Source of the DNA: Magnetospira sp. QH-2
Lineage (GTDB): Bacteria; Pseudomonadota; Alphaproteobacteria; Rhodospirillales; Magnetospiraceae
Direction: 5' to 3'
NCBI RefSeq assembly: GCF_000968135.1
Contig: NZ_FO538765.1
Span: 124,001-188,000, forward strand
DNA: 64,000 nucleotides
A program made the position numbers and the translations under genes. The notes below the pieces were generated by a model that ran no database searches, was not told the origin of the DNA, and saw nothing but the letters and a program-made list of their open reading frames with translations. This document shows, one piece after another, positions 1 to 64,000 of this stretch. Within the stretch, counting starts at the first letter, position 1, and every line of letters starts with the position of its first letter.

Positions 1-647
1 TTGGTCTGCACAACTATTTCACCTGGCAGACCCTGGCCGATAACCGCACCGCACTGATGGAGTGGAAAAACAACAACATGGTTTTCGCCAGTGCGGCCCT
101 GGTGGTGATCTATGCGGTGGTGGTCGCCTTGTCTTTGCCGGTGGCGGCGCTGATCACACCGGTGGCCGGTTTCCTGTTCGGCTTGATGGAAGGCGCGCTG
201 TACTCCCTGGTCGGTGCGACCATTGGCGCGGTGGCGGTGTTCTTTGCCGCTCGCTATGCCCTGGCCGACTTTTTTCATGCCCGGGCGGGCAAGGCCTTGC
301 ATCGCATGGAAGACGGATTCAAGGAAAACGCCCTGAGCTACATGCTGGTCTTGCGGTTGGTGCCGCTGTTTCCGTTTTTCCTGGTCAATCTGGTGCCGGG
401 GCTGTTGGGCGTGCCTTTCCGCGCCTATCTGATCGGCACGGTGATCGGCATGATCCCCGGCGCTTTTGTCTATGCCAGCGTTGGGAACGGCCTGGGCGCG
501 GTTTTCGATGCTGGGGAGACCCCGGACATGGGCATCATCTTCCAACCCGCGGTGTTTGGGCCCATTCTCGGCATTGCCCTTCTGGCACTGATTCCCGTCG
601 CTTATAAAGAAGTACAACGACGACGAAAAAAACGGGAGGCGCGCTGA
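1..647 (+). CDS. TVP38/TMEM64 (SNARE-associated, DedA-like) membrane protein, 5' truncated by window edge
   Basis: The reading frame is open from base 3, so the real start lies left of the window; 214 residues are visible. It is an integral inner-membrane protein with about five hydrophobic segments. The middle carries the family signature: a G-rich stretch (GxxxG around F-L-F-G-L-M-E-G), then R-L-V-P-L-F-P-F-F and N-L-V-P-G-L followed by G-T-V-I-G-M-I-P-G. The C-terminus is basic (QRRRKKREAR), as expected for a cytoplasmic tail. Members of this family are proposed lipid scramblase or transport proteins; the substrate here is unknown. Its stop overlaps the start of the next gene by one base (TGATG), so the two are translationally coupled. 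Confidence 0.85.
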   Translation, partial: GLHNYFTWQTLADNRTALMEWKNNNMVFASAALVVIYAVVVALSLPVAALITPVAGFLFGLMEGALYSLVGATIGAVAVFFAARYALADFFHARAGKALHRMEDGFKENALSYMLVLRLVPLFPFFLVNLVPGLLGVPFRAYLIGTVIGMIPGAFVYASVGNGLGAVFDAGETPDMGIIFQPAVFGPILGIALLALIPVAYKEVQRRRKKREAR

Positions 648-2053
648 TGGGTGAGCGGTCGGTCGATCTTTGCGTTATTGGGGCCGGTGCGGGCGGCCTG
701 TCGGTGGCTGCCGGGGCATCGCAGATGGGCGCCTCCACCCTTCTCATTGAAAAAGGCGTCATGGGCGGCGACTGCCTGAATTATGGCTGCGTCCCGTCCA
801 AGGCCTTGCTGGCCGCCGGTCATGCCGCCGATGCCATGCGCCGGGGAGAGCGATTCGGCATTACCGCGCAAGAACCGGCGATCGATCCCAAGGGGGTCTA
901 CGGCCATGTACAAGGAGTCATCGCCGGGATTGCTCCGCATGATTCACAGGAACGATTCGAAGGCTTGGGTGTCACCGTGCTGCGCGGCGCGGCGCGATTT
1001 GTCGACGGCGCCACCGTGGCGGTGGGCGATGACCGCATCCGGGCGCGGCGGTTTGTCATTGCCACCGGCTCTTCGGCCCTGGTTCCACCGATTCCCGGAT
1101 TGGACGGGGTGGACTACCTGACCAACGAGACCCTGTTCGATCTGCCCGCCATCCCCGAACATCTGCTGATCATCGGCGGCGGCCCCATTGGTGTCGAGAT
1201 GGCCCAGGCCCATCGGCATCTTGGGGCCCGCGTCACTTTGTTGGAAGCCGCCACCTTGATGCCCCGGGATGACCAGGAACTGGTGGATGTGGTGCGCAAA
1301 CGGCTGCGCGCCGACGGCATCACCCTTCACGAAGGCGCCAAAGTCACCGCCGTCGGCGCGGGACCCTCGGTCACCGTCGAGGGTGTCGGTGAAATTGCTG
1401 GGTCTCATGTGCTGGTGGCCGCCGGACGGCGCCCCAACATCGAAGGTCTGGACCTGGACAAAGCAGGCATCGCGGCGGATCGGGCCGGGATCACCGTGGA
1501 CGGCCGCCTGCGCACCACCAACAAGAAAGTTTTTGCCATCGGCGACGTGGCAGGGGGCATGCAGTTCACCCACGTGGCCGGATATCACGCCGGGATCATC
1601 ATCAAAAACGCCCTATTCCGCATGCCCGCCAAGGCCGACATGCGAGCCGTGCCCTGGGTCACCTACTCATCGCCTGAATTGGCCGGCGTGGGTCTGAGCG
1701 AAGAACAGGCGATGGCCAAGCATTCAAAGAACCTGCGGGTGCTGCGCTGGTCCATGGGCGAGAACGACCGGGCGCGGGCGGAAGCCGAGACCGAAGGTAT
1801 GATCAAGGTCTTGGTCACCAAGAAAGGCCAAATCCTCGGCGCCACCATCGTCGGCGCGCGGGCCGGGGAATTGATTCAGGTCTGGGCCCTGGCCCTATCG
1901 CAGAAGCTGAAGATCGGCGCCGTGGCACAGATGATCGCTCCCTATCCAACCCTGGGCGAGTTGAACAAACGCGCCGCCGGGACGTTCTATACGCCGACCC
2001 TGTTTTCCAAACGCACCCGCGGCATCGTGCGATTCCTGTCGCGCTTCGGCTGA
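647..2053 (+). CDS. FAD-dependent pyridine nucleotide-disulfide oxidoreductase, MerA/Lpd-like
   Basis: The 468-residue class I flavoprotein disulfide reductase has an N-terminal FAD motif (GAGAGG, residues 12-17), redox-active cysteines in CLNYGC (C43 and C48), a second nucleotide-binding motif (GGGPIGVE), and the late FAD motif around A-I-G-D-V-A. The C-terminal interface domain reads A-P-Y-P-T-L-G-E. It lacks the His of the HPT-x-x-E dyad of dihydrolipoamide dehydrogenase and resembles the P-Y-x-T pattern of mercuric reductases. There is no N-terminal HMA domain and no C-terminal cysteine pair, so mercury reduction is not supported. Coupling to a TVP38 membrane protein suggests a membrane-linked redox role; the substrate is unknown. 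Confidence 0.8.
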   Translation: MGERSVDLCVIGAGAGGLSVAAGASQMGASTLLIEKGVMGGDCLNYGCVPSKALLAAGHAADAMRRGERFGITAQEPAIDPKGVYGHVQGVIAGIAPHDSQERFEGLGVTVLRGAARFVDGATVAVGDDRIRARRFVIATGSSALVPPIPGLDGVDYLTNETLFDLPAIPEHLLIIGGGPIGVEMAQAHRHLGARVTLLEAATLMPRDDQELVDVVRKRLRADGITLHEGAKVTAVGAGPSVTVEGVGEIAGSHVLVAAGRRPNIEGLDLDKAGIAADRAGITVDGRLRTTNKKVFAIGDVAGGMQFTHVAGYHAGIIIKNALFRMPAKADMRAVPWVTYSSPELAGVGLSEEQAMAKHSKNLRVLRWSMGENDRARAEAETEGMIKVLVTKKGQILGATIVGARAGELIQVWALALSQKLKIGAVAQMIAPYPTLGELNKRAAGTFYTPTLFSKRTRGIVRFLSRFG

Positions 2054-2073
2054 GCTTGCCGCATCATTCGGGA

Positions 2074-3483
2074 ATGAGCGATTCCAATGTCAGCACTCCC
2101 TCCTTCGCCACCGGGCTGTCGGCCCGGCTGTTGCTGTTGATCGTCGCGCTCATTTTGCTCAGCGAAGCGTTGATCTACGTGCCGTCCATTTCCCGCTACC
2201 GCCGGGCCTGGTTGCAAGAGCATCTGGCCGCCGGACATCTGGCTTCCCTGGCCCTGGAAGCCACGCCGGATCAGATGGTCGACGAGGAACTGCGCGACCG
2301 GTTGCTGTTCCATGCCGGGGCCCATGGGGTGGCGATCCAACGCGAGGGTGCCCGCTTCTTGGCCCTGTCCGCCGATATGCCCCCGGCGGTGGACGAGACG
2401 GTGAGCCTGGACCGGGAAGACTGGTTCTATTGGATTCAAGGTGCCTTCGAGACTCTCGATCGGGAGGGCAGCCACGTGTTGCGGGTGATGGGTAAATCCC
2501 CCAAGGCCATGGAGGCGCGGGTGGAAGTGGTGCTGGACGAAGCTCCGCTGCGGTCGGAGATGCGCGGTTATTCACGGCGGATTTTGCTGCTCTCGCTGGT
2601 GATATCGGCGGTCACGGCGGTTTTTGTCTATCTGGGCCTGCATTGGATGATGGTGCGGCCCATGCGGCGGATCACCGCCAGCATGGTGGCCTTCCGTGGC
2701 GACCCAGAAGGGGATGGTCACCGGCTGCCCGATACCGACCGACAGGATGAAATCGGCGTTGCTCAGCGGGCTTTGGCGCAAATGGAAGAGGATGTTCGCT
2801 CCGCCCTTCGGCAAAAGGCCCGACTGGCGGCCCTGGGCGGGGCGGTGACCAAGATCAACCATGATCTGCGCAATTCCCTGGCCACGGCCATGTTGGTCTC
2901 GGACCGTCTGGCAGCCAGCGCCGATCCGGATGTCCGCGAGATCACGCCGAAACTGATTCGCTCCATTGATCGGGCGGTCGCCTTGTGCAGCCATACCCTG
3001 GACTACGCCGGAGAACGGGACGTGCCTCTTTTCAAGGAACGCTTCTACCTGACCGATCTGGTACAGGATGTGATCGCCGGGTTGGTCATCGACCGGGATG
3101 GCGACGGCGAGGTCTTGGCCCATGTTCCGCCGATGCTGGAACTGGTGGCCGATGAAGGGCAGTTGCACCGGGCCTTGACCAATATCGGGCGCAATGCGCT
3201 GCAAGCGGGGGCAAAACACGTTACCATTGAGGCTCACGACCGCAATGGCATCGTCGTGATTGCCATCACCGATGACGGCCCCGGTCTGCCGCCCAAGGCC
3301 CAGGACAAGCTGTTCCAGCCCTTTGCCGGTTCGGCACGCAAGGACGGCACCGGATTGGGATTGGTCATTGCCCGCGACGTGGCGCGCGCCCATAACGGGG
3401 ATCTGGTACTGGACCGCACCGGCGCGGAGGGAACGGTGTTCACCTTATCCCTGCCCCCTGGCGAAGAGGATGAAATCACATGA
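2074..3483 (+). CDS. Membrane sensor histidine kinase (HAMP, HisKA-like, HATPase)
   Basis: An N-terminal transmembrane helix (about residues 18-40) is followed by a periplasmic region of about 125 residues and a second helix near residue 180. A HAMP-like linker (R-P-M-R-R-I) leads to the phosphoacceptor box I-N-H-D-L-R-N-S-L, with His263 the predicted site. The ATPase domain shows an N box (N-I-G-R-N-A-L), a G1 box (D-D-G-P-G-L) and a G2 box (G-T-G-L-G-L). I chose the ATG at 2074 over the TTG six codons upstream because family proteins begin close to the first helix. No response regulator is adjacent, so the partner is elsewhere. The stop overlaps the next start by four bases (ATGA). Confidence 0.85.
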   Translation: MSDSNVSTPSFATGLSARLLLLIVALILLSEALIYVPSISRYRRAWLQEHLAAGHLASLALEATPDQMVDEELRDRLLFHAGAHGVAIQREGARFLALSADMPPAVDETVSLDREDWFYWIQGAFETLDREGSHVLRVMGKSPKAMEARVEVVLDEAPLRSEMRGYSRRILLLSLVISAVTAVFVYLGLHWMMVRPMRRITASMVAFRGDPEGDGHRLPDTDRQDEIGVAQRALAQMEEDVRSALRQKARLAALGGAVTKINHDLRNSLATAMLVSDRLAASADPDVREITPKLIRSIDRAVALCSHTLDYAGERDVPLFKERFYLTDLVQDVIAGLVIDRDGDGEVLAHVPPMLELVADEGQLHRALTNIGRNALQAGAKHVTIEAHDRNGIVVIAITDDGPGLPPKAQDKLFQPFAGSARKDGTGLGLVIARDVARAHNGDLVLDRTGAEGTVFTLSLPPGEEDEIT

Positions 3484-4253
3484 GTACTTGGGATCCGGAA
3501 CAATACCTTCGCCATGCCAGTGCGCGTCTGCGTCCGGCGGTGGATCTGCTGGCCCGCGTGGGAGCGGACTCTCCGGACCGCGTGATGGACCTGGGCTGCG
3601 GCACGGGCATTTCAACCCGACTGCTGAGCACCCGCTGGCCCGGCGCGCGAGTCACCGGTTTGGATAATTCGCCCCGTATGCTGGCCAAGGCGCGCGCCGA
3701 GGGTGGGGACGTGGACTGGGTGGAAGGCGATGCGGGTACCTGGAGTCCCGACAGGCCGGTGGATCTGCTGTTCAGCAATGCCGTCTTGCACTGGCTGCCT
3801 GATCACGGGTCCTTGCTGCCAAAAATGATGTCCTTTGTGGCGCCTGGGGGCTGGTTAGCGATCCAGATGCCGCGATTCGGCGAACTGCCCGCCCACAAGG
3901 CCCTTGCCATGGTGGCCGATAGCGCCCTTTGGGAAGACCAACTGGCCGATGCCGTGCCGCCGAGTCCGGTGTTATCGATCAGTGCCTATTACGATCTGCT
4001 CTCCCCGTTGGGCAAAGAGCCGGATATCTGGGAGACCGAGTATCAACATGTGCTGGCAGGCGAGGATCCGGTGCTTGATTGGGTTATGGGCACGGCCATG
4101 CGGCCCTATCTCAGCGCCTTGACCGACCCGGAGGACCAGGCCGCCTTTGTCGAGCAATGCCGGGGCGCCCTGGCCGCGGCCTATCCGCCGCAATCGGACG
4201 GACGGACCCTGTTGCCCTTCCGACGGATCTTTATTGTCGTGGAAAAACAATGA
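3480..4253 (+). CDS. tam: Trans-aconitate 2-methyltransferase
   Basis: The 257-residue class I SAM-dependent methyltransferase transfers a methyl group to trans-aconitate, a by-product that inhibits aconitase. The Tam N-terminal signature is visible (W-D-P-E-Q-Y-L-R-H, then R-x-R-P-A-x-D-L-L-A-R-V). The SAM-binding motif is D-L-G-C-G-T-G, followed by the acidic loop G-L-D-N-S, then S-N-A-V-L-H-W-L and P-G-G-W-L-A-I-Q-M-P. Length and order match Tam throughout. It overlaps both the kinase gene upstream and the SemiSWEET gene downstream by four bases, placing it in the middle of a chained operon. Confidence 0.88.
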   Translation: MSTWDPEQYLRHASARLRPAVDLLARVGADSPDRVMDLGCGTGISTRLLSTRWPGARVTGLDNSPRMLAKARAEGGDVDWVEGDAGTWSPDRPVDLLFSNAVLHWLPDHGSLLPKMMSFVAPGGWLAIQMPRFGELPAHKALAMVADSALWEDQLADAVPPSPVLSISAYYDLLSPLGKEPDIWETEYQHVLAGEDPVLDWVMGTAMRPYLSALTDPEDQAAFVEQCRGALAAAYPPQSDGRTLLPFRRIFIVVEKQ

Positions 4254-4507
4254 CCGATCCCGTCTCCCTCGTCGGCTTTGCCGCCGCCGCCTGTACCACC
4301 CTGGCCTTCCTGCCACAGGTGATCAAGACTTGGCGGACCCGCTCCACCGAGGATATTTCGCTGATCATGTTTCTGGTGCTTTGCACAGGAATCGGGCTGT
4401 GGCTGATTTACGGGCTGCTGACCGGCGACCATCCGCTGATCCTGGCCAATGGGGTGACTCTGGTGTTGGCCGGAATCATCTTGTTCTTCAAGCTGCGGCA
4501 CGGCTAG
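4250..4507 (+). CDS. SemiSWEET-type PQ-loop sugar transporter
   Basis: An 85-residue protein with three transmembrane helices, the size of a bacterial SemiSWEET, which works as a dimer in the inner membrane. The PQ-loop signature is visible (T-L-A-F-L-P-Q-V-I-K-T-W-R-T-R-S-T-E-D-I-S), followed by L-W-L-I-Y-G-L and N-G-V-T-L. The ATG at 4250 overlaps the tam stop (ATGA); an in-frame upstream extension inside tam is not part of the gene. The TAG stop at 4505-4507 is the left terminus of repeat R1, so the last residues (K-L-R-H-G) may have been shaped by that insertion. Confidence 0.85.
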   Translation: MTDPVSLVGFAAAACTTLAFLPQVIKTWRTRSTEDISLIMFLVLCTGIGLWLIYGLLTGDHPLILANGVTLVLAGIILFFKLRHG

Positions 4508-4616
4508 ATCACGTCGTGTTTGATCGGATTCGATCAAACATGAAAAACGTGATCGATCCCAATAGAGTCACGCCTATCCAACGGGTCCAATTGATCCCGG
4601 CAGGCGCGAACGCCTA
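4505..4616. repeat. R1 repeat, copy 1 (double-hairpin element flanked by TA)
   Basis: The element is bounded by TA at both ends (4505-4506 and 4615-4616). Hairpin 1 pairs GATCACGT at the left with ACGTGATC near 4546-4553, around an inner perfect 8-bp stem TTTGATCG/CGATCAAA (4519-4526 and 4531-4538) with loop GATT. A weaker hairpin 2 follows (CGCCT...AGGCG around GGGTC/GATCCC). Related copies lie at 48513-48593 and, inverted, at 59663-59767. This copy fills exactly the space between two convergent genes and provides the TAG stop of both, and could act as a bidirectional terminator. Confidence 0.8.
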
Positions 4617-4988
4617 ATCAGCGGGGCCATCCGCCGTTTCCAGCCAGGTCCAGGCCTCGTCTTCGCGCGATAGGTCGAAGTATCGAGTCTCTCCCGGATG
4701 GAATTCTTCGATGGCCTGGGCCAGGAAGCGCTCCCAAACGGAATCGCCCACGACCGCCAATAGTTCCAGATCCCGCCAATGGTGCAAGCCGAACAGGAAA
4801 TCGTCCCACATGGCATGCAGATCGGCGCCCTTGAAACCGTCCATATCGAACAGCAACCGCACTTGTCCGTACCGGGCGGTCAGTTCCTCGAGCTTGGGCA
4901 AGAGGCTCTCGTAGTCCTCATGGTGCAGGTGGCCTCTGGCCCGCACGCCTATTACCCGTCCCCGGCTTCGTTTGAGAATATCGAACAT
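4614..4988 (-). CDS. SpoIIAA-like/STAS-fold protein
   Basis: A 124-residue soluble protein beginning M-F-D-I-L-K-R-S-R-G-R-V-I-G-V-R-A-R-G. The pattern fits the SpoIIAA-like (DUF3478-type) family: a strand-rich N-terminus, then Y-E-S-L-L-P-K-L-E-E-L, then R-L-L-F-D-M-D-G-F-K-G, W-D-D-F-L-F-G-L-H-H and a W-E-R-F-L-A segment. Family members are small cytoplasmic STAS-like proteins of unknown function, sometimes lipid-associated. It stands alone, convergent with the SemiSWEET gene. Its stop (TAG on the minus strand, CTA at 4614-4616) is the right end of repeat R1. Confidence 0.75.
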   Translation of the reverse strand: MFDILKRSRGRVIGVRARGHLHHEDYESLLPKLEELTARYGQVRLLFDMDGFKGADLHAMWDDFLFGLHHWRDLELLAVVGDSVWERFLAQAIEEFHPGETRYFDLSREDEAWTWLETADGPAD

Positions 4989-5468
4989 GGCATTGCTCCC
5001 ACAGTGACCTGCGGCAAAACCCGCTCCTTCATATATTATAACACCGATTGCCCATGGGAGCCATGGCCACGCTCTCGGAAGACGCGCTATTCATTGAGGT
5101 TTTTTCAATGAACAACACCGTTAAATTTGTGATATTCAGAGGCAATGGGCAGTTTGAGCTCTTTATGTGGGAATTAAAAACATCGCGCTTTTTTCGGTAG
5201 TAATACTTTTAGTGTGGTTTTTCTGTTTTTTTGGCCCCAATCAAGGCTTTCCGGGCAAAAAATGAGGAAATGCGGTTTGACTTTCGTCCGCGCCCCTTTA
5301 TAAGATCACATCCATATCTAGAGGTATCCGTGGCCGGTGGCTGCGGACACGGGCGCTCCGGCTTCATCCGCAAGCGCGATGTCCTTTCCCGCCATCGGGG
5401 GGTTGAGGACGGGCATCGTCGGGAGGAGTAGGGGCGTCGTTTGTAAACAAGGGGAACAGGAGTTCGGG
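4989..5468 (+). promoter_or_regulatory. Leader region of the cbb3 oxidase operon
   Basis: A 480-base stretch without a convincing gene, AT-rich between about 5030 and 5310, ahead of ccoN. It contains an inverted repeat CATTGA/TCAATG (5092-5097 and 5105-5110) with a 7-base spacer, a candidate FNR/FixK-type site at 5231-5244, and the ccoN ribosome-binding site near 5458. The promoter of SpoIIAA-like gene 4614-4988 must also lie in its left part. An open frame reaches upstream of ccoN but has no coding character. Confidence 0.5.
5231..5244 (+). promoter_or_regulatory. Candidate FNR/FixK-type anaerobox
   Basis: The 14-mer TTGGCCCCAATCAA matches 8 of the 10 conserved positions of the TTGAT-N4-ATCAA consensus, with a perfect right half. 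cbb3 operons are commonly activated by FNR/FixK under low oxygen, so the position 225 bases ahead of ccoN makes sense. The left half is degenerate and no promoter boxes were confirmed. Confidence 0.35.
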
Positions 5469-6938
5469 ATGAACCAAGCGACAGCAGCAGAGCCGGTCGC
5501 CTACAACGAGGAGGTCGTCAAGAAGTTCGTTGTGGCCGCCACGTTTTGGGGTGTCATCGGCTTTATCGCCGGTGTTTTTATCGCGGCACAGCTTGCCTTT
5601 CCGATTTTGAACCTAGGGCTTGAATGGACGACTTTCGGTCGTCTGCGTCCGGTTCACACATCGGCGGTGATCTTTGCCTTCGGCGGCAACATCATGCTCG
5701 GCACCTCATTCTATGTGGTGCAACGGACCTGTCGGCAAACATTGTTCGGCGGCAAGGGTCTCGGCAATTTCGTATTCTGGGGCTTCCAGCTGGTGATCGT
5801 GCTGGCAGCGGCCGGATATGTTCTGGGGATCACCCAGGGCAAGGAATATGCGGAGCCCGAGTGGTACGTGGATCTGATCCTGACGGTGGTCTGGGTGGCT
5901 TATTTGGTGGCTTTCGCCGGTACGCTGATGACTCGTCGTGAATCACATATTTATGTGGCCAACTGGTTCTATCTGGCCTTCATCCTGACCGTTGCGGTCC
6001 TGCATTTGGGCAACAACGCGACCGTGCCGGTGGCGCTGTTCGGTGGTGAATTCACCCGCAGCTACATTGCCTGGGCCGGCGTCCGCGACGCCATGACTCA
6101 GTGGTGGTACGGCCACAACGCCGTTGGGTTCTTCCTGACCGCTGGCTTCCTGGGGCTGATGTACTACTTCGTGCCCAAGCAGGCCAACCGTCCGGTGTAC
6201 TCCTACCGGCTGTCCATCGTGCACTTCTGGGCGCTGATCTTCCTATACATCTGGGCCGGTCCGCACCATCTGCACTACACGGCTCTGCCCGATTGGACGC
6301 AGACTCTGGGCATGACCTTCTCGATCATGCTGTGGATGCCGTCCTGGGGTGGCATGATCAACGGCATCATGACCCTGTCGGGTGCCTGGGAGAAGCTGCG
6401 GACCGATCCGGTGCTGCGCTTCTTGGTGACCTCCATCGCCTTCTACGGCATGTCGACCTTCGAGGGTCCGGCCATGTCCATCAAGGCGGTGAACTCGCTG
6501 TCCCACTACACCGACTGGACCATTGGCCACGTGCACTCCGGTGCCCTGGGCTGGGTTGCCTTCGTCAGCTTCGGCGCTTTGTACTACCTGTATCCGAAGC
6601 TGTGGAACCGTGAGCGCCTGTACAGCCTGCGGCTGGTATCCTACCACTTCTGGATCGCCACCATCGGCATCGTGCTCTACATCACTTCCATGTGGATCTC
6701 CGGGATCATGCAGGGCCTGATGTGGCGTGCTTACGACGAACTGGGCTTCTTGCAGTATTCGTTCATCGAATCCGTCGAAGCGATGCATCCTTACTACGTG
6801 ATCCGGATGCTCGGCGGCGTGCTGTTCGTGCTCGGCTCCCTGATCATGGTTTACAACTTCATCAAGACGGCCCGGGGCGATATCCGGCATGAAGAGGCTT
6901 TCGTTGAAGCCCCCCATGCCACCTCGGCCGCCGAATAA
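5469..6938 (+). CDS. ccoN: cbb3-type cytochrome c oxidase subunit I
   Basis: The catalytic subunit (489 residues) of the high-affinity terminal oxidase reduces O2 at a heme b3-CuB centre in the inner membrane. About 12 transmembrane helices are evident. Heme and copper ligand histidines appear in [21 protein letters not shown] and [10 protein letters not shown] chose the ATG at 5469 because an AGGAG sequence ends about 6 bases upstream and the encoded N-terminus (M-N-Q-A-T-A-A-E-P) matches family length; a longer frame from 5337 has no support. It is first of ccoNOQP and probably oxygen-regulated. Confidence 0.97.
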
Positions 6939-6949
6939 GGGGGGATGAC

Positions 6950-7678
6950 ATGAACCACGAGATATTCGAGAAAAACGTCATCCTTTTGGTGATCACCATT
7001 TTGATCACCATCTCCGTGGGTGGCTTGGTGCAGATCGTTCCGCTCTACACCATGGACTCAACCATCGAAAAGGTGGACGGGATGCGTCCCTATACACCTC
7101 TCGAACTGAAGGGACGGGATATCTACATCCGTGAGGGCTGCTACCTTTGCCACTCGCAGATGGTCCGTCCGTTCCGCGACGAGGCCGAACGCTATGGCCA
7201 CTACAGCCTGGCGGCCGAGAGCATGTACGACCATCCGTTCCAGTGGGGATCCAAGCGTACGGGTCCGGATCTGGCGCGTGTGGGCGGCAAGTACTCTAAC
7301 GCCTGGCATACCGCCCACCTGATCGACCCCCGGGCCGTTGTGCCTGAATCGGTCATGCCTCCTTATGCGTTCCTGGCCGAGAAGGAAATCTCCTTCCCGA
7401 CCATGCAGGCGCACATGAAGGCACTTCAGGTCGTCGGTGTTCCGTACACCCAAGAGCAGATCGACAATGCCATGATGGATTTCCAAAGCCAGGCCAATGG
7501 TGACGGCGACGATGCCGACACCGATGCCCTGGAAGCGCGGTATCCGAAGGCACAGATCGGCGACTTTGACGGTGATCCGTCCAAGGTCACCGAGATGGAC
7601 GCTCTGGTCGCTTATCTTCAAATGCTGGGGACGCTGGTGGACTTCACCACGTACGACGCGAAGATGGGTTATCGGTAA
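6950..7678 (+). CDS. ccoO: cbb3-type cytochrome c oxidase subunit II (monoheme cytochrome c)
   Basis: A 242-residue membrane-anchored c-type cytochrome that passes electrons to CcoN. One N-terminal transmembrane helix (about residues 9-30) is followed by a periplasmic domain with a single heme motif C-Y-L-C-H, preceded by R-E-G and followed by S-Q-M-V-R-P-F. A conserved [15 protein letters not shown] block and a late methionine-rich M-P-P-Y-A-F segment also match. It starts 11 bases after ccoN, with GGGGG upstream as ribosome-binding site. Confidence 0.97.
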
Positions 7679-7722
7679 GAAACCGACGAGATAATCAGGC
7701 AACCGGAAGGAACGAACGTACT

Positions 7723-7872
7723 ATGGAAAGTTTGCAAGAACTCTACCAACTCGCCCGTTCCTTCTGGGTCGTCTGGTTGATGATTTTGTTCATAGGGATC
7801 ATCTGGTGGGCCTTTCGCCCCAAGAACAGAGGCTTGGAAGACCATGCCTCGATCCCGTTGAACGATGACTGA
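7723..7872 (+). CDS. ccoQ: cbb3-type oxidase small subunit CcoQ/FixQ
   Basis: A 49-residue protein found by reading between ccoO and ccoP: M-E-S-L-Q-E-L-Y-Q-L-A-R then one hydrophobic helix (F-W-V-V-W-L-M-I-L-F-I-G-I-I-W-W-A-F) and R-P-K-N. That is the standard CcoQ layout, a single-span protein that stabilises the CcoP association. A purine-rich AAGGAA lies 12-17 bases ahead. Position between ccoO and ccoP confirms identity. Confidence 0.9.
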   Translation: MESLQELYQLARSFWVVWLMILFIGIIWWAFRPKNRGLEDHASIPLNDD

Positions 7873-7890
7873 TTAATGGAGGGGAATGTC

Positions 7891-8745
7891 ATGGCGCAAC
7901 CCGAAAGAGACGCCCTGACCGGCACCGAGACCACTGGACACGAGTGGGACGGTATCCGGGAGTTGAATACGCCGCTTCCCAAGTGGTGGGTTTATGTCTG
8001 GTTTGCAACCATCATCTGGGCAATCGGTTACTATGTGGTCTATCCGTCTTGGCCGACCATGAACGATTATGTCAAGGGCATGTGGAACTACTCGTCTCGT
8101 GCACAGCATGATCAACATATGATGGCGGTCAAGGAATCCCAGGCTTCCTGGGCTGGCAAGTTCGAGTCGACTTCGGTGACCGAGGTCTACAACGACAACA
8201 CCTTGCGCAGCTATGCCATGGCCGGCGGCCAGTTCTTGTTCAACGAGAATTGTGCGCCTTGTCACGGTGCTAACGGGCAGGGCAATCCGGGTTACCCGGT
8301 GCTGGCCGATGATGACTGGCTGTGGGGCGGTAGCCTCGAAGCCATCGAGACCACCATCCGCTACGGTATTCGGTCCGGCCACGACGAAGAACGGGCCAAT
8401 GAAATGCCTGCCTTCGGTGCCGACGAACTGCTCAGCGCCGATCAGCTGGCACAGATGACCGATTACGTCCTGAACCTGGCTGGTCAGGGTGGCTCCGATG
8501 CGGGCAAGGATCTGTTCATCGAACAGTGCGCGTCCTGCCATGGTGAAGACGGCAAGGGCATGACCGATCTGGGCGGCCCGAATCTGGCCGACGGCATCTG
8601 GCTGTTCGACGGCGGCAAGGAAGGCATCATGGCGCAACTCAACAAGCCGACCCACGGGGTGATGCCCGCTTGGGAAGGTCGTTTGAGCAATGTGGCCATC
8701 AAGCAGCTGGCAATCTACGTGTCCACCCTCGGTGGTGGTCAGTAA
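7891..8745 (+). CDS. ccoP: cbb3-type cytochrome c oxidase subunit III (diheme cytochrome c)
   Basis: This 284-residue subunit takes electrons from the soluble cytochrome pool. The N-terminus carries the FixP signature (H-E-W-D-G-I-R-E-L-N-T-P-L-P-K-W-W), then one transmembrane helix and two cytochrome c domains with heme motifs C-A-P-C-H and C-A-S-C-H and their distal methionines (E-M-P-A-F and G-V-M-P-A-W). I chose the ATG at 7891 over that at 7876 because GGAGGGG sits just upstream of the former. A strong terminator follows, ending the structural operon. Confidence 0.95.
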   Translation: MAQPERDALTGTETTGHEWDGIRELNTPLPKWWVYVWFATIIWAIGYYVVYPSWPTMNDYVKGMWNYSSRAQHDQHMMAVKESQASWAGKFESTSVTEVYNDNTLRSYAMAGGQFLFNENCAPCHGANGQGNPGYPVLADDDWLWGGSLEAIETTIRYGIRSGHDEERANEMPAFGADELLSADQLAQMTDYVLNLAGQGGSDAGKDLFIEQCASCHGEDGKGMTDLGGPNLADGIWLFDGGKEGIMAQLNKPTHGVMPAWEGRLSNVAIKQLAIYVSTLGGGQ

Positions 8746-8760
8746 CACCAACATTTAAGG

Positions 8761-8791
8761 CGGCGGGGTCAGTGGGCCCCGCCGTTTTTTT
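8761..8791 (+). terminator. Rho-independent terminator after ccoP
   Basis: A perfect 8-bp stem CGGCGGGG/CCCCGCCG (8761-8768 and 8777-8784) is followed directly by seven T residues. It separates the structural ccoNOQP genes from ccoGHIS, so the assembly genes need read-through or a promoter in 8792-8976. Confidence 0.9.
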
Positions 8792-8976
8792 GCTTTTCTT
8801 TTTAGAATTATTCTTGTTATATTGTAACTCTAGGGTATACTGGGGTACGACGAAATTGGGGAGACACGGGTCTGCGGTGAAACCAGCGGACTCGCGATGT
8901 CTCTCTTTGCATGTTAAGACGGTGCCCGACCGACTGAACCCGAGGCGGCGGCCCGAAAAATATAACGGTGACGACC

Positions 8977-10431
8977 ATGGCAGATTCGAACCAGACCGCC
9001 TCCAACCAACCCATGACTCCCCCTCCGCTGTTTGCTGCCACGCAGGCCATATATCCGCGTGATATCAAGGGAACGTTTCGAACGGTCAAATGGGTGGCGC
9101 TATGGGTGCTACTGGGAATCTACTACGTCTTTCCGTGGCTGAAATGGACTCGGGGCGAGGGAGTCACCGACCAATTCCTGCTGCTCGACATGGCTGGTCG
9201 CCGGGGCTATATCGGCCCCATCGAGATCTGGCCGCAGGAGGTCTATTACCTCACCGGTGTGTTGATCCTGGCTGCCATCGGGTTGTTCTTCTCCTCGGCG
9301 CTGTTGGGACGTGTATGGTGCGGATTCGCCTGTTTCCAGACCGTCTGGACCGACCTGTTCATGTGGGTCGAGCGGCGCATCGAGGGTGATCGAAACAAGC
9401 GCATTGCCGCCGACAAAAAACCCATGAACCTGGCCAAGTTATCCAAGAAACTGGTCAAGCATATTCTTTGGATGTTCATCGCCCTGGCCACCGCCGGTTA
9501 TTTCGTTTTCTATTTTGTCGAGGCCGATGTGGCCTTTTGGAGCATGCTGGATGGCACGGCCGGGGGCTGGACCTACTCGGTGGTCGGTACCCTGACCTTT
9601 ACCACCTATATGGCGGCGGGCTGGGCCCGGGAACAGATCTGTATTTACATGTGCCCCTATCCCCGTTTCCAGGCGGCCATGTTCGATGAAGACACGTTCC
9701 TGGTGACCTACGAGGAGTGGCGCGGAGAACCACGCGCCAAGTTCAATCCCAAGCAGGGTTTCGACGAAAGCCGGGGCCATTGCGTGGATTGCGGCATGTG
9801 TGTCCATGTCTGTCCCACCGGGGTCGATATCCGAAAAGGCAATCAGTTGGCCTGTATCGGCTGTGCCCTATGCGTGGACGCCTGCAATACGGTCATGGAC
9901 CGCTTCAAAATGCCGCGCAATCTGATCGCGTATGATTCCGAGCGCAATCAGGTGCTTCGTTCCCAGGGCGGAAATCCGGTGAGAAAATGGGTCCGCCCCC
10001 GGACGATCGGCTATACGGTGCTGATGATAGCGGTCATGGCGATCATGGCTATCGGGTTCAGCAACCGGGCATCCATCGAGATCAACATCCTGCGTGATCG
10101 GGCCCCGTTGTTCGTCCGCCTGTCGGACGGCAATATCCGCAACGGCTACACATATAAGATCCTCAACATGGTCTCGCGGTCGAAAACCTATGAACTGTCC
10201 CTCAAGGGCATTGATGGTGCGCTGATGACCGTGATCGGTTACCAAAAGACACCATCGGCCAAGGCGACACTGCCGGTCAAATCGGATACGGTGGGCACTT
10301 TCAAGGTCTATGTGAAATCCGGGACCGACGTCCTGGATGGGGAGTCCACGGATCTGGACTTTGTCCTGACCGACACAGAAACCGGGGAATCGGTTTCCAA
10401 TAGCAGCGTTTTCCGCGCTCCAAGGAGATAG
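8977..10431 (+). CDS. ccoG: cbb3 oxidase accessory polyferredoxin CcoG/FixG
   Basis: About 484 residues with several transmembrane helices, the W-C-G-F-A-C-F-Q-T-V-W segment, and two [4Fe-4S] motifs (C-V-D-C-G-M-C-V-H-V-C-P and C-I-G-C-A-L-C-V-D-A-C) near residues 265-310, then an Ig-like C-terminal domain. CcoG acts as a cupric reductase delivering Cu(I) for cbb3 assembly. A GTG lies three codons upstream of the chosen ATG; neither start has a strong ribosome-binding site. The 185 bases between the upstream terminator and this start probably hold its promoter, but I could not identify boxes. Confidence 0.93.
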   Translation: MADSNQTASNQPMTPPPLFAATQAIYPRDIKGTFRTVKWVALWVLLGIYYVFPWLKWTRGEGVTDQFLLLDMAGRRGYIGPIEIWPQEVYYLTGVLILAAIGLFFSSALLGRVWCGFACFQTVWTDLFMWVERRIEGDRNKRIAADKKPMNLAKLSKKLVKHILWMFIALATAGYFVFYFVEADVAFWSMLDGTAGGWTYSVVGTLTFTTYMAAGWAREQICIYMCPYPRFQAAMFDEDTFLVTYEEWRGEPRAKFNPKQGFDESRGHCVDCGMCVHVCPTGVDIRKGNQLACIGCALCVDACNTVMDRFKMPRNLIAYDSERNQVLRSQGGNPVRKWVRPRTIGYTVLMIAVMAIMAIGFSNRASIEINILRDRAPLFVRLSDGNIRNGYTYKILNMVSRSKTYELSLKGIDGALMTVIGYQKTPSAKATLPVKSDTVGTFKVYVKSGTDVLDGESTDLDFVLTDTETGESVSNSSVFRAPRR

Positions 10432-10438
10432 AAACATC

Positions 10439-10933
10439 ATGGCCGCACAACGCGCCGACGGTTGGTGGTACCCCTGGATCTTTGTTGTTGGCATGACCAT
10501 TGTGGTCGTGGTCAACGGCTTTTTGATCTATTTCGCCACCAGCACCTATAGCGGTCTGGAAACGGAAAACCACTACGAAGAAGGCATCGCCTATAATCAG
10601 ACCCTGGAAATGGTGCGCCAGCAAGAAGCCATGGGTTGGACCGCCGAAATCAACTTTACCCCCTCTGGGGAAAGCGCCGAAGGGGTCAATGGTACCTTGC
10701 TGGTCAAGCTGCTTGATCGGGATGGCAGCCCGGTCCCGGGCCTGAAGGTCAAAGCCTACTTCATCCGTCCGACAAAGGAAGGTTTCGACCGCGAAGCCGA
10801 CATGCTGCCGTTCAGTGGTGGATCCTATGCCACGCCTGTTTCGCTGCCGCTCAAAGGCCAGTGGGACGCCCATGTCGTGGCCCTAGGCGGCGAGGTGCCG
10901 TTCCAGCAGGTCGAACGCTTCGTGGCCAAGTAG
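10439..10933 (+). CDS. ccoH: cbb3 oxidase assembly protein CcoH/FixH
   Basis: A 164-residue protein with one N-terminal helix after G-W-W-Y-P-W and then a periplasmic domain containing E-N-H-Y-E-E-G-I-A-Y-N-Q, the FixH-family hallmark. It helps assemble or stabilise the oxidase. AAGGAGA lies about 10 bases ahead of the ATG, overlapping the end of ccoG. Gene order ccoG-H-I-S is canonical. Confidence 0.92.
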   Translation: MAAQRADGWWYPWIFVVGMTIVVVVNGFLIYFATSTYSGLETENHYEEGIAYNQTLEMVRQQEAMGWTAEINFTPSGESAEGVNGTLLVKLLDRDGSPVPGLKVKAYFIRPTKEGFDREADMLPFSGGSYATPVSLPLKGQWDAHVVALGGEVPFQQVERFVAK

Positions 10934-10954
10934 GCCCGCAGGTGCGGGGGTTCC

Positions 10955-13282
10955 ATGGCTGACTGCCTGCATTGCGGCACGCCGGTGCCCGACAACAGCG
11001 ATGGTGGCCGGGATTTCTGCTGTCACGGCTGCGAGGCGGCCTACGACCTAGTCCGGGGCCTGGGGCTCGATGCCTATTACCAACGTCGCTGCATTGATCC
11101 GGAAGCCCGGATCCTCAAGCCCGACGAAGATGACACCGACATCGACTATAGCCGCCATGTGCGCACTGGCGAGGATGGTGGCCATCAGCTTTCCTTGATG
11201 GTCGAAGGTTTGCATTGCGCAGCCTGTGTTTGGCTGATCGAATCAGTTCTATCCAGGAATCCCGCTGTCACTCAGGCCCGGGTCAATATGACCACCCATC
11301 GCCTGAACCTGGCCTGGACCGGTGATGCCCACAAGGCCGATGACATTATTCACACGGTTCTGACCCTGGGCTACCGGCTGGTGCCCTTCGATCCGGAGCG
11401 TTTGAGCGCCGAGGGTTTGAAGCGGGAAAAAGAATTGTTGCGGGCCATGGCGGTGGCAGGATTCGCGGCGGGCAACGTGATGCTGCTTTCCGTATCGGTC
11501 TGGGCCGGTCATGCCAGCGGCATGATGCAGTCCACCCGGGATCTGATGCATTGGCTGTCGGCACTGGTTGTTCTTCCGGCGCTGGTCTATTGCGGGCGGC
11601 CCTTTTTCCGTTCCGCCCTGATTGCCCTGCGCGGCGGCCATACCAACATGGACGTGCCCATTTCCCTGGCGGTGATCCTGACTGCCGGGATGAGCCTGTC
11701 CGAAACAATGCGCAGCGGGCCGCATGTGTACTTCGATTCAGCGATCATGCTGTTGTTCTTCCTGCTCATCGGGCGCTACCTCGATAGCCGGGCGCGGGGT
11801 CGGGCGCGGGCATCGGCTGAACGGTTGCTGGGACTGACGGCGACAGCGGTCACGGTCATCGATGAGGATGGCACCCGTCGTTTCTTGCCCTTGGAAGAGG
11901 TCCACGACGGCATGACCGTGCTGGCGGCGGCGGGGGAGAAAATCGCCGTGGATGGGGAAATCCTCACCGGGCGCAGCGATGTGGACGCCTCCATGATCAG
12001 CGGCGAAAGCACGCCGGAAACGGTTGCGGAGGGAGACAAGGTATTCGCCGGCACAACCAATCTCAGCGGCCCTTTGACCTTGCGCGTGACCGCGACGGGG
12101 GAGGGGACCTTGCTGGCGGAAATTGTCCGCTTGATGGAATCCGCCGAACAGGGCCGGGCCCGATATGTGGCGGTGGCCGACCGGGTCGCCCGCTGGTATG
12201 CCCCGGTGGTCCATGGGCTGGCCTTGGTCACTTTCCTGGGCTGGTGGGGGTTGGGTGGCCTGGATTGGCAACCGGCTTTGATGATCGCCGTTTCGGTATT
12301 GATCATCACCTGTCCCTGTGCCCTGGCCCTGGCCGTGCCGGTGGTTCAGGTTATTGCCTCGGGCCGTTTGATGCGCCAGGGTATCCTGCTTAAGAACCCG
12401 TCGGCCCTGGAGCGCCTGGTACAGGTGGACCGGGTGGTTTTCGACAAAACCGGTACCCTGACCATCGGCAAGCCCGTTCCGGCCAATCTCGATGAACTGG
12501 CAGAGGCTGATAAAACCCTTGCCGCGTCCATGGCCGCGGCCAGCAAGCATCCCCTGGCACGCGCTTTGTGCCGCGCCCTGCCCATGGTGCCGGTGGCCCA
12601 GGGGGTGGCAGAAGTGCCCGGACGCGGTCTGGTCCTGGGCGAGGTCAAGCTGGGGGCCCGGGATTGGTGCGGGGAGGCGTCCGCCCCGTCGAGCGAGGGG
12701 CCGGAGTTGTGGTTGTCACAACCTAAAAGGCCTGCGGTGCTGATCCGCTTCACGGATAGACTACGGCCCGATGCCGAAGCGGTTGTCGCGTCTTTGTCGG
12801 CGGAAAAAGAAATCCTCTCCGGCGATCGGGAGCCGGTGGTCTCGGCTGTGGCCGAAGCCGCGGGCATTGCGCGTTGGCGTGCCAACTGTTCGCCGACTGA
12901 CAAGACCGACCGTCTGGAATCCCTTGCCGCCCAAGGAGCGCATACCATGATGGTCGGTGACGGCCTCAATGATGCGCCGGCACTTGCGGCGGCCCATGTG
13001 TCCCTGTCGCCGTCCACCGCCGTGGATGTCAGTCAGACCGCCGCCGACGTGATTTTTCAGGGCGATCGCCTGGCCCCGGTGGCGGAAGTCTTGGCGGTGG
13101 CCCGGCGCGCTGATCGGCTGGTCAAACAGAACTTCCTGCTGGCCTTCCTTTACAATGCCTGTACCATTCCCTTGGCGGTCGCCGGGTATGTGACCCCACT
13201 GATTGCCGCCGTGGCCATGTCTTCGTCATCGCTGGTGGTCATCTCCAACGCCCTCCGGTTGGGGCGCAGAATAGGGAAATAG
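10955..13282 (+). CDS. ccoI: Copper-translocating P-type ATPase CcoI/FixI
   Basis: This 775-residue P1B-type ATPase supplies copper to the CcoN active site. The N-terminus has a cysteine cluster (C-L-H-C-G, then F-C-C-H-G-C) typical of CcoI, then an HMA domain with H-C-A-A-C. The membrane copper motif C-P-C is present in I-T-C-P-C-A-L-A-L. The phosphorylation motif is D-K-T-G-T-L-T, and the hinge is G-D-G-L-N-D-A-P. Eight transmembrane helices are expected. It lies 21 bases after ccoH. Confidence 0.95.
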   Translation: MADCLHCGTPVPDNSDGGRDFCCHGCEAAYDLVRGLGLDAYYQRRCIDPEARILKPDEDDTDIDYSRHVRTGEDGGHQLSLMVEGLHCAACVWLIESVLSRNPAVTQARVNMTTHRLNLAWTGDAHKADDIIHTVLTLGYRLVPFDPERLSAEGLKREKELLRAMAVAGFAAGNVMLLSVSVWAGHASGMMQSTRDLMHWLSALVVLPALVYCGRPFFRSALIALRGGHTNMDVPISLAVILTAGMSLSETMRSGPHVYFDSAIMLLFFLLIGRYLDSRARGRARASAERLLGLTATAVTVIDEDGTRRFLPLEEVHDGMTVLAAAGEKIAVDGEILTGRSDVDASMISGESTPETVAEGDKVFAGTTNLSGPLTLRVTATGEGTLLAEIVRLMESAEQGRARYVAVADRVARWYAPVVHGLALVTFLGWWGLGGLDWQPALMIAVSVLIITCPCALALAVPVVQVIASGRLMRQGILLKNPSALERLVQVDRVVFDKTGTLTIGKPVPANLDELAEADKTLAASMAAASKHPLARALCRALPMVPVAQGVAEVPGRGLVLGEVKLGARDWCGEASAPSSEGPELWLSQPKRPAVLIRFTDRLRPDAEAVVASLSAEKEILSGDREPVVSAVAEAAGIARWRANCSPTDKTDRLESLAAQGAHTMMVGDGLNDAPALAAAHVSLSPSTAVDVSQTAADVIFQGDRLAPVAEVLAVARRADRLVKQNFLLAFLYNACTIPLAVAGYVTPLIAAVAMSSSSLVVISNALRLGRRIGK

Positions 13283-13288
13283 CGCACC

Positions 13289-13459
13289 TTGGACATTATC
13301 ATTTACCTCATACCCATTGCCCTCGGCCTCGGTGCTTTGGGCCTGACCGCCTTTCTTTGGGCCTTGAAAAGCGGCCAGTTCGAGGACCTGGACGGGGCGG
13401 CCAACCGCATCCTGTTCGACGATGAAGAGGTCAAAAAAACACCGCTCGATAAAAAGTGA
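13289..13459 (+). CDS. ccoS: cbb3 oxidase maturation protein CcoS/FixS
   Basis: A 56-residue protein starting at a TTG six bases after ccoI: (M)-D-I-I-I-Y-L-I-P-I-A-L-G-L-G, one helix, then F-L-W-A-L-K-S-G-Q-F-E-D-L-D-G-A-A, the invariant CcoS motif, and R-I-L-F-D-D. The TTG start is required because no ATG or GTG lies in frame. CcoS is needed for cofactor insertion into CcoN. Confidence 0.9.
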   Translation: MDIIIYLIPIALGLGALGLTAFLWALKSGQFEDLDGAANRILFDDEEVKKTPLDKK

Positions 13460-13561
13460 ATTGAAAAATTGGTGCAGTGCCCCATATCTTTCTTCGCAGG
13501 TGCAATAATTTGTGCTACAACATTACGACAGACCCCGTCATGATCATCGACGAGAGCCGAC

Positions 13562-14404
13562 ATGAGCGTACATAAAAAGATCCAAAAGATGACCGCCCCC
13601 AAGATTCGGGCCCGCAAGGGGGCAGAGCCCCTTGTCTGTTTGACCGCCTACACCACACCCATGGCCCGCAATTTGGACGACACGGTGGATCTGCTGCTGG
13701 TCGGTGATTCCCTGGGCATGGTGGTCTATGGCCTTGATAGTACTTTGGGCGTGACACTGGATATGATGATCGCCCATGGGGCGGCGGTGGTGCGCGGCGC
13801 GCAACAGGCCTGTGTCATTGTCGATCTGCCTTTCGGCAGCTATCAGGAATCTCCCGAACAAGCCTTCCGCAACGCCGCTCGGGTAATGGCCGAGACCGGC
13901 GCCGACGGGGTGAAGCTCGAAGGCGGCGCCGAAATGGCTGAAACAGTCGCCTTTTTGAGCCAACGGGGCATTCCGGTGATGGGCCATGTGGGGCTGATGC
14001 CGCAATCGGTCAACACCGCTGGTGGGTTCCGGTCCCACGGCAAGGATTTCGCCGAGGGCGAACGCATTCGCCAGGACGCCTGGGCCGTTGCCGACGCCGG
14101 GGCTTTTTCCCTGGTCATCGAAGGCACCGTGGAGCCCTTGGCCCGCGAAATAACCGAAATGGTTCCCGTTCCGACCATCGGCATCGGCGCCTCGCCCGCG
14201 TGCGACGGCCAGATTCTAGTGGTTGATGACATGCTCGGGAGCTTTACCGACTTCCAACCCAAGTTCGTCAAGCGCTATGCCCATTTGGCCGACGACATTC
14301 ACGCCGCCGCCGAGGCCTATGCCGATGACGTGCGATCCCGCAAATTCCCAACCGCCGAGCATTGTTTCGGTGCCGTACGAGCAGTTCGCGTCGTCGGAGA
14401 ATAA
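13562..14404 (+). CDS. panB: 3-methyl-2-oxobutanoate hydroxymethyltransferase
   Basis: The first committed step of pantothenate synthesis: it transfers a hydroxymethyl group from 5,10-methylene-THF to 2-oxoisovalerate to give ketopantoate. The 280-residue TIM-barrel protein shows [28 protein letters not shown] and G-H-V-G-L-M-P-Q, matching the metal- and substrate-binding segments. panC follows 10 bases later. Confidence 0.95.
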
Positions 14405-14414
14405 AGGCTCATTC

Positions 14415-15263
14415 ATGGAACCGGAAATCGTTCGCAACGTAGGCGACCTGCGCGCCCGCTTGGCCACATGGCGAGTAGGCGGAGAAACCATCGGCTTCGT
14501 GCCGACCATGGGCGCCTTGCATGAAGGCCACCTCAGTCTGGCCCGCGCCGCCGCCGAAAAGACCGACCATGTAGTTGCCTCGGTCTTCGTCAATCCCACT
14601 CAATTCGGCCCCAACGAAGATCTGCACCGCTATCCGCGCGACGAGGCTGGGGATCGAAAAAAGCTGGGCGATGCCGGTGTCTCGATCATGTATGTGCCGC
14701 AGATGCAGGAAGTCTATCCCATGGGCGAGCAGACCCGGGTAATTCTGCCGGAACTGGGCGATATCCTCGAAGGGGCTTACCGTCCCGGATTTTTTACCGG
14801 GGTCGCGACCGTGGTCGCCAAACTGTTAATCCAGGTGCTGCCCACGCTGGCCTTGTTCGGCGAGAAGGATTATCAGCAGCTGCTGGTCGTTCAACGCATG
14901 GCGACGGACCTGAGCATGCCAACCCGCATCGAAGGCCTGCCGACGATACGCGAATCCGACGGTCTCGCCATGTCATCGCGGAATGTCTATCTGGGCGAGG
15001 AAGAGCGGGTACAGGCCAAGGCGCTGTATGAAGTGATCAAGGACATGGCGCGCCGGTTCCGCTCCGGCGAATCCCCCGAGGCTCTGAGCCAATGGGCCAC
15101 CGGCTGTCTGGTGGATGCCGGATTCCGCAGTGTCGACTACGTCACCGTTCGCGATGCCGGGAACCTGTCGGAAGTGGAAGCCTTTGACGAAAAAAGGAAA
15201 TTCCGCATTCTGGCCGCTGCCCACATGGGCGGTGCCCGCCTCATCGACAACATCGCGGTGTGA
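14415..15263 (+). CDS. panC: Pantothenate synthetase
   Basis: This 282-residue enzyme joins pantoate and beta-alanine with ATP. Motifs: V-P-T-M-G-A-L-H-E-G-H-L-S-L (nucleotidylyltransferase HxGH type), V-F-V-N-P-T-Q-F-G, E-G-A-Y-R-P-G-F-F-T-G-V, F-G-E-K-D-Y-Q-Q and R-E-S-D-G-L-A-M-S-S-R-N. The ATG at 14415 gives standard length; longer in-frame starts would run into panB. Its TGA directly abuts the stop of the convergent gene. Confidence 0.95.
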   Translation: MEPEIVRNVGDLRARLATWRVGGETIGFVPTMGALHEGHLSLARAAAEKTDHVVASVFVNPTQFGPNEDLHRYPRDEAGDRKKLGDAGVSIMYVPQMQEVYPMGEQTRVILPELGDILEGAYRPGFFTGVATVVAKLLIQVLPTLALFGEKDYQQLLVVQRMATDLSMPTRIEGLPTIRESDGLAMSSRNVYLGEEERVQAKALYEVIKDMARRFRSGESPEALSQWATGCLVDAGFRSVDYVTVRDAGNLSEVEAFDEKRKFRILAAAHMGGARLIDNIAV

Positions 15264-16388
15264 TCAAGGCTTGGTATAAGTGATCCGGTAGATCGCTCCG
15301 GCGGAATCATCGGACACCAACAACGAGCCGTCCCACAACACCGCCACGTCCACCGGGCGGCCCCAAGCCTCGCCCTCCTTCAACCATCCTTCCGCGAAAA
15401 CTTCCTTGCGCAGGGCGTTGCCCTTGGCGTCAAAACGGATTCGCATCACCCTATAGCCATCGGGTTCTGCCCGGTTCCAAGAGCCATGCTGCGCCACGAA
15501 GGCGTCATTGCGATAGGCGGCGGGGAAAGAGTCGCCGGTATAAAAGCGGATACCCAGGGGCGCCACATGGGCATTGAAGTCGATATCCGGGAACCGCACT
15601 CCGGCGGGGGTCTTTTCGCCTTTGAAGTCGTCGGTCCGGGCCCTGCCGCCACCGTAAAAGGGAAAGCCGAAATGGTGTCCGGCCTTGTCGGCGCGGTTCA
15701 GCTCGTCGTGGGGGGAATCGTCGCCCATCCAATCGGCGCCGTTGTCGGTGAAAAACAGGTTTCCGGTGACCGGATGGAAATCCAGACCGACGGAATTGCG
15801 CACGCCGGTGGCGTGAGTTTGGGGTTTCCAGGTTTTGGGATCAAAGCGTTGGATGGTGCCTTCCATGCCCTTCAGGGCGCAGACATTGCAGGCGGCGCCA
15901 ATGGCCACATACAAGCCGTTGTCCGGCCCAAAGGCCGCATAACGCCAGCCATGCCAGCGTAAATCCGGCAGGCCTTCGTATAGCACTTCGGCCTTCAACC
16001 GGGTCTCGGGCTTCAAGTCACCAATGGGCAACCGTAGCAGGCGGTGGCGCTCGGCGATATAAAGCGCCGACGCGCGCCAGGCGACGCCATTGGGCATATT
16101 GAGGTCCGATGCGATCTGAAAGGCATCCTCGGCCGTGCCGTTTTGATCCCGATCGGCGACAGCATAGACTTTGTCGCCCCGGGTGCCGACGAATACCAAA
16201 CCTTTTTCGGGCGCCACCGCCAAGGATCGGGCGCCGGGAACACGGGCCCATAGGGAAATGGAAAAACCCTCGGGGAGTTTGATCCCCGCCAGATCCTTTT
16301 CCATGTCGGAATCGGCTCGCGCGGCGCACCCGCCCGTGGCCAAGATGCCCAAAAGCAGGGCCAAAAATAGAGTATGAAACATCGGCAT
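15264..16388 (-). CDS. PQQ-dependent sorbosone/glucose dehydrogenase-like beta-propeller lipoprotein
   Basis: About 374 residues. The N-terminus is hydrophobic and ends in a Cys (L-A-T-G-G-C-A-A), probably a lipoprotein signal. The remainder is a six-bladed GSDH-type propeller: A-V-A-P-E-K-G-L-V-F-V-G, L-N-M-P-N-G-V-A-W, G-V-R-N-S-V-G-L-D-F-H-P, F-T-D-N-G-A-D-W-M-G-D-D, H-G-S-W-N-R and R-P-V-D-V-A. These fit the soluble aldose/sorbosone dehydrogenase family; the true substrate is unknown. An extended start six codons upstream is possible. It is convergent with panC. Confidence 0.78.
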   Translation of the reverse strand: MPMFHTLFLALLLGILATGGCAARADSDMEKDLAGIKLPEGFSISLWARVPGARSLAVAPEKGLVFVGTRGDKVYAVADRDQNGTAEDAFQIASDLNMPNGVAWRASALYIAERHRLLRLPIGDLKPETRLKAEVLYEGLPDLRWHGWRYAAFGPDNGLYVAIGAACNVCALKGMEGTIQRFDPKTWKPQTHATGVRNSVGLDFHPVTGNLFFTDNGADWMGDDSPHDELNRADKAGHHFGFPFYGGGRARTDDFKGEKTPAGVRFPDIDFNAHVAPLGIRFYTGDSFPAAYRNDAFVAQHGSWNRAEPDGYRVMRIRFDAKGNALRKEVFAEGWLKEGEAWGRPVDVAVLWDGSLLVSDDSAGAIYRITYTKP

Positions 16389-16438
16389 GGCGCCAATGTG
16401 GGTCATTGCGGTCGCGAAATCAAGGGTCGGATGAGGCT

Positions 16439-17605
16439 CTAACGCAGGTAGAGATGCACTTCATTGGAAATCGCCGTGACGCTGGTACGCGCCGAGACGA
16501 TAATCCGATTCGGCGGCAGCCCCATATCCACCAGTTCCCGCAAGACACCCTCGGCGCTCCGCTTGGCGCGGCTGGTGTTGAGAGCGACGCGGGCATTGCC
16601 CCCGGCAGCCGGTGCAACGGCTACCAGATCGAAGGTGGCATCCGGACGTGCCTTCAAGACCTGACTGACGGCATTGTAGAGAGCCTGTTGATAGGGCACG
16701 TTTTCACGGTCGAAGCGGATCAGCACCACCGGACGACGGCCTGTGGTATCCATCGGGCTGGAGCCCACCTGCAAGCCGGGGCCCCCCACTTGATGGGTCA
16801 GGCTCTGGCCGAACATTTCACCGGTCTTGACCCCGACGCCCAAGGTATTCAGGTCGGCGCGGGCGCCGCGCACATAGTCGGTGGAGCGGCGCATGTCGTC
16901 GGACAGTTCGCCCAAAAGGCGCTCGATGAGAACGGCGGTGCGCTTGGTTTCGTCTTCCAAGACGGCCAACTGCTCGTGATCTTCGTCAACGGCACCGGAC
17001 AAGCGGAACGACGAGGTCACGGCTTCGGTTAGATACCCGGCCATGGTGGCGTCGGCGGTGACGGACTGGGAAACCTTGTTCATTTCGGCGATATTGGCGC
17101 CCATGCGGTCCAGGTCTTCCAGCGCGCTATTGTACTGCTGCACGAGAATCGGGTTGCCGGGGGTGGTGCCCACCTGCAAGCGGGCATAGATGGCGGCCAA
17201 GGTGCCGTGGAATCGCTGGGCATGCTGGACGGTTCCGGCGCGCACCTGCTGCAATTGTTCGTTATGCTGAGTGATCGAGCCGTGCAAACGAGAGAGTTCG
17301 TCGCGCATCTCGATGACTTTCTTGCCCACATAGGTGCCCGTGGGCACGCCGGGGCTCACGGATTGAGGCTGAAAATCACCGGTGCCCAATTGCGGCATGG
17401 GTGCCACCGGCGCCGCGGGCTCAACGGGTGTGGTCTGCAATCCGGCCGGGACCGCGTCCTGCCCTTCGGCGGTCTGCGTCGCGGCTTGATCCTCTCCTGC
17501 AGGGTCCTCTCCGGTCAAAGAGGGCCACAAGGCTTCTTCCGTAAAGGAACAGGCCGGAACCAGGAGCACGGAGCTCAATAACATTATTCTAATGCTTTTA
17601 TTCAT
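16439..17605 (-). CDS. Unidentified periplasmic lipoprotein with helical middle and OmpA-like C-terminus
   Basis: About 388 residues from the ATG at 17605. A signal sequence ends L-L-V-P-A-C, a plausible lipobox, then a Pro/Ala/Gln-rich linker (residues about 25-80). A long helical region of about 180 residues contains possible coiled coil. The C-terminal 110 residues (R-P-V-V-L-I-R-F-D-R-E-N-V-P-Y-Q to E-V-H-L-Y-L-R) have the alternating pattern of an OmpA/peptidoglycan-binding fold, including V-L-R-E-L-V-D-M-G-L-P-P-N-R-I, but the canonical NRRV segment is absent. I do not recognise a named family. Confidence 0.65.
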   Translation of the reverse strand: MNKSIRIMLLSSVLLVPACSFTEEALWPSLTGEDPAGEDQAATQTAEGQDAVPAGLQTTPVEPAAPVAPMPQLGTGDFQPQSVSPGVPTGTYVGKKVIEMRDELSRLHGSITQHNEQLQQVRAGTVQHAQRFHGTLAAIYARLQVGTTPGNPILVQQYNSALEDLDRMGANIAEMNKVSQSVTADATMAGYLTEAVTSSFRLSGAVDEDHEQLAVLEDETKRTAVLIERLLGELSDDMRRSTDYVRGARADLNTLGVGVKTGEMFGQSLTHQVGGPGLQVGSSPMDTTGRRPVVLIRFDRENVPYQQALYNAVSQVLKARPDATFDLVAVAPAAGGNARVALNTSRAKRSAEGVLRELVDMGLPPNRIIVSARTSVTAISNEVHLYLR

Positions 17606-17869
17606 CACGCGCGTCTGTCTGATGCCCCCAAGGACTGACACTATGGCCGGGGATTAGTGGATGATTGGTTAACGTGCAACCTATACCAGTCGGCAAATGC
17701 CATTCCCCCTGAGATTTTTCAGGATATTAAACAAAGCCGGGAAGCGCGACAAGCAGCGATTTCATTGTAGCGAAAGTTCTTTTCCCATTCGCATTCGGCC
17801 TCTTGACCTCTTTGGGCGGTTTGAGTATGGTCCCGCTCTCTTTGGCGGGGAGCCTGTCTCCCTCGCCCT

Positions 17870-17946
17870 GCGCCCGTAGCTCAACTGGATAGAGCACCTG
17901 ACTACGGATCAGGAGGTTAGGGGTTCGAATCCTCTCGGGCGCGCCA
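17870..17946 (+). tRNA. tRNA-Arg (anticodon ACG)
   Basis: A full cloverleaf of 77 bases: acceptor GCGCCCG/CGGGCGC, D-arm GCTC...GAGC, anticodon stem CCTGA/TCAGG with loop CTACGGA (anticodon ACG), variable loop AGGTT, T-arm with TTCGAAT, discriminator G and encoded CCA. Confidence 0.97.
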
Positions 17947-18357
17947 TTCTTTTCAATGTCTTAGTGGTCGTCTCGCGATTTCCCTGGTTTTCCGGGGTAA
18001 CGGCGGTCGGCGCCTTTTCAGCAAGCTTTGTCGTGGATGACGCTGCCAAGGAGCCGGAGATAGGCCAACTCGATTTGGCACGATGCCTGCGCGCAGGAGC
18101 CGGAACGTTTTGGTGGAACAGCCGATTTCTCCCCCCATGAGATAGGGTAACCCGTCAATTCCGTAGGGTGATCCCTCTTCTGCAAGGGCGATCAAGACCC
18201 ATTTGCTCCCGTCAATGGCATTTCTCCCAAACGCAGGATTCGCGGCCAGACCCTTGTCCGGGCTTTCGGGTATGGGAGCAGTGGATGGGCCTCCAGTTTT
18301 CTTGACATTCCTATTTTCGATTGACGCAACACTGAGGCGTGGAATTGGCTTGGCCTG
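17947..18357. other. Gene-poor stretch downstream of tRNA-Arg
   Basis: About 410 bases without a recognisable gene. A leftward open frame of up to 141 codons exists (stop at 17953), but it begins inside the R3 repeat end, is rich in Arg and Pro, and matches no family I know. Position next to a tRNA 3' end would suit a decayed insertion, but no att-like duplication of the tRNA end was found. Confidence 0.4.
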
Positions 18358-18415
18358 CCTGCCCCTGAGGCAAAACAATTCGGTCAGAATGGGTCATATT
18401 AAACGCGAAAGCCTT
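18358..18415 (-). repeat. R3 repeat, solo end
   Basis: Read on the minus strand this segment (AAGGCTTTCGCGTTTAATAT, then GACCCATTCTGACCGAATT and a CCTCAGGGGCAGG block) matches the left end of the full R3 element at 57689-57891 over about 55 bases with few differences. No second terminus was found nearby. It lies directly against the stop codon of the gene at 18415-19413. Confidence 0.7.
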
Positions 18416-19413
18416 CAGAAGTTTTCGTTTTCGACTTCCAGGTAAATAAAGCTAAGAGTCCGCCCCAATTGGTCAAAACCGTACCAATGTTGGTATGCCG
18501 AGAGTTCCGACAGAACCTTGTCGCGCATTTCGAAATCGGCCTCCCCTGCTTCGTAGTATTTGGTGACAGCGCTTCGCATGGTTGAAACGAGAGACAGGAA
18601 ATTCTCGACCATTTCCCGCCCGCCGGTGTTTCCATGCCCGGGGATATAGTGCTTGATGTTTGGGCGTTCCAACACAATCCGAACCGCCTCCTCAATCCCG
18701 GCAAATGAGCTTTCGTGCGGTCGGTTGCCAAATGCCCGTCGGTTCATCACCACATCTCCAAGGAACAGCGTCTGTTCGCCTGGAATCTCGATCATAATGT
18801 CGGAGTCCGTATGCGCGTGGTCGACGGGATAGAGAATGTTGAACGCCTCGCCCCCCAACCGCAGAGTCTCTCCACCAACCAGCGTTTGGTCAGGCCGGAC
18901 AATTTCCGTACCCGCCATGGCGACCGGCGCCATGCCCTTAAACAAGCTCAGCCACTCTTGGTCCGCCCCGTCGTGTATGCGCTTGATGGCATTTTCGTGC
19001 GCATAGATGGGCACAAGGGGATAGGCCTTGCGGATCGCGTGATTGCCAAACCAGTGGTCCCCATGAACATGCGTGTTGATCACCGCGACGACGGGTTTGG
19101 TGGTGACGGATTTGATGTGATCCAACAGGATTTCGCCAACGCCGGTGCTGCTACCGGGGTCGATCACCACCACGCCGGATGGCGTCACCACGAAACCTGG
19201 GTTGTTGATGAACGCCTTGTTTTCGTTGGTCGGCAGCGACACCATGCCATGGATCACGTAGACTGACTCCGTCACGTTCACCAACGGCATTTTCTTTACT
19301 TCGGTTGCCGAGATTTGCACATCGTGGGCCGGCGAGGGTTTGGACAACAGGCCCGTCAAAACCACCGCGATGCAGGCATAGATAAAACCCTTGAATGTCG
19401 TCTTGGAAAACAA
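18415..19413 (-). CDS. Metallo-beta-lactamase-fold hydrolase, exported
   Basis: A 332-residue protein with an N-terminal hydrophobic segment and likely signal cleavage after K-P-S-P-A-H. The zinc signature T-H-V-H-G-D-H-W-F-G-N-H is present, with later ligands in D-H-A-H-T-D-S-D and P-G-H-G-N-T-G and the L-F-L-G-D-V-V strand. Close relatives are often annotated SoxH-like or quinoprotein relay metallohydrolases; the substrate cannot be read here. The C-terminal codons (V-E-N-E-N-F) run up to the R3 repeat end, so the native C-terminus may have been altered. Confidence 0.75.
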   Translation of the reverse strand: MFSKTTFKGFIYACIAVVLTGLLSKPSPAHDVQISATEVKKMPLVNVTESVYVIHGMVSLPTNENKAFINNPGFVVTPSGVVVIDPGSSTGVGEILLDHIKSVTTKPVVAVINTHVHGDHWFGNHAIRKAYPLVPIYAHENAIKRIHDGADQEWLSLFKGMAPVAMAGTEIVRPDQTLVGGETLRLGGEAFNILYPVDHAHTDSDIMIEIPGEQTLFLGDVVMNRRAFGNRPHESSFAGIEEAVRIVLERPNIKHYIPGHGNTGGREMVENFLSLVSTMRSAVTKYYEAGEADFEMRDKVLSELSAYQHWYGFDQLGRTLSFIYLEVENENF

Positions 19414-19602
19414 ATTACATCCCCCAGCCTATAGGTGTTTCTGTCAACAATCGCGAATGAGCAGCGACGCTCATGGAATCAATTTGTACAAGGGCGGTTT
19501 CCCGTTGGACAAACAGAATATGAAAGCTATCGTCGGCAACAGTTGGCTCGCAAGGGCGAAAACAGTCCTGCGGCTTTGGTCAGTATCATTTCTGGAAGTG
19601 AC

Positions 19603-20601
19603 ATGGATCCGTTAACCCAAGGGGCGATCGGCGCAGCCCTACCCTTGTCAACACGCTCGGCAGGCCGTGAAAAACTGGCCGGTATCGTCGGATTCATGGC
19701 CGGTATGGCGGCGGATTTGGATGTTCTCATTCGATCATCCTCCGACAGCTTGTTGTTTTTGGAATACCATCGCCAGTTCACTCATTCATTGGCGTTCATC
19801 CCGGTGGGTAGTCTGGGCGTCGCCCTGTTGCTCTATATGCTGTTTCGAAAATGGATCGGGCCGAATTTCTGGCTCATCTGGATGTTCAGTGCGCTGGGGT
19901 ATGCGACGCACGGCCTGTTGGACGCCGCAACGTCATATGGCACCCAGCTTCTCTGGCCCTTCAGCGACACACGCTTTGCCGCCAGCATCATTTCCATTGT
20001 CGATCCCTTGTTCACCGGTCCCGTTTTTCTGCTGGTGATCGTTTCTGTTCTCAGCAAGAAAAACCTGTGGGCCCGGGCGGCGATGGTCTGGGCGCTGGCC
20101 TACCTGGGGGTCGGCGCCTACCAGAATCTGGCAGCGACAGCCCTGGCGGAACAGGTGGCCGAGCAGCGCGGGCATCGGCCCGTCCGTCTGGAAGTCAAGC
20201 CGACCTTCGGCAACCTGGTTGTCTGGAAAAGCATTTACGAAGCGGATGGCCGCTTTTATGTGGATGGCATCCGCCCAAATCCGAAACCAGCGACCTATCC
20301 CGGTACATCCATCCTCAAACTGGATGTCGATCGGGATTTTCCCTGGCTCGACAAATCATCGCGACAGGCGCGGGATATTGAGCGCTTTGCTTGGTTCAGC
20401 GACAATTTTCTCGCCAAGGCCGAAAACGACAGCATGAGAATCATCGATATGCGGTATTCGTTTTTGCCCACCGAGATTGCCCCGCTTTGGTCCATTCGGT
20501 TGGACAAAAGCGCGCCCGTTGATGCCCATGCGCAATACGAATCACATAGAGCGAATGCGCGTGAAAGCTTGGACAAGCTGATGGGGATGATATTCCAATG
20601 A
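19603..20601 (+). CDS. DUF457/YdjM-type inner-membrane metal-dependent hydrolase
   Basis: A 332-residue protein beginning M-D-P-L-T-Q-G-A-I-G-A-A-L, the family's N-terminal signature. Histidines in E-Y-H-R-Q-F-T-H-S-L and T-H-G-L-L-D-A-A-T-S-Y-G-T are the presumed metal ligands. Four to five transmembrane helices occupy residues about 20-190; the remaining C-terminal part is soluble. The frame is open upstream to 19435, but the family signature begins at the ATG at 19603 (preceded by GGAAG). Function of the family is not established. Confidence 0.75.
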   Translation: MDPLTQGAIGAALPLSTRSAGREKLAGIVGFMAGMAADLDVLIRSSSDSLLFLEYHRQFTHSLAFIPVGSLGVALLLYMLFRKWIGPNFWLIWMFSALGYATHGLLDAATSYGTQLLWPFSDTRFAASIISIVDPLFTGPVFLLVIVSVLSKKNLWARAAMVWALAYLGVGAYQNLAATALAEQVAEQRGHRPVRLEVKPTFGNLVVWKSIYEADGRFYVDGIRPNPKPATYPGTSILKLDVDRDFPWLDKSSRQARDIERFAWFSDNFLAKAENDSMRIIDMRYSFLPTEIAPLWSIRLDKSAPVDAHAQYESHRANARESLDKLMGMIFQ

Positions 20602-20701
20602 GCCATGTCGCCCGGCCACAAACCGGACTCGCGTGAGATGGAAATGAAGGTCCGGTTCTTGACGGGGGCAGGCACCGAGAAGCAGGTCGATTCCATGATC
20701 C

Positions 20702-21616
20702 TCACGCGTTCATGACGCGTCCACGATCTTCGGCGTACTGGTTCAGCGCGGCAACCAACAGGGCCAAGGTCTCCTGGCCCATGGGGACCAGGGGAAGCCG
20801 CAAGGTGTCTCCGACCCATGCCCGAAGGGCCATGGCCGCCTTGACCGGTGCGGGACTGCTTTCAATAAACAAGGCCCTGGCAAAGGGTGTCAAGATCTCG
20901 TGGAGTGCCAGGGCGCGCTGATGGTCCCCGCTCTGCCAGGCTTGGTAAAGGGCGACGCAGATCTCTGGATCGAAATTGGCAAGCACGCTGGTCAATCCGC
21001 TGGCCCCCAGGGCATAAAACGGCAGCGCCAGCCCGTCATCGCCGCAATGAATGGCGAACGAAGGGCCGCAGGCTGCCCGAAGCGCGGTCACCCGGGCCGG
21101 GTCCCCCCCCGCTTCCTTGAGGGCGACGATGTTGGTGCGGGACTGGCAGAGTTCCGCGGCGGTTTCGGGTTCGATGGCAATCCCGGCGCGACCCGGCACG
21201 CTGTAGAGCACATTGTCTACCGCGGCGCAGTCTGCGATCGCCTGAAAATGTGCCACCAACCCCCTTTGCGATGGCTTGTTGTAGTAGGGGGTGACCAGCA
21301 GGACGCCATCCACGCCGACATCCGCCGCGCGCCGGGTGGCCTTGACGGCCTTATCCGTGGCATTCGATCCGGTTCCCGCGAGGACATAGGCTTGGCCGTC
21401 GACCCGCTTGACCGTCCGCTCGATCAGCGACACTGCTTCATCTTCGGACAATGTTGCCGCTTCTCCGGTGGTTCCCACCGGTAGCAAACCCGAGATGCCC
21501 GCCTGTAATTGCCGGTCGATGAGGGCGTCGAACGCCGACCAATCGATGTCGCCCCGGTCGGTGAATGGCGTGACAAGGGCGGTGAAAACACCGTCGAGCC
21601 GTCTTTGTTCGGGCAT
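20702..21616 (-). CDS. DapA-family (dihydrodipicolinate synthase/N-acetylneuraminate lyase) aldolase
   Basis: A 304-residue TIM-barrel enzyme. G-T-T-G-E is the pyruvate-binding loop, the catalytic Tyr is in L-Y-S-V-P-G-R, and the Schiff-base Lys is in I-V-A-L-K-E-A-G-G-D. V-T-P-Y-Y-N-K-P-S is as in true DapA. Because it sits in a gene cluster with amino-acid oxidase subunits, an aldehyde dehydrogenase and a transporter, a catabolic role (deaminase, lyase or condensing enzyme) is as likely as lysine synthesis, so no symbol is given. It is the last gene of the leftward arm. Confidence 0.82.
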   Translation of the reverse strand: MPEQRRLDGVFTALVTPFTDRGDIDWSAFDALIDRQLQAGISGLLPVGTTGEAATLSEDEAVSLIERTVKRVDGQAYVLAGTGSNATDKAVKATRRAADVGVDGVLLVTPYYNKPSQRGLVAHFQAIADCAAVDNVLYSVPGRAGIAIEPETAAELCQSRTNIVALKEAGGDPARVTALRAACGPSFAIHCGDDGLALPFYALGASGLTSVLANFDPEICVALYQAWQSGDHQRALALHEILTPFARALFIESSPAPVKAAMALRAWVGDTLRLPLVPMGQETLALLVAALNQYAEDRGRVMNA

Positions 21617-21640
21617 GGGAAACTCCTTGAGCTGTATTGA

Positions 21641-22360
21641 CTAGGGCAGCATATGGACCGGGGCGTAGTATCCGTTCGGTCGGCCGATGAGCCACTGCGC
21701 GGCCCGCACCGCACCCATGGCATAGGCCGCGCGCGAATGAACCGTAAGGGTGAGATCAATGGTGGCGGCGCCATAGGCCAAGGTGACCCTGTTCACGCCG
21801 GGCGTATCGCCGATTCTTTGGATGTCCTGAGTGATATGCCGCTCTGACCCATCTAATTCCTTGATGGATTCAAAAAGCGTTGTCATGCGCTGGGTCGTTC
21901 CCGAGGCCAGTTTCTTTTTTCGCGCGTTATAGATCTCTCCCACGGTTACCGCTGCGTCAGGCAGACCGGCGACTAGATCGCTCGCGGCCTTGAGGAAGTC
22001 TTCAAATCCATGGGTGAAATTGGTGCCGACGAGGATCGGGCGGACGGCGCCTTCGGCGGTTAATCGGTCGGCCTGTTCGGCTGTAAATCCGGTTGTGCCG
22101 ACAACCAGGGGCGTTGCCATTCCCCCTAGCCGGTCGAGAAGCGCCATGGTCGCCGCGGGAGTCGAAAAATCGATCACCGCGTCGCATTTCTCCAGTTGGG
22201 CGCCTGCCAGGTCATCGCCTTTTCCGTCTTTTGCCGATTGCGCCGAGACAATGGGAATCACCTGCCATTTCGATCCCGGTTTCCGCATCAGCGCGACGAG
22301 TTCCCGCCCCACCTTGCCGGAGGCACCGACCACGGCCAAGATTGTGTCTTGCCCGGCCAT
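21641..22360 (-). CDS. DapB-family reductase, divergent
   Basis: A 239-residue Rossmann-fold protein starting with G-A-S-G-K-V-G-R-E-L-V. V-V-G-T-T-G-F matches the DapB nucleotide segment. The DapB catalytic segment normally reads E-x-H-H-x-x-K-x-D-x-P-S-G-T; here it is E-I-Y-N-A-R-K-K-K-L-A-S-G-T, with both histidines replaced but the second lysine and S-G-T kept. This argues for a changed substrate rather than standard dihydrodipicolinate reduction. It abuts the aldehyde dehydrogenase stop upstream (no gap). Confidence 0.78.
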   Translation of the reverse strand: MAGQDTILAVVGASGKVGRELVALMRKPGSKWQVIPIVSAQSAKDGKGDDLAGAQLEKCDAVIDFSTPAATMALLDRLGGMATPLVVGTTGFTAEQADRLTAEGAVRPILVGTNFTHGFEDFLKAASDLVAGLPDAAVTVGEIYNARKKKLASGTTQRMTTLFESIKELDGSERHITQDIQRIGDTPGVNRVTLAYGAATIDLTLTVHSRAAYAMGAVRAAQWLIGRPNGYYAPVHMLP

Positions 22361-23764
22361 TTAATCGATCACCACTTTGGTTTCCGACATTTCCCGGATC
22401 GCAATGCGGACGCCCTCGCGCCCGAGCCCGGACCCCTTCACGCCGCCGAAGGGTACATGCTCGGCGCGGAAGTCCGGGCCCTCGTTGACCATGACACCAC
22501 CGACCCGCAGGCCCCGAGCCAGCTTGCGGATCTGATCATGGCTGTTGCTGTAGATGCCGGCCTGTAGTCCATAGTCGCTGGCATTGATCTCGGCCATGGC
22601 GGCATTGAGATCGGTAAAGCCGCGCAGGGCCAGAACCGGTCCGAAGGTTTCCGTCTTCAGCAATCGCGTGTTCGGGTCCAGTCGGTCGATCACCGTTGGC
22701 GCGACCATGGTGCCGGTCCGCGTTCCGCCAGCGAGGATCCGGGCGCCCCGGTGGGTGGCTTCCTCCAGGCGGTCCATCACTTCTTGTGCCGCCGCCTCGT
22801 CGATCACCGGGCCCATGTGGGTGGCTGGTTCCGCCGGATCACCGAGGGAGGTTGCCTCGACCAGCGGCATCAGCCGGTCCAGGAACGATTTACGAACAGA
22901 CTCGTGGATATACAGCTTCTTGACCGCCGCGCAGCTTTGTCCGGCGATCTCGAAACGCTGCAACACGGCGGTTTTGGCCGCGGCGTCCAGATCCGCGTCA
23001 GGCAGTACGAATAAGGGATCGTTACCACCCAATTCCATCAGACACCGGACCAACCCGCTGGCCTGTTTCAATGCCAACCCGCCTGCCGGGCCGCCGGTAA
23101 AGCTCAATAGGTCGATGGGCGCGCGGACCAGGGACAAGGCGCATTCCGCCCCGCCGTGAACGATCTGGACCAATCCCTTCGGCGCTCCGGCCTCCTGGCA
23201 CAGATCGACCAGGTGCTGAGCCGCAAGGGGCGCTTTGGGCGAGGGTTTGACGATCACGGCATTGCCTGCCGCAAGGGCGGGGCCGAGCTTGTGGCACAAC
23301 AGATTGACCGGATAGTTGAACGGAGTGATTGCCGCGACGACCCCGGTGGGGACATAGGTCACCACGGCCTGGCGATCCACGCCCTGTGCCACCACCCCGC
23401 AATGAAGAACCTCGCCATCCAGGAAGGTTGTTGCGTCCCCGGACAGCCGAAGGGTGTTTCCGGCTCGGATGATTTCCCGCAGGGCCTCGGTGATCGTCTT
23501 GCCGACCTCGGCGCAGACCGTCGCTGCCAGTATTTCCCGGTCCCGGGCGACCAGTGCGACGATCTTCTCGATCAAGGACCTGCGCTGGTAGGGGGTCGAA
23601 AACCGGAATTCTTCGGCGGCGCGCCGGGCCATAGCGACTTTTTCGTTGATCTCGCTCGGATCCGCCGAACACAGTTCGCCGACGGAGGCACCGGTAAACG
23701 GGTTGAAAACCTGAAAGGTTTCGGTGTCGGTCGGGGCAGGCATGGCAATTCTCTGGGACATCAT
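22361..23764 (-). CDS. NAD(P)-dependent aldehyde dehydrogenase
   Basis: About 467 residues. Motifs: I-T-P-F-N-Y-P-V-N, K-P-S-P-K-A-P, F-T-G-G, the general base in M-E-L-G-G-N-D-P, the catalytic Cys in G-Q-S-C, and E-T-F-G-P-V-L. The N-D-P-L-F-V-L-P-D-A-D block resembles the lactaldehyde/phosphonoacetaldehyde dehydrogenase branch. I chose the ATG at 23764, two bases after the stop of the upstream gene; starts at 23791 or 23803 would overlap it and add up to 13 residues. Confidence 0.85.
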   Translation of the reverse strand: MMSQRIAMPAPTDTETFQVFNPFTGASVGELCSADPSEINEKVAMARRAAEEFRFSTPYQRRSLIEKIVALVARDREILAATVCAEVGKTITEALREIIRAGNTLRLSGDATTFLDGEVLHCGVVAQGVDRQAVVTYVPTGVVAAITPFNYPVNLLCHKLGPALAAGNAVIVKPSPKAPLAAQHLVDLCQEAGAPKGLVQIVHGGAECALSLVRAPIDLLSFTGGPAGGLALKQASGLVRCLMELGGNDPLFVLPDADLDAAAKTAVLQRFEIAGQSCAAVKKLYIHESVRKSFLDRLMPLVEATSLGDPAEPATHMGPVIDEAAAQEVMDRLEEATHRGARILAGGTRTGTMVAPTVIDRLDPNTRLLKTETFGPVLALRGFTDLNAAMAEINASDYGLQAGIYSNSHDQIRKLARGLRVGGVMVNEGPDFRAEHVPFGGVKGSGLGREGVRIAIREMSETKVVID

Positions 23765-23765
23765 T

Positions 23766-25085
23766 TCAAGGGCTTTCGTTTTCAGGGGCATGCTCTGATT
23801 CATCGACGGCCTTGATCAAGGCCTGCACGGAGAGGGGGCTGACCGGCCAGCGGGGTCGTCCGATGGTCGAGGTGTCTGAGAAGGGAGAGTCGCTGGTCAG
23901 TCGCCGCACCCATTCGGCGCAGAAGCGCCCTTGGCAGGCCCCCATGGCAAAACGACCGAGCAGGCGAAGTTCTCTGTCGGTGGCTGTTCCCAGCGCGCGC
24001 AGGTCTCCCAAGGTCCGGTTCTCGCAGCGGCAAAGGACGGTGTCATCCGGCATGCGATCGAGATCAAATGGATCCGGATGATCGTAAACGGCCCGCAGAC
24101 GGGTTTGGGCCCGGCGTTGACGGTCCAAGGTATTGCCTGGCTCCCGAACGACCTCCGCGCCGGTCAAATGGGCGGCCAATTCGTGGCCCACGCGTAATCC
24201 GTCCGCTGCTGCCGCGCGGGCTCCCAATAGTTCCCGGCAATCGCCCGTGGATCGGACGGGAATGCTCAAGGCCGAATCGAGGCCAAAGGTGTTTTCCCGC
24301 AATCCGTCATGCAGCCCCAGCAGGTCGGACTCGAGGATTCGGGTCCGACCGTGCCTGTCCTCGACAATCACCTTGAGAGAGGACGAGGAGCCTCGGCCCT
24401 CGATACGAGACACATGACGTCCCGACAAAAGAGGAACCCGCGCCGCCATCAAGATTCGCATATAGGTCATGGCCTCGAACAGGTATTCCCTGGGCAGACC
24501 GAGGGCTTGCAGGGGGTGGCGGAACGGTTGTGCCGCCTCAATAATCGCCAAAGGCGGGTTTCCAGCCTTGGCCAAACCGGCACCGACGGCCAGCATCATG
24601 GGCCCGGTTCCAGCCAGGACAATCCTGCCAAGGGGCGCCCGACCGGTGGATTTGAGCTGGCTTTGAATGCCGCCGACCGTCATCACGCCGGGCAAGGTCC
24701 AACCCGGTCGTGGTGTGACCCGCTCCACGGCGCCCGTGGCCAGGACCAATGCGGCGGGGCAGATCATCCTGTTCGCCCCTTCTTCGCGACCGGTGATCAA
24801 GGCCATGCCACGCTGGTCGATCCCCATGAAACGGGTCGTGCACCGGACCGCGATCCGCTCTTTCTGAGCCTCATACCGCGCCACGATCCGCGCCCAACGC
24901 CGTTGGTGATCCGCCAGCATGGACAAGGATTCGGCGCCGGGGTTTGGCGCCCGGTGAATGTTGCCGCCAAGAGCCGATGTCCGATCAATGAGACGGACTC
25001 TGACTCCCCCTTCCGCCAGGGCCGTTGCGGCGGAAAGACCGGATAGGCCGCCACCCACCACGAGAACCTCGGACTCAGACCTCAT
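23766..25085 (-). CDS. FAD-dependent oxidase/dehydrogenase subunit, HcnB/OoxA-like
   Basis: About 439 residues. The N-terminal FAD motif is V-V-G-G-G-L-S-G-L-S-A; a second nucleotide motif L-A-G-T-G-P-M-M-L-A lies near residue 155. The C-terminus has a BFD-like [2Fe-2S] site: C-R-C-E-N followed by G-A-C-Q-G-R-F-C. This layout is that of the alpha/B subunit of heterotrimeric amino-acid or opine dehydrogenases (HcnABC, OoxAB, D-hydroxyproline dehydrogenase). The ATG at 25085 overlaps the small ferredoxin gene by 11 bases, consistent with one complex. Confidence 0.82.
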   Translation of the reverse strand: MRSESEVLVVGGGLSGLSAATALAEGGVRVRLIDRTSALGGNIHRAPNPGAESLSMLADHQRRWARIVARYEAQKERIAVRCTTRFMGIDQRGMALITGREEGANRMICPAALVLATGAVERVTPRPGWTLPGVMTVGGIQSQLKSTGRAPLGRIVLAGTGPMMLAVGAGLAKAGNPPLAIIEAAQPFRHPLQALGLPREYLFEAMTYMRILMAARVPLLSGRHVSRIEGRGSSSSLKVIVEDRHGRTRILESDLLGLHDGLRENTFGLDSALSIPVRSTGDCRELLGARAAAADGLRVGHELAAHLTGAEVVREPGNTLDRQRRAQTRLRAVYDHPDPFDLDRMPDDTVLCRCENRTLGDLRALGTATDRELRLLGRFAMGACQGRFCAEWVRRLTSDSPFSDTSTIGRPRWPVSPLSVQALIKAVDESEHAPENESP

Positions 25086-25350
25086 CGGTTCCTCCCCGAT
25101 CAGGCGGCATATCAACGGACTGGAACCGCAGATCGTTCCCGCACAGGGTCAAGCAGGCTTCGGTCAAGCCTCCTTCTCCGTCCCGAATCAGGCAACTCTG
25201 GCATTGTCCGATCCCGCAGAACACGGATTGTGGCTTGCCGGCCAGGCTTGGCCCGAAAGCGCGGATGCCCGAACGCATGAGAGCCGTTGCCACGGTGTCC
25301 CCGGGCTGAAAGGGAACGGCCTGCCCATTCCAGTAGATGCTGGATGTCAT
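25075..25350 (-). CDS. [2Fe-2S] subunit, HcnA/OoxX-like
   Basis: A 91-residue protein with C-G-I-G-Q-C-Q-S-C and a fourth cysteine in T-L-C, the plant-type ferredoxin pattern, and an N-terminal I-Y-W-N-G-Q-A-V stretch found in HcnA-type proteins. It lies between the two flavoprotein subunits with overlaps at both ends (ATGA with the upstream gene), as in hcnABC-type operons. Confidence 0.85.
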   Translation of the reverse strand: MTSSIYWNGQAVPFQPGDTVATALMRSGIRAFGPSLAGKPQSVFCGIGQCQSCLIRDGEGGLTEACLTLCGNDLRFQSVDMPPDRGGTDEV

Positions 25351-26492
25351 GACGCCATCCTCCCTTCTCGGAATCGGTTCGGGGACAAGGACTGCAGATC
25401 CTCCGACACGGCCTGCCCGGCGATCATCGCGGCAATCTCCCGACCGACGAGCGGGCACAGACAAATGCCATCGCCTTCGAAGCCTGTTGCGACAATGACT
25501 CTGGGAGCCTTGTCCAGAGGCCCGACAATGGGTATGCCGTCATCGACCGCGGCACGAACACCGGCGAACACGCGGATAATCCGCAGGTGGGTCAGGGCCG
25601 GGTAACAGTTCGCCGCATGGGTCAACAGGCGCTGAACTGTCTTGAAATCGGTTCGGCTCGGATCGCCGTCGTTTTCCCGCGTGCTCCCGACCAGCAATTG
25701 CCCGCTGGCCAAGGGGGCGATGACAATCGGCGGATTGGGTAATGTCGCTTGGCGTTTGTTTTTGTTGAGCAAATAGGCTCCGGCCATCAACTCGCCCGCC
25801 AAAGGGACCGGCAGCCGGTCTCGTTCGGTCACGATGAGCTGTCCCGACCGAGGCGTGATGGGCAGCGCCGGGATCAGGCTCTTGGCTCCGCCCCCGGTGG
25901 CCAGCACCATGTATGGGGCCTCCAGATCCCCCTGGTCGGTATGGGCCAGAACGCTGTTTCCGGTCGCGCCGACCTCCAAGACCTTGCAGGGCCAGAAGGT
26001 ATCCAGCGGCCGGGCTCGGAGGAAAGCGTTGACGGCCGCATAGCCGAGCATATGCCCCTCGCCGGAAATCTCCAGGACCCGATGAACGATGGGGCCAATC
26101 CCGGGCATGGGCGAGAGACCCTGCCGGTCGGCGAGCACGGTGACCTGATCACCCAGATCGGCCAGCCTGTGGCTGACATCGTCAAGAGCCTGATCTTCCT
26201 GCGGCGACGTGCTGAAATAGTATGAGGGGCGCTTTGCGAATATACCGGACAAAGGCCCGGACTCCTGGGCCAAACCATGGCAATAACGCAAGGACTCCAG
26301 CCCGAGCCGGGTCATTGGGCCCGGTCTTTTGCTGCAAACGGAAACCGCGCCGTCCGCAGCTCCCGAGGCCGCGGCCGCGGGTCCGACGGCATCCACAACC
26401 GCCACCTTCATGCCCTTGGCTGAAAGGTGATAGGCTACCGAAGCGCCGATGACTCCGGCTCCTGCGACTATGACATCGTACTGGTTGGACAT
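25347..26492 (-). CDS. FAD-dependent D-amino-acid/opine dehydrogenase subunit, HcnC/OoxB-like
   Basis: A 381-residue DAO-fold flavoprotein: V-A-G-A-G-V-I-G-A-S-V-A-Y-H-L at the N-terminus, a R-S-G-Q-L-I-V-T-E segment in the middle, and G-F-E-G-D-G-I-C-L-C-P near the C-terminus. It is expected to hold the substrate site of the three-part oxidase. The ATG at 26492 gives family length. It is the first gene of the leftward arm, so its promoter lies in 26493-26828. Confidence 0.82.
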   Translation of the reverse strand: MSNQYDVIVAGAGVIGASVAYHLSAKGMKVAVVDAVGPAAAASGAADGAVSVCSKRPGPMTRLGLESLRYCHGLAQESGPLSGIFAKRPSYYFSTSPQEDQALDDVSHRLADLGDQVTVLADRQGLSPMPGIGPIVHRVLEISGEGHMLGYAAVNAFLRARPLDTFWPCKVLEVGATGNSVLAHTDQGDLEAPYMVLATGGGAKSLIPALPITPRSGQLIVTERDRLPVPLAGELMAGAYLLNKNKRQATLPNPPIVIAPLASGQLLVGSTRENDGDPSRTDFKTVQRLLTHAANCYPALTHLRIIRVFAGVRAAVDDGIPIVGPLDKAPRVIVATGFEGDGICLCPLVGREIAAMIAGQAVSEDLQSLSPNRFREGRMAS

Positions 26493-26828
26493 GGCGACCA
26501 CGGGTCGGTGTTGCGGACTGAACGTCACTCCGATCAGCCCCAAGGGTATCGTCGAGTCGAAGCCCCCGCGATACAAAGGTTGGACCCGATAATGCAAAAA
26601 TTATTGCAGCTTGAGGGAGGTGCAACGCCAGATACCGAGCAAGGTTTCCTAGAGTTACAAATATGTTTGTAAAGTTAGCGCGTCTTATTGCATTGCCAAC
26701 TCGCTGTAAAACAGGCTCGATTACACAGTGTTGCATATTCAGGAGGGCGGTTTCTCGGCGTTCCATATCAGGCGCTTCGTTCCAGCCCGCCGAACAAAAC
26801 AACGACACGAACATATTGGGAGGATTTG
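26493..26828. promoter_or_regulatory. Divergent control region between the two arms of the catabolic locus
   Basis: This 336-base region separates leftward hcnC-like from the rightward transporter genes and holds no gene. TGCAA/TTGCA half-sites recur: 26593-26597, 26604-26608 and 26621-26625, with further TTGCA copies near 26691 and 26733. The first pair forms an inverted repeat with a 6-base spacer, the second and third one with a 12-base spacer. A LysR-type regulator is encoded at 30483-31409 and is the natural candidate to bind here. GGGAGGA just before 26829 is the ribosome-binding site. Confidence 0.5.
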
Positions 26829-27662
26829 ATGATTTCGAGAAAAACGCTGATTTCAGCTTTCGTGGCCGCTGCCGTGCTGGCGATCACCCCCACGGTCGCC
26901 AAGGCTGGCGATAAACTGAAGGAAATTCGCGACCGGGGAACCCTCCGGATGGCGGGCATTCTCAATGAAGACCCCTATTTCGCCAAGGATCCCCGCAGTG
27001 GGGAATGGCGGGGTTTCGCCGTCGAAATGGCTCGGGATATTGCCAAGACCATCGGCGTTAAACTGGAGGTCGTGGAATCAAGCTGGGGCAACTCGATCCT
27101 GGATGTTCAATCGGGCAAGGTCGATCTGGCCTTGGCGTTGACCGCCCTGCCGAAGCGCGCCATGTCCATCCACTTTACATCGCCCACCTATTACAACAGC
27201 TTCGTCATCATCTCGCCGAAAAGCGCGCTGAAGGGCAAGAACTGGGCCGAGTTGAATGATCCCAGCCACACCTTTGCCGTCGATCTGGGGTCCGCTCAAG
27301 ACAACATCACCAAGCAGTATCTGCCCAAGGCCAATATCCTTAGGTTCAAGACCCGGGACGAAGCCATTATCGCCGTTGCCACAGGCAAGGCGGAAGGCCT
27401 GATCAACACGGTCCTGAACGGCATGGTCATGACCAAGAAAAACAAGGCGTTGGGCATGGTCTATGTTCCGCACCCGGTGCTTTCTTCTCCCTCCGTGATC
27501 GGGCTCAACCACAACACCGATTCAACATGGAAGGGCTTTGTCTCGGCTTGGGCGGACTACAATCGCCAGGTCGGCAACAACCAGACATGGATCGTCAACG
27601 GTCTGGCGCCGTTCGGCATTGGCCTCGAAGACCTGCCTGAAGGCTTTGACATCGGCGGATAA
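26829..27662 (+). CDS. Polar amino-acid ABC transporter, periplasmic binding protein
   Basis: A 277-residue exported protein. The signal peptide M-I-S-R-K-T-L-I-S-A-F...V-A-K-A-G is evident. The mature part begins L-K-E-I-R-D-R-G-T-L-R, followed by G-F-A-V-E-M-A-R-D-I-A, then V-D-L-A-L-A-L-T; these fit cluster 3 (SBP_bac_3) solute-binding proteins for amino acids or opines. A strong GGGAGGA site precedes the start. First gene of the rightward arm. Confidence 0.88.
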   Translation: MISRKTLISAFVAAAVLAITPTVAKAGDKLKEIRDRGTLRMAGILNEDPYFAKDPRSGEWRGFAVEMARDIAKTIGVKLEVVESSWGNSILDVQSGKVDLALALTALPKRAMSIHFTSPTYYNSFVIISPKSALKGKNWAELNDPSHTFAVDLGSAQDNITKQYLPKANILRFKTRDEAIIAVATGKAEGLINTVLNGMVMTKKNKALGMVYVPHPVLSSPSVIGLNHNTDSTWKGFVSAWADYNRQVGNNQTWIVNGLAPFGIGLEDLPEGFDIGG

Positions 27663-27783
27663 CGCCTCCCCTCTGCAAGCCGTGGCCCGTATTCTCTTGG
27701 GGTCACGGCTTCGAATGCCACGATTTCTTGATAGGCTGGGCGCCGCTTCTAAGCCTGGTGCGTAGAATGGGAGGTGGACGGCC

Positions 27784-28446
27784 ATGTACAACTGGGATTT
27801 CTATACTGTATCCCAATCGCTTGATCTGTTTTTCGATGGGTTGCTCAACACATTTCTCTATACCGTCGGCTCGATCGCAATCGGTGTTGTCATCGGATTG
27901 ACAACCTGCTTTGCCCGCCTCTCAAGATTCATGGCGGTCCGATTGGCGGCGCGATGCTATCAGGAAGTCTTCCGCTGCACGCCGCTGCTGGTTCAGATCA
28001 TGTGGGCTTACTACGCCTTGCCGCTGCTGATCGGTGTGACGATTCCCAACTATGTTGCCGGATTGATGACCCTGTCATTGTACGTGGGATCATTCTACGC
28101 GGAAATCTTCCGGGGCGGCATTCTCGCCGTGGACCGCGGCCAGTCGGAAGCCGGCGCCGCATCGGGCATGTCCCAGGCCCAGGTGATGCGCCATATCGTG
28201 CTCCCCCAGGCGGTCAAGAAAATGCTGCCTGCCTTCATCAATCAGTCAGTCATTCAGGTCAAAAATACGTCTCTGCTTTATGCCATTTCCGTGGCTGAAC
28301 TGACCTATATGACCTACGTCGTCAATGGCGAGACCTACCGGCCCATGGAATCCTACACCATCGCGGCGGTCATGTACTTTGCCATGCTTTTCCCCCTCAC
28401 CCAGTTCGCTGATCGTTTCGAAAAGCGGATGCGGGCCAGCGATTGA
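27784..28446 (+). CDS. Polar amino-acid ABC transporter permease (HisM/GlnP type)
   Basis: A 220-residue inner-membrane protein with about five helices: L-F-F-D-G-L-L-N-T at the N-terminus, Q-E-V-F-R-C-T-P-L-L-V-Q, and the cytoplasmic EAA loop E-A-G-A-A-S-G-M-S-Q-A-Q-V, then P-Q-A-V-K-K-M-L-P. Only one permease gene is present, so it probably forms a homodimer. The 121-base gap after the binding-protein gene has no recognised gene. Confidence 0.88.
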   Translation: MYNWDFYTVSQSLDLFFDGLLNTFLYTVGSIAIGVVIGLTTCFARLSRFMAVRLAARCYQEVFRCTPLLVQIMWAYYALPLLIGVTIPNYVAGLMTLSLYVGSFYAEIFRGGILAVDRGQSEAGAASGMSQAQVMRHIVLPQAVKKMLPAFINQSVIQVKNTSLLYAISVAELTYMTYVVNGETYRPMESYTIAAVMYFAMLFPLTQFADRFEKRMRASD

Positions 28447-28461
28447 TGGGATCCATACGCC

Positions 28462-29226
28462 ATGAATACTGAAACCGTACCGGTACTATCCGTTCGCGGA
28501 CTACAGAAATCCTATGGTGACCTGGAAGTCTGCAAGGGGATCGACTTGGATCTGTCCAAAGGCGACGTCCTGGGCATTATCGGCCCTTCCGGGTCGGGGA
28601 AATCCACCTTGATCCGTTGCCTGAACATGATGGAAATGCCGACCGGCGGCACGCTCCGGTTTATGGGCAAGGAGGTGATCCCAACGTTCAAAAACAAGAA
28701 AGACCGGATCGGCATCGGTGAATTGCGTCGCCGGGTCGGCATGGTTTTCCAGCACTTCAATCTCTACCCCCACCGAACGGTCTTGGAGAACGTCACCATG
28801 GGGCCAAGGATTGTTAGGAAAATCCCGCAAGCTGAAGCGGATTCCGATGGAATGGAATTGCTGAGCCAGGTCGGACTGGCCGAGAAACGGGATGTCTATC
28901 CCAATCATCTTTCCGGCGGCCAGAAACAAAGAGTGGCCATTGCCCGGGCTTTGGCCATGAAACCGGATGTGATGCTGTTCGACGAGGTTACCTCGGCCCT
29001 TGATCCCGAACTGGTTGGGGAGGTGCTGGTGGTGATTCAGAAGCTGGTGGAAAACGGCATGACCATGGCCCTGGTGACCCACGAGATGGCCTTTGCCGCC
29101 GACGTGGCGAACAAAATGATCTTCCTCGACCAAGGAAACATCGCCGCCAGCGGCGACCCGGCCTCGGTGCTTCACAACCCGGAATTGGAGCGGCTTCAAT
29201 CGTTTCTGGCCCGCTTCCATGCTTAG
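28462..29226 (+). CDS. Polar amino-acid ABC transporter ATP-binding protein (GlnQ/HisP type)
   Basis: A 254-residue ATPase with Walker A G-P-S-G-S-G-K-S-T, signature L-S-G-G-Q-K-Q-R, Walker B V-M-L-F-D-E-V-T-S-A-L-D-P-E and switch His in V-T-H-E-M. It completes the importer with the two preceding genes and starts 15 bases after the permease. Confidence 0.92.
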   Translation: MNTETVPVLSVRGLQKSYGDLEVCKGIDLDLSKGDVLGIIGPSGSGKSTLIRCLNMMEMPTGGTLRFMGKEVIPTFKNKKDRIGIGELRRRVGMVFQHFNLYPHRTVLENVTMGPRIVRKIPQAEADSDGMELLSQVGLAEKRDVYPNHLSGGQKQRVAIARALAMKPDVMLFDEVTSALDPELVGEVLVVIQKLVENGMTMALVTHEMAFAADVANKMIFLDQGNIAASGDPASVLHNPELERLQSFLARFHA

Positions 29227-29320
29227 TTCCTACGCGACATGACCGGGTTCATCAGGGTCGCGCAGGTTTATTACCGGGCTCCATTGAGCCCGACCTGCGC
29301 TAGGACAAGGAGAGGCAGCC

Positions 29321-30469
29321 ATGGGGATTGAGGAGAAACGAAACAGAGTTGTCATCGCGGGCGCGGGCCGGGTGGGACTGACCATCGCGCAGATGTTCTC
29401 CAAGGACCCTCGTTATGCGGTGACTCTGGTCGATCCCGTGGAGAATCAAGTCAGAAAGGCCCAGGCCCTGGGGCACGAAACCGTTGAAGGCTGCGCGACC
29501 GATACCGAGGCCATGGAGCGCCTGTTGAATGGCGCGGCGGCCGTGGTCGAGGCGGGACCGGACTTCATCGCCGCGCCCCTGGCGCAGGTGGCGCGGGAGG
29601 TGGGCTGTCCCTATGTGGATCTCACCGAAGATTACATCACGGCGGCGGGCGTCGCCGCCATTGCCGAGGGGGCCCAAAGCCCCTTTGTTCCCCGATGCGG
29701 AATCGCGCCGGGGTATATTTCCTCGGTGGTGGCCAGCATGGCGCGGGAGAGCGGCGAGGACGCGGAGATCCGAGCCTACGTCGGCGTCTTGCCGGTTCAA
29801 AAAACCAATCGGCTGGGATATGGCAATCTTTGGAATATCGGCGGGTTGGTCAAGGAATACCTGAACCCGTGCCAGGCGATTGTCTCGGGGAAAAAAACAG
29901 CACTATCCCCATTGTCTCAGTATGAGCAACTCACCATCAATGGCCAGGCATTGGAGGCCTTCGCCACGGCGGGGAGTCTCGACGAGTTGGCCGACCAATT
30001 GGAAGGGCGCCTGAAAACCCTAGTATTCAAGACGTTGCGTTTCCCGGGTCATCTGGATTACATCCGCTTCTTGTTGGAAGATCTGGGGCTGGCCCATCGA
30101 ACAGATATGCTCGAAAACCTGTTGATGAATGGCCTGCCGATCATCGAGACCGATCAGGTGATCATCTTTGTCACTGCCCGGTTCAAACGCACAAGCGATA
30201 CCGGCAATCTGATTCACGAACGATCATTCCATCAAATCATCCCCTCGCGCAGGCGGGAGGACGGTTCCCAGGCCGGAGCCTTGGCCGTGGCCTCCGCCGC
30301 CCATGCATGCAGCGTCGTCGACATCCTCTGCTCGGGCACCGAACAACGGGGGGGCCTGCTTCGGCATCAGGATATCGACCTGCCGCAACTGGAACGCAGT
30401 CCGTTTTATGGGACCTTGTTGACGGCGCCCCAGCATCCGCCTAATGATTCCCATTCAAGTGGGATTTAA
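29321..30469 (+). CDS. Saccharopine dehydrogenase/lysine 6-dehydrogenase-like oxidoreductase
   Basis: A 382-residue protein. The NAD-binding motif is I-A-G-A-G-R-V-G-L-T near residue 13, followed by V-T-L-V-D-P; the middle has Y-V-D-L-T-E-D and the catalytic domain begins with C-G-I-A-P-G-Y, the hallmark of the saccharopine/lysine-6-dehydrogenase family. AAGGAGAGG precedes the ATG. Family enzymes oxidise or form secondary amines or imines of lysine-like amino acids; which applies here is unknown. Its place after an amino-acid importer and near the Dap-like enzymes suggests catabolism of a lysine-like or opine-like compound. Confidence 0.78.
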   Translation: MGIEEKRNRVVIAGAGRVGLTIAQMFSKDPRYAVTLVDPVENQVRKAQALGHETVEGCATDTEAMERLLNGAAAVVEAGPDFIAAPLAQVAREVGCPYVDLTEDYITAAGVAAIAEGAQSPFVPRCGIAPGYISSVVASMARESGEDAEIRAYVGVLPVQKTNRLGYGNLWNIGGLVKEYLNPCQAIVSGKKTALSPLSQYEQLTINGQALEAFATAGSLDELADQLEGRLKTLVFKTLRFPGHLDYIRFLLEDLGLAHRTDMLENLLMNGLPIIETDQVIIFVTARFKRTSDTGNLIHERSFHQIIPSRRREDGSQAGALAVASAAHACSVVDILCSGTEQRGGLLRHQDIDLPQLERSPFYGTLLTAPQHPPNDSHSSGI

Positions 30470-30482
30470 GGGGTGGGACAAC

Positions 30483-31409
30483 ATGGGGAGCAGGCCGGAC
30501 GACCATCCCCGAAAGAAAATCGATATCTCGCTGCTGCAAACCTTTCATCACGTGGCCCGGTCGGGCTCCTTTTCTGCTGCCGCCCGGGAGCTGAATATCT
30601 CCTATCAGTCGGCGGCCAATCATGTGCGCCGCTTGGAACAGATGTATGGCGCCAAGCTGGTCGAAGCGGAAAAGGGATCCCGCCTCATTCATTTGACCCC
30701 ACAAGGCAAGGCCTTGCGTGCCTCTCTCGGTCGGGAGTTGGAAACCATCCTTTCGCGCATTTCGGTTTTGATGCACGATGTGCGGACCGTGCTGAGGGTG
30801 GGGGTGCCGCAAGCTCTGTTCCATCATTTTTTCGCAAGAGTCTTGGCGGAATTCCGACAGCGCGACCCTGATATCGAGCTTTCATTCTTTGAACGGGATA
30901 CCATCTTGGAAGAGATGATGCTCGAAGGGTCATTGGATGTCTGTATCAGCGAGCGCCACTTCGGGGACTCCGTGATCACGCAGCACCTGATCTGTGAGTA
31001 CCGCCTGAGTTTGATCTATCCGCAAGCCTGGTTCGACCGGACATTGACCGAAAGCGAGATCGGCCTGCTGATCGACCGTCCCTTTATCAGTTATGAACCA
31101 GGGCAAACCATTCGAAGTCGCTCCTTGGACTTCCTTTCCGGGATTTTTGGACAGGAACCGAATATTTCCACCTCCACCTCCGGCAGCACCAGTATCGCCA
31201 ATCTGATCAAAGCCGGGCTCGGATACGCCATTGTCCCTCAATGGTGCGTGCCTGATGGTGACCGCCATGTGCCGAAAATTATTCTCGATGGGGTCAAGCC
31301 GGTCAAAATCTACTATGGAAACTCGGCATTTCTTGAAAACAACGAGTATGTCACCGCCCTGTACGAGGCCTGCCGGAATGTCATCCTGACCGAGTTGGAA
31401 GGCGATTGA
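30483..31409 (+). CDS. LysR-family transcriptional regulator
   Basis: A 308-residue protein with an N-terminal winged HTH (I-S-L-L-Q-T-F-H-H-V-A-R-S-G-S-F-S-A-A-A) and a periplasmic-binding-protein-like effector domain (V-L-R-V-G-V-P onwards; G-L-G-Y-A-I-V-P). I chose the ATG at 30483, 13 bases after the preceding stop; an earlier frame overlaps that gene. It probably senses a metabolite of the locus and controls the divergent region at 26493-26828. Confidence 0.88.
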   Translation: MGSRPDDHPRKKIDISLLQTFHHVARSGSFSAAARELNISYQSAANHVRRLEQMYGAKLVEAEKGSRLIHLTPQGKALRASLGRELETILSRISVLMHDVRTVLRVGVPQALFHHFFARVLAEFRQRDPDIELSFFERDTILEEMMLEGSLDVCISERHFGDSVITQHLICEYRLSLIYPQAWFDRTLTESEIGLLIDRPFISYEPGQTIRSRSLDFLSGIFGQEPNISTSTSGSTSIANLIKAGLGYAIVPQWCVPDGDRHVPKIILDGVKPVKIYYGNSAFLENNEYVTALYEACRNVILTELEGD

Positions 31410-31579
31410 GATTACTCCCTCGGGCGTGCGGCGGTCCGCGCTATGGCAGATGAACAAGGATGGAGCCCGAGCCAGCTGTTCATCGGCTCGACAAGCGCTC
31501 TTGTCAAAAGCGGAAGGGCCAAATCGACGGTTCGGTGTATGGTCTCCTTTTCTCCGGCGGTTCAATTGGCTATAGTGGA

Positions 31580-32080
31580 ATGAAAGCCATGCCTTCGAAC
31601 CAGAATCTCACACCCCATCCAAGTGTTGTCCTGCCGGGAATCCGAAACGGCTTGCGCGCCGTGATCCGGCGTGATGACAAGATCCTGATGCTGCGCAAGA
31701 GCAGCTCGGCCTACGGTGAACGTTACGTGCTGCCGGGCGGCACGCAAGATCCCGGTGAGACCATCGATCGGGCTCTGAACCGGGAATGCCGCGAGGAAAT
31801 CGGAACGGGCGTGGAAATCATCGCGCTTCTTCATGTCGCGGACTTTTTCAAGCCCCGCGACACGGATCCGCCAACCTATCGGCATCAGATCGAGTTTCTG
31901 TTGTCCTGCCGCGTTCCCGAAAGCTATCAGGCCACAACAGGATCGAAACCCGACCGCCATCAGGTCGGTGTGGTCTGGCTCCCCTTGGATAACCTGGCAG
32001 CGCAACCGGTGTTTCCTTGTCAGCTTGTCGAAATCCTTCGTTCCCCGCCCAGCGCGGTCTATCTCGGAAGGATCGACTGA
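31580..32080 (+). CDS. Nudix hydrolase
   Basis: A 166-residue protein with a complete Nudix box G-x5-E-x7-R-E-x-x-E-E-x-G (G-T-Q-D-P-G-E ... R-E-C-R-E-E-I-G), so likely an active nucleoside-diphosphate-X pyrophosphohydrolase. The stop is one base before the next ATG, so it is the first gene of the GAK-type cassette that follows. The start at 31580 is preceded by AGTGGA; a second ATG three codons later is possible. Confidence 0.85.
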   Translation: MKAMPSNQNLTPHPSVVLPGIRNGLRAVIRRDDKILMLRKSSSAYGERYVLPGGTQDPGETIDRALNRECREEIGTGVEIIALLHVADFFKPRDTDPPTYRHQIEFLLSCRVPESYQATTGSKPDRHQVGVVWLPLDNLAAQPVFPCQLVEILRSPPSAVYLGRID

Positions 32081-32081
32081 C

Positions 32082-33704
32082 ATGCAGGCCCCCATACCCA
32101 TCGACGAGAATTTGCGTTTCTTGATCATCGAGGTCCGCTCTCATGCGACCGAACTGAAGAGCTTCTTTGAGTCCGGGGCACAGACCCCGACGACACAAAT
32201 GATGGACCGTAACCATTACATATACTCGATCAAGGCAAGAATTCACGGCATGTGCCTGGAGGTGTTTCAGTCCCGCAAGAAGAATATCCTGGACGGGCGC
32301 TCTTTCTGGGCGCTGGGAGCCGTGGCAACGGCGTTGGCGCGTATATCGGACCTATGCTGCGACTGTGTTCGACACGCCCGTCGGGCGCGCAAATCAGGTC
32401 ACTGTCGCTGCTCGGACCTCGCGGCCATGATGCGTGAAGTGCTACATGGCATCGCGCTCATCGAAACGGCCGAGGGTCGGTTCGACTTGGAACTCGCCAT
32501 GGAGGTCTGCGGCACCCAACCCCGCCTGGCCCGCGACCACAAGCGATTGGTCAATCGCTTGATCAAACGGAAGAAATCCAACACCGTAATCATCGACAAC
32601 CTGTATATCGCCCAGAAAATCGAGGAAATGGGTGAATCCCTGCTGACAATTGGCGAGGCGGTGATCTCGGCGAACCTGGGTCTGGATCTGGATATCGATC
32701 GTTACCAGACCCTACGCTCTTCGCTCGAAAAGATGCATAACGGCGCCCAGGCAACCATTGAAACCCTGGCCGAAACGCGCTCCGGCAGCGGGGTGTCCGG
32801 TATATCCGATCCGGACAACGACGACGACCAGATCATCGCTGTTCTCAAGGATGGCAAGAAGCGCAAGCTCAAGGCGGAACGCCAGAAAGTAGAGGTCTGG
32901 AACGGGGTATTCCCGGGGCTGGCTCCGAAAATCCTTTCCTATCGCAAGCATGGTGATCGAGCCGGGCTGCTGATTCAGCACCTGCCGGGCTTGACCTTCG
33001 AGCAGATCGTAATGACGGAATCCGCCCCGGCCCTTAAGAAAAGCTTGGCGGGGCTGAAGAGAACCCTAAAGGCCGTCTGGGCCAAGACCAAATCCGAGCA
33101 GACCGTCTCGGCCCGTTTCATGGAACAGCTGCATGGTCGGCTAAAAGACGTCTATGCGGTTCATCATGATTTCCGTTCCGGTAGCGTGGTTTACAACGGT
33201 TTGCGCGCGGAATCCTTCGAGCGGCTGATCGAGCAGGCCCGCAAAGTCGAGGAGAGCTATCCAGCCCCGTTCTCGGTCTATATCCACGGAGACTTCAACA
33301 TCGACAACATCCTGTTCGACCAGGCCGAAAAGGACATCCGGTTCATTGACCTGCACCGCTCCTGCCAAATGGATTATGTGCAGGATATATCGGTGTTCAT
33401 GGTGTCCAACTATCGTCTTCAAGGCCTCGACGAGCCGCTCCGGCTTCGCATTCGCGGCGTGGTGACGGATTTCTACCAGTTTGCCCGCACGCAAGCCAAA
33501 CGCGCCGATGACACCTTTTTCGAGGTCCGCCTGGCCCTGGGACTGGCCCGCTCATTTGCCACATCGACCCGATTCATCTTGGACCGGCAACAGGCAGCGG
33601 GCATGTTTATGCGGTCGCACTACCTGCTGGAACGGGTTGCAAATCTGACGCCGAAATCCGCCAAGCGGTTCCGCGTGCCAGTAAGGGAGCTTTTCAATGG
33701 CTGA
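32082..33704 (+). CDS. Two-domain protein: alpha-helical (PhoU-like?) N-terminus and aminoglycoside-phosphotransferase-fold kinase C-terminus (GAK-type cassette)
   Basis: 540 residues. Residues 1-240 are almost wholly helical and rich in charged residues, with a cysteine group (D-L-C-C-D-C ... H-C-R-C). A linker (about 245-260) leads to a kinase-like domain whose catalytic loop is V-Y-I-H-G-D-F-N-I-D-N-I-L-F-D and whose metal-binding Asp is in I-R-F-I-D-L-H-R. That is the APH/choline-kinase fold. It overlaps the ATP-grasp gene by 8 bases. Role within the cassette is unknown; small-molecule or protein phosphorylation is possible. Confidence 0.72.
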   Translation: MQAPIPIDENLRFLIIEVRSHATELKSFFESGAQTPTTQMMDRNHYIYSIKARIHGMCLEVFQSRKKNILDGRSFWALGAVATALARISDLCCDCVRHARRARKSGHCRCSDLAAMMREVLHGIALIETAEGRFDLELAMEVCGTQPRLARDHKRLVNRLIKRKKSNTVIIDNLYIAQKIEEMGESLLTIGEAVISANLGLDLDIDRYQTLRSSLEKMHNGAQATIETLAETRSGSGVSGISDPDNDDDQIIAVLKDGKKRKLKAERQKVEVWNGVFPGLAPKILSYRKHGDRAGLLIQHLPGLTFEQIVMTESAPALKKSLAGLKRTLKAVWAKTKSEQTVSARFMEQLHGRLKDVYAVHHDFRSGSVVYNGLRAESFERLIEQARKVEESYPAPFSVYIHGDFNIDNILFDQAEKDIRFIDLHRSCQMDYVQDISVFMVSNYRLQGLDEPLRLRIRGVVTDFYQFARTQAKRADDTFFEVRLALGLARSFATSTRFILDRQQAAGMFMRSHYLLERVANLTPKSAKRFRVPVRELFNG

Positions 33705-34587
33705 ACCCAAAATCGGTATCGTCGGCATTCCGGGCAAATGGTCCACGGAAGCCCTGGCTGATGCCGTGGAGGCACGGACCGGTTTCCGGCTGGTGATCGA
33801 CATGGCCGACGTGGTTCTCGACCTTCACGAGCGCCGCCTGATGCATGGAGATGTGGATCTCTGCGCCCTGGATGGCTTGGTGATCAAGAAAATCAGTGAA
33901 AGCTACTCCCCTCACGCTCTGGATCGGTTGGAGATGTTGCGCCTGCCGGAGGCCGCCGGTGTTCGCGTCTTCAGCCCGCCAAACGCCATCTTGCGGACCA
34001 TCGACCGGCTGGCCTGCACCGTGACCCTGTGCAATGGCGGTATCCCCATGCCGGAGACCCTGGTCACCGAAAGCGTCGACCAGGCCGTTGAGGCGGTCGG
34101 GCGGCTCGGAACGGCGGTTTTCAAGCCCCTTTACTCCACCAAGGCCCGGGGTATGGCTGTCATCAACGGATCGACACCCGATAGGGAGATCCGGGCTGCC
34201 GTGGAGGCTTTCCATGCCGACAATCCTGTGATGTATCTGCAACGGAAGCTCGATCTTCCGGGGCGGGACCTGGGGCTTGTGTTTCTGAAAGGAAATTACC
34301 TGGGAGCCTATGCCCGGGTTGCCGGCGGCGAGGCCTGGAACACCACCATCCACAGCGGTGGCCGATACGCATCGTTCGAACCACCGGGAGAATGGATCGA
34401 TCTGGCAAAACGGGCGGTGGATCTGTTCGGCCTGGACTTCACCACCGTCGATCTGGCCGAGACAGCGGACGGACCGGTGATCTTCGAGGTTTCAGCCTTC
34501 GGTGGATTTCGGGGTGCCAAGGAAGGGGCCGCGATCGATGCCGCGGCCCTTTATGTCGACCATGTTCTGGAAAGGGTCCGCCCATGA
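33697..34587 (+). CDS. ATP-grasp enzyme of the GAK-type cassette
   Basis: A 296-residue protein with RimK/glutathione-synthetase-like features: I-G-I-V-G-I-P-G-K-W at the N-terminus, A-V-F-K-P-L-Y-S-T-K-A-R-G-M (ATP-binding lysine loop), Y-L-Q-R-K-L-D-L-P-G-R-D and late metal-binding V-I-F-E-V-S-A-F-G-G-F-R. Such enzymes ligate a carboxylate to an amine or thiol through an acyl-phosphate. Database families call this type 'GAK system ATP-grasp'; the substrate is not known. Start and stop overlap both neighbours. Confidence 0.78.
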   Translation: MAEPKIGIVGIPGKWSTEALADAVEARTGFRLVIDMADVVLDLHERRLMHGDVDLCALDGLVIKKISESYSPHALDRLEMLRLPEAAGVRVFSPPNAILRTIDRLACTVTLCNGGIPMPETLVTESVDQAVEAVGRLGTAVFKPLYSTKARGMAVINGSTPDREIRAAVEAFHADNPVMYLQRKLDLPGRDLGLVFLKGNYLGAYARVAGGEAWNTTIHSGGRYASFEPPGEWIDLAKRAVDLFGLDFTTVDLAETADGPVIFEVSAFGGFRGAKEGAAIDAAALYVDHVLERVRP

Positions 34588-35681
34588 CCGATGCCGCCGT
34601 ATTGGCGTCCCACATGGCAGGGGACCTGATTCTTTGCGACACCCCCCTGGACCTGGACCTGGGAGGCGATGGTTTCACTCTGCGCGTGGTTTCCAACGAG
34701 GCGCGGTTGATTGACAGTCTGCGGCACTATTTCCGCCATCTGTCGGCACCAAGCACCGTTCCGGACCGGGTACTGAAAGTCTGGCAGAGGGAAGAGGTTC
34801 CTTGTGATATTCCCTTTGCGGACTGGAGCCGCGAACCGGGCAAAACAGGGCGCAAGGACGCCTACGCGGACCTGCCGGATGCCCGTCTGGTACGCAAAGT
34901 TCGGACCGGAATGCTGTTTCTCCAGGCGGCGGATAGGGCGGTCTGCGCCGGGCCGTGTCTGGCGAACGAAAACCAGGTGATCAACTTCATCAACTCCCAA
35001 TACATGACTTGGCTGCAACAGCGCGGCAACCTGATCTGCCATGCGGCGGGATTGGCCGCCAACGGGCAGGGGCTGGGACTGGCCGGGTTGTCCGCTGGCG
35101 GCAAGTCGACCCTGATGCTGCACCTGCTTGAACGAGACGACGTTACCTTTGTCTCCAACGACCGGCTGCTCGTGCGCCGGGAGGATGGCAAGACGATCGC
35201 CCGCGGTATTCCCAAACTGCCCCGAATCAATCCCGGCACCGTGGTCCATAACCCGCGCCTTCATCCCTTGATCGATGACGAACGGCGCCAGGAACTTCTC
35301 GCCTTGCCCAACCAGGCGCTTTGGGAGCTGGAGCAAAAACACGACGTGGATATCCTGACCCTCTATGGGGAGGACCGGATCGTTCCGCAAACGCCGCTCT
35401 CTGCCTTCGTCATCCTCAACTGGTCGCGGGACTCGACAAAGCCTTGGCGATTGCAGGAGGTCGACCTTGCAGACCGGCGGGACCTCCTGCGGGCAGTGAT
35501 GAAGTCGCCCGGGCCATTCCACCAATATGGAGACGGCCGGTTCCAGGCCGACCATATGCCCTTCGATGAATCCGCTTATCTCTCCGCCTTGGCCCATGTA
35601 TCCTGCCACGAAGTTACCGGACAGATAGATTTTGACGGCGTTTCCGCCGCTTGCGCGGCACGCTTGCTGGGAGCCACTTGA
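34584..35681 (+). CDS. HprK-related kinase (GAK-type cassette)
   Basis: 365 residues. An N-terminal region of about 140 residues precedes a kinase core with a P-loop G-L-S-A-G-G-K-S-T followed by F-V-S-N-D-R-L-L, the arrangement of HPr kinase/phosphorylase. There is no HPr or PTS gene nearby, so the target is probably not HPr. The ATG overlaps the upstream stop (ATGA) and the TGA overlaps the next ATG (TGATG). It corresponds to the family named HprK-related kinase B, as I recall it. Confidence 0.76.
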   Translation: MTDAAVLASHMAGDLILCDTPLDLDLGGDGFTLRVVSNEARLIDSLRHYFRHLSAPSTVPDRVLKVWQREEVPCDIPFADWSREPGKTGRKDAYADLPDARLVRKVRTGMLFLQAADRAVCAGPCLANENQVINFINSQYMTWLQQRGNLICHAAGLAANGQGLGLAGLSAGGKSTLMLHLLERDDVTFVSNDRLLVRREDGKTIARGIPKLPRINPGTVVHNPRLHPLIDDERRQELLALPNQALWELEQKHDVDILTLYGEDRIVPQTPLSAFVILNWSRDSTKPWRLQEVDLADRRDLLRAVMKSPGPFHQYGDGRFQADHMPFDESAYLSALAHVSCHEVTGQIDFDGVSAACAARLLGAT

Positions 35682-36631
35682 TGACACGTGAACTACTCAT
35701 TCTCCGTCACGGCAAGGCCCAACCGGGCCGAGGAGCGAAAGACCGGGATCGCGAACTCAAAGACAAGGGCAAGCGTGATATTCAGCGGATTGGCGTCTGG
35801 CTACAAGAGAATGAGCGGTTACCCGATGCAATCCTCGCCTCGCCCGCGGAACGGGCTTGGAGCACGGCTCAGAAGTCCTTGAAGGCCGGGGGCGCGGGCA
35901 CCGAGGGCCTGAGCAAGGAAGAGCGCCTCTATGACGCCTCCCTGAAGGATTTGAAGTCCTTGCTCGCCAAGGCGTCCAACGGTACAGAGCGGCTGATGCT
36001 GGTGGGGCACAATCCCGGTCTAAAGCAATTGGCGGCCTATCTGACCGGATCGGGTGAATTGCTGAGTAAGGGAATGCTGCTGCGGATCGGACTTCCCGAC
36101 GATTGGGGCAAGCTGAAGAAGGGGTGCGGGCAACTGCTCGACAGGGTGGATCCCGGAGACCTGCCGAGGCTGTTTCCGTTTCCCGGGCCGGGCTCTTCGG
36201 AGATGCGGGACCGGCCGTCCTACTACTATACTCAGTCTTCGGTCATCCCCTACCGCCTGCACGAGGGGGCCGTCGAGATTCTGGTCATCCAGTCGAGCAA
36301 GCAACATCATAGCGTCGTGCCCAAAGGCATCAAGGAGCCGGGCCTCACCCCACAGGCCTCGGCGGCCAAGGAGGCCTGGGAAGAAGCCGGCGTGGAAGGC
36401 TATGTGGAAGACGCGCCGTTAGGGGCCTATGGATATGAGAAATGGGGCGCCAACTGCACCTGTACGGTCTATGCGATGGCGGTCAGGCGGGTGGTGCCCG
36501 AGGCGGAATGGAAGGAGAGCCACCGGGGGCGGGTCTGGATGCCTCCCGAGGAGGCGGCCGCACGATTGAAGCAGAAAGAGCTCGGGCCTTTGGTCATGGC
36601 CTTGGCCGAGCGGTTGCGGCAAACGTCATGA
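35681..36631 (+). CDS. SixA phosphohistidine phosphatase fused to a Nudix domain
   Basis: 316 residues in two domains. Residues 1-155 form a histidine-phosphatase domain with catalytic R-H-G near the start (L-I-L-R-H-G-K-A) and the second His in V-G-H-N-P-G-L. Residues about 185-315 form a Nudix domain (P-K-G-I-K-E-P-G-L ... K-E-A-W-E-E-A-G-V); relative to the G-x5-E-x7-R-E consensus the first Glu is Leu and the Arg is Lys. The order is opposite to that of mycobacterial MutT1 (Nudix then phosphatase). It adds a dephosphorylating partner to the kinases upstream. Confidence 0.82.
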   Translation: MTRELLILRHGKAQPGRGAKDRDRELKDKGKRDIQRIGVWLQENERLPDAILASPAERAWSTAQKSLKAGGAGTEGLSKEERLYDASLKDLKSLLAKASNGTERLMLVGHNPGLKQLAAYLTGSGELLSKGMLLRIGLPDDWGKLKKGCGQLLDRVDPGDLPRLFPFPGPGSSEMRDRPSYYYTQSSVIPYRLHEGAVEILVIQSSKQHHSVVPKGIKEPGLTPQASAAKEAWEEAGVEGYVEDAPLGAYGYEKWGANCTCTVYAMAVRRVVPEAEWKESHRGRVWMPPEEAAARLKQKELGPLVMALAERLRQTS

Positions 36632-36693
36632 AGGCGCCGTCGTCCGCTACGGCCCACCCCGAAGGGCTCAAACCCATGCCGGAGAAATCCTGA
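36628..36693 (+). CDS. Possible 21-residue microprotein chained between two cassette genes
   Basis: A short frame starts with an ATGA overlap on the SixA-Nudix stop and ends with a TGATG overlap on the amphi-Trp start, exactly as the neighbouring real genes do. It encodes M-K-A-P-S-S-A-T-A-H-P-E-G-L-K-P-M-P-E-K-S. No family is recognised; it may only serve to carry ribosomes across. Confidence 0.3.
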   Translation: MKAPSSATAHPEGLKPMPEKS

Positions 36694-36962
36694 TGAAGAA
36701 AACGCCCAGCACCTTCAAGCACGAATCCCTCCAGGACCGGCAATCGATCAAGAGTATTTTGAATGCGATCACCAAGGGGATCGGCCAGGGAAAGGTCAGC
36801 TTGAGCGACGAAGACGACGAGGTGGTGCTATCCCCGGAGGGCCTTCTGCATTTGCGGGTTTCGGCGACTCAAGACGGCACCGACAATCGCCTGACCATCC
36901 GCCTGGATTGGCGCTCGGATAAAGAGGCCCCCAAGCGAAAAGCCCTTGCCGTAAACAAGTGA
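36693..36962 (+). CDS. Amphi-Trp domain protein
   Basis: An 89-residue protein matching the amphi-Trp domain: F-K-H-E-S-L-Q-D-R-Q-S-I, then I-T-K-G-I-G-Q-G-K-V-S-L-S-D, D-D-E-V-V-L-S-P-E-G-L-L, and a terminal L-D-W segment. The domain is characteristic of GAK-type cassettes (grasp, amphi-Trp, kinase), which is the main reason for identifying the cluster. It may be a carrier or scaffold. It is the last gene of the cassette. Confidence 0.8.
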   Translation: MKKTPSTFKHESLQDRQSIKSILNAITKGIGQGKVSLSDEDDEVVLSPEGLLHLRVSATQDGTDNRLTIRLDWRSDKEAPKRKALAVNK

Positions 36963-37006
36963 CGGAAGCTGTCCTTGGATGGCAGTCCTTGATCAAGACG
37001 GATACT

Positions 37007-37933
37007 TTAGCAGGAAAGCGCCGCGCGCCAGGGCGGGTTCGCGCCGGCTTGGCCCACGGTGTAGGCGGCCACTTCGGCACCAAGCGCAAGGGCCTTTCTC
37101 AAGGCATCTTCATCGAGTTGTGTCAGTCCATGCTTCGACAAGCCGCCGGTTTGGCGCAGACCTGCCAGGAATCCGGCGTTGAAGGTATCCCCCGCGCCGA
37201 CCGTATCCACCACCGCGACCGGTTGGGTCGGGACGGTGATCTCGTGGTCGCGGGTGATGGCCCTGGCCCCCTTGTCTCCCATGGTCAGCGTGACAATGGA
37301 CGCCCCCCGGTCGATCCAGTCCCGGGCCACGATCTCGAACGCTCGCCCTGGTTCGAGCCAATCCAGGTCTTCCTCGGATACCTTGATGATATCGCTCATG
37401 GCGATCATCCGGTTGAGTCGCTCCCGATAAGCCGATTCATCGGTGACGAACCCCGGTCTGATATTGGGATCGAGGGAAATCACGGCTTTCTCATACAGGC
37501 GCCGCATCAAGGTTTCATAAGTGGACCCACAGGGTTCCGGAATCAGGCTGATGGCCCCAAAATGCAGCGCTTGGGCGGTGTCGGGCAGGATCGGCAGGTC
37601 GTCCGCGGACAGCATTCGGCCAGCGGTGTTTTCATCCATGAAGCTGTATTGCGCGTTACCGCCGGAGAGGGTGACGAAAGCCAATGTGGTCGGTCTGGCG
37701 CTACGCACGCAATAGGCCGTGCCGACCCCTGACTCATCTAGAAACGCCATGAGTTTGCGGCCAAACATGTCGGTGGAAAGACCGGAGAGGAACTGCGTGT
37801 CTTCGCCCAGGCGACCCAGCGCGACAGCGGTATTGAACACCGCCCCACCCGGCACCGGAAGGAAGGCCTCGCGGTCGTCCGCCAACCGCCGGGGGAGCAT
37901 ATCCATAAGGGCCTCGCCGCAGCAAATGATCAT
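37007..37933 (-). CDS. mtlZ: PfkB-family sugar kinase, probable fructokinase
   Basis: A 308-residue ribokinase-family enzyme. The first signature is around G-G-A-V-F-N-T-A-V-A-L-G-R-L-G; the second, with catalytic Asp, is D-T-V-G-A-G-D-T-F-N-A-G-F. It ends an operon whose dehydrogenases yield fructose from mannitol and sorbitol, so fructose to fructose 6-phosphate is the expected reaction, as MtlZ does in Rhodobacter. It overlaps mtlK by four bases. Confidence 0.85.
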   Translation of the reverse strand: MIICCGEALMDMLPRRLADDREAFLPVPGGAVFNTAVALGRLGEDTQFLSGLSTDMFGRKLMAFLDESGVGTAYCVRSARPTTLAFVTLSGGNAQYSFMDENTAGRMLSADDLPILPDTAQALHFGAISLIPEPCGSTYETLMRRLYEKAVISLDPNIRPGFVTDESAYRERLNRMIAMSDIIKVSEEDLDWLEPGRAFEIVARDWIDRGASIVTLTMGDKGARAITRDHEITVPTQPVAVVDTVGAGDTFNAGFLAGLRQTGGLSKHGLTQLDEDALRKALALGAEVAAYTVGQAGANPPWRAALSC

Positions 37934-39411
37934 TGAGGACCTCCGTTTCCATAGGTCCGCAATGTCCGTGCGACCCCGTTGGAAAGCAAGGACAATAGAG
38001 CCCGGCTGAATGTTTCGGCAAAGGTCTTGTTGTCACCCAAGCCGCCGAATATATCGGTGTTCTCCAGGAACGCCGTGGGGTGGGTCTTGGCTTGATGGGC
38101 TCGCTCCATCAATTGATCGGCGCTTTCGTCTTCAAGGGTGATGGACCAACCATCTTCCGTTTCACCCATGCAGTAGCGGCACCACAAGGCCACTTCCAAA
38201 GCCAGGCCATCTATTGATTGACCGGCTTCGAGGCGGTCGGTCAAGGTCGGCAAAATGAATTTTGGTTGCCGGTTGGAGCCGTCAAGGCAGAGGCGGGCAA
38301 TGGTATCGCCGATCTTAGGGTTGGCGAAACGATCCAGGACGGTCTCCAGGTAGAGCTGGAAATCGATACCGGGAATCGCCGGAATCGTCGGAATGATTTC
38401 TTCCTGGGCCAGTTTATGGAGATATCCCCGGATCAGCGGATCGGACATGGCATCATGAACGTACCGATGCCCCAACAAAGCCCCCGCATAGGCGATCGCA
38501 CCGTGACCGCCGTTGAGGATGCGCAGCTTCATCAGTTCATAAGGGGCCACGTCATCGACGAATTCGACGCCCACCTTTTCCAAGGCCGGGCGGCCGGCGG
38601 GGAAGTTGTCCTCCAACACCCATTGATGAAAAGGCTCGCAGACCACGGGCGACGCATCCTCAATGCCGAATTCGGTTTCGGCGAGCTTCAATTCGCGATC
38701 GCCGGTGGCGGGGGTGATGCAATCGACCATGCCGTTAGGGAAGGCAATCTCAGAGGCGATCCATTCTCCAAGCTCCGCTGATTGAGCCTCGGCCAACCCG
38801 ACCATGGTGCGCCGGGTGACGTCACCATTCTCGGGTAAATTATCGCAAGAGACGATGGTGAAGGGGGGCAAGCCCCGCAAGCGACGTTGACGCAGGCCGG
38901 CCAACAGCATCCCGAAAACCGAACGGGGGCGCGCCGGAACCTGTCGGTCATGAACCATATCAGGATGCGCGGCATCGAAACCGCCGGTCTCGGTATTGAT
39001 GTAGTATCCGCCTTCGGTCACGGTCAGGGACACAATACGTATTCCCGGATGCGTCATGGCCTCGATCAAGGCCGAGGGATCCACGGGCAGGAAATCGATC
39101 ATCGACCCGCAGACCACCGCTGTGTTGCCCGCGGGGTCCAGCTCTATGACGGTGGTCAGCCAGTCTTGTTTACTCAGCAGTTCTCGGGTCTTGGCATCGT
39201 GGGGCCGCACCCCGGCTCCGACAATGGCCCAATCATGATCGCTTCCCAGATTGAACAGACGGTCCAGGTAGATCGCTTGGTGGGCCCGGTGGAAGTTGCC
39301 CACACCGATGTGCAGGATTCCGGGAGTCAGCGCCGAACGGTCATAACCCGGGACCGATACGGTCGCCGAGAGGGCGGGCAAATTGTTCTGGTTCAATTTG
39401 GTTGCGGCCAT
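37930..39411 (-). CDS. mtlK: Mannitol 2-dehydrogenase
   Basis: 493 residues of the polyol-specific long-chain dehydrogenase family: I-G-V-G-N-F-H-R-A-H-Q-A near the N-terminus (NAD binding), T-V-T-E-G-G-Y-Y-I, S-C-D-N-L-P-E-N-G, and the catalytic lysine segment L-M-K-L-R-I-L-N-G-G-H. It oxidises D-mannitol to fructose. The ATG at 39411 overlaps the upstream stop (TAATG); a start four codons earlier is less likely. Confidence 0.9.
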   Translation of the reverse strand: MAATKLNQNNLPALSATVSVPGYDRSALTPGILHIGVGNFHRAHQAIYLDRLFNLGSDHDWAIVGAGVRPHDAKTRELLSKQDWLTTVIELDPAGNTAVVCGSMIDFLPVDPSALIEAMTHPGIRIVSLTVTEGGYYINTETGGFDAAHPDMVHDRQVPARPRSVFGMLLAGLRQRRLRGLPPFTIVSCDNLPENGDVTRRTMVGLAEAQSAELGEWIASEIAFPNGMVDCITPATGDRELKLAETEFGIEDASPVVCEPFHQWVLEDNFPAGRPALEKVGVEFVDDVAPYELMKLRILNGGHGAIAYAGALLGHRYVHDAMSDPLIRGYLHKLAQEEIIPTIPAIPGIDFQLYLETVLDRFANPKIGDTIARLCLDGSNRQPKFILPTLTDRLEAGQSIDGLALEVALWCRYCMGETEDGWSITLEDESADQLMERAHQAKTHPTAFLENTDIFGGLGDNKTFAETFSRALLSLLSNGVARTLRTYGNGGPQ

Positions 39412-40180
39412 TAGTTCATCCAATTCCCGCCATCGACGTTAAAGGTCTGGGCCACCACGTAGTCGCTTTCCGCGCTGGCTAGGAACACCGCCATGCCGGT
39501 CAGATCCTCGGCCGTCCCCATGCGGCCATAGGGCACCTCGGCTCCGACCAAACGTTTTTTTTCTCCAAGCGGGCGGTTCTCATACTTGGCGAACAAGGCG
39601 TCCACGCCGTCCCAATGATCGCCCTCGACAACGCCGGGCGAGATGGCGTTGACGTTGATGTGATGCTTGATCAGATCCAGCCCCGCCGATTGGGTCAGGC
39701 TGATGATAGCCGCCTTGCTGGCGCAATAGATCGCCACAAGAGGCTCGCCGCGCCGCCCGGCTTGACTGGCCATATTGATGATTTTACCGCCCTGACCGCG
39801 CGCGATCATGGATCGGGCAACGGCCTGCATCATGAATAGTGTCCCTTGAACATTGATGGCAAACACCCGGTCGTAGCTTTCTTGGGTGATTTCGACCACC
39901 GGTGCCATATCAAAGATGCCGGCATTGTTGATCAAGATATCAATGCCGCCCGCCCGCTTGGTCACGAGGTCCACGGCCTTTTGGATGGAATGAGCGTCGG
40001 TGACGTCGAGGGGGACGGCGAAGGCCCCTTTGCCAATGTCGCGGGCCGCTTGCTGGGCACCGGCCAAATCGATGTCGCCGATGGCCACGGTGGCGCCCTC
40101 GGCGGCATAGGCCTTGGCGAAGGCCTTGCCGATGCCTCGGGCCGCCCCGGTAACCAGGGCGGTTTGATTTTCCAGGCGGT

Positions 40181-40184
<4 letters not shown>
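39411..40184 (-). CDS. smoS: Sorbitol dehydrogenase, short-chain type
   Basis: A 257-residue SDR with [15 protein letters not shown], Ser in [11 protein letters not shown] and catalytic [14 protein letters not shown] is the SmoS-type substrate loop. It oxidises sorbitol (and possibly galactitol) to the ketose. It overlaps the ATPase gene by four bases. Confidence 0.88.
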
Positions 40185-41182
<998 letters not shown>

Positions 41183-41191
41183 AATCCGCTC

Positions 41192-42022
41192 CTATTTCAC
41201 AGCGCCGAAGGTAAGGCCGCGTACCAATTGCTTTTGACTGAACCAACCCATGATCAGGATCGGCGCAATCGCCATGGTCGAAGCGGCGGAAAGTTTGGCG
41301 TAGAACAACCCCTCGGGGCTGGAATAACTGGCGATAAAGGCCGTCAGAGGTGCTGCCTTGGCCGCCGTCAGGTTGAGAGTCCAGAAAGCTTCGTTCCAGG
41401 ACAGAATGATGTTCAACAGCAATGTCGAGGCTATGCCCGGCACCGCCATGGGAGTCAGCACATAGACGATCTCCGACCACAAGGTGGCTCCGTCCATGCG
41501 GGCGGCTTCGAGGATCTCGCCAGGGATTTCCTTGAAGTAGGTGTAGAGCATCCAGATGATGATCGGCAGGTTGATCAAGGTCAGCACGATCACCAGCCCG
41601 GTGCGGGTATCCAGCAGTCCGGTATCCCGGAACAGCAGATAGATGGGGATCAACACGCCCACCGGCGGCAGCATTTTGGTGGACAGCATCCACATGAGCA
41701 CGTTTTTGGTATGCTTGGCCGGAACAAAGGCCATGGACCAGGCCGCCGGGATGGCGATCAGCAATCCGAGCAACGTCGATCCCACGGAAATCACCACCGA
41801 GTTCATGAAGTGGCGGAAGTAGTTGGACCGCTCCTGGACCTCGGTATAGTTTTCGAACGTCCAGTCGAACCCGAGGAACAAGGGGGGCGAGGCAATGGCA
41901 TCGGCCTCGGTCTTGAAGCTGGTCAGCACCGTCCAGAGGATCGGAAAGAAGATCAGCAACGCGACGCTCCAAGCCAGCACGGTGAACAGCGTTTTGGTTT
42001 TGAATTCAGCATTGATGTTCAT
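41192..42022 (-). CDS. smoG: Polyol ABC transporter permease
   Basis: A 276-residue MalG-type permease with six helices and the EAA loop E-I-L-E-A-A-R-M-D-G-A-T-L. N-terminal helix starts V-L-A-W-S-V-A-L-L. It pairs with SmoF and precedes smoK by 9 bases. Confidence 0.9.
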   Translation of the reverse strand: MNINAEFKTKTLFTVLAWSVALLIFFPILWTVLTSFKTEADAIASPPLFLGFDWTFENYTEVQERSNYFRHFMNSVVISVGSTLLGLLIAIPAAWSMAFVPAKHTKNVLMWMLSTKMLPPVGVLIPIYLLFRDTGLLDTRTGLVIVLTLINLPIIIWMLYTYFKEIPGEILEAARMDGATLWSEIVYVLTPMAVPGIASTLLLNIILSWNEAFWTLNLTAAKAAPLTAFIASYSSPEGLFYAKLSAASTMAIAPILIMGWFSQKQLVRGLTFGAVK

Positions 42023-42025
42023 GGA

Positions 42026-42898
42026 TCACGCCTCCAGGTTCTTGCCGATCATCCGCATCAGGAAGATCGCAACGATGTTGGCCAGGACGACGGCGACAAT
42101 GCCGCCAGCCGATCCGCCGCCCACATCGAATTGCAGCAGCGACTGGGCGTAGACGAGGAAGGTGATATTGGTGGACGCATAGCCGGGTCCGCCATTGGTG
42201 GTCACCAAGATCTCGGCGAAGATTGACAGCAAGAAGATCGTCTGAATGAGGATCACCACCGTGGCTGCCCGCGAGAGATGCGGCAGGACGATATAAAAGA
42301 ACCGGCTGAATTTCCGCGCGCCATCCATTTTGGCCGCCTCGATCTGCTCCCGATCCAGGGATTGCAGGGCGGTAAAAAGGATCAATGTAGCGAAGGGCAG
42401 CCATTGCCAGGCGACAATCACGATGATCGAGAACAAAGGCGCCACGGCAAAGAAATCAAAGGGTTCAAGGCCCAGACCCGTCGCAACATGGGCGAACAGG
42501 CCGTTCACGGGGTTCATGAACATGTTCTTCCAGACCAAGGCCGAAACCGTCGGCATGACGAAAAACGGCGCGATGACCATGACCCGGACAATTCCGCGCC
42601 CCCACATGGGTTGGTCAAGCAAGATTGCGAGGCCGATCCCGCCGACGATGGTCACAAACAACACGCCACCAACCAGTAACAAGGTGTTGCCCAAGGCGGC
42701 GAAGAATGCCGGATCGGTGAGAAAGAATTCGTAGTTGCTTAGGCCGATCCATTCTTCCATCCCCGGAGTCAGGAGATTGTAGTTTAGGAAGGAGAAGTAG
42801 ATCGTCATCGACAGCGGCACGATCATCCACCCAAGCAGCAGCAGGACTGCCGGAGAGACCATGAACCGTGCGGCAACGCGTGAATGGTCGGTAGCCAT
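42026..42898 (-). CDS. smoF: Polyol ABC transporter permease
   Basis: A 290-residue MalF-type permease with six helices and EAA loop Q-I-E-A-A-K-M-D-G-A-R-K-F. It lies three bases before smoG and downstream of a hairpin that follows smoE. Confidence 0.9.
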   Translation of the reverse strand: MATDHSRVAARFMVSPAVLLLLGWMIVPLSMTIYFSFLNYNLLTPGMEEWIGLSNYEFFLTDPAFFAALGNTLLLVGGVLFVTIVGGIGLAILLDQPMWGRGIVRVMVIAPFFVMPTVSALVWKNMFMNPVNGLFAHVATGLGLEPFDFFAVAPLFSIIVIVAWQWLPFATLILFTALQSLDREQIEAAKMDGARKFSRFFYIVLPHLSRAATVVILIQTIFLLSIFAEILVTTNGGPGYASTNITFLVYAQSLLQFDVGGGSAGGIVAVVLANIVAIFLMRMIGKNLEA

Positions 42899-42922
42899 AA
42901 CGCACTCCCTGAAGATTGAGAG

Positions 42923-42959
42923 AAAAAAGTGGGAGCCGGATCACGACGACCCGGCTCCC
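42923..42959 (-). terminator. Intra-operon hairpin with T-tract between smoE and smoF
   Basis: On the minus strand a perfect 9-bp stem GGGAGCCGG/CCGGCTCCC (42951-42959 and 42931-42939) is followed by CACTTTTTT (T-tract at 42923-42928). Its position directly after the binding-protein gene suggests partial termination or mRNA stabilisation giving more SmoE than permease. Confidence 0.8.
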
Positions 42960-42972
42960 CCAGGCAGGGAGG

Positions 42973-44283
42973 TTACTTGGGATACCCGGCCTTTTTCATG
43001 GTGCGCGAGGACAGGGCCTGCGCATTCTTCAAGGCCTGATCGACAGACAGGGTGCCAGCCAAGGCAGCGGAGAACTGTTGGCCGATCGCCGTTGCCATGC
43101 CTTGGAACTCGGGGATGGCGACGAACTGGATACCAATATAGGGCACCGGGTCGACGGTCGGGTTGGTCGGGTCCGCGGTCTTGATGCTCTCAAGGGTCAT
43201 CTTGGCAAAGGGAACCTTGGCATATTCGGGATTGGCATAGAGCGACGCCCGGGTACCCGGAGGCACATTGGCCCAGCCTTCGTTGGCTGCCACGAGAGCG
43301 AGATATTCCTTGGAGGTCGCCCAGGCGATGAACTTCTTGGCGCTCTCGACTTTTTGCGAACCGGCGGGAACGGCCAGGCTCCAGGCCCACAACCAATTGC
43401 CGCGCTTGCCAAGACCGGTATCCGGGGCCAGGGCGAACCCGACCTGATCGGCGACCTTGCTGTCGTCGGGATTGGTCACGAAGGACGCGGCGACAGTGGC
43501 ATCGATCCACATACCGCATTTGCCTGATTGGAACAGAGCCAGGTTTTCGTTGAAGCCGTTGGAAGAGGCCCCCAGCGGACCGGATTCCTTCATTATGTCG
43601 ATATAAAAGGACAGAGTCTTTTTCCAAGGCGCGGTATCGAACTGCGGCTTCCAATCCATGTCGAACCACCTGGCACCAAAAGAATTGGCGGTGGCGGTCA
43701 GCAGGGCCATGTTTTCACCCCAACCGGCCTTGCCACGCAGGCAGATACCGTAAACGCCATTGGACTTGTCGGTCATGGCGCTGGCGGCCTGCTTGATAAA
43801 GTCCCAGGTCGGCGCTTCGGGCATGGTCAGCCCGGCCTTTTTCATCAGGTCCTTGCGATACATGACCATGGAGCTTTCCCCATAGAACGGCGCCGCGTAC
43901 AGCTTGCCGTCCACCGACAGACCGCCGCGAATGGCAGGAAGAATGTCATCGATGTCATAGGAAGCCGGCAGGTCATGCAAAGAGACCAGCCAGTTCTGTT
44001 TGGCCCAGATCGGCACTTCATAGGTGCCGATGGTCATGATGTCGTATTGGCCGCCCTTGGTGGCCACGTCGGTGGTCACCCGCTGGCGCAGGATATTCTC
44101 TTCGAGAGTCACCCACTCCAGCTCGATGCCGGGGTGTTTGGCGGTGAAATCGCCGGACAGCTTCTGCATCCGGATCATGTCGCCATTGTTAACCATGGCG
44201 ATGGTCAGCTTCTCGGCGATGGCCGATGTGGCCACAAGCGACAGAGCCGCCGCACCAATCATCATTCGGGTCACATTCTTCAT
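42973..44283 (-). CDS. smoE: Polyol ABC transporter periplasmic binding protein
   Basis: A 436-residue cluster-1 binding protein with signal peptide M-K-N-V-T-R-M-M-I-G-A-A-A-L...A-I-A and a mature start L-T-I-A-M-V-N-N-G-D. Tryptophan-rich segments (Y-E-V-P-I-W-A-K-Q-N-W; N-W-L-W-A-W-S) fit polyol binding. The ATG at 44283 has GGAGGAAGAG upstream; an ATG four codons earlier lies inside that site. Confidence 0.9.
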   Translation of the reverse strand: MKNVTRMMIGAAALSLVATSAIAEKLTIAMVNNGDMIRMQKLSGDFTAKHPGIELEWVTLEENILRQRVTTDVATKGGQYDIMTIGTYEVPIWAKQNWLVSLHDLPASYDIDDILPAIRGGLSVDGKLYAAPFYGESSMVMYRKDLMKKAGLTMPEAPTWDFIKQAASAMTDKSNGVYGICLRGKAGWGENMALLTATANSFGARWFDMDWKPQFDTAPWKKTLSFYIDIMKESGPLGASSNGFNENLALFQSGKCGMWIDATVAASFVTNPDDSKVADQVGFALAPDTGLGKRGNWLWAWSLAVPAGSQKVESAKKFIAWATSKEYLALVAANEGWANVPPGTRASLYANPEYAKVPFAKMTLESIKTADPTNPTVDPVPYIGIQFVAIPEFQGMATAIGQQFSAALAGTLSVDQALKNAQALSSRTMKKAGYPK

Positions 44284-44314
44284 CTCTTCCTCCAAGTCGC
44301 GTTGCAGTTTGCGT

Positions 44315-44341
44315 ATTGAGCATTTGCTAATTCATTGAGCA
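44315..44341 (-). promoter_or_regulatory. Candidate SmoC operator ahead of smoE
   Basis: Two direct copies of ATTGAGCA (44315-44322 and 44334-44341), 19 bases apart start to start and therefore roughly two helical turns, with a TTTGCTAA between that is partly inverted to them. They lie 32-58 bases upstream of smoE. A SorC-type regulator is encoded just upstream. No -10/-35 boxes were confirmed. Confidence 0.4.
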
Positions 44342-44480
44342 ATTATTCGCCTAGGTGGCGTGCAAAGTCAATAAGTTTGTTTCGTTGCGCTGCACCATGG
44401 CGCAGGAAACGAACCTTTCCGGTTCTCAATGAAGGTGAAAAAACAGAGCTGTAACAAGGATCCGGGCAGCCGGAGAAAAT

Positions 44481-45434
44481 CTAATCGACAAGGGTCTCGG
44501 CGGTTGCCTCGTCGGTGATCAGCCCGGTGACCCTGCCCCCGGTCAGGGCTGCGCGGATGGCTCGAACCTTGCTCGGCCCGCGTGCCACGCCGATGGTGGG
44601 AATCGCTGTTGGCTGGCTCAAGGGGACGCTGGCCACCCGATCATTGGTTTGACCTTCGATCAAAACCCCCTGATCGTCGAAAGCCCAACCGATGATTTCT
44701 CCGGCACCGCCCGCGGCTCGCAGATCGCTCAATTCCCGGGGGGTGATAAATCCATCGGTTCGCAGAGGCGGGGCATCGTTCAACTCGCCGATACCGACAA
44801 AGGCCACGTCCGCCGATTGGGCCAGCGCGATATTGCTTCGGATTGGCTTCTGCGCGCAAAGAATGTCGCGCTCTTCCTTTGATGACGCCACGACGGGAAC
44901 GGCCATGGGATAGTGCGGCGCTTTGGTGGTATCGCCAATACGCATAATGACTTCATTGAAGCTGGCCGAACCGTCTGGCGCCAGATTCCCCACCAACGAC
45001 ACGAGCTTGTGTTGGGGGCAGTTCATGCGTGACATCTGTTCCACGGCGCCGCGCATTTCCCGCCCGGTGCCCAATGCCATGACGATGGGCGCCTCGGACT
45101 TGAGGTATTTCTCAATCTCCGCCGCCGCGACCTGTGCGATACCCATGGCCGGATCATCGGAGGTGGAGTCCGTCAGGGTGACTTCGCAGTATTCCAGCCC
45201 AAAGCGGTCCTTCAGGCGCTGGGCCAAGTCCATACAGCGGGCAATGGGATGATCCAACCTGAATTTGACCAGACGCTCGCGCATGGCCAAGGCGACAAGG
45301 CGTTGGGCCGATTGACGGGAAATCCCCATCTTTTCGGCAATTTCGTCCTGGGTATTCTGGGCGACATAATAAAGCCAACCGGCCCGTGCGGCATCGTCGA
45401 GGCGGGAGCGATCACTGTCACTTTTTTTTGCCAT
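44481..45434 (-). CDS. smoC: SorC-family (SmoC-like) sugar-binding transcriptional regulator
   Basis: A 317-residue protein with an N-terminal HTH (Q-D-E-I-A-E-K-M-G-I-S-R-Q-S-A-Q-R-L) and a large phosphosugar-isomerase-like effector domain with G-T-G-R-E-M, S-L-V-G-N-L-A-P-D-G and G-V-A-R-G-P-S-K. It precedes the polyol transport genes in the same direction, 197 bases from smoE, and probably controls them in response to a polyol or its phosphate. Confidence 0.87.
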   Translation of the reverse strand: MAKKSDSDRSRLDDAARAGWLYYVAQNTQDEIAEKMGISRQSAQRLVALAMRERLVKFRLDHPIARCMDLAQRLKDRFGLEYCEVTLTDSTSDDPAMGIAQVAAAEIEKYLKSEAPIVMALGTGREMRGAVEQMSRMNCPQHKLVSLVGNLAPDGSASFNEVIMRIGDTTKAPHYPMAVPVVASSKEERDILCAQKPIRSNIALAQSADVAFVGIGELNDAPPLRTDGFITPRELSDLRAAGGAGEIIGWAFDDQGVLIEGQTNDRVASVPLSQPTAIPTIGVARGPSKVRAIRAALTGGRVTGLITDEATAETLVD

Positions 45435-45557
45435 TGCGACCCTGCATCAGTGCCTGGGAGTACGATGGGTTCTGTATATAGGCATTTGCCCGCCGGACAA
45501 GCAAATGATTGCCTCTATCATAGGTCGGGCAACAAGGTTTGAAAGGGGCCTTTTTTC

Positions 45558-47723
45558 TTAAACGAACTCAAATCCGGCCTTGGTCATGGGCAGATCGGTG
45601 ATCCGTTTGCCGGTGAGGGCAAAAATCCCGTTGGCCACCGCCGGGCCGGTGGGCGGCACAGCCGGTTCGCCCACGCCGGTCGGGGGTTCCGCCGATTGGA
45701 TGATGGTTACCGAGATGTCCGGCATGTCGGCCATGCGAAGGGGTTCGTAGTCGGGGAAGTTCTGCTGATCCACCAGGCCTTCGTCCAGAGTGATTTCGTT
45801 GCGCAGGATGGCGCCCAGGCCAAATCCGGCGCCGCCTTCCATCTGTGCCTTAATGACATCCGGATTGACCGCCACGCCGCAGTCCACGGCCATGTGCAGG
45901 TGATCCACATGGACCTCGGTGCCGTTGACGGTCACATCGGCCACCATGGCCACATAGCTGCCGAACGAGAAATGGGCGGCGAAACCTCGTTTCTGACCGG
46001 GTTGCCAGCCGGACGCATCCCGCACCGCCTCGATGACCCCGGCCAGGCGTGCCTGTTTGGCATCGCCTTTGTCCAGCAGGGACAAACGCAGTGCCACCGG
46101 ATCCCGACCGGTCTCATGGGCGATCATGTCCATCAGGCTTTCCATGGCATAGGCGGTGTGGGTATGGCCCACGGAACGCCACCACAGGGCCGGGATCGGG
46201 GTGATGAAGTCCGAGACGCCCACCCCCATGTTAGGGATGCCGTAAAGGCTGTCATCGATGCCCTCGACCATGGAATGTTCGATGCCATCCTTGACCCCGA
46301 AGGCCTCGAACGGCGTCCCTTTGAGGATCGATTTGGCGGCCACCCGGTGGTCCCAACCCACAAGGGCGCCCTGGGCGTTCAGACCGATGCGGGCCTTGTG
46401 CACGGCCAGGGGTCGATAGAAACCGCCATGGAGATCATCCTCCCGGCTCCAGACAAGCTTGACCGGCACCTTGCGCCCCATGGCGTCGAAGGCCAGGGCC
46501 GCTTCCACAGGGTAATCCGAGACAGGATTGGCCCGGCGGCCAAAAGAGCCGCCCGCATAGACCGTATGGATTTCCACCTGTTCGGGAATCAGGTTCAAGA
46601 CCTTGGCAACGGCCGGTTGGACACCGCCGGGGAATTGACAGCCGTCGTGAAGCCGTACGCCGCCGGTTTCGGTGGGCTCAACGACGCAATTCACCGGCTC
46701 CATGGGCGCATGGGCCAGGAAGGGGAAATAGAACTCCGCCTCGATGGTTTTGGCCGCGCCGTCCACCGAAATGGCCGCCTGCTCGGTGGAGAATTCCTTC
46801 ATGACCTGGAACTGTGGCCTGCCGGTCTGGCGACGGATGGTGGTCTCCATTTCATCGGAGGAGCGCCGCTCGGCCTTGGCAAAGTCCCATTCCGCCGAGA
46901 GGGCGTCGCGGGCCTGGAAGGCCGCCCAGGTATTTCTGGCATAGACCGCCACGCCCGCTTTGTTGGCCAAAATCTTGGCGTCGATGAAGCCCGGTACCTG
47001 AGCGGCGTCGGTGGCATCGAAGGTGGTCACCACCCCCCCGAACTTGGGGCTGCGGCGAATGGCCACATAGACCATGCCCGGTATTTTCACGTCCATGGCG
47101 AACACCGCCGTGCCGTCGGTTTTATCGCGGCTATCCTTGCGGGGCAGGGTGGCGTTGCCGATCAGCTTGAACTGATCGGGGGATTTCAGGGTCACCTCGG
47201 GGAAGGGTGTCAAAGTGCTGGCCACGCGGATGAATTGGCCGAAGTGGCCCGCATGGGGCCCGGCGCTCAGAATGCCGTCGGAAATGGTGATTTCTGATTC
47301 GTCCAAGTCCCAGGTCTCGGCGGCGGCACTGACCAGCAGTTGCCGGGCCGTGGCACCCGCCTCGCGGTATTGCTTAAAGGAATTGGCCATGGCGGTGGAG
47401 CCGCCGGTGCCTTGTGTGCCGAAAAACAGGTTCTTGTACTTGTCATTGTCCGCCGGGGCGAATTCGGTTCGCACGGTGGCCCAGTCCGCATCCAACTCCT
47501 CGGCGATCAGGGTGGTCAGGCCGGTGGTGGTGCCCTGGCCCATCTCGAAATGCTTGAGGATGACCGTCACCACGCCCTGTTCGTCGATGCGGACAAAGGG
47601 ATTGAGCGCCATGGACTCGGTGCCGGCGGCCAGTACGCCGCGGGCGTTGAGGCCGATGACCAGGGCAGCGGCGCCGGTGGCGGCCCCTTGCAGAAATCCA
47701 CGACGGGATACTTCAACGGTCAT
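45558..47723 (-). CDS. Xanthine-dehydrogenase-family molybdopterin subunit, IorB-like
   Basis: 721 residues with a twin-arginine leader (S-R-R-G-F-L-Q-G-A), so exported folded. Segments match isoquinoline 1-oxidoreductase/aldehyde dehydrogenase beta subunits: H-F-E-M-G-Q-G-T-T-T-G-L, G-T-Q-G-T-G-G-S-T-A, G-G-S-F-G-R-R, W-W-R-S-V-G-H-T-H and a C-terminal G-V-G-E-P-A-V-P-P, where the Glu is the conserved active-site base. The actual substrate is unknown. No XdhC-like maturation gene is nearby. Confidence 0.83.
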   Translation of the reverse strand: MTVEVSRRGFLQGAATGAAALVIGLNARGVLAAGTESMALNPFVRIDEQGVVTVILKHFEMGQGTTTGLTTLIAEELDADWATVRTEFAPADNDKYKNLFFGTQGTGGSTAMANSFKQYREAGATARQLLVSAAAETWDLDESEITISDGILSAGPHAGHFGQFIRVASTLTPFPEVTLKSPDQFKLIGNATLPRKDSRDKTDGTAVFAMDVKIPGMVYVAIRRSPKFGGVVTTFDATDAAQVPGFIDAKILANKAGVAVYARNTWAAFQARDALSAEWDFAKAERRSSDEMETTIRRQTGRPQFQVMKEFSTEQAAISVDGAAKTIEAEFYFPFLAHAPMEPVNCVVEPTETGGVRLHDGCQFPGGVQPAVAKVLNLIPEQVEIHTVYAGGSFGRRANPVSDYPVEAALAFDAMGRKVPVKLVWSREDDLHGGFYRPLAVHKARIGLNAQGALVGWDHRVAAKSILKGTPFEAFGVKDGIEHSMVEGIDDSLYGIPNMGVGVSDFITPIPALWWRSVGHTHTAYAMESLMDMIAHETGRDPVALRLSLLDKGDAKQARLAGVIEAVRDASGWQPGQKRGFAAHFSFGSYVAMVADVTVNGTEVHVDHLHMAVDCGVAVNPDVIKAQMEGGAGFGLGAILRNEITLDEGLVDQQNFPDYEPLRMADMPDISVTIIQSAEPPTGVGEPAVPPTGPAVANGIFALTGKRITDLPMTKAGFEFV

Positions 47724-47726
47724 GGC

Positions 47727-48188
47727 TCATCCCTCCAATTTGCCGGATGCCAGTTTGATGGCCTCCTTGATTCGGACATAGGTGGCGCAGCGGCAGACAT
47801 TGCCGTCCATGTAGGCGTCGATCTCCTTGTCCGACGGGCGGGGGATTTCGCTCAGCAGGCCGATGGCGGACATGATCTGTCCCGATTGGCAGTAGCCGCA
47901 TTGGACCACGTCCTTTTCCTGCCAGGCCTCGCGCACCGCCGTGGCGATCCGGTCATTGGCGCCCTCGATGGTGACGATGGCTCCCGTCGTTGCATCTTCC
48001 ACCGGTGTTTGGCAGGAGCGCACGGGTTCGCCGGCCAGGAGAACGGTACAGGAGCCGCAGGCCGCCACGCCGCAGCCAAACTTGGTGCCGGTGAGATCCA
48101 ATAGGTCTCTCAAGACCCAGAGCAGCGGGGTTCCAGGCTCGGCATCCACCGACCGCGGTTGTCCATTGATCTTGAGTTCGTAGCGCAT
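47727..48188 (-). CDS. [2Fe-2S] subunit, IorA-like
   Basis: 153 residues with the two cluster motifs of this family: C-G-V-A-A-C-G-S-C-T-V (plant-type, with G-T-K-F-G before it) and C-G-Y-C-Q-S-G plus C-R-C in the helical domain. It passes electrons from the molybdenum subunit to an acceptor, probably a cytochrome. It starts the two-gene operon and is four bases before iorB-like. Confidence 0.88.
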   Translation of the reverse strand: MRYELKINGQPRSVDAEPGTPLLWVLRDLLDLTGTKFGCGVAACGSCTVLLAGEPVRSCQTPVEDATTGAIVTIEGANDRIATAVREAWQEKDVVQCGYCQSGQIMSAIGLLSEIPRPSDKEIDAYMDGNVCRCATYVRIKEAIKLASGKLEG

Positions 48189-48329
48189 GGTTGCTTCGCC
48201 TTGTCACAGCAAAATGGGAGCGTACCGTCTATGGATATAGTGCTCGGAACCCGATTTCCAAGGAACAATCGAATGCACGATGATGGGCCTCGTTTGGGCG
48301 GCAGGGCGCCACCTTCCATCTGTTTAACA

Positions 48330-48487
48330 GACTGCTGACAAAGTGTTGTCCGACGGCCCGCCTCGCCCTTCGTCCCTCGACAAGCTCGGGATGAGGAAGC
48401 TCTGGGTGAGGCTATTCAAAGGCCCTCATGCTGAGCTTGTCGAAGCAAGTGTCGCCACAAGCTCGAAATCAGACTTTTTCAGATGGC
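48330..48487. repeat. R2 repeat, diverged copy
   Basis: About 158 bases similar to the copy at 57892-58039: left end G-A-C-T-G-C-T-G-A-C-A-A-A-G-T (13 of 15 matches), shared CGGCCCGCCTCGCCCTTCG, CTCATGCTGAGCTTGTCGAAG and GCTCGAAATC-GACTTTTTC. The right terminal repeat is decayed. It lies in the 400-base gene-free space between the IorA-like gene and the tktC-like gene. Confidence 0.75.
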
Positions 48488-48512
48488 GGTAATCGAGCAG
48501 TCAGGGATTGCC

Positions 48513-48593
48513 TAGATCACGTCGTGATTGATCGGATTCGATCAATCATGAAAAACGTGATCGATTCCAATAAGGTCGCGCGTGAACGGCCTA
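48513..48593 (+). repeat. R1 repeat, copy 2 (second hairpin deleted)
   Basis: TA-bounded (48513-48514, 48592-48593). Hairpin 1 is intact with inner stem ATTGATCG/CGATCAAT (48527-48534, 48539-48546) and loop GATT; compared with copies 1 and 3 the outermost pair of the inner stem is A:T instead of T:A, a compensatory change. The second hairpin is missing. The right end supplies the TAG stop of the leftward gene at 48591-49487. Confidence 0.8.
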
Positions 48594-49487
48594 CTGCCGC
48601 ACCAGATCAGCGATGGCCTCGGCGGTGAATCCGTGGCGCGCCCGCAGACCGTCCTGGCTGTCAGCGACAGCAAGAATTTCAGGGCCGATTTTCAGCGAAT
48701 GGAATGCCACCGGACGACCAATCAGACATTCCGCCACCACCGAAGCCAATCCCCCGACACCATGCTCTTCCACCGTCACCACGGTGCCCGTATCGGCCGC
48801 GGCGGACAGGGCTTCCAGATCCGGTTGGTCCAGCGTATGGAAGCTCAGCACCATGGCCTCGGTCCCTTGCTCGGCAAGCATGGCCGCAGCGTCCATGGCG
48901 ATGGGCAGAGCCGCTCCGGTCGCCACAAGGGCGCAATCCGTTCCGGTTCGCGTGGTGATCGCCCGACCGATCCGGAAATCGGGTGACGATTGATGAACTT
49001 GGCGCTCGCCCGCCCGCCCCAGGCGCAGATAGGCCGGGCCGGGATGGCGGATCAGCGCCTCGGTCGCCGCCGCCGCCTCGGCGGGATCGCCCGGCGCCAA
49101 CACGGTCATGTTGGGCAGCGCCCGCATGATCGCCAGGTCTTCCAATCCGTGATGGGTATAGCCGAGCGATCCGTAGGTCAGTCCGCCGCCCAGGGCGACC
49201 ACGCGTACCGGCAGGTCGTGATAGCAGACATCATTGCGGATCTGCTCCAGGCAGCGCATCAGTGGAAAATTAGCCAGGGAGTAGACAAACGGAATCTTGC
49301 CGGTTAGCGCCAGACCCGCCGCGACACCGATCATGTTCTGCTCGGCCACCCCGGCATTGACGAAGCGCTCGGGAAAACGCTCGGCAAAGGGCTCCAACAC
49401 CATGAAGCCAAGATCCCCGGTGAGCAGCCAGATGCGATCATCGGTCTCGGCCAGGCGGCACAGGGTATCGACAAATCCGCCCCTCAT
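48591..49487 (-). CDS. Transketolase C-terminal half
   Basis: 298 residues covering the pyrimidine-binding and C-terminal domains. The cofactor-activating Glu is in V-A-E-Q-N-M-I-G-V-A-A-G-L-A; the segment R-P-G-P-A-Y-L-R-L-G-R type is seen as H-P-G-P-A-Y-L-R-L-G. It functions with the N-terminal half encoded directly upstream (ATGA overlap). In this context a role in making a special sugar for surface polysaccharide is likelier than the pentose phosphate pathway. Its stop codon comes from repeat R1. Confidence 0.85.
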   Translation of the reverse strand: MRGGFVDTLCRLAETDDRIWLLTGDLGFMVLEPFAERFPERFVNAGVAEQNMIGVAAGLALTGKIPFVYSLANFPLMRCLEQIRNDVCYHDLPVRVVALGGGLTYGSLGYTHHGLEDLAIMRALPNMTVLAPGDPAEAAAATEALIRHPGPAYLRLGRAGERQVHQSSPDFRIGRAITTRTGTDCALVATGAALPIAMDAAAMLAEQGTEAMVLSFHTLDQPDLEALSAAADTGTVVTVEEHGVGGLASVVAECLIGRPVAFHSLKIGPEILAVADSQDGLRARHGFTAEAIADLVRQ

Positions 49488-50290
49488 GCCTGCAACTCCT
49501 TCAACGCCTGCTCAAATTGCTCGGGGGTCGGGGTCTTGTAGTGCCAGGCCAATTGGTCTTCCATGAAACTCACGCCCCGGCCCTTGACCGTATGGCCGAT
49601 GACCAGCGACGGGACACCGTCGTCCGGCGCTGTTGTCAGGGCTTTCTCCAAGGCCTGGGTATCGTTGCCATCCACTTCCATTACCCGCCAGCCAAAGGCC
49701 CGCCATTTATCGGCCAGCGGTTCCAGGCCGAGCACGTCGTCGGTGCGCCCGAAGCCCTGCAAGCGGTTGTAGTCCACCACGGCGGTCACATTGTCCAGCC
49801 GGTGATGGGCGGCAAACAGGGCCGCTTCCCAATTGGAGCCTTCGTCCAATTCGCCATCGCTCAACACCACAAAGGCCCCCCAACCGGCCCCGGCGCGTCG
49901 GGATGCCAGCGCCATGCCGCAGGCCACCGGCAGGCCATGGCCCAGGGACCCGGTGGAGAGTTCGACACCGGGGATCTTGTGGCTCACATGGCCGATGAGC
50001 GGTGAGCCGGGCTTGCTATAATCGTCGAGCCAGGCCTTGGGGAAATAGTCCAATTCCGCCAGCACCGCATAGGTGGCGGCGGCCACATGGCCCTTGCTCA
50101 CGATCACCCGGTCCCGGTCGGACCATTGGGGATCCTCGGGTCGGACACGGGCCACGGCGCCATAGATCGTCGCCAGAATATCGGTCACCGACAGGCACGA
50201 CCCCACGTGGGAGGCCTGACCGGAACTGGTCATGCGCAAAACCGCCAGGCGCATGGCCCGGGCCAATTCGGCGGGATCCCGTCGGGTCAT
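49484..50290 (-). CDS. Transketolase N-terminal half
   Basis: 268 residues with the thiamine-diphosphate domain: S-K-G-H-V-A-A-A-T-Y, T-G-S-L-G-H-G-L-P-V-A-C-G-M-A and the diphosphate/metal motif S-D-G-E-L-D-E-G...D-Y-N-R-L-Q. It pairs with the C-terminal half. It overlaps the glycosyltransferase gene by four bases, which ties the split transketolase to that operon. Confidence 0.86.
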   Translation of the reverse strand: MTRRDPAELARAMRLAVLRMTSSGQASHVGSCLSVTDILATIYGAVARVRPEDPQWSDRDRVIVSKGHVAAATYAVLAELDYFPKAWLDDYSKPGSPLIGHVSHKIPGVELSTGSLGHGLPVACGMALASRRAGAGWGAFVVLSDGELDEGSNWEAALFAAHHRLDNVTAVVDYNRLQGFGRTDDVLGLEPLADKWRAFGWRVMEVDGNDTQALEKALTTAPDDGVPSLVIGHTVKGRGVSFMEDQLAWHYKTPTPEQFEQALKELQA

Positions 50291-51249
50291 TGGGAGTCGT
50301 CCTTGTCGAAGTTGATCCGTTCGCGCTCAATCACCGTCGGGCGGTTCTTCACATAGCCGTGGATGGACAGGATGTATTCGCCCAGAAAGCCGATGAAGAA
50401 CAGCTGCACGCCGGAAAAGAAGAACAGCGCGGTAATCATTAACGGCATGCCGCGCGGCACGTCCTGCGACAGGACCAGGGTCAGGATGACGTTCACGAAG
50501 GCAAACAGGATCGACAGGGTGGCCAGGGTCATGCCCAGATACAATGCCAACCGCATGGGGGTGGAAGAAAACGAGATCAGTCCGTTCAGCCCCTGGTCGA
50601 TCAAGTGGAAAAAGCGATTCTTGCTGATCCCCGCCTTGCGCTCTTGGACCGTGTAGGGCAATGGGGTCTTGGTAAAACCGGCTTCGAAGGTCATACAACG
50701 GACAAAGGGATAGTGGTCGTCGAATTGCCGGATCACGTCCATCACCTTCTTGTCGACGAACTGGCAGTCCCCCACGTCCGGGGGCATGTCCAGATAGGTG
50801 GTCCCGGCGATCAGGCGATAATAGAATTTGCGGATCTGCTTCATGGGGAAGCCTTCGATCCGATTGGCGCGCACGCCATAGACCACTTCCCAACCGGCTT
50901 CCCATTGCTCGACAAATCGCGGCAACAACTCCGGCGGGTCCTGAAGGTCGGCGGGCATGAACAGCAAGACACCATCGCCCGTTGCCGCCTTGACGCCGTT
51001 GAAGTGCGAGCGCATGGGGCCGAAATTCCGGGCATTGACGATGATCTTCACCGATTTGTCCCGGTCCGCGATCTCCTTGAGGATGTCCAGGGTCCGGTCC
51101 GTGGAGGCATTGTCGCAGAAGATATGCTCCCGGTCGTATTGGGGCAAATTTTCGTCGAACTGCGCTTTGACCGCCTCGTAACAGGCGCGAATGCCCTCTT
51201 CCTCGTTATAGCAGGGGGTGACGACGCTGATGGTCTTGCGGTCGCTCAT
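50287..51249 (-). CDS. Family 2 glycosyltransferase, undecaprenyl/dolichyl-phosphate sugar transferase type
   Basis: 320 residues: V-T-P-C-Y-N-E-E-E-G-I at the start, D-N-A-S-T-D-R-T, N-F-G-P-M-R-S-H and the metal-binding A-D-L-Q-D-P-P in the GT-A domain, then two C-terminal helices (about residues 230-290). This is the GtrB/ArnC/DPM1 layout: it charges a polyprenyl phosphate with a sugar at the inner membrane. One base separates it from rfbF. Confidence 0.88.
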   Translation of the reverse strand: MSDRKTISVVTPCYNEEEGIRACYEAVKAQFDENLPQYDREHIFCDNASTDRTLDILKEIADRDKSVKIIVNARNFGPMRSHFNGVKAATGDGVLLFMPADLQDPPELLPRFVEQWEAGWEVVYGVRANRIEGFPMKQIRKFYYRLIAGTTYLDMPPDVGDCQFVDKKVMDVIRQFDDHYPFVRCMTFEAGFTKTPLPYTVQERKAGISKNRFFHLIDQGLNGLISFSSTPMRLALYLGMTLATLSILFAFVNVILTLVLSQDVPRGMPLMITALFFFSGVQLFFIGFLGEYILSIHGYVKNRPTVIERERINFDKDDSQ

Positions 51250-51250
51250 G

Positions 51251-52024
51251 TTACCAGATCTTCCAAGGGGCCGCGCCGCCTTCCCAAAGCTTTTCCAAGG
51301 TCATCTTGTCGCGCAGGGTATCCATGGGCCGCCAGAATCCGTCGTGGCGGAAAGCCATCAATTGATCGTCCTCCACCAGATGCCGGATCGGCGCCCGTTC
51401 CCACATGATCTCGTCGTCATCGCCGATGATCTCGCCGACCTTGGGGGACAGCACGAAAAAGCCGCCGTTGACCCAATCGTCGTCACCATGGGGTTTTTCC
51501 TCGAAATGGCTCACCCGGTCGCCGTCCAGATGCATGATACCGAAACGCGGCAGTGGTCGGGTCGCGGTCACCGTGGCCATCTTGCCGTGCTCCCGATGAA
51601 ACCGGATCAGGGCGCCGATATCCACATCCGCCACCCCGTCGCCATAGGTCAGGCAGAAGGCATCTTCGCCGTTGAGATGGGGCAGGGCCTTTTTCAACCG
51701 TCCACCGGTACCGCTGGAATCGCCGGTATCGATCAGGGTCACCCGCCAGGGCTCGGCCTCGGTGGCGTGGACTTCCAGCCGTTGTTCCTTCACATGCATG
51801 GTCACGTCGGACATATGCAGGTGATAGTTGGCGAAGTATTCCTTGATCATATGGCCCTTGTAGCCCAGGCAGACGATGAAGTCGTTGAGTCCATGGGCGG
51901 AATAAAGCTTCATGATGTGCCAGATGATCGGTCGTCCGCCGATCTCCACCAGGGGTTTGGGCTTGGTGGTGGTTTCCTCGCTCAGACGCGAGCCGAGACC
52001 GCCGGCCAGAATGACGACTTTCAT
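51251..52024 (-). CDS. rfbF: Glucose-1-phosphate cytidylyltransferase
   Basis: 257 residues: L-A-G-G-L-G-S-R-L-S-E-E-T-T-x-K-P-K-P-L-V-E-I-G, the RfbF nucleotide signature, then W-H-I-M-K-L-Y and L-T-Y-G-D-G-V-A-D-V. It makes CDP-glucose, the entry to CDP-linked deoxy or branched sugars. The usual partner, CDP-glucose 4,6-dehydratase, is not in the window. First gene of a four-gene operon. Confidence 0.92.
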   Translation of the reverse strand: MKVVILAGGLGSRLSEETTTKPKPLVEIGGRPIIWHIMKLYSAHGLNDFIVCLGYKGHMIKEYFANYHLHMSDVTMHVKEQRLEVHATEAEPWRVTLIDTGDSSGTGGRLKKALPHLNGEDAFCLTYGDGVADVDIGALIRFHREHGKMATVTATRPLPRFGIMHLDGDRVSHFEEKPHGDDDWVNGGFFVLSPKVGEIIGDDDEIMWERAPIRHLVEDDQLMAFRHDGFWRPMDTLRDKMTLEKLWEGGAAPWKIW

Positions 52025-52173
52025 GGAAAAGCGGTTCCTTTGTTAGAGACCCTCCCGGACGCAAGATGGACATACAACAATCCAATCGGCCTGTCTGCCC
52101 CTCTCATTGATGAATTTGGCCTTGCATCGAGCGGCGCGGACCGCCAAACAACTATCAAATGGGCGAAAGGGGA

Positions 52174-53694
52174 ATGTCGGTGTCAGCCAATCGAGTCATG
52201 AGCCTGGGGTTCGCGGGATCAGCGGTGGTGGCATTGGCCTATCTGGCCTATGTGCTGTTTCGCTATGCCACGTTTGGCACCTATTTCGATCATGCGGAAG
52301 CGGAGACCGCCTTGCTGTCCTGGCGCCTGGCCGCCGACGGCACCCTGTATGACACGCCCGGAAGCCTGGAGCATACCATCACCGCCTATGGCCCCTTACT
52401 GTATATGATCAATGCCGCCTTTTTAGGCATTTGGGGGGGGTCGATTGCTGTCAGCAAGCTGGCGGCCCTGGCGGCCTGTTTCACGGCTTCGGTGCTGTTT
52501 ATCCTGCATGCATGCCGTCACCATGGGGCGGCTCTGGCCGGTCTGGGGGGGCTGCTGTTCATCTGCTATCCGCTGATCGTCACGCCCATCGGCTATTGGA
52601 CTCGGCCGGATTCCCTGTTGGTATTGCTGGTGACCTTGGGCGTCATCGCCGGGTCCCAATCGGATCGGGGCCGACCTTGGCTGGCGGCGTTTGGGGTCGC
52701 GGCCTGTGCCGGACTGGCGGTGAATCTAAAAGTCCATGCGGCGCTGTATTTCGTGCCGATCGTGCTCCGGTTCTGCCTGTACCGGCCCTTGTCGGTTTGG
52801 CCCATGATGGCTGTGGTATCGCTGGTATTCGCCCTTTTGCCCTTTGCCTTTCCCGGCGTCTCACTACAGCACTATGCCGAAGGCATTGCCGACATTGTCA
52901 GCTCGCGCCCCATTGACATGGAATTGCTCCGGACCTCGGTCCGCTTTTCGTTGATTTTCCTATTGCCCGGATTGGCATTGCTGTTGCCATTGGTGACACG
53001 CGGCCCCCTGGTCTCGCGCGCCGAAATCGGCTATTTCGGGGCCCTCGCTCTTTGCGTTGTCATCGGCCTCTATCCCTCGTCGGTGCCGGGGGCCGCCTGG
53101 TACCATTTGCTGCCTTTCTACCCGATTACCGTCGATCTGTTTCTACGGTTGGCCCGGGCTCTGGATCAACATAGATGGATCGGCACGACCGCCAAGCTGG
53201 TGATGGCCTTGACCCTTGTTATCATGAGCTACCTGCCTCAGAAGCGCTTTTTACGCAGCCTCGACGGTTTTGGCTGGACCGAGGACGTGGCCGCCGAAAG
53301 CCGGTCACTCATGAAACGGTATGAGGGCACGCCTGTTCAAGTGGGCTATTCCAGCGACAATGTGGGCGGCTACGGACGCACATTCATTCTGCGGCCCATG
53401 TTGGCTTTCGGCGGGTTCCGCCCCTATGCCCTGTCAGCGGCGGCGTCCATGGAGCGGCAGTATGCCAATATTGCACTTCCGGCCGCCAAAAAAGCAATAC
53501 TGTCCCAATGCGGCAAGACTGTGTGGATTATTCCAAGATCGGATGGCAAGCCTTTTACCATGAATGGTTTTTTCCCGGGCACCAAAGCCTTTCCCACAGA
53601 CGTGAGCGCGCATTTCACCCAGGCCTTCGAGAGGATGGAACGGGGCACTCATTTTGATGTCTGGGGATGCCGAACCCCTGGATTGGACGGCTGA
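52174..53694 (+). CDS. Polytopic membrane protein, probable GT-C/GT39-like glycosyltransferase
   Basis: About 506 residues from the ATG at 52174 (AAAGGGG upstream). Around ten hydrophobic helices span residues 8-360; the first extracytoplasmic loop has acidic F-D-H-A-E-A-E-T, as in arabinosyl/mannosyl-type GT-C enzymes, and T-R-P-D-S-L is a typical later loop. The C-terminal 140 residues are soluble and periplasmic in appearance. It is transcribed away from rfbF and may use the polyprenyl-linked sugar made there. Exact family is uncertain. Confidence 0.65.
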   Translation: MSVSANRVMSLGFAGSAVVALAYLAYVLFRYATFGTYFDHAEAETALLSWRLAADGTLYDTPGSLEHTITAYGPLLYMINAAFLGIWGGSIAVSKLAALAACFTASVLFILHACRHHGAALAGLGGLLFICYPLIVTPIGYWTRPDSLLVLLVTLGVIAGSQSDRGRPWLAAFGVAACAGLAVNLKVHAALYFVPIVLRFCLYRPLSVWPMMAVVSLVFALLPFAFPGVSLQHYAEGIADIVSSRPIDMELLRTSVRFSLIFLLPGLALLLPLVTRGPLVSRAEIGYFGALALCVVIGLYPSSVPGAAWYHLLPFYPITVDLFLRLARALDQHRWIGTTAKLVMALTLVIMSYLPQKRFLRSLDGFGWTEDVAAESRSLMKRYEGTPVQVGYSSDNVGGYGRTFILRPMLAFGGFRPYALSAAASMERQYANIALPAAKKAILSQCGKTVWIIPRSDGKPFTMNGFFPGTKAFPTDVSAHFTQAFERMERGTHFDVWGCRTPGLDG

Positions 53695-53789
53695 ACGCAA
53701 CAGTCCTTCCCAACATTACCGATTGTATCGACCGCCCCCGGGGCTATGGTGATCCGTGATCGTTCCAAACACTGTTGAAAGGACCCGAC

Positions 53790-54029
53790 ATGGCCGAGCC
53801 CACCATTGCCCAGAAAGCCCCGTACCCGGTCGAATTGGTAGCCGGGGAGACCTATTATTTCTGTACCTGCGGCAAAAGCGACAAGCAGCCTTTTTGCGAC
53901 GGCTCTCACAAGGGCAGCGAATTCAGCTCCATGCCCTTTACCGCCGAGGAAACCGGCACGGCCTATCTATGCGGCTGCAAGCACGCGGCCAAGCTGCCGT
54001 TCTGCGACGGATCCCACAAGAAGCTTTAA
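53790..54029 (+). CDS. Tandem CDGSH iron-sulfur protein
   Basis: A 79-residue protein with two CDGSH [2Fe-2S] motifs: C-T-C-G-K-S-D-K-Q-P-F-C-D-G-S-H and C-G-C-K-H-A-A-K-L-P-F-C-D-G-S-H. Each uses three Cys and one His. The ATG at 53790 follows GAAAGGA. Bacterial members are soluble redox or cluster-transfer proteins. It ends overlapping the convergent gene. Confidence 0.9.
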   Translation: MAEPTIAQKAPYPVELVAGETYYFCTCGKSDKQPFCDGSHKGSEFSSMPFTAEETGTAYLCGCKHAAKLPFCDGSHKKL

Positions 54030-54949
54030 GGCGCCCCCTGGACCGTCACCCGCTTGAAGGTGAAATCGCCCGCGTGATTGGTAATCAGCAGGCGGTCGAA
54101 TGCATCCCGATAGCCCATATCGGTGGCCTTCATCAACGGCTTATGGTCCAGGGTCACGGTCATCACACCATCCCGACCGCGGGTCCATTCCACCACATGG
54201 ACCTTGTTGTCCTCAATGGATTGCGGGGTCGGCGTGACATCGACGACACTGGATCCCCGGCTCCCCACGCGGAGCAGCTCCCAACGCCCGCCATTGCCGT
54301 AGGCCAGCCGGTAGCCGCCATCGCCCGAGGCACTCTGACCGGGGCCGAACTCGATGCGTCCATCGGGTTTCCAGGCGGCCAGTTCGACCCGAATGGAAAA
54401 GGCGTTGCTGATGGCAGAGTCCAAATGGATCGCCGCGGCGGAAGCCGGCGCCGCGGTCGCGGTGGCTGCCTGTTGAGTCTGGGTCTTGGTGCCGAGCACC
54501 GCCCCCAGCAACGCAAAGGCCTTTTGCTCATTGGACATTTTTTTCTGTTGTGGCTGATCCGTTTGGGCCAGAGCCAGCACACTGCTGCGCAGGCCGTATC
54601 CCGATTCGATCCAATAGCGGCCCGAGGTGACGGTCCAGGCTGGGCCCCGGGTATAGTCCCCATCGGCGAAGGAATCGTCGATCTGCGTCGCCGACCAGGG
54701 CCGGTCATGACCATCGGCCAGGGCGCGCAAGTCCCGCAGGAACTGCGGATCGGCGGCCCGGGCTTTCTCCGCTTCGTCCACCAGCTTGCGTAATTGGGAA
54801 ACCAAGTCCTGCACCGTCGTGTCAGGGGCGGTGACGGCCGCCGGGTCCTGCCAGGACTGATAACGGGAACTTTGTGAAAAGGCCGGAGCCGCCGCCATAA
54901 CGCTAGCCGCCACCAAAGCCGTTAAAATCGTCGGTCGAATCTGCATCAT
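54026..54949 (-). CDS. Exported protein of unknown function with a lectin/LamG-like C-terminal region
   Basis: 307 residues. Signal peptide T-I-L-T-A-L-V-A-A-S-V-M-A-A-A-P-A-F-S. A helical stretch (residues about 40-80), then a strand-rich region starting W-S-A-T-Q-I-D-D-S-F-A-D-G-D-Y, interrupted by an Ala/Thr/Gln-rich insert (about 150-170), and ending F-D-R-L-L-I-T-N-H-A-G-D-F-T-F-K-R-V. Opening D-S-F-x-D-G-D-Y and the ending resemble concanavalin-like jelly-roll domains. I do not recognise a named family. Confidence 0.6.
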   Translation of the reverse strand: MMQIRPTILTALVAASVMAAAPAFSQSSRYQSWQDPAAVTAPDTTVQDLVSQLRKLVDEAEKARAADPQFLRDLRALADGHDRPWSATQIDDSFADGDYTRGPAWTVTSGRYWIESGYGLRSSVLALAQTDQPQQKKMSNEQKAFALLGAVLGTKTQTQQAATATAAPASAAAIHLDSAISNAFSIRVELAAWKPDGRIEFGPGQSASGDGGYRLAYGNGGRWELLRVGSRGSSVVDVTPTPQSIEDNKVHVVEWTRGRDGVMTVTLDHKPLMKATDMGYRDAFDRLLITNHAGDFTFKRVTVQGAP

Positions 54950-55171
54950 CGGGCGAGCTTATCAAACTCGCGTGGTGGAATCGATGTTCCTATTATTTCT
55001 CTGGGCGGGCACCGGGAATAACCGCGATTCCCTAATGCATACTAGAAATCAATAAGTTCCTCGGATCCCATTGAAATTTGTGGCTTTAGCCTCGTGGTCC
55101 CCTCGATAACCCTGGGCGATCCAATGGAAACCGATCCCGTTCGCCCTCTTCCTTCGAGGGCCAGGGCGTGC

Positions 55172-55675
55172 TCACATAACGGCCTGGTAGGCCGCCATGC
55201 AATCATCTCCGAAACAGCAAAACACCACGCGCTGCAAAGCAGCATTGTCATCTCGAACCTTGTGCACCGTGGCCACGGCGATCAGCGCCGCCCGGTCGGC
55301 GGGAAACCCGTAAACGCCGGTGCTGATGGCCGGAAAGGCGATAGAACGCGCGCCGACCTTTTGCGCTGTTTTCAGGCTCTGTGTGTAGCAAGAAGCCAGC
55401 AGGTCGGGTTCGCCCCGATCACCGCCTTGCCAAATTGGGCCGACCGTATGGATGATCCATCGGGCGGGAAGACGATAGCCGGAGGTGATTTTAGCCTGCC
55501 CGGTGGGACAGCCGCCCAGGGTGCGGCATTCGGCCAGCAAGTCCGGTCCGGCGGCCTGGTGGATGGCGCCATCAACGCCGCCACCGCCCAAAAGGCTTTC
55601 ATTGGCGGCGTTGACGATCACATCCACATCAAGGGCGGTGATATCGCCCTTGATCAATTCCAGATGTCTGGTCAC
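55172..55675 (-). CDS. Macrodomain protein (O-acetyl-ADP-ribose deacetylase-like)
   Basis: 167 residues: [27 protein letters not shown] matches the ADP-ribose-binding core, followed by H-T-V-G-P-I-W and [11 protein letters not shown]. It removes ADP-ribose adducts or deacetylates O-acetyl-ADP-ribose. It starts three bases after the pyrophosphatase stop, probably one transcript. Confidence 0.9.
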
Positions 55676-55678
55676 GGT

Positions 55679-56347
55679 TCAGGAGGCCTTGGGCTCCGCC
55701 TTGGTAGCCGCTTTTTTGGCCGGGGCTTTTTTGCCCGGAGCTTTTTTGGCGGGAGACTTTTTCGCCGGGGACTTCTTGGCGGCTGGCTTGGCCGCGGGAG
55801 CCGCCACTTTGACCTTGTCGCCAACCTTGGCCCGTTCGACGCCCTCGCGGATCAGGTCAAAGGCTTCCTCGGCCTCGCCCCAACGCTTGACCTGCACCCA
55901 CTTGCCCTTTTCCAGATCTTTGTAGTGAGCAAAGAAGTGGGCAAACTGCTCGATCATGATCTCCGGCAGATCGCGATAGGAGGTGGTATTCTTATAATAG
56001 GGGTGCAGAGCATCCACTGGCACGCAAAGCAGCTTTTCGTCGATACCGGCTTCATCTTCCATGATCAGCACGCCGATGGGGCGCGAACGAATGATCACTC
56101 CCGGTGCCACCGGAATGCGACCAACGACGGCGGCATCCACGGGATCGCCATCTTCGGACAGGGTATGGGGGATAAAGCCGTAATTGAACGGATAGTACAT
56201 GGCCGTATGCAGGAAGCGGTCGACGAACATGGCGCCGGATTCCTTGTCCAGCTCGTACTTCACCGGATTACCGCCAAGCGGAATCTCGATGACCACATTG
56301 ACGTCATAGGGGAAATTTTTGCCAATCGGCACCTTCTTGATGTCCAT
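55679..56347 (-). CDS. ppa: Inorganic pyrophosphatase with histone H1-like C-terminal tail
   Basis: 222 residues. Residues 1-175 are a standard family I pyrophosphatase: E-I-P-L-G-G-N-P-V-K-Y-E, M-Y-Y-P-F-N-Y-G-F-I-P-H-T, D-G-D-P-V-D (metal site) and K-W-V-Q-V-K-R-W. The last 40 residues are an added Lys/Ala/Pro tail built from repeats of K-K-S-P-A and K-K-A-P-A/G. Typical bacterial enzymes end near residue 175-180. The tail could bind nucleic acid or polyphosphate; that is inference. Confidence 0.93.
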   Translation of the reverse strand: MDIKKVPIGKNFPYDVNVVIEIPLGGNPVKYELDKESGAMFVDRFLHTAMYYPFNYGFIPHTLSEDGDPVDAAVVGRIPVAPGVIIRSRPIGVLIMEDEAGIDEKLLCVPVDALHPYYKNTTSYRDLPEIMIEQFAHFFAHYKDLEKGKWVQVKRWGEAEEAFDLIREGVERAKVGDKVKVAAPAAKPAAKKSPAKKSPAKKAPGKKAPAKKAATKAEPKAS

Positions 56348-56547
56348 GGGAACTCCTGTCGGTGAGGGCGCATGCCTAAAGGGGATTTGATAGCCTTCCC
56401 CAAGCGGGCTGACAAGAAAACTCTATTGCATTGCAGCAGATTCCGCATTTTCGAACGGTTTTGACGTGCGCCGGGAGAGCCCTGTGCTATATTTATGCCC
56501 ATATTGTCCCGTCACCTCCCGACTTCACAGATCATGACCTTTTGACC

Positions 56548-57573
56548 ATGCCCCATGACAATGACAAGGCGCGGATCTTGGCCACCCTGGACCGCATGCT
56601 GGACGACCTGGACCGCCACGATTTGCCCGCCCGAACCACCTTCTTGGCGGCCTTTTATGCCGAGGCCGTCGGCGAGATTGCCGGCTTGACCGATGCGTTG
56701 AATCAGGTGGAACAGCCGCCAACCAAGGCCGATCTGAACCAAAAGACTCAGGTGGTCTGTTCCCGACTGCTGAGCCTACCGGAATTCGAGGAATTCACCC
56801 GGTCCGGCGGTCTGATGGCCCATCAGGCCGAGGAAATCCTGAGTTCCGCCACGGCTATGGAAGACCGCGCCCTGGCCTATGGGCAGCACTTGGGGCTGGC
56901 CACCGAAAAGCTGGATGATGCCGATGACCGGGAGGAGATTCAAAAGATCATCGCCGAAGTGTCCGAGGAAACCGGAGGGCTCATTGATCAGAACCATGGC
57001 CTGGTGGAAAAGCTCCGTGAATCCACCGAGACCATCCAGCAATTGCAGTCCCGCTTGTCCGAGATTCAGGATCTGGCGGCCAAGGATGCCGTTACCGGTC
57101 TTTACAATCGCCGCTATTTCGAGCGCGCATTGAATGAAATGCTTCCCGATCCGCGCAATCACGAGGGTCGGTTGTGTGTGATTTTCATCGACATTGATAA
57201 TTTCAAAGGCTTCAACGACAGCTATGGTCACGCGGTGGGTGACATGGTGCTCAAGCTGGTGGCCCGGATTCTCCAAGGCTCGGTACGCGCTCAGGATATT
57301 TGCGCCCGTTACGGCGGCGATGAATTCGTGGTCGCCTTGCCGGGGATCGTGTTGGACGACGCCCATCACCTGGCTGAACGGCTACGGGCCCGCATGGCTT
57401 CCACGCCCCTGCGCAAGCGCGGTACCGAAGAAAACTTCGGACAGCTCACCATCTCCATGGGCATGACCGCCTATCACCACCCGGAATCCGCCGATGTGCT
57501 GATCGACCGGGCCGATGGCGCATTGCTGCGGGCCAAGGATGCGGGCAAGAATATCCTGGTTCTATCCGAGTAA
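56548..57573 (+). CDS. Diguanylate cyclase (GGDEF)
   Basis: 341 residues from the ATG at 56548; a longer in-frame extension to 56431 lacks support. The first 170 residues are helical with coiled coil (L-V-E-K-L-R-E-S-T-E-T-I-Q-Q-L) and no membrane span, so the protein is cytoplasmic. The catalytic motif is R-Y-G-G-D-E-F, preceded five residues earlier by R-A-Q-D, an intact inhibitory I-site. It should make cyclic di-GMP under product feedback. The N-terminal sensing domain is not recognised. Confidence 0.88.
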   Translation: MPHDNDKARILATLDRMLDDLDRHDLPARTTFLAAFYAEAVGEIAGLTDALNQVEQPPTKADLNQKTQVVCSRLLSLPEFEEFTRSGGLMAHQAEEILSSATAMEDRALAYGQHLGLATEKLDDADDREEIQKIIAEVSEETGGLIDQNHGLVEKLRESTETIQQLQSRLSEIQDLAAKDAVTGLYNRRYFERALNEMLPDPRNHEGRLCVIFIDIDNFKGFNDSYGHAVGDMVLKLVARILQGSVRAQDICARYGGDEFVVALPGIVLDDAHHLAERLRARMASTPLRKRGTEENFGQLTISMGMTAYHHPESADVLIDRADGALLRAKDAGKNILVLSE

Positions 57574-57688
57574 TGGATCAGTGCGGTTCGAGGTCCATTG
57601 ACGCCCATAATCCTGTGCAACCCTGTTGATTGCGAACCCGTTTTTCGCCTTGGATCGCCTCCGATCCATCGCGACGGGATCTTGGCCA

Positions 57689-57891
57689 TAAAGCCTTTCG
57701 CGTTTCAGATGACCCCTTCTGACCGAATTATTTTGCCTCAGGGGGCAGGGTGGCGCGCAGGGTGGTCTCCGGTGGCCGCCCGCGGCGTCAAGCTCCCTCA
57801 CCGATGCGCCGCATCGCTTTCGGGACCTTTCCTGGCGGTTCGACTCACCGGAGACCATCACAATGGGTCATATGATACGCGAAAGACTTTA
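57689..57891. repeat. R3 repeat, full MITE-like copy
   Basis: 203 bases bounded by TAAAG and CTTTA. The 30-base ends are inverted repeats with 26 matches (left TAAAGCCTTTCGCGTTTCAG..., right, reverse-complemented, TAAAGTCTTTCGCGTATCAT...). An inner inverted pair GGTGGTCTCCGGTG/CACCGGAGACCATC lies inside. No gene. Bounding TA is consistent with TA target duplication. A solo end is at 18358-18415. Confidence 0.8.
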
Positions 57892-58039
57892 GGCTGCTGA
57901 AAAAGTGTTGTCCTACGGCCCGCCTCGCCCTTCGACAAGCTCAGGGTGAGGCTCACATGTTGAAAATTCAAAGGTCCTCATGCTGAGCTTGTCGAAGCAT
58001 GTGTCGCCACAGGCTCGAAATCGGACTTTTTCAACAGCC
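57892..58039. repeat. R2 repeat, full MITE-like copy
   Basis: 148 bases with 15-bp terminal inverted repeats (GGCTGCTGAAAAAGT at the left; GGCTGTTGAAAAAGT reverse-complemented at the right; 14 of 15 match) and an internal inverted pair CTTCGACAAGCTCAG/CTGAGCTTGTCGAAG. It follows R3 with no gap and ends two bases from the htpX stop. The termini resemble those of full-size insertion sequences. Confidence 0.85.
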
Positions 58040-58041
58040 TG

Positions 58042-58917
58042 TTAGGCCCAGGGCCCTTTGGTTCGACCGGATGCCTGATCCGTGCCCGCCAGCGCCTGTA
58101 ACTTGGCGATGCGGTTGGCCATGTTCGGATGGGTAGAGAACAGATTGTCCATGGACTTGGTATGCAGCGGATTGACGATGAACAGATGTGCCGTGGCCGG
58201 GTTGGCTTCCGCCGCATTGTTGTCGATGCGCTTGGCCCCTTGTTCCAGTTTACTCAAGGCCGAGGCCAGCCACAGGGGCTGTCCGCAGATCTCCGCCCCC
58301 ATCTTGTCGGCGCCATACTCGCGGGTCCGCGAGATGGCCATCTGAACCAGCATGGCGGCCATGGGGGCCAAAATGGCGATCAGAATCCCGACCAACGGTC
58401 CGGGGCTGTTCTCGTTGCGCGAACCGCCGAAGAACAAGGCGAAGTTGGCCAGCATGGACAGCGCGCCGGCGATGGTCGCGGTGATGGTCATGACAAGGGT
58501 ATCGCGGTTCTTCACATGCGCCAGTTCGTGCGCCATGACTCCGGCGATCTCTTCCTGGTTGAGGATGTTCAGCAGGCCGGTGGTGGCGGCCACGGCGGCG
58601 TTTTCCGGATTGCGCCCGGTGGCGAAGGCGTTGGGCTGCGGATTGTCCATGATATAGACCTTGGGCATGGGCAGTCCGGCATTGCGGGCCAGTTGCTCGA
58701 CCATGCCGTAATAGGCCGGGGCGTCGCGCGGGCCCACTTCCCGGGCGCCGTACATACGCAGCACCATCTTGTCGGAATTCCAATAGGCAAAGGCATTGGT
58801 GCCGATAGCGAACACCAAGGCGATAATCATGCCGCCTTCGCCGCCGAGCATGAAGCCGACGGCCAGGAACAAGGCGGTCAATCCGGCCAGAAGGATGGCG
58901 GTGCGGGCGGTACTCAT
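58042..58917 (-). CDS. htpX: Membrane zinc metalloprotease HtpX
   Basis: 291 residues. Two N-terminal helices, then [13 protein letters not shown], the M48 signature [10 protein letters not shown] with zinc ligands, two more helices and E-Y-G-A-D-K-M-G with the third ligand. It degrades damaged inner-membrane proteins. The ATG at 58917 gives the family N-terminus; an upstream ATG adds five residues. Confidence 0.93.
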
Positions 58918-58994
58918 GGCGGCCTCTTTCAAAAAATCCGTTCAAGGTCTATGAATTGAATAGGGTCGCTCATGGCCCACCGCAAGCCCCCTCG

Positions 58995-59267
58995 ATGAGT
59001 GGAATTATGCCCATGCCGTCCGATGCACCCAAAAATCCCCGCGTTCCGCCCCGTCCCATCGCGCCCTGGCCCGAACCGCCGACCTGTTCCACCGGCGAGC
59101 CTTTGGTCACCGAAATCACCGAACCGCAGCCCGATCCGGTGCCGGTGCCCGCAACGGCGACCGCCAAACCGGCCCCGTCGGATCCCAACGAATCCGGCGG
59201 CCCCAAAGGACCGGAACCCACTCGATATGGAGACTGGGAGAAAAAAGGGCGGTGCGTGGACTTTTAA
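58995..59267 (+). CDS. DUF1674/SdhAF4-like succinate dehydrogenase assembly factor
   Basis: About 90 residues, proline-rich, with the diagnostic C-terminus G-G-P-K-G-P-E-P-T-R-Y-G-D-W-E-K-K-G-R-C. Family members help flavinate or assemble SdhA. The N-terminal half is low-complexity and start choice is uncertain (58956 is an alternative). Confidence 0.82.
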   Translation: MSGIMPMPSDAPKNPRVPPRPIAPWPEPPTCSTGEPLVTEITEPQPDPVPVPATATAKPAPSDPNESGGPKGPEPTRYGDWEKKGRCVDF

Positions 59268-59662
59268 GGATCACGCGGCGCGAGATGTCGGCCTGTTCCA
59301 AAAAGCGCGGCGTCGCCAGTCATCGGGGAAACCCATGGGCCCCAAAGGCACCTTCGGATGCTCGTCAAACAGATTTTTCAGGCGAGTGGCCCAGTGGGTA
59401 TCCTGTTCCACCACATATAGAAGTTCATACAGCACGACAATACGAGCGTAGACGCTGTCTTGTATGGCGAATTCTTCTTTGATCCTTTTGGCTGTTTTGG
59501 GCTTGTTGACTTCCATACGTGCGTTCCAGACCCGACTGTGATGAGCACAATTGTTGCGTAGGGTTGTCAGGGAGCGGAACCAAGAAACCAAAACACTTTC
59601 GTCCTGACCAAAGCATCGCGCCACCTGCTTCCGATTCTGCCGGATCATATCGGCCAGGAATT

Positions 59663-59767
59663 TAGCGCGTGTCGGGTCCAATCGGACCCGTTAGACACGC
59701 GCGACCTTATTGGAATCGATCACGTTTTTCATGTTTGATCGAATCCGATCAAACACGACGTGATCTA
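59663..59767 (-). repeat. R1 repeat, copy 3 (best-preserved double hairpin)
   Basis: TA at both ends (59663-59664, 59766-59767). Hairpin 1 (inverted relative to copy 1) has inner stem TTTGATCG/CGATCAAA. Hairpin 2 is nearly perfect: GCGCGTGTC (59665-59673) pairs with GACACGCGC (59694-59702), and inner GGGTCC/GGACCC encloses loop AATC. This copy sits inside the Abi gene. Confidence 0.85.
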
Positions 59768-59768
59768 G

Positions 59769-60616
59769 GCTCAGGACCCATAAAAGGGATCCCAATAGTC
59801 GGTGGACATGATTCCCTTCCCTGGAATTTTAGGGAGGGGAAAGCCGATGCAGAGCCATCATTTCTGGTTGTCCGACAAACAATTCGAACGCCTTCAACCG
59901 TTGCTGCCGAACAAAACAAGAGGCGTCCCGCGCGTCGATGACCGGCGGGTGATCAGCGGCATCATCCATGTTCTTCGCCACGGCTTGATGTGGCGTGACG
60001 CGCCCGTCGCCTATGGACCGCACAAGACCCTGTACAACCGCTTCGTCCGTTGGAGCGAGGCCGGAGTGTTCGACCGGATCTTCGCCACCCTGGCCGCCGA
60101 AAGCACGGCCACCCATACGGTGATGATCGACGCCACCCATCTCAAGGCCCACAGGACGGCGGCGAGCCTGCTCAAAAAGGGGCTGTTCCCCGCCGTATCG
60201 GGCGCACCAAGGGCGGCCTGAATTCGAAACTGCATGCCGCCTGCGATGCCGATGGAAAGCCCCTGATCCTGCTGCTGACCGAAGGACAAGTCAGCGACTA
60301 TCGCGGCGCCGACACCATGCTCCCTGCATTCCCTGATGCCGACGACCTGATCGCCGACAGGGGATACGACAGCGACCGTTTCCGCCAGGCCCTGCTTGAT
60401 CTCGGCATCGAGCCCTGCATTCCAGGTCGCTCGAACCGCAAAGAGGAAATCCTTTACGATAAAGCCCTCTACAAGCAGCGAAACTTGATCGAGCGCATGT
60501 TCGGTCGGCTCAAGGACTGGCGGCGTATCGCCACCCGCTACGACCGTTGCGCCCATACCTTCATGAGCGCAATCTGCATCGCCGCAACCGTCATCTTCTG
60601 GTTATGAGTCCTGAGC
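59769..60616 (+). mobile_element. IS5-family insertion sequence, IS427-like group
   Basis: 848 bases with terminal inverted repeats GCTCAGGACCCATAA (59769-59783) and its complement at 60602-60616 (14 of 15 match). A 4-base target duplication CTAG flanks it (59765-59768 and 60617-60620), matching the YTAR preference of this family. It contains two overlapping frames for one DDE transposase. Its left end abuts repeat R1. Confidence 0.92.
59847..60607 (+). CDS. IS5-family transposase, read through a -1 frameshift
   Basis: Frame A runs 59847-60221 (M-Q-S-H-H-F-W-L-S-D-K-Q-F...) and carries the first catalytic Asp in M-I-D-A-T-H-L-K-A-H. Frame B, -1 relative to A, ends at 60607 and carries the second Asp in A-D-R-G-Y-D-S and the Glu in N-L-I-E-R-M-F-G-R-L-K. 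The switch fits the run CAAAAAGGGG near 60174, giving continuous family sequence (Q-K-G-A-V-P-R-R-I-G-R-T-K-G-G). GGGAGGGG precedes the start. Probably functional with programmed frameshifting. Confidence 0.88.
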
Positions 60617-60848
60617 CTAGAGAGCGGGCCAAAGGTTAGTCCTTCCAGCAAGACCCAGACCGGCGGTGCGAAGGGGTCCGTGTAGGTGCGGTAATAGTGT
60701 TTGGTGCCAATACTTTTGACATCCAAGGCCTTGCGGAGAAAATCGAACTGGCCCTGCTCAAACTGAGCCCTGTCGAGATAGAAATGGGCACCCAGCTCGT
60801 ACGTAAGACCTTCGACGATCGCCGGTCGAGGGTATAAGGCTTTAGGAC

Positions 60849-60893
60849 AAAAAATAAGCCCCCGGGTGCGCATCGTGGAGAGGCGTGGGGGCT
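60849..60893 (-). terminator. Hairpin with T-tract, probable terminator on the minus strand
   Basis: AGCCCCC (complement of 60887-60893) pairs with GGGGGCT (complement of 60857-60863), followed by TATTTTTTG on the minus strand. It lies 144 bases downstream of the RNA methyltransferase and overlaps the 5' end of the broken Abi gene. The long 23-base loop leaves room for an attenuator or small RNA instead. Confidence 0.55.
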
Positions 60894-61036
60894 CTAATTA
60901 ACGACCTAACTAAGGGGTCCAGATGAGGAAGTCAACACCAGAAGTAATAATGTCAATACGAAAATTAAGTGCATCGGCGCAATATTGCGACCAATCATCC
61001 GCCCTGGGCCGCCGGGCGGAATGGTGCCGTGGGGAC

Positions 61037-61600
61037 TCAGCCCTGCGCGGCCTCCGGCGGCACATCGCGGAATTTTTCCACCCGTGAGAATCGACCGCCA
61101 AACCGATTCTCGGGCAGGGCCTCGGTGGGACCTCCCGGTCGCAAGGGGCGGGGAGCAAAACGTTGCGTGCTCAGCACCCGGTCATACATGACTAAGGCGC
61201 CGGCCAGCCCCACATTGATGCAGAACCTGGTGGGGATCTTCAAAGTATAGTCACAACGCGCAACCATTTCCGGCGACAGGCTGCCTCTTTCGGGCCCCAG
61301 GATATAGGCCGCATTGGGCGGATGATGGAAACTCGGCAGGTCGATGGCATCGTCGAGCAGTTCAACCCCCACAAGCTTGCAATCCTCGGGCAGCAGCAGG
61401 CTCTTGACGTCGGGAAAGCTGTAGAACGGCACATGGCCATGAGCCTTGGAAGTATCGGTCCGGCCACCCTTGGGGCGATCATATGACGCCGCGACCGTAT
61501 AGACGAAACTGGCCCCGAACGCATGGGCCGTGCGCATCAACGCCCCCACGTTGTAGGGCTTGTGAATGCCCTCGCTCCCGATGCCGAAATATCCCCGCAT
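61037..61600 (-). CDS. TrmH/SpoU-family RNA methyltransferase
   Basis: 187 residues from the ATG at 61600 (AGGA eight bases upstream). Knotted SPOUT fold: K-P-Y-N-V-G-A-L-M-R-T-A-H-A-F-G, then Y-I-L-G-P-E-R-G-S-L-S and I-P-T-R-F-C-I-N-V-G-L-A-G-A-L-V-M-Y, which are motifs 1-3. It 2'-O-methylates a tRNA or rRNA ribose. The last 45 residues are a basic extension (R-F-A-P-R-P-L-R-P-G-G). Confidence 0.88.
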   Translation of the reverse strand: MRGYFGIGSEGIHKPYNVGALMRTAHAFGASFVYTVAASYDRPKGGRTDTSKAHGHVPFYSFPDVKSLLLPEDCKLVGVELLDDAIDLPSFHHPPNAAYILGPERGSLSPEMVARCDYTLKIPTRFCINVGLAGALVMYDRVLSTQRFAPRPLRPGGPTEALPENRFGGRFSRVEKFRDVPPEAAQG

Positions 61601-61682
61601 GTGACGTTCCTGTTTCCCCGCTCTCCAAAGGCGGCTAACTTGGGCCATAACGCCCCTTGAAATCAAGTCATGGAGCCCGCCC

Positions 61683-62651
61683 ATGCGCGCCATGGTCTGC
61701 CAGCGCCACGGAAAATTCGACGAGGTTCTGAACTTGCAGGAGGTTCCCGAGCCGCCCTTGCCCGCCGGTCACCTGCGTATCGCCGTGAAAGCCGCCGGGC
61801 TCAATTTCGCCGACAGCCTGATCACCCAGGGTAAATATCAGCATCGTCCGGATCCCCCTTTCGTGCCCGGTTTCGAAATTGCGGGCGAGGTATTGGAGGT
61901 CGCCGACGGCTTGCAAGGCTGGTCTCCCGGCGACCGGGTGCTGGCCATGCTCGACGAGGGCGGCTGGGCCGAACAGGCCATTGCCCCGGCCAACAATCTG
62001 CATCGGCTGCCCGATGACATGAGCTTTGTCGAGGGCGCCGCCTTCCCTGTGGCCTACGGGACCTCGCACATGGCTTTGATGGACCGCGCCCGGCTGGCTT
62101 CGGGTGACGTGCTTTTGGTCCATGGGGCCGCCGGGGGCGTGGGCCTGACCGCCGTGGAAATCGGCAAGCGGGCCGGCGCCACGGTGATCGCCACTGCCGG
62201 AGGACCGGACAAGCTGGCCGTGGCTCAGGCCGCCGGCGCCGACCACCTGATCGACTATCGCGCCGAGGATATCCGAGAAAGGGTCAAAGAACTGACCGAC
62301 GGGCGCGGCGCCGATGTGGTCTATGACCCGGTGGGGGGTAAGACCTGGGAGGCCTCCTTGCGGTGCGTCGCCCCGGGCGCGCGCATGCTGATCATCGGTT
62401 TTGCCGCCGGAGAGGTGCAACAGATCCCGGCCAATCACCTGTTGGTCAAGAACGTCACCGCCATCGGCTTCGCCTGGACCGGTTGGCGGCGGGTGGATCC
62501 CATCGGGGTACGGGACTCATTGGATAGCGTGCTCGGATGGGGCCTGCGCCCACAGGTGGCCCGCACCTTCCCGCTGGCCGAGGGGGTGGCGGCATTGGAA
62601 ACCTTGTTGTCGCGCAAGGTCACCGGCAAAGTGGTGTTGGAGATCCCATGA
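61683..62651 (+). CDS. NADPH:quinone oxidoreductase (zinc-free MDR family)
   Basis: 322 residues: A-A-G-L-N-F-A-D-S-L, P-F-V-P-G-F-E-I-A-G, V-H-G-A-A-G-G-V-G-L-T-A (NADP binding) and G-A-D-H-L-I-D-Y. No zinc-ligand cysteines are seen, consistent with the quinone reductase branch. It diverges from the methyltransferase gene and overlaps the next gene by four bases. Confidence 0.9.
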   Translation: MRAMVCQRHGKFDEVLNLQEVPEPPLPAGHLRIAVKAAGLNFADSLITQGKYQHRPDPPFVPGFEIAGEVLEVADGLQGWSPGDRVLAMLDEGGWAEQAIAPANNLHRLPDDMSFVEGAAFPVAYGTSHMALMDRARLASGDVLLVHGAAGGVGLTAVEIGKRAGATVIATAGGPDKLAVAQAAGADHLIDYRAEDIRERVKELTDGRGADVVYDPVGGKTWEASLRCVAPGARMLIIGFAAGEVQQIPANHLLVKNVTAIGFAWTGWRRVDPIGVRDSLDSVLGWGLRPQVARTFPLAEGVAALETLLSRKVTGKVVLEIP

Positions 62652-64000
62652 AAGTCCGGGGCAAGCTGCTGATCTTGTTGCTGAGCGTGGCGGTGATTCC
62701 GCTGTTGGTCTCAGTCTGGATTCAGATGCGCGCCCTGGAACAACTCACGGATCAACTGACCGATCGGGCCGAAATAGCGCTGACCCAGCGGCTGTCCGGC
62801 GAGGTCAAACAGACCATGTCCCTGGCCGCCCGCAACATGACCCAGGAAAAGGACCTGTTAGAGACCGGTCTGCACCTGCTGGCCATGGAGACGCGGCGAC
62901 TGCTGATGGGCCCGGTTCCTGAAAAAACCCATGACCTGATCCGTCCCACGGCGGCATTCGAAGGGCCGGATGCCACCGCACCGGGCCTGCGGCGGGTGGG
63001 AGGCGCCGGATCGTCGTCGCTTCTGCGGGTCAGCACCCGAGTGGCTTCCCTGCAACGTCCGGCCACCTTGGCCACGGCGGAGGATACCCGCGGGCGTCTG
63101 GATGAGTTGGTGCCCAAGATCCAAGACCTGTACCGCCGCCGTCCGGACCTGGTCCAATGGATGCATATCACCACCACCGACGGCGCCCATTTATCCTTTC
63201 CCGGCCATGGCGGCTATCCGGCCCACTACGATGCCCGTGATCGGCCCTGGTACCGCAATGCCATCAGCCAGCGGGGCATTGTTTGGGCGGCACCTTATGT
63301 GGATGCCACCAGCCGCGCCTTGTTGCTGACCGTGACCCAACGCGTGGATGGTCCCGATGGCAAACCCCTTGCCGTTGTCGCCATGGATATCCCGATCCTG
63401 GCCATTCTCGCGGGCGTGCGCGATAGCCTGGAACTGGCCGAAGGGACCGAGACCTATTTGGTGGACCTGCACCCGCGCGCCAACGAGACCAACGGGGTAC
63501 GCATCATCGCCCATCGCGCCTATGAATCCGATGACTGGCGCAAGGTCATCCGGTTGGGCTGGTTGGATGGGCCCGAAGGCGGCCAGTTTACCGCCCTCCG
63601 CGACGACATGGTGTTCGGGCGCGCCGGGGTGCGCAGGCTGGCCTATCAAGGGGTGGATTCCCTTTGGGCCTATGCACCGATCGATGATTTGAATACTTAT
63701 TTGCTGCTGGTCGTGCCTTTCACGGATCTTGTGACCGAGACCCGGAATGCCCGCGAGCTGGTGCATGGGGAAATCGCGATCCTGGCCCTGTGGCTCGCCG
63801 GGCTCTCCTTGGGCCTGATGCTGCTGGTCATCCTCATATCCTTGCTGGGGGCCCGGGTGATTACCGTGCCCGTTCGGCATCTCAGTTCGGTGGCGGCCAG
63901 GTTGGCGGCGGGCGATTTTACCGTTCGCGCCCGGGTCCAGTCGTCCGATGAATTGGGCGATCTGGCCCATTCATTCAATGACATGGTACCCAAGCTGGCC
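62648..64000 (+). CDS. Membrane sensor with periplasmic Cache domain and HAMP, 3' truncated by window edge
   Basis: 451 codons are visible with no stop. One N-terminal helix (L-L-I-L-L-L-S-V-A-V-I-P-L-L-V), a large periplasmic part with the Cache motif D-A-R-D-R-P-W-Y-R-N-A, a second helix (about residues 375-400) and a HAMP domain (V-P-V-R-H-L-S-S-V-A-A-R-L-A-A-G-D-F). The output domain lies outside the window; methyl-accepting, kinase, phosphatase or cyclase outputs are all possible. Confidence 0.85.
   Translation, partial: MKVRGKLLILLLSVAVIPLLVSVWIQMRALEQLTDQLTDRAEIALTQRLSGEVKQTMSLAARNMTQEKDLLETGLHLLAMETRRLLMGPVPEKTHDLIRPTAAFEGPDATAPGLRRVGGAGSSSLLRVSTRVASLQRPATLATAEDTRGRLDELVPKIQDLYRRRPDLVQWMHITTTDGAHLSFPGHGGYPAHYDARDRPWYRNAISQRGIVWAAPYVDATSRALLLTVTQRVDGPDGKPLAVVAMDIPILAILAGVRDSLELAEGTETYLVDLHPRANETNGVRIIAHRAYESDDWRKVIRLGWLDGPEGGQFTALRDDMVFGRAGVRRLAYQGVDSLWAYAPIDDLNTYLLLVVPFTDLVTETRNARELVHGEIAILALWLAGLSLGLMLLVILISLLGARVITVPVRHLSSVAARLAAGDFTVRARVQSSDELGDLAHSFNDMVPKLA

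Follow-up and report, generated by a model that had tools for sequence, protein, structure and literature searches.

Six genes of Magnetospira sp. QH-2, all on the + strand at positions 31580-36962 of the window (the whole stretch of 64,000 nucleotides that was analysed), raise the question of which system they form and what this system may do. As the initial annotation had described, the genes are chained, with a 1-base gap or short overlaps between neighbors:

31580-32080, + strand: Nudix hydrolase (Pfam NUDIX, 1.2e-15), an optional GAK member, upstream of the PhoU-APH kinase
32082-33704, + strand: PhoU-APH fusion kinase, a core GAK member, after a 1-base gap from the Nudix gene
33697-34587, + strand: GAK ATP-grasp ligase (TIGR04356), core, 8-base overlap with the PhoU-APH gene
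34584-35681, + strand: HprK-related kinase B (HprK-B; TIGR04355), core, PEPCK/HprK fold by prediction, 4-base overlap with the ATP-grasp gene
35681-36631, + strand: SixA-Nudix protein (SixA-like domain and DIPP-type Nudix domain), optional, 1-base overlap with the HprK-B gene
36628-36693, + strand: 21-codon open reading frame, overlapping SixA-Nudix by 4 bases and amphi-Trp by 1 base
36693-36962, + strand: amphi-Trp protein (TIGR04354), core, with the GAK-type F8-x-H10-x-S12 motif

A slimmed-down GAK cassette

By sequence, the cassette is almost certainly a GAK system (NCBIfam TIGR04354-TIGR04357; the acronym presumably stands for grasp, amphi-Trp and kinase), as had been proposed: three of its proteins exceed the curated NCBIfam cut-offs, the ligase with 436.9 bits for grasp_GAK (cut-off 300), HprK-B with 341.9 bits for HprK_rel_B (cut-off 200), and the amphi-Trp protein with 74 bits (cut-off 31). 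Pfam cut-offs are passed for NUDIX (both Nudix proteins), APH, RimK, His_Phos_1 and Amphi-Trp; the NCBIfam and Pfam scans of the six proteins also agree with the earlier reading that no HPr or PTS gene lies in the cassette. The named bacterial gene set is already known, and the Magnetospira copy is a slimmed-down form of it. The description of GAK sets as lacking a known function still holds for the open-licence PMC literature, where nothing relevant to the system was found, although it may be in print elsewhere.

The same genes recur, mostly in the same order, in alphaproteobacterial and gammaproteobacterial loci and in Rhodopirellula, so that the cassette is not a chance assembly. The initial annotation had named a failure of the genes to co-occur elsewhere as its refutation; the compared neighborhoods show the opposite, with the PhoU-APH kinase present in 60/60 loci, HprK-B in 60/60 and the amphi-Trp protein in 59/60. 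A histidine phosphatase (56/60) and a metallophosphatase (57/60) are found in nearly all loci; the GAK CofD-like protein (TIGR04357) is optional (25/60), and the Nudix (39/60) and SixA-Nudix (34/60) genes, earlier taken for additions, are common options. The apparent core consists of the PhoU-APH kinase, the ATP-grasp ligase, HprK-B and the amphi-Trp protein, usually with the two phosphatases, which are a trait of the loci examined here and not a published criterion. Presence in these counts means a tblastn match anywhere within the fetched locus, and 32 of 92 loci with less than 4 kb upstream or less than 6.5 kb downstream were left out. The loci were chosen because they carry the ligase, as the best 80 of 494 or more matched stretches, and close relatives are among them (many Roseibium, for instance), so that the sample is neither random nor independent. 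L058, where the ligase matched in frame only partly, was excluded both from the tables and from the alignment used for searching, and L050 and L059, duplicates of L074 and L131, were dropped from the ligase tree, the motif-specific Pho-box test and the presence table.

Among 398 genomes drawn across the phylum, 14 carry the ligase, accompanied by HprK-B in 14/14 and by an amphi-Trp protein in 12/14. Pairwise identities within the families follow those of the ligase, with Spearman coefficients of 0.77 for PhoU-APH, 0.71 for HprK-B, 0.61 for amphi-Trp, 0.59 for the histidine phosphatase, 0.54 for Nudix and 0.38 for SixA-Nudix, correlations that common host ancestry by itself could explain. Entire cassettes are also carried by plasmids. 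The bacteria that inherit the gene set as a unit are scattered and often marine.

The Magnetospira copy departs from the wider GAK system in having no GAK CofD-like gene anywhere in the genome (0 matches in G000, G705 and G211, the controls G424 and G395 being found) and neither a histidine phosphatase nor a metallophosphatase in the cassette. In other loci, three proteins of the GAK CofD-like type have YvcK as their next-best score. The yvcI-yvcJ-yvcK-yvcL-crh operon of Bacillus subtilis also combines a Nudix gene, the CofD-like YvcK and an HprK-tied protein; it is not known to share a gene order with GAK or to contain an ATP-grasp or amphi-Trp gene, and its CofD-like member sets it apart from the Magnetospira genome, which has no GAK CofD-like gene.

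The ligase and the PhoU-APH kinase

The ligase is related to RimK, LysX and MptN, with which it has the ATP-grasp family in common (3.5e-19 to the RimK structure 4iwx), but has an NCBIfam family of its own: its next-best families, MptN (138.9 bits) and RimK (93.2 bits), both stay under their cut-offs, and an invariant S-A-F-G-G-F stands where the RimK structure has N-A-S-P-G-L. In the neighboring kinase, the APH fold proposed earlier stands (C-terminal half to the APH(3') structure 4feu, 2.7e-6, profile 287-444), and the half described merely as helical is refined to a PhoU domain (N-terminal half to 4q25, 6.7e-12, profile 7-223). The residues H402, D404, N409 and D423 are kept in 45/45 aligned proteins (44 of 88, plus Magnetospira).

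The predicted fold of HprK-related kinase B follows PEPCK from end to end

The earlier assumption of a protein target for HprK-B is weakened by its predicted fold. Along its entire length the AF2 model (pLDDT 94.8) resembles ATP-dependent PEPCK (Z 16.9, 303 residues, rmsd 4.2), whereas the match to HprK/P is confined to model residues 149-365 (Z 14.4, 131 residues, rmsd 2.4), the full-length HprK/P structures 1knx and 1ko7 aligning only from residue 148 onward; on this model, a small-molecule substrate would be no less likely than a protein. HprK-B shares with both enzymes Walker A, an invariant His that precedes it and an invariant Asp that follows it, and the predicted fold. The N-terminal domain is basic, with R83, K87, K91, R101, K105 and R107 invariant in all 40 sequences used for the model (39 of 68 full-length proteins, plus Magnetospira).

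At the sequence level, HprK-B falls short of the cut-offs of NCBIfam hpr-ser (15.9 bits against 240) and Pfam Hpr_kinase_C (18.7 bits against 33.3), and a PDB profile search with it returned neither HprK nor PEPCK, only P-loops of an ABC transporter. Direct comparison gives a weak 63-column profile match to PEPCK, in which the PEPCK-helix lysines are not kept, and a slightly better score over 34 columns on the HprK side, from a single ORF (L025, the one locus of 28 that passed the filter). This comparison has little discriminating power, since the HprK side is that one ORF and the four PEPCK proteins had been truncated at an internal Met (two of them to 401 and 437 residues). The Lys-Lys in the helix before the P-loop of PEPCK, which we take to serve the metal/CO2 side, pairs with a non-lysine in the profile, and no conserved Lys is found in residues 126-145 of HprK-B, the helix aligned to it. 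The link to PEPCK is suggested by the predicted model and the weak 63-column match.

That HprK-B instead phosphorylates the ordinary HPr of the cell, the second refutation that the initial annotation had named, is highly improbable. Kinship to HprK by name and catalytic-domain fold, together with an HPr gene in the genome, speaks for it; however, a different HprK-like match (28.7 bits, covering just the P-loop part) is located some 1.7 kb from this HPr gene, full-length HprK/P structures leave the N-terminal part of HprK-B unmatched, and HprK-B occurs together with GAK genes.

A GAK-specific motif in the amphi-Trp protein

In the amphi-Trp protein, F8, H10, G33 and W73 are invariant (46 aligned: 45 of 68, plus Magnetospira). 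The F-x-H-x-S motif, found in 67/69 sequences from GAK loci (65/67 loci without two duplicates) and in 0/8 amphi-Trp proteins encoded away from GAK genes, is specific to GAK in the sample seen. Such stand-alone proteins occur in 8 of the 21 amphi-Trp genomes among the 398 sampled; genome G452 has a second, sub-threshold amphi-Trp match. The best of five AF2 models (pLDDT 84.7, the five ranging from 84.7 to 58.2) has one helix and four strands, without a convincing match to any fold (Foldseek E 1.3 and VIA Z 3.1 at best), and a PDB profile search yielded weak, mixed matches only, the best (0.0043) being a designed protein.

These features bear on a protein switch, the line the initial annotation preferred, in which HprK-B would phosphorylate Ser12 of the amphi-Trp protein (or His10 would carry the phosphate), the histidine phosphatase, metallophosphatase or SixA would remove it, and the phosphorylation state would control the ligase or the PhoU-APH kinase. 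HprK/P phosphorylates a serine on a small protein, and the HprK-like catalytic domain of HprK-B, the small size of the amphi-Trp protein, its near-constant presence and its GAK-specific motif all fit. However, HprK-B is encoded in L047 and L046 alike, yet the amphi-Trp protein of L047 lacks the Ser and that of L046 lacks the His as well as the Ser; the N-terminal domain of the HprK-B model is PEPCK-like; and most other enzymes of the cassette belong to families acting on small molecules. The protein is a possible kinase target judging by its motif, a proposal that the two serine-less loci and its occurrence outside GAK sets speak against, and we consider the switch rather unlikely.

Still further from likely is an amino-group carrier in the manner of LysW, with the amphi-Trp C terminus loaded by the ligase: LysX and RimK, to which the ligase is related, act on protein C termini, but amphi-Trp C termini differ in sequence and in length (every second row of the 46 aligned), the conservation is N-terminal, and these rows contain no conserved terminal Glu of the LysW acceptor type.

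SixA-Nudix and the lost phosphatases

The distinctive trait of the Magnetospira copy is that the two phosphatases are gone. No metallophosphatase was found in the genome by a search that recovered it in 5/5 controls, which included the genome of the query itself, and the histidine phosphatase query, run with no positive control alongside, gave a single weak match outside the cassette (20.3 bits). All five loci found without both phosphatases (Magnetospira, L064, L096, L138 and L109) have kept SixA-Nudix, which would have to stand in for them in Magnetospira; L046, with neither histidine phosphatase nor SixA-Nudix, counts against this idea. The short form also shows that loss of the phosphatases is possible, and so fits poorly with an obligatory cycle. 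An origin of the short form in one inherited event was rejected, the quick ligase tree needing four changes, of which well-supported branches force only two; the Magnetospira ligase is a long branch on this tree.

The SixA half of SixA-Nudix matches structure 2rfl (2e-17) and misses the NCBIfam SixA cut-off (59.1 bits against 74.5); its catalytic His10 is present in 29/37 aligned proteins (36 of 55, plus Magnetospira), that of Magnetospira included, and absent in 8. The Nudix half best matches DIPP1 and DIPP3-alpha (6e-14 to 7e-14), with Glu 231, 234 and 235 in 37/37.

The 21-codon ORF sits between SixA-Nudix and amphi-Trp. In L064, L096 and L138 the corresponding place is similar to the histidine-phosphatase N terminus (0/200 shuffles as good); for Magnetospira the same comparison is not significant (102/200), so that a phosphatase gene remnant fails here. 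A conserved microprotein, a possibility raised in the first reading, is rejected as well, the ORF having neither an NCBIfam family match nor a significant similarity. It probably has no gene product of note and is perhaps a translational link where the two phosphatase genes are gone.

Phosphate status and defence

The PhoU half of the kinase could point to phosphate or polyphosphate homeostasis, where it would sense phosphate, substrates that are polyphosphate-like or dinucleoside polyphosphates would be trimmed by the phosphatases and the Nudix enzymes (Ddp1/DIPP-type), and the responding molecule would be tagged by the ligase and the kinases. The Nudix half of SixA-Nudix is DIPP-like, and Ddp1-type Nudix hydrolases are counted among the polyphosphatases (PMC6537752); CHAD, whose genes adjoin 8 distinct GAK loci, is a polyphosphate-binding domain (PMC6537752). 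Pho-box-like repeats occur upstream of some cassettes (25/74 regions, against 11-16 for other spacers), and 0/150 permuted motifs did as well. A first test, which looked strong, used a crude resampling control; against real upstream regions, used afterwards, the loose threshold that also underlies the 25/74 gives 32/89 versus 59/359 (p 1e-4, close relatives counted), and a stricter one 8/89 versus 18/359, which is not significant (p 0.20). Plasmid loci have the box in 2/4 cases. The motif-specific test speaks for a signal in certain lineages, and a link to phosphate or polyphosphate status is plausible. As an account of the whole system, however, this is unlikely: it leaves the ligase unexplained, the Magnetospira cassette has no Pho box, and most loci show no CHAD gene within the fetched flanks.

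An anti-phage defence island, suggested by a match of the Nudix protein to the PADLOC candidate model PDC-S07 (38.7 bits), has hardly any probability, as the other five proteins find no PADLOC match at E 0.001 and HprK-B has no match among phage records at E 1e-10.

A proposed make-and-break module

Small-molecule chemistry is favored by the kinship of the ligase to MptN, RimK and LysX, the APH-type kinase, the DIPP-like Nudix half, and the PEPCK resemblance and invariant basic residues of HprK-B. The reading that we tentatively prefer, while granting that it may well be wrong, is that GAK is a module building and breaking a phosphorylated conjugate, with the amphi-Trp protein as non-catalytic partner. 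The ligase would couple a small acceptor, at its carboxylate, to an amino acid, one like glutamate to judge by the ligase's relatives MptN, RimK and LysX. Two kinases would phosphorylate the acceptor or the product: HprK-B, with its predicted PEPCK fold and basic N-terminal domain, and the APH-fold enzyme, whose PhoU half would gate it. Pyrophosphate or phosphoester bonds would be cleaved by the Nudix enzymes, joined in most loci by the two phosphatases, and this would end the signal or recycle the compound. The amphi-Trp protein, performing no chemistry, would use its F-x-H-x-S segment at the N terminus to bind the product or the enzymes.

In its fullest form, which is speculative and on balance doubtful, GAK would be dedicated to making and breaking a novel conjugate, a phosphorylated amino-acid compound that serves as messenger or cofactor and that the amphi-Trp protein senses or holds by way of its F-x-H-x-S segment; HprK-B would represent, by function, a third branch within the PEPCK/HprK fold, with the PEPCK-like N-terminal domain kept and the carboxykinase lysines lost; and Magnetospira would have the minimal version, with one bifunctional SixA-Nudix eraser. 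The phosphotransfer cassette has a patchy distribution in Pseudomonadota, often in marine members, and is present on plasmids as well; its apparent core set, its natural minimal form, the GAK-specific amphi-Trp motif and the PEPCK-like kinase model would narrow the question of its function to a few direct biochemical tests.

Composition of the cassette

The cassette comprises six genes on the plus strand, joined by a one-base gap or by overlaps of 1-8 bases, with the SixA-Nudix and amphi-Trp genes linked via a 21-codon ORF:

Upstream neighbour: LysR-like regulator, below the named model's cut-off; looks unrelated to the cassette
31580-32080, plus strand: Nudix hydrolase
32082-33704, plus strand: PhoU-APH kinase
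33697-34587, plus strand: ATP-grasp ligase
34584-35681, plus strand: HprK-related kinase B (HprK-B)
35681-36631, plus strand: SixA-Nudix fusion
36628-36693: 21-codon ORF
36693-36962, plus strand: amphi-Trp protein
Downstream neighbour, opposite strand: fructokinase-like sugar kinase, below the named model's cut-off; looks unrelated

Three of the products comfortably pass the curated cut-offs of NCBIfam GAK-system families, namely the ligase (436.9 bits against 300), HprK-B (341.9 against 200) and amphi-Trp (74 against 31); family scans place the remaining three as a Nudix hydrolase, an APH-fold kinase and a SixA-Nudix fusion. The initial annotation of a coherent and apparently uncharacterised GAK cassette holds. 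The window spans 124001-188000 of contig C1 in a genome of 4.05 Mb, which belongs to the same order as the sampled genome G705. The word CTATAGC is enriched upstream of GAK cassettes, where 9 of 89 loci have it and a crude resampling gives 0.8; its near form CTATAGT lies at 31570-31576, 3 bases ahead of the Nudix start, and is perhaps a promoter element.

Distribution and gene order

Among 398 genomes sampled across the phylum and not selected for neighbours, all searched for the same three proteins, the ligase is found in 14 (E <= 1e-60; 13 above cut-off), HprK-B in 15 (E <= 1e-40; 14 above cut-off) and amphi-Trp in 21; the 14 ligase genomes all have HprK-B, and 12 have amphi-Trp. Only 2 of the 385 genomes in the class sample have an HprK-B above the cut-off; the distribution of the cassette is therefore patchy.

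A scan with the ligase profile over one genome per species (84,980 species) gives at least 494 stretches encoding a relative; the best 80 of these, 11 additional loci and the window form a table of 92 loci (L-numbers), 60 of which have enough flank on both sides for gene presence to be counted. PhoU-APH and HprK-B occur in 60/60, amphi-Trp in 59, a metallophosphatase in 57, a histidine phosphatase in 56, Nudix in 39, SixA-Nudix in 34 and a CofD-like protein in 25. The Nudix and SixA-Nudix genes, earlier taken for unusual additions, are thus nothing of the kind; what is unusual in the window is the missing phosphatases. The usual order is (CofD-like, divergent)-Nudix-PhoU-APH-ligase-HprK-B-SixA-Nudix-histidine phosphatase-metallophosphatase-amphi-Trp, with exceptions in L071, L082, L109, L117 and L124. 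In all of these save L109, the phosphatase pair directly follows the ligase and HprK-B lies further along; the two phosphatase genes move as a unit.

By record titles, the carriers are mostly alpha- and gammaproteobacteria, many of them marine, plus two Rhodopirellula. The Rhodopirellula ligases sit inside a supported, mostly alphaproteobacterial group of the ligase tree, and for L113 the nearest relatives outside Rhodopirellula of PhoU-APH, HprK-B, SixA-Nudix and Nudix are likewise alphaproteobacterial; this pattern fits transfer of the cassette as a whole unit. The ligase is also present on five plasmid records from three Paracoccaceae species, all predicted to be non-mobilizable, and the four plasmids inspected all carry the cassette including both phosphatases. 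L065, a contig assigned to a Halobacteria archaeon MAG, is probably mis-binned; its ligase groups with gammaproteobacterial ones. In a Lamellibrachia symbiont (L092), the SixA-Nudix gene appears to be in two pieces between 12005 and 13882, split by an opposite-strand ORF of 233 codons, perhaps an insertion.

Loss of the phosphatases

The window's cassette lacks both the histidine phosphatase and the metallophosphatase. A metallophosphatase query finds nothing in its genome, while recovering its target in 5/5 controls (one being the query's own genome); a histidine phosphatase query, run without a positive control, gives only a 20-bit match elsewhere in that genome. The GAK CofD-like protein is not found in the window's genome, G705 or G211 (2/2 positive controls found). 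As in the window, SixA-Nudix runs straight into amphi-Trp in L064, L096 (Magnetovibrio) and L138, where the initial codons of the histidine phosphatase gene still separate the two. Unlike these, the window's 21-codon ORF has no similarity to the start of that gene, which argues against a remnant; its reading as a microprotein is not supported. L109 also lacks both phosphatases. SixA-Nudix is kept in all five loci without the pair; small as this number is, it suggests that SixA-Nudix can replace them. Against this, L046 has neither histidine phosphatase nor SixA-Nudix, though it retains the metallophosphatase.

As for SixA-Nudix itself, 29 of 37 proteins have the SixA catalytic His and 8 lack it, whereas three Nudix glutamates are conserved in 37/37, pointing to the Nudix half as the seat of its lasting function. 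The first Nudix-box glutamate is substituted throughout (37/37; Leu in the window), and among proteins of solved structure the Nudix half most resembles diphosphoinositol polyphosphate phosphohydrolases (DIPP). The window's protein retains RHG and the second His; in Aestuariispira (L131:11993-12955) RQG replaces RHG, and this SixA half is probably inactive.

The kinases and the amphi-Trp protein

The initial description of PhoU-APH as a helical/APH-fold kinase holds for its APH half and can be sharpened for the helical one: in a profile of 45 sequences, PhoU structures match positions 1-223 (4q25, E 6.7e-12) and APH(3') positions 287-444 (4feu, E 2.7e-6). The kinase motif residues H402, D404, N409 and D423 are kept in 45/45, and kinase activity is therefore expected. 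The four plasmid copies are annotated as phosphotransferase, with PhoU unmentioned.

HprK-B is predicted very confidently (pLDDT 94.8, pTM 0.93). Its model superimposes over the whole length on the ATP-dependent PEP carboxykinase (PEPCK) 1j3b (Z 16.9, 303 residues, 4.2 A). Its residues 149-365 also superimpose on the HPr kinase/phosphatase (HprK/P) 2qmh (Z 14.4, 131 residues, 2.4 A), and with the longer HprK/P chains, 1knx and 1ko7, the alignment again begins only at residue 148. A PDB sequence-profile search finds neither family; a direct but poor profile comparison aligns 63 columns with PEPCK (E 8e-5) and 34 with a single HprK-like sequence (E 1.8e-6). K174 (Walker A), H153, D193 and the K-x-P-R-x-N-P-G-T motif are invariant in 40 sequences. 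So, in the 40 behind the model, are R83, K87, K91, R101, K105 and R107 of the N domain, of which K87 and R107 reach 90% or more in a second set of 40; the helix lysines of PEPCK are not conserved. We read HprK-B as a PEPCK-fold kinase, not a carboxykinase, that would bind something strongly anionic. It is unlikely to be the cell's HPr kinase, since an ordinary HPr gene lies close to a separate HprK-like match near 3.295-3.297 Mb of the window's genome. ATP-dependent PEPCK itself (TIGR00224) has matches in 4 of 5 other GAK genomes tested and none in the window's.

Of 69 amphi-Trp sequences from GAK loci, 67 carry F-x-H-x-S (65 of 67 once two duplicates are removed), the exceptions being L047, without the Ser, and L046, without His and Ser; three plasmid copies have it. 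Nine of the 398 genomes have amphi-Trp and no ligase match. In one, G544, it lies within a GAK cassette and bears the motif. The 5 to 8 kb retrieved around amphi-Trp in each of the remaining eight showed no GAK gene, and the motif, read by eye, is found in 0/8. No known fold was matched in structure comparison. The variable C terminus counts against a LysW-like carrier, which we disfavour.

A weak link to phosphate and a possible function

A weak phosphate link of the cassette comes from the PhoU half, the DIPP-like Nudix, CHAD neighbours and Pho-box-like repeats. A CHAD-family gene lies inside the fetched flanks of 9 of 94 clustered loci (8 once a duplicate is removed), in different lineages (L051, L053, L065, L080, L102, L106, L115 and L059, the last being the same place as L131), each time accompanied by a ParA-like gene; for two CHAD proteins out of the nine, and for one of the ParA-like proteins, Pfam confirmed the identity, the others being assigned by clustering. 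CHAD is a polyphosphate-binding module (PMC6537752); a polyphosphate connection is possible. After deduplication, 25 of the 74 loci are preceded by Pho-box-like repeats; other spacers give 11 to 16, and all 150 permuted motifs stay below 25. Yet 59 of 359 non-cassette upstream regions also match, the enrichment is not significant in a stricter test, and the window's upstream region has no such repeat.

The sequences show only which genes are present, which residues are conserved, what folds are predicted and what has been lost; each step of the mechanism proposed here is inferred. In it, the ligase and the two kinases would build or charge a compound, the hydrolases would reverse this, and amphi-Trp would bind as a partner adapted to the gene set. 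An alternative that we consider less likely is a protein switch on amphi-Trp itself. Most enzyme families of the cassette act on small molecules, and the whole of the HprK-B model resembles PEPCK; for these reasons we tentatively favour a small-molecule phospho-conjugate as what the GAK cassette may make and unmake.
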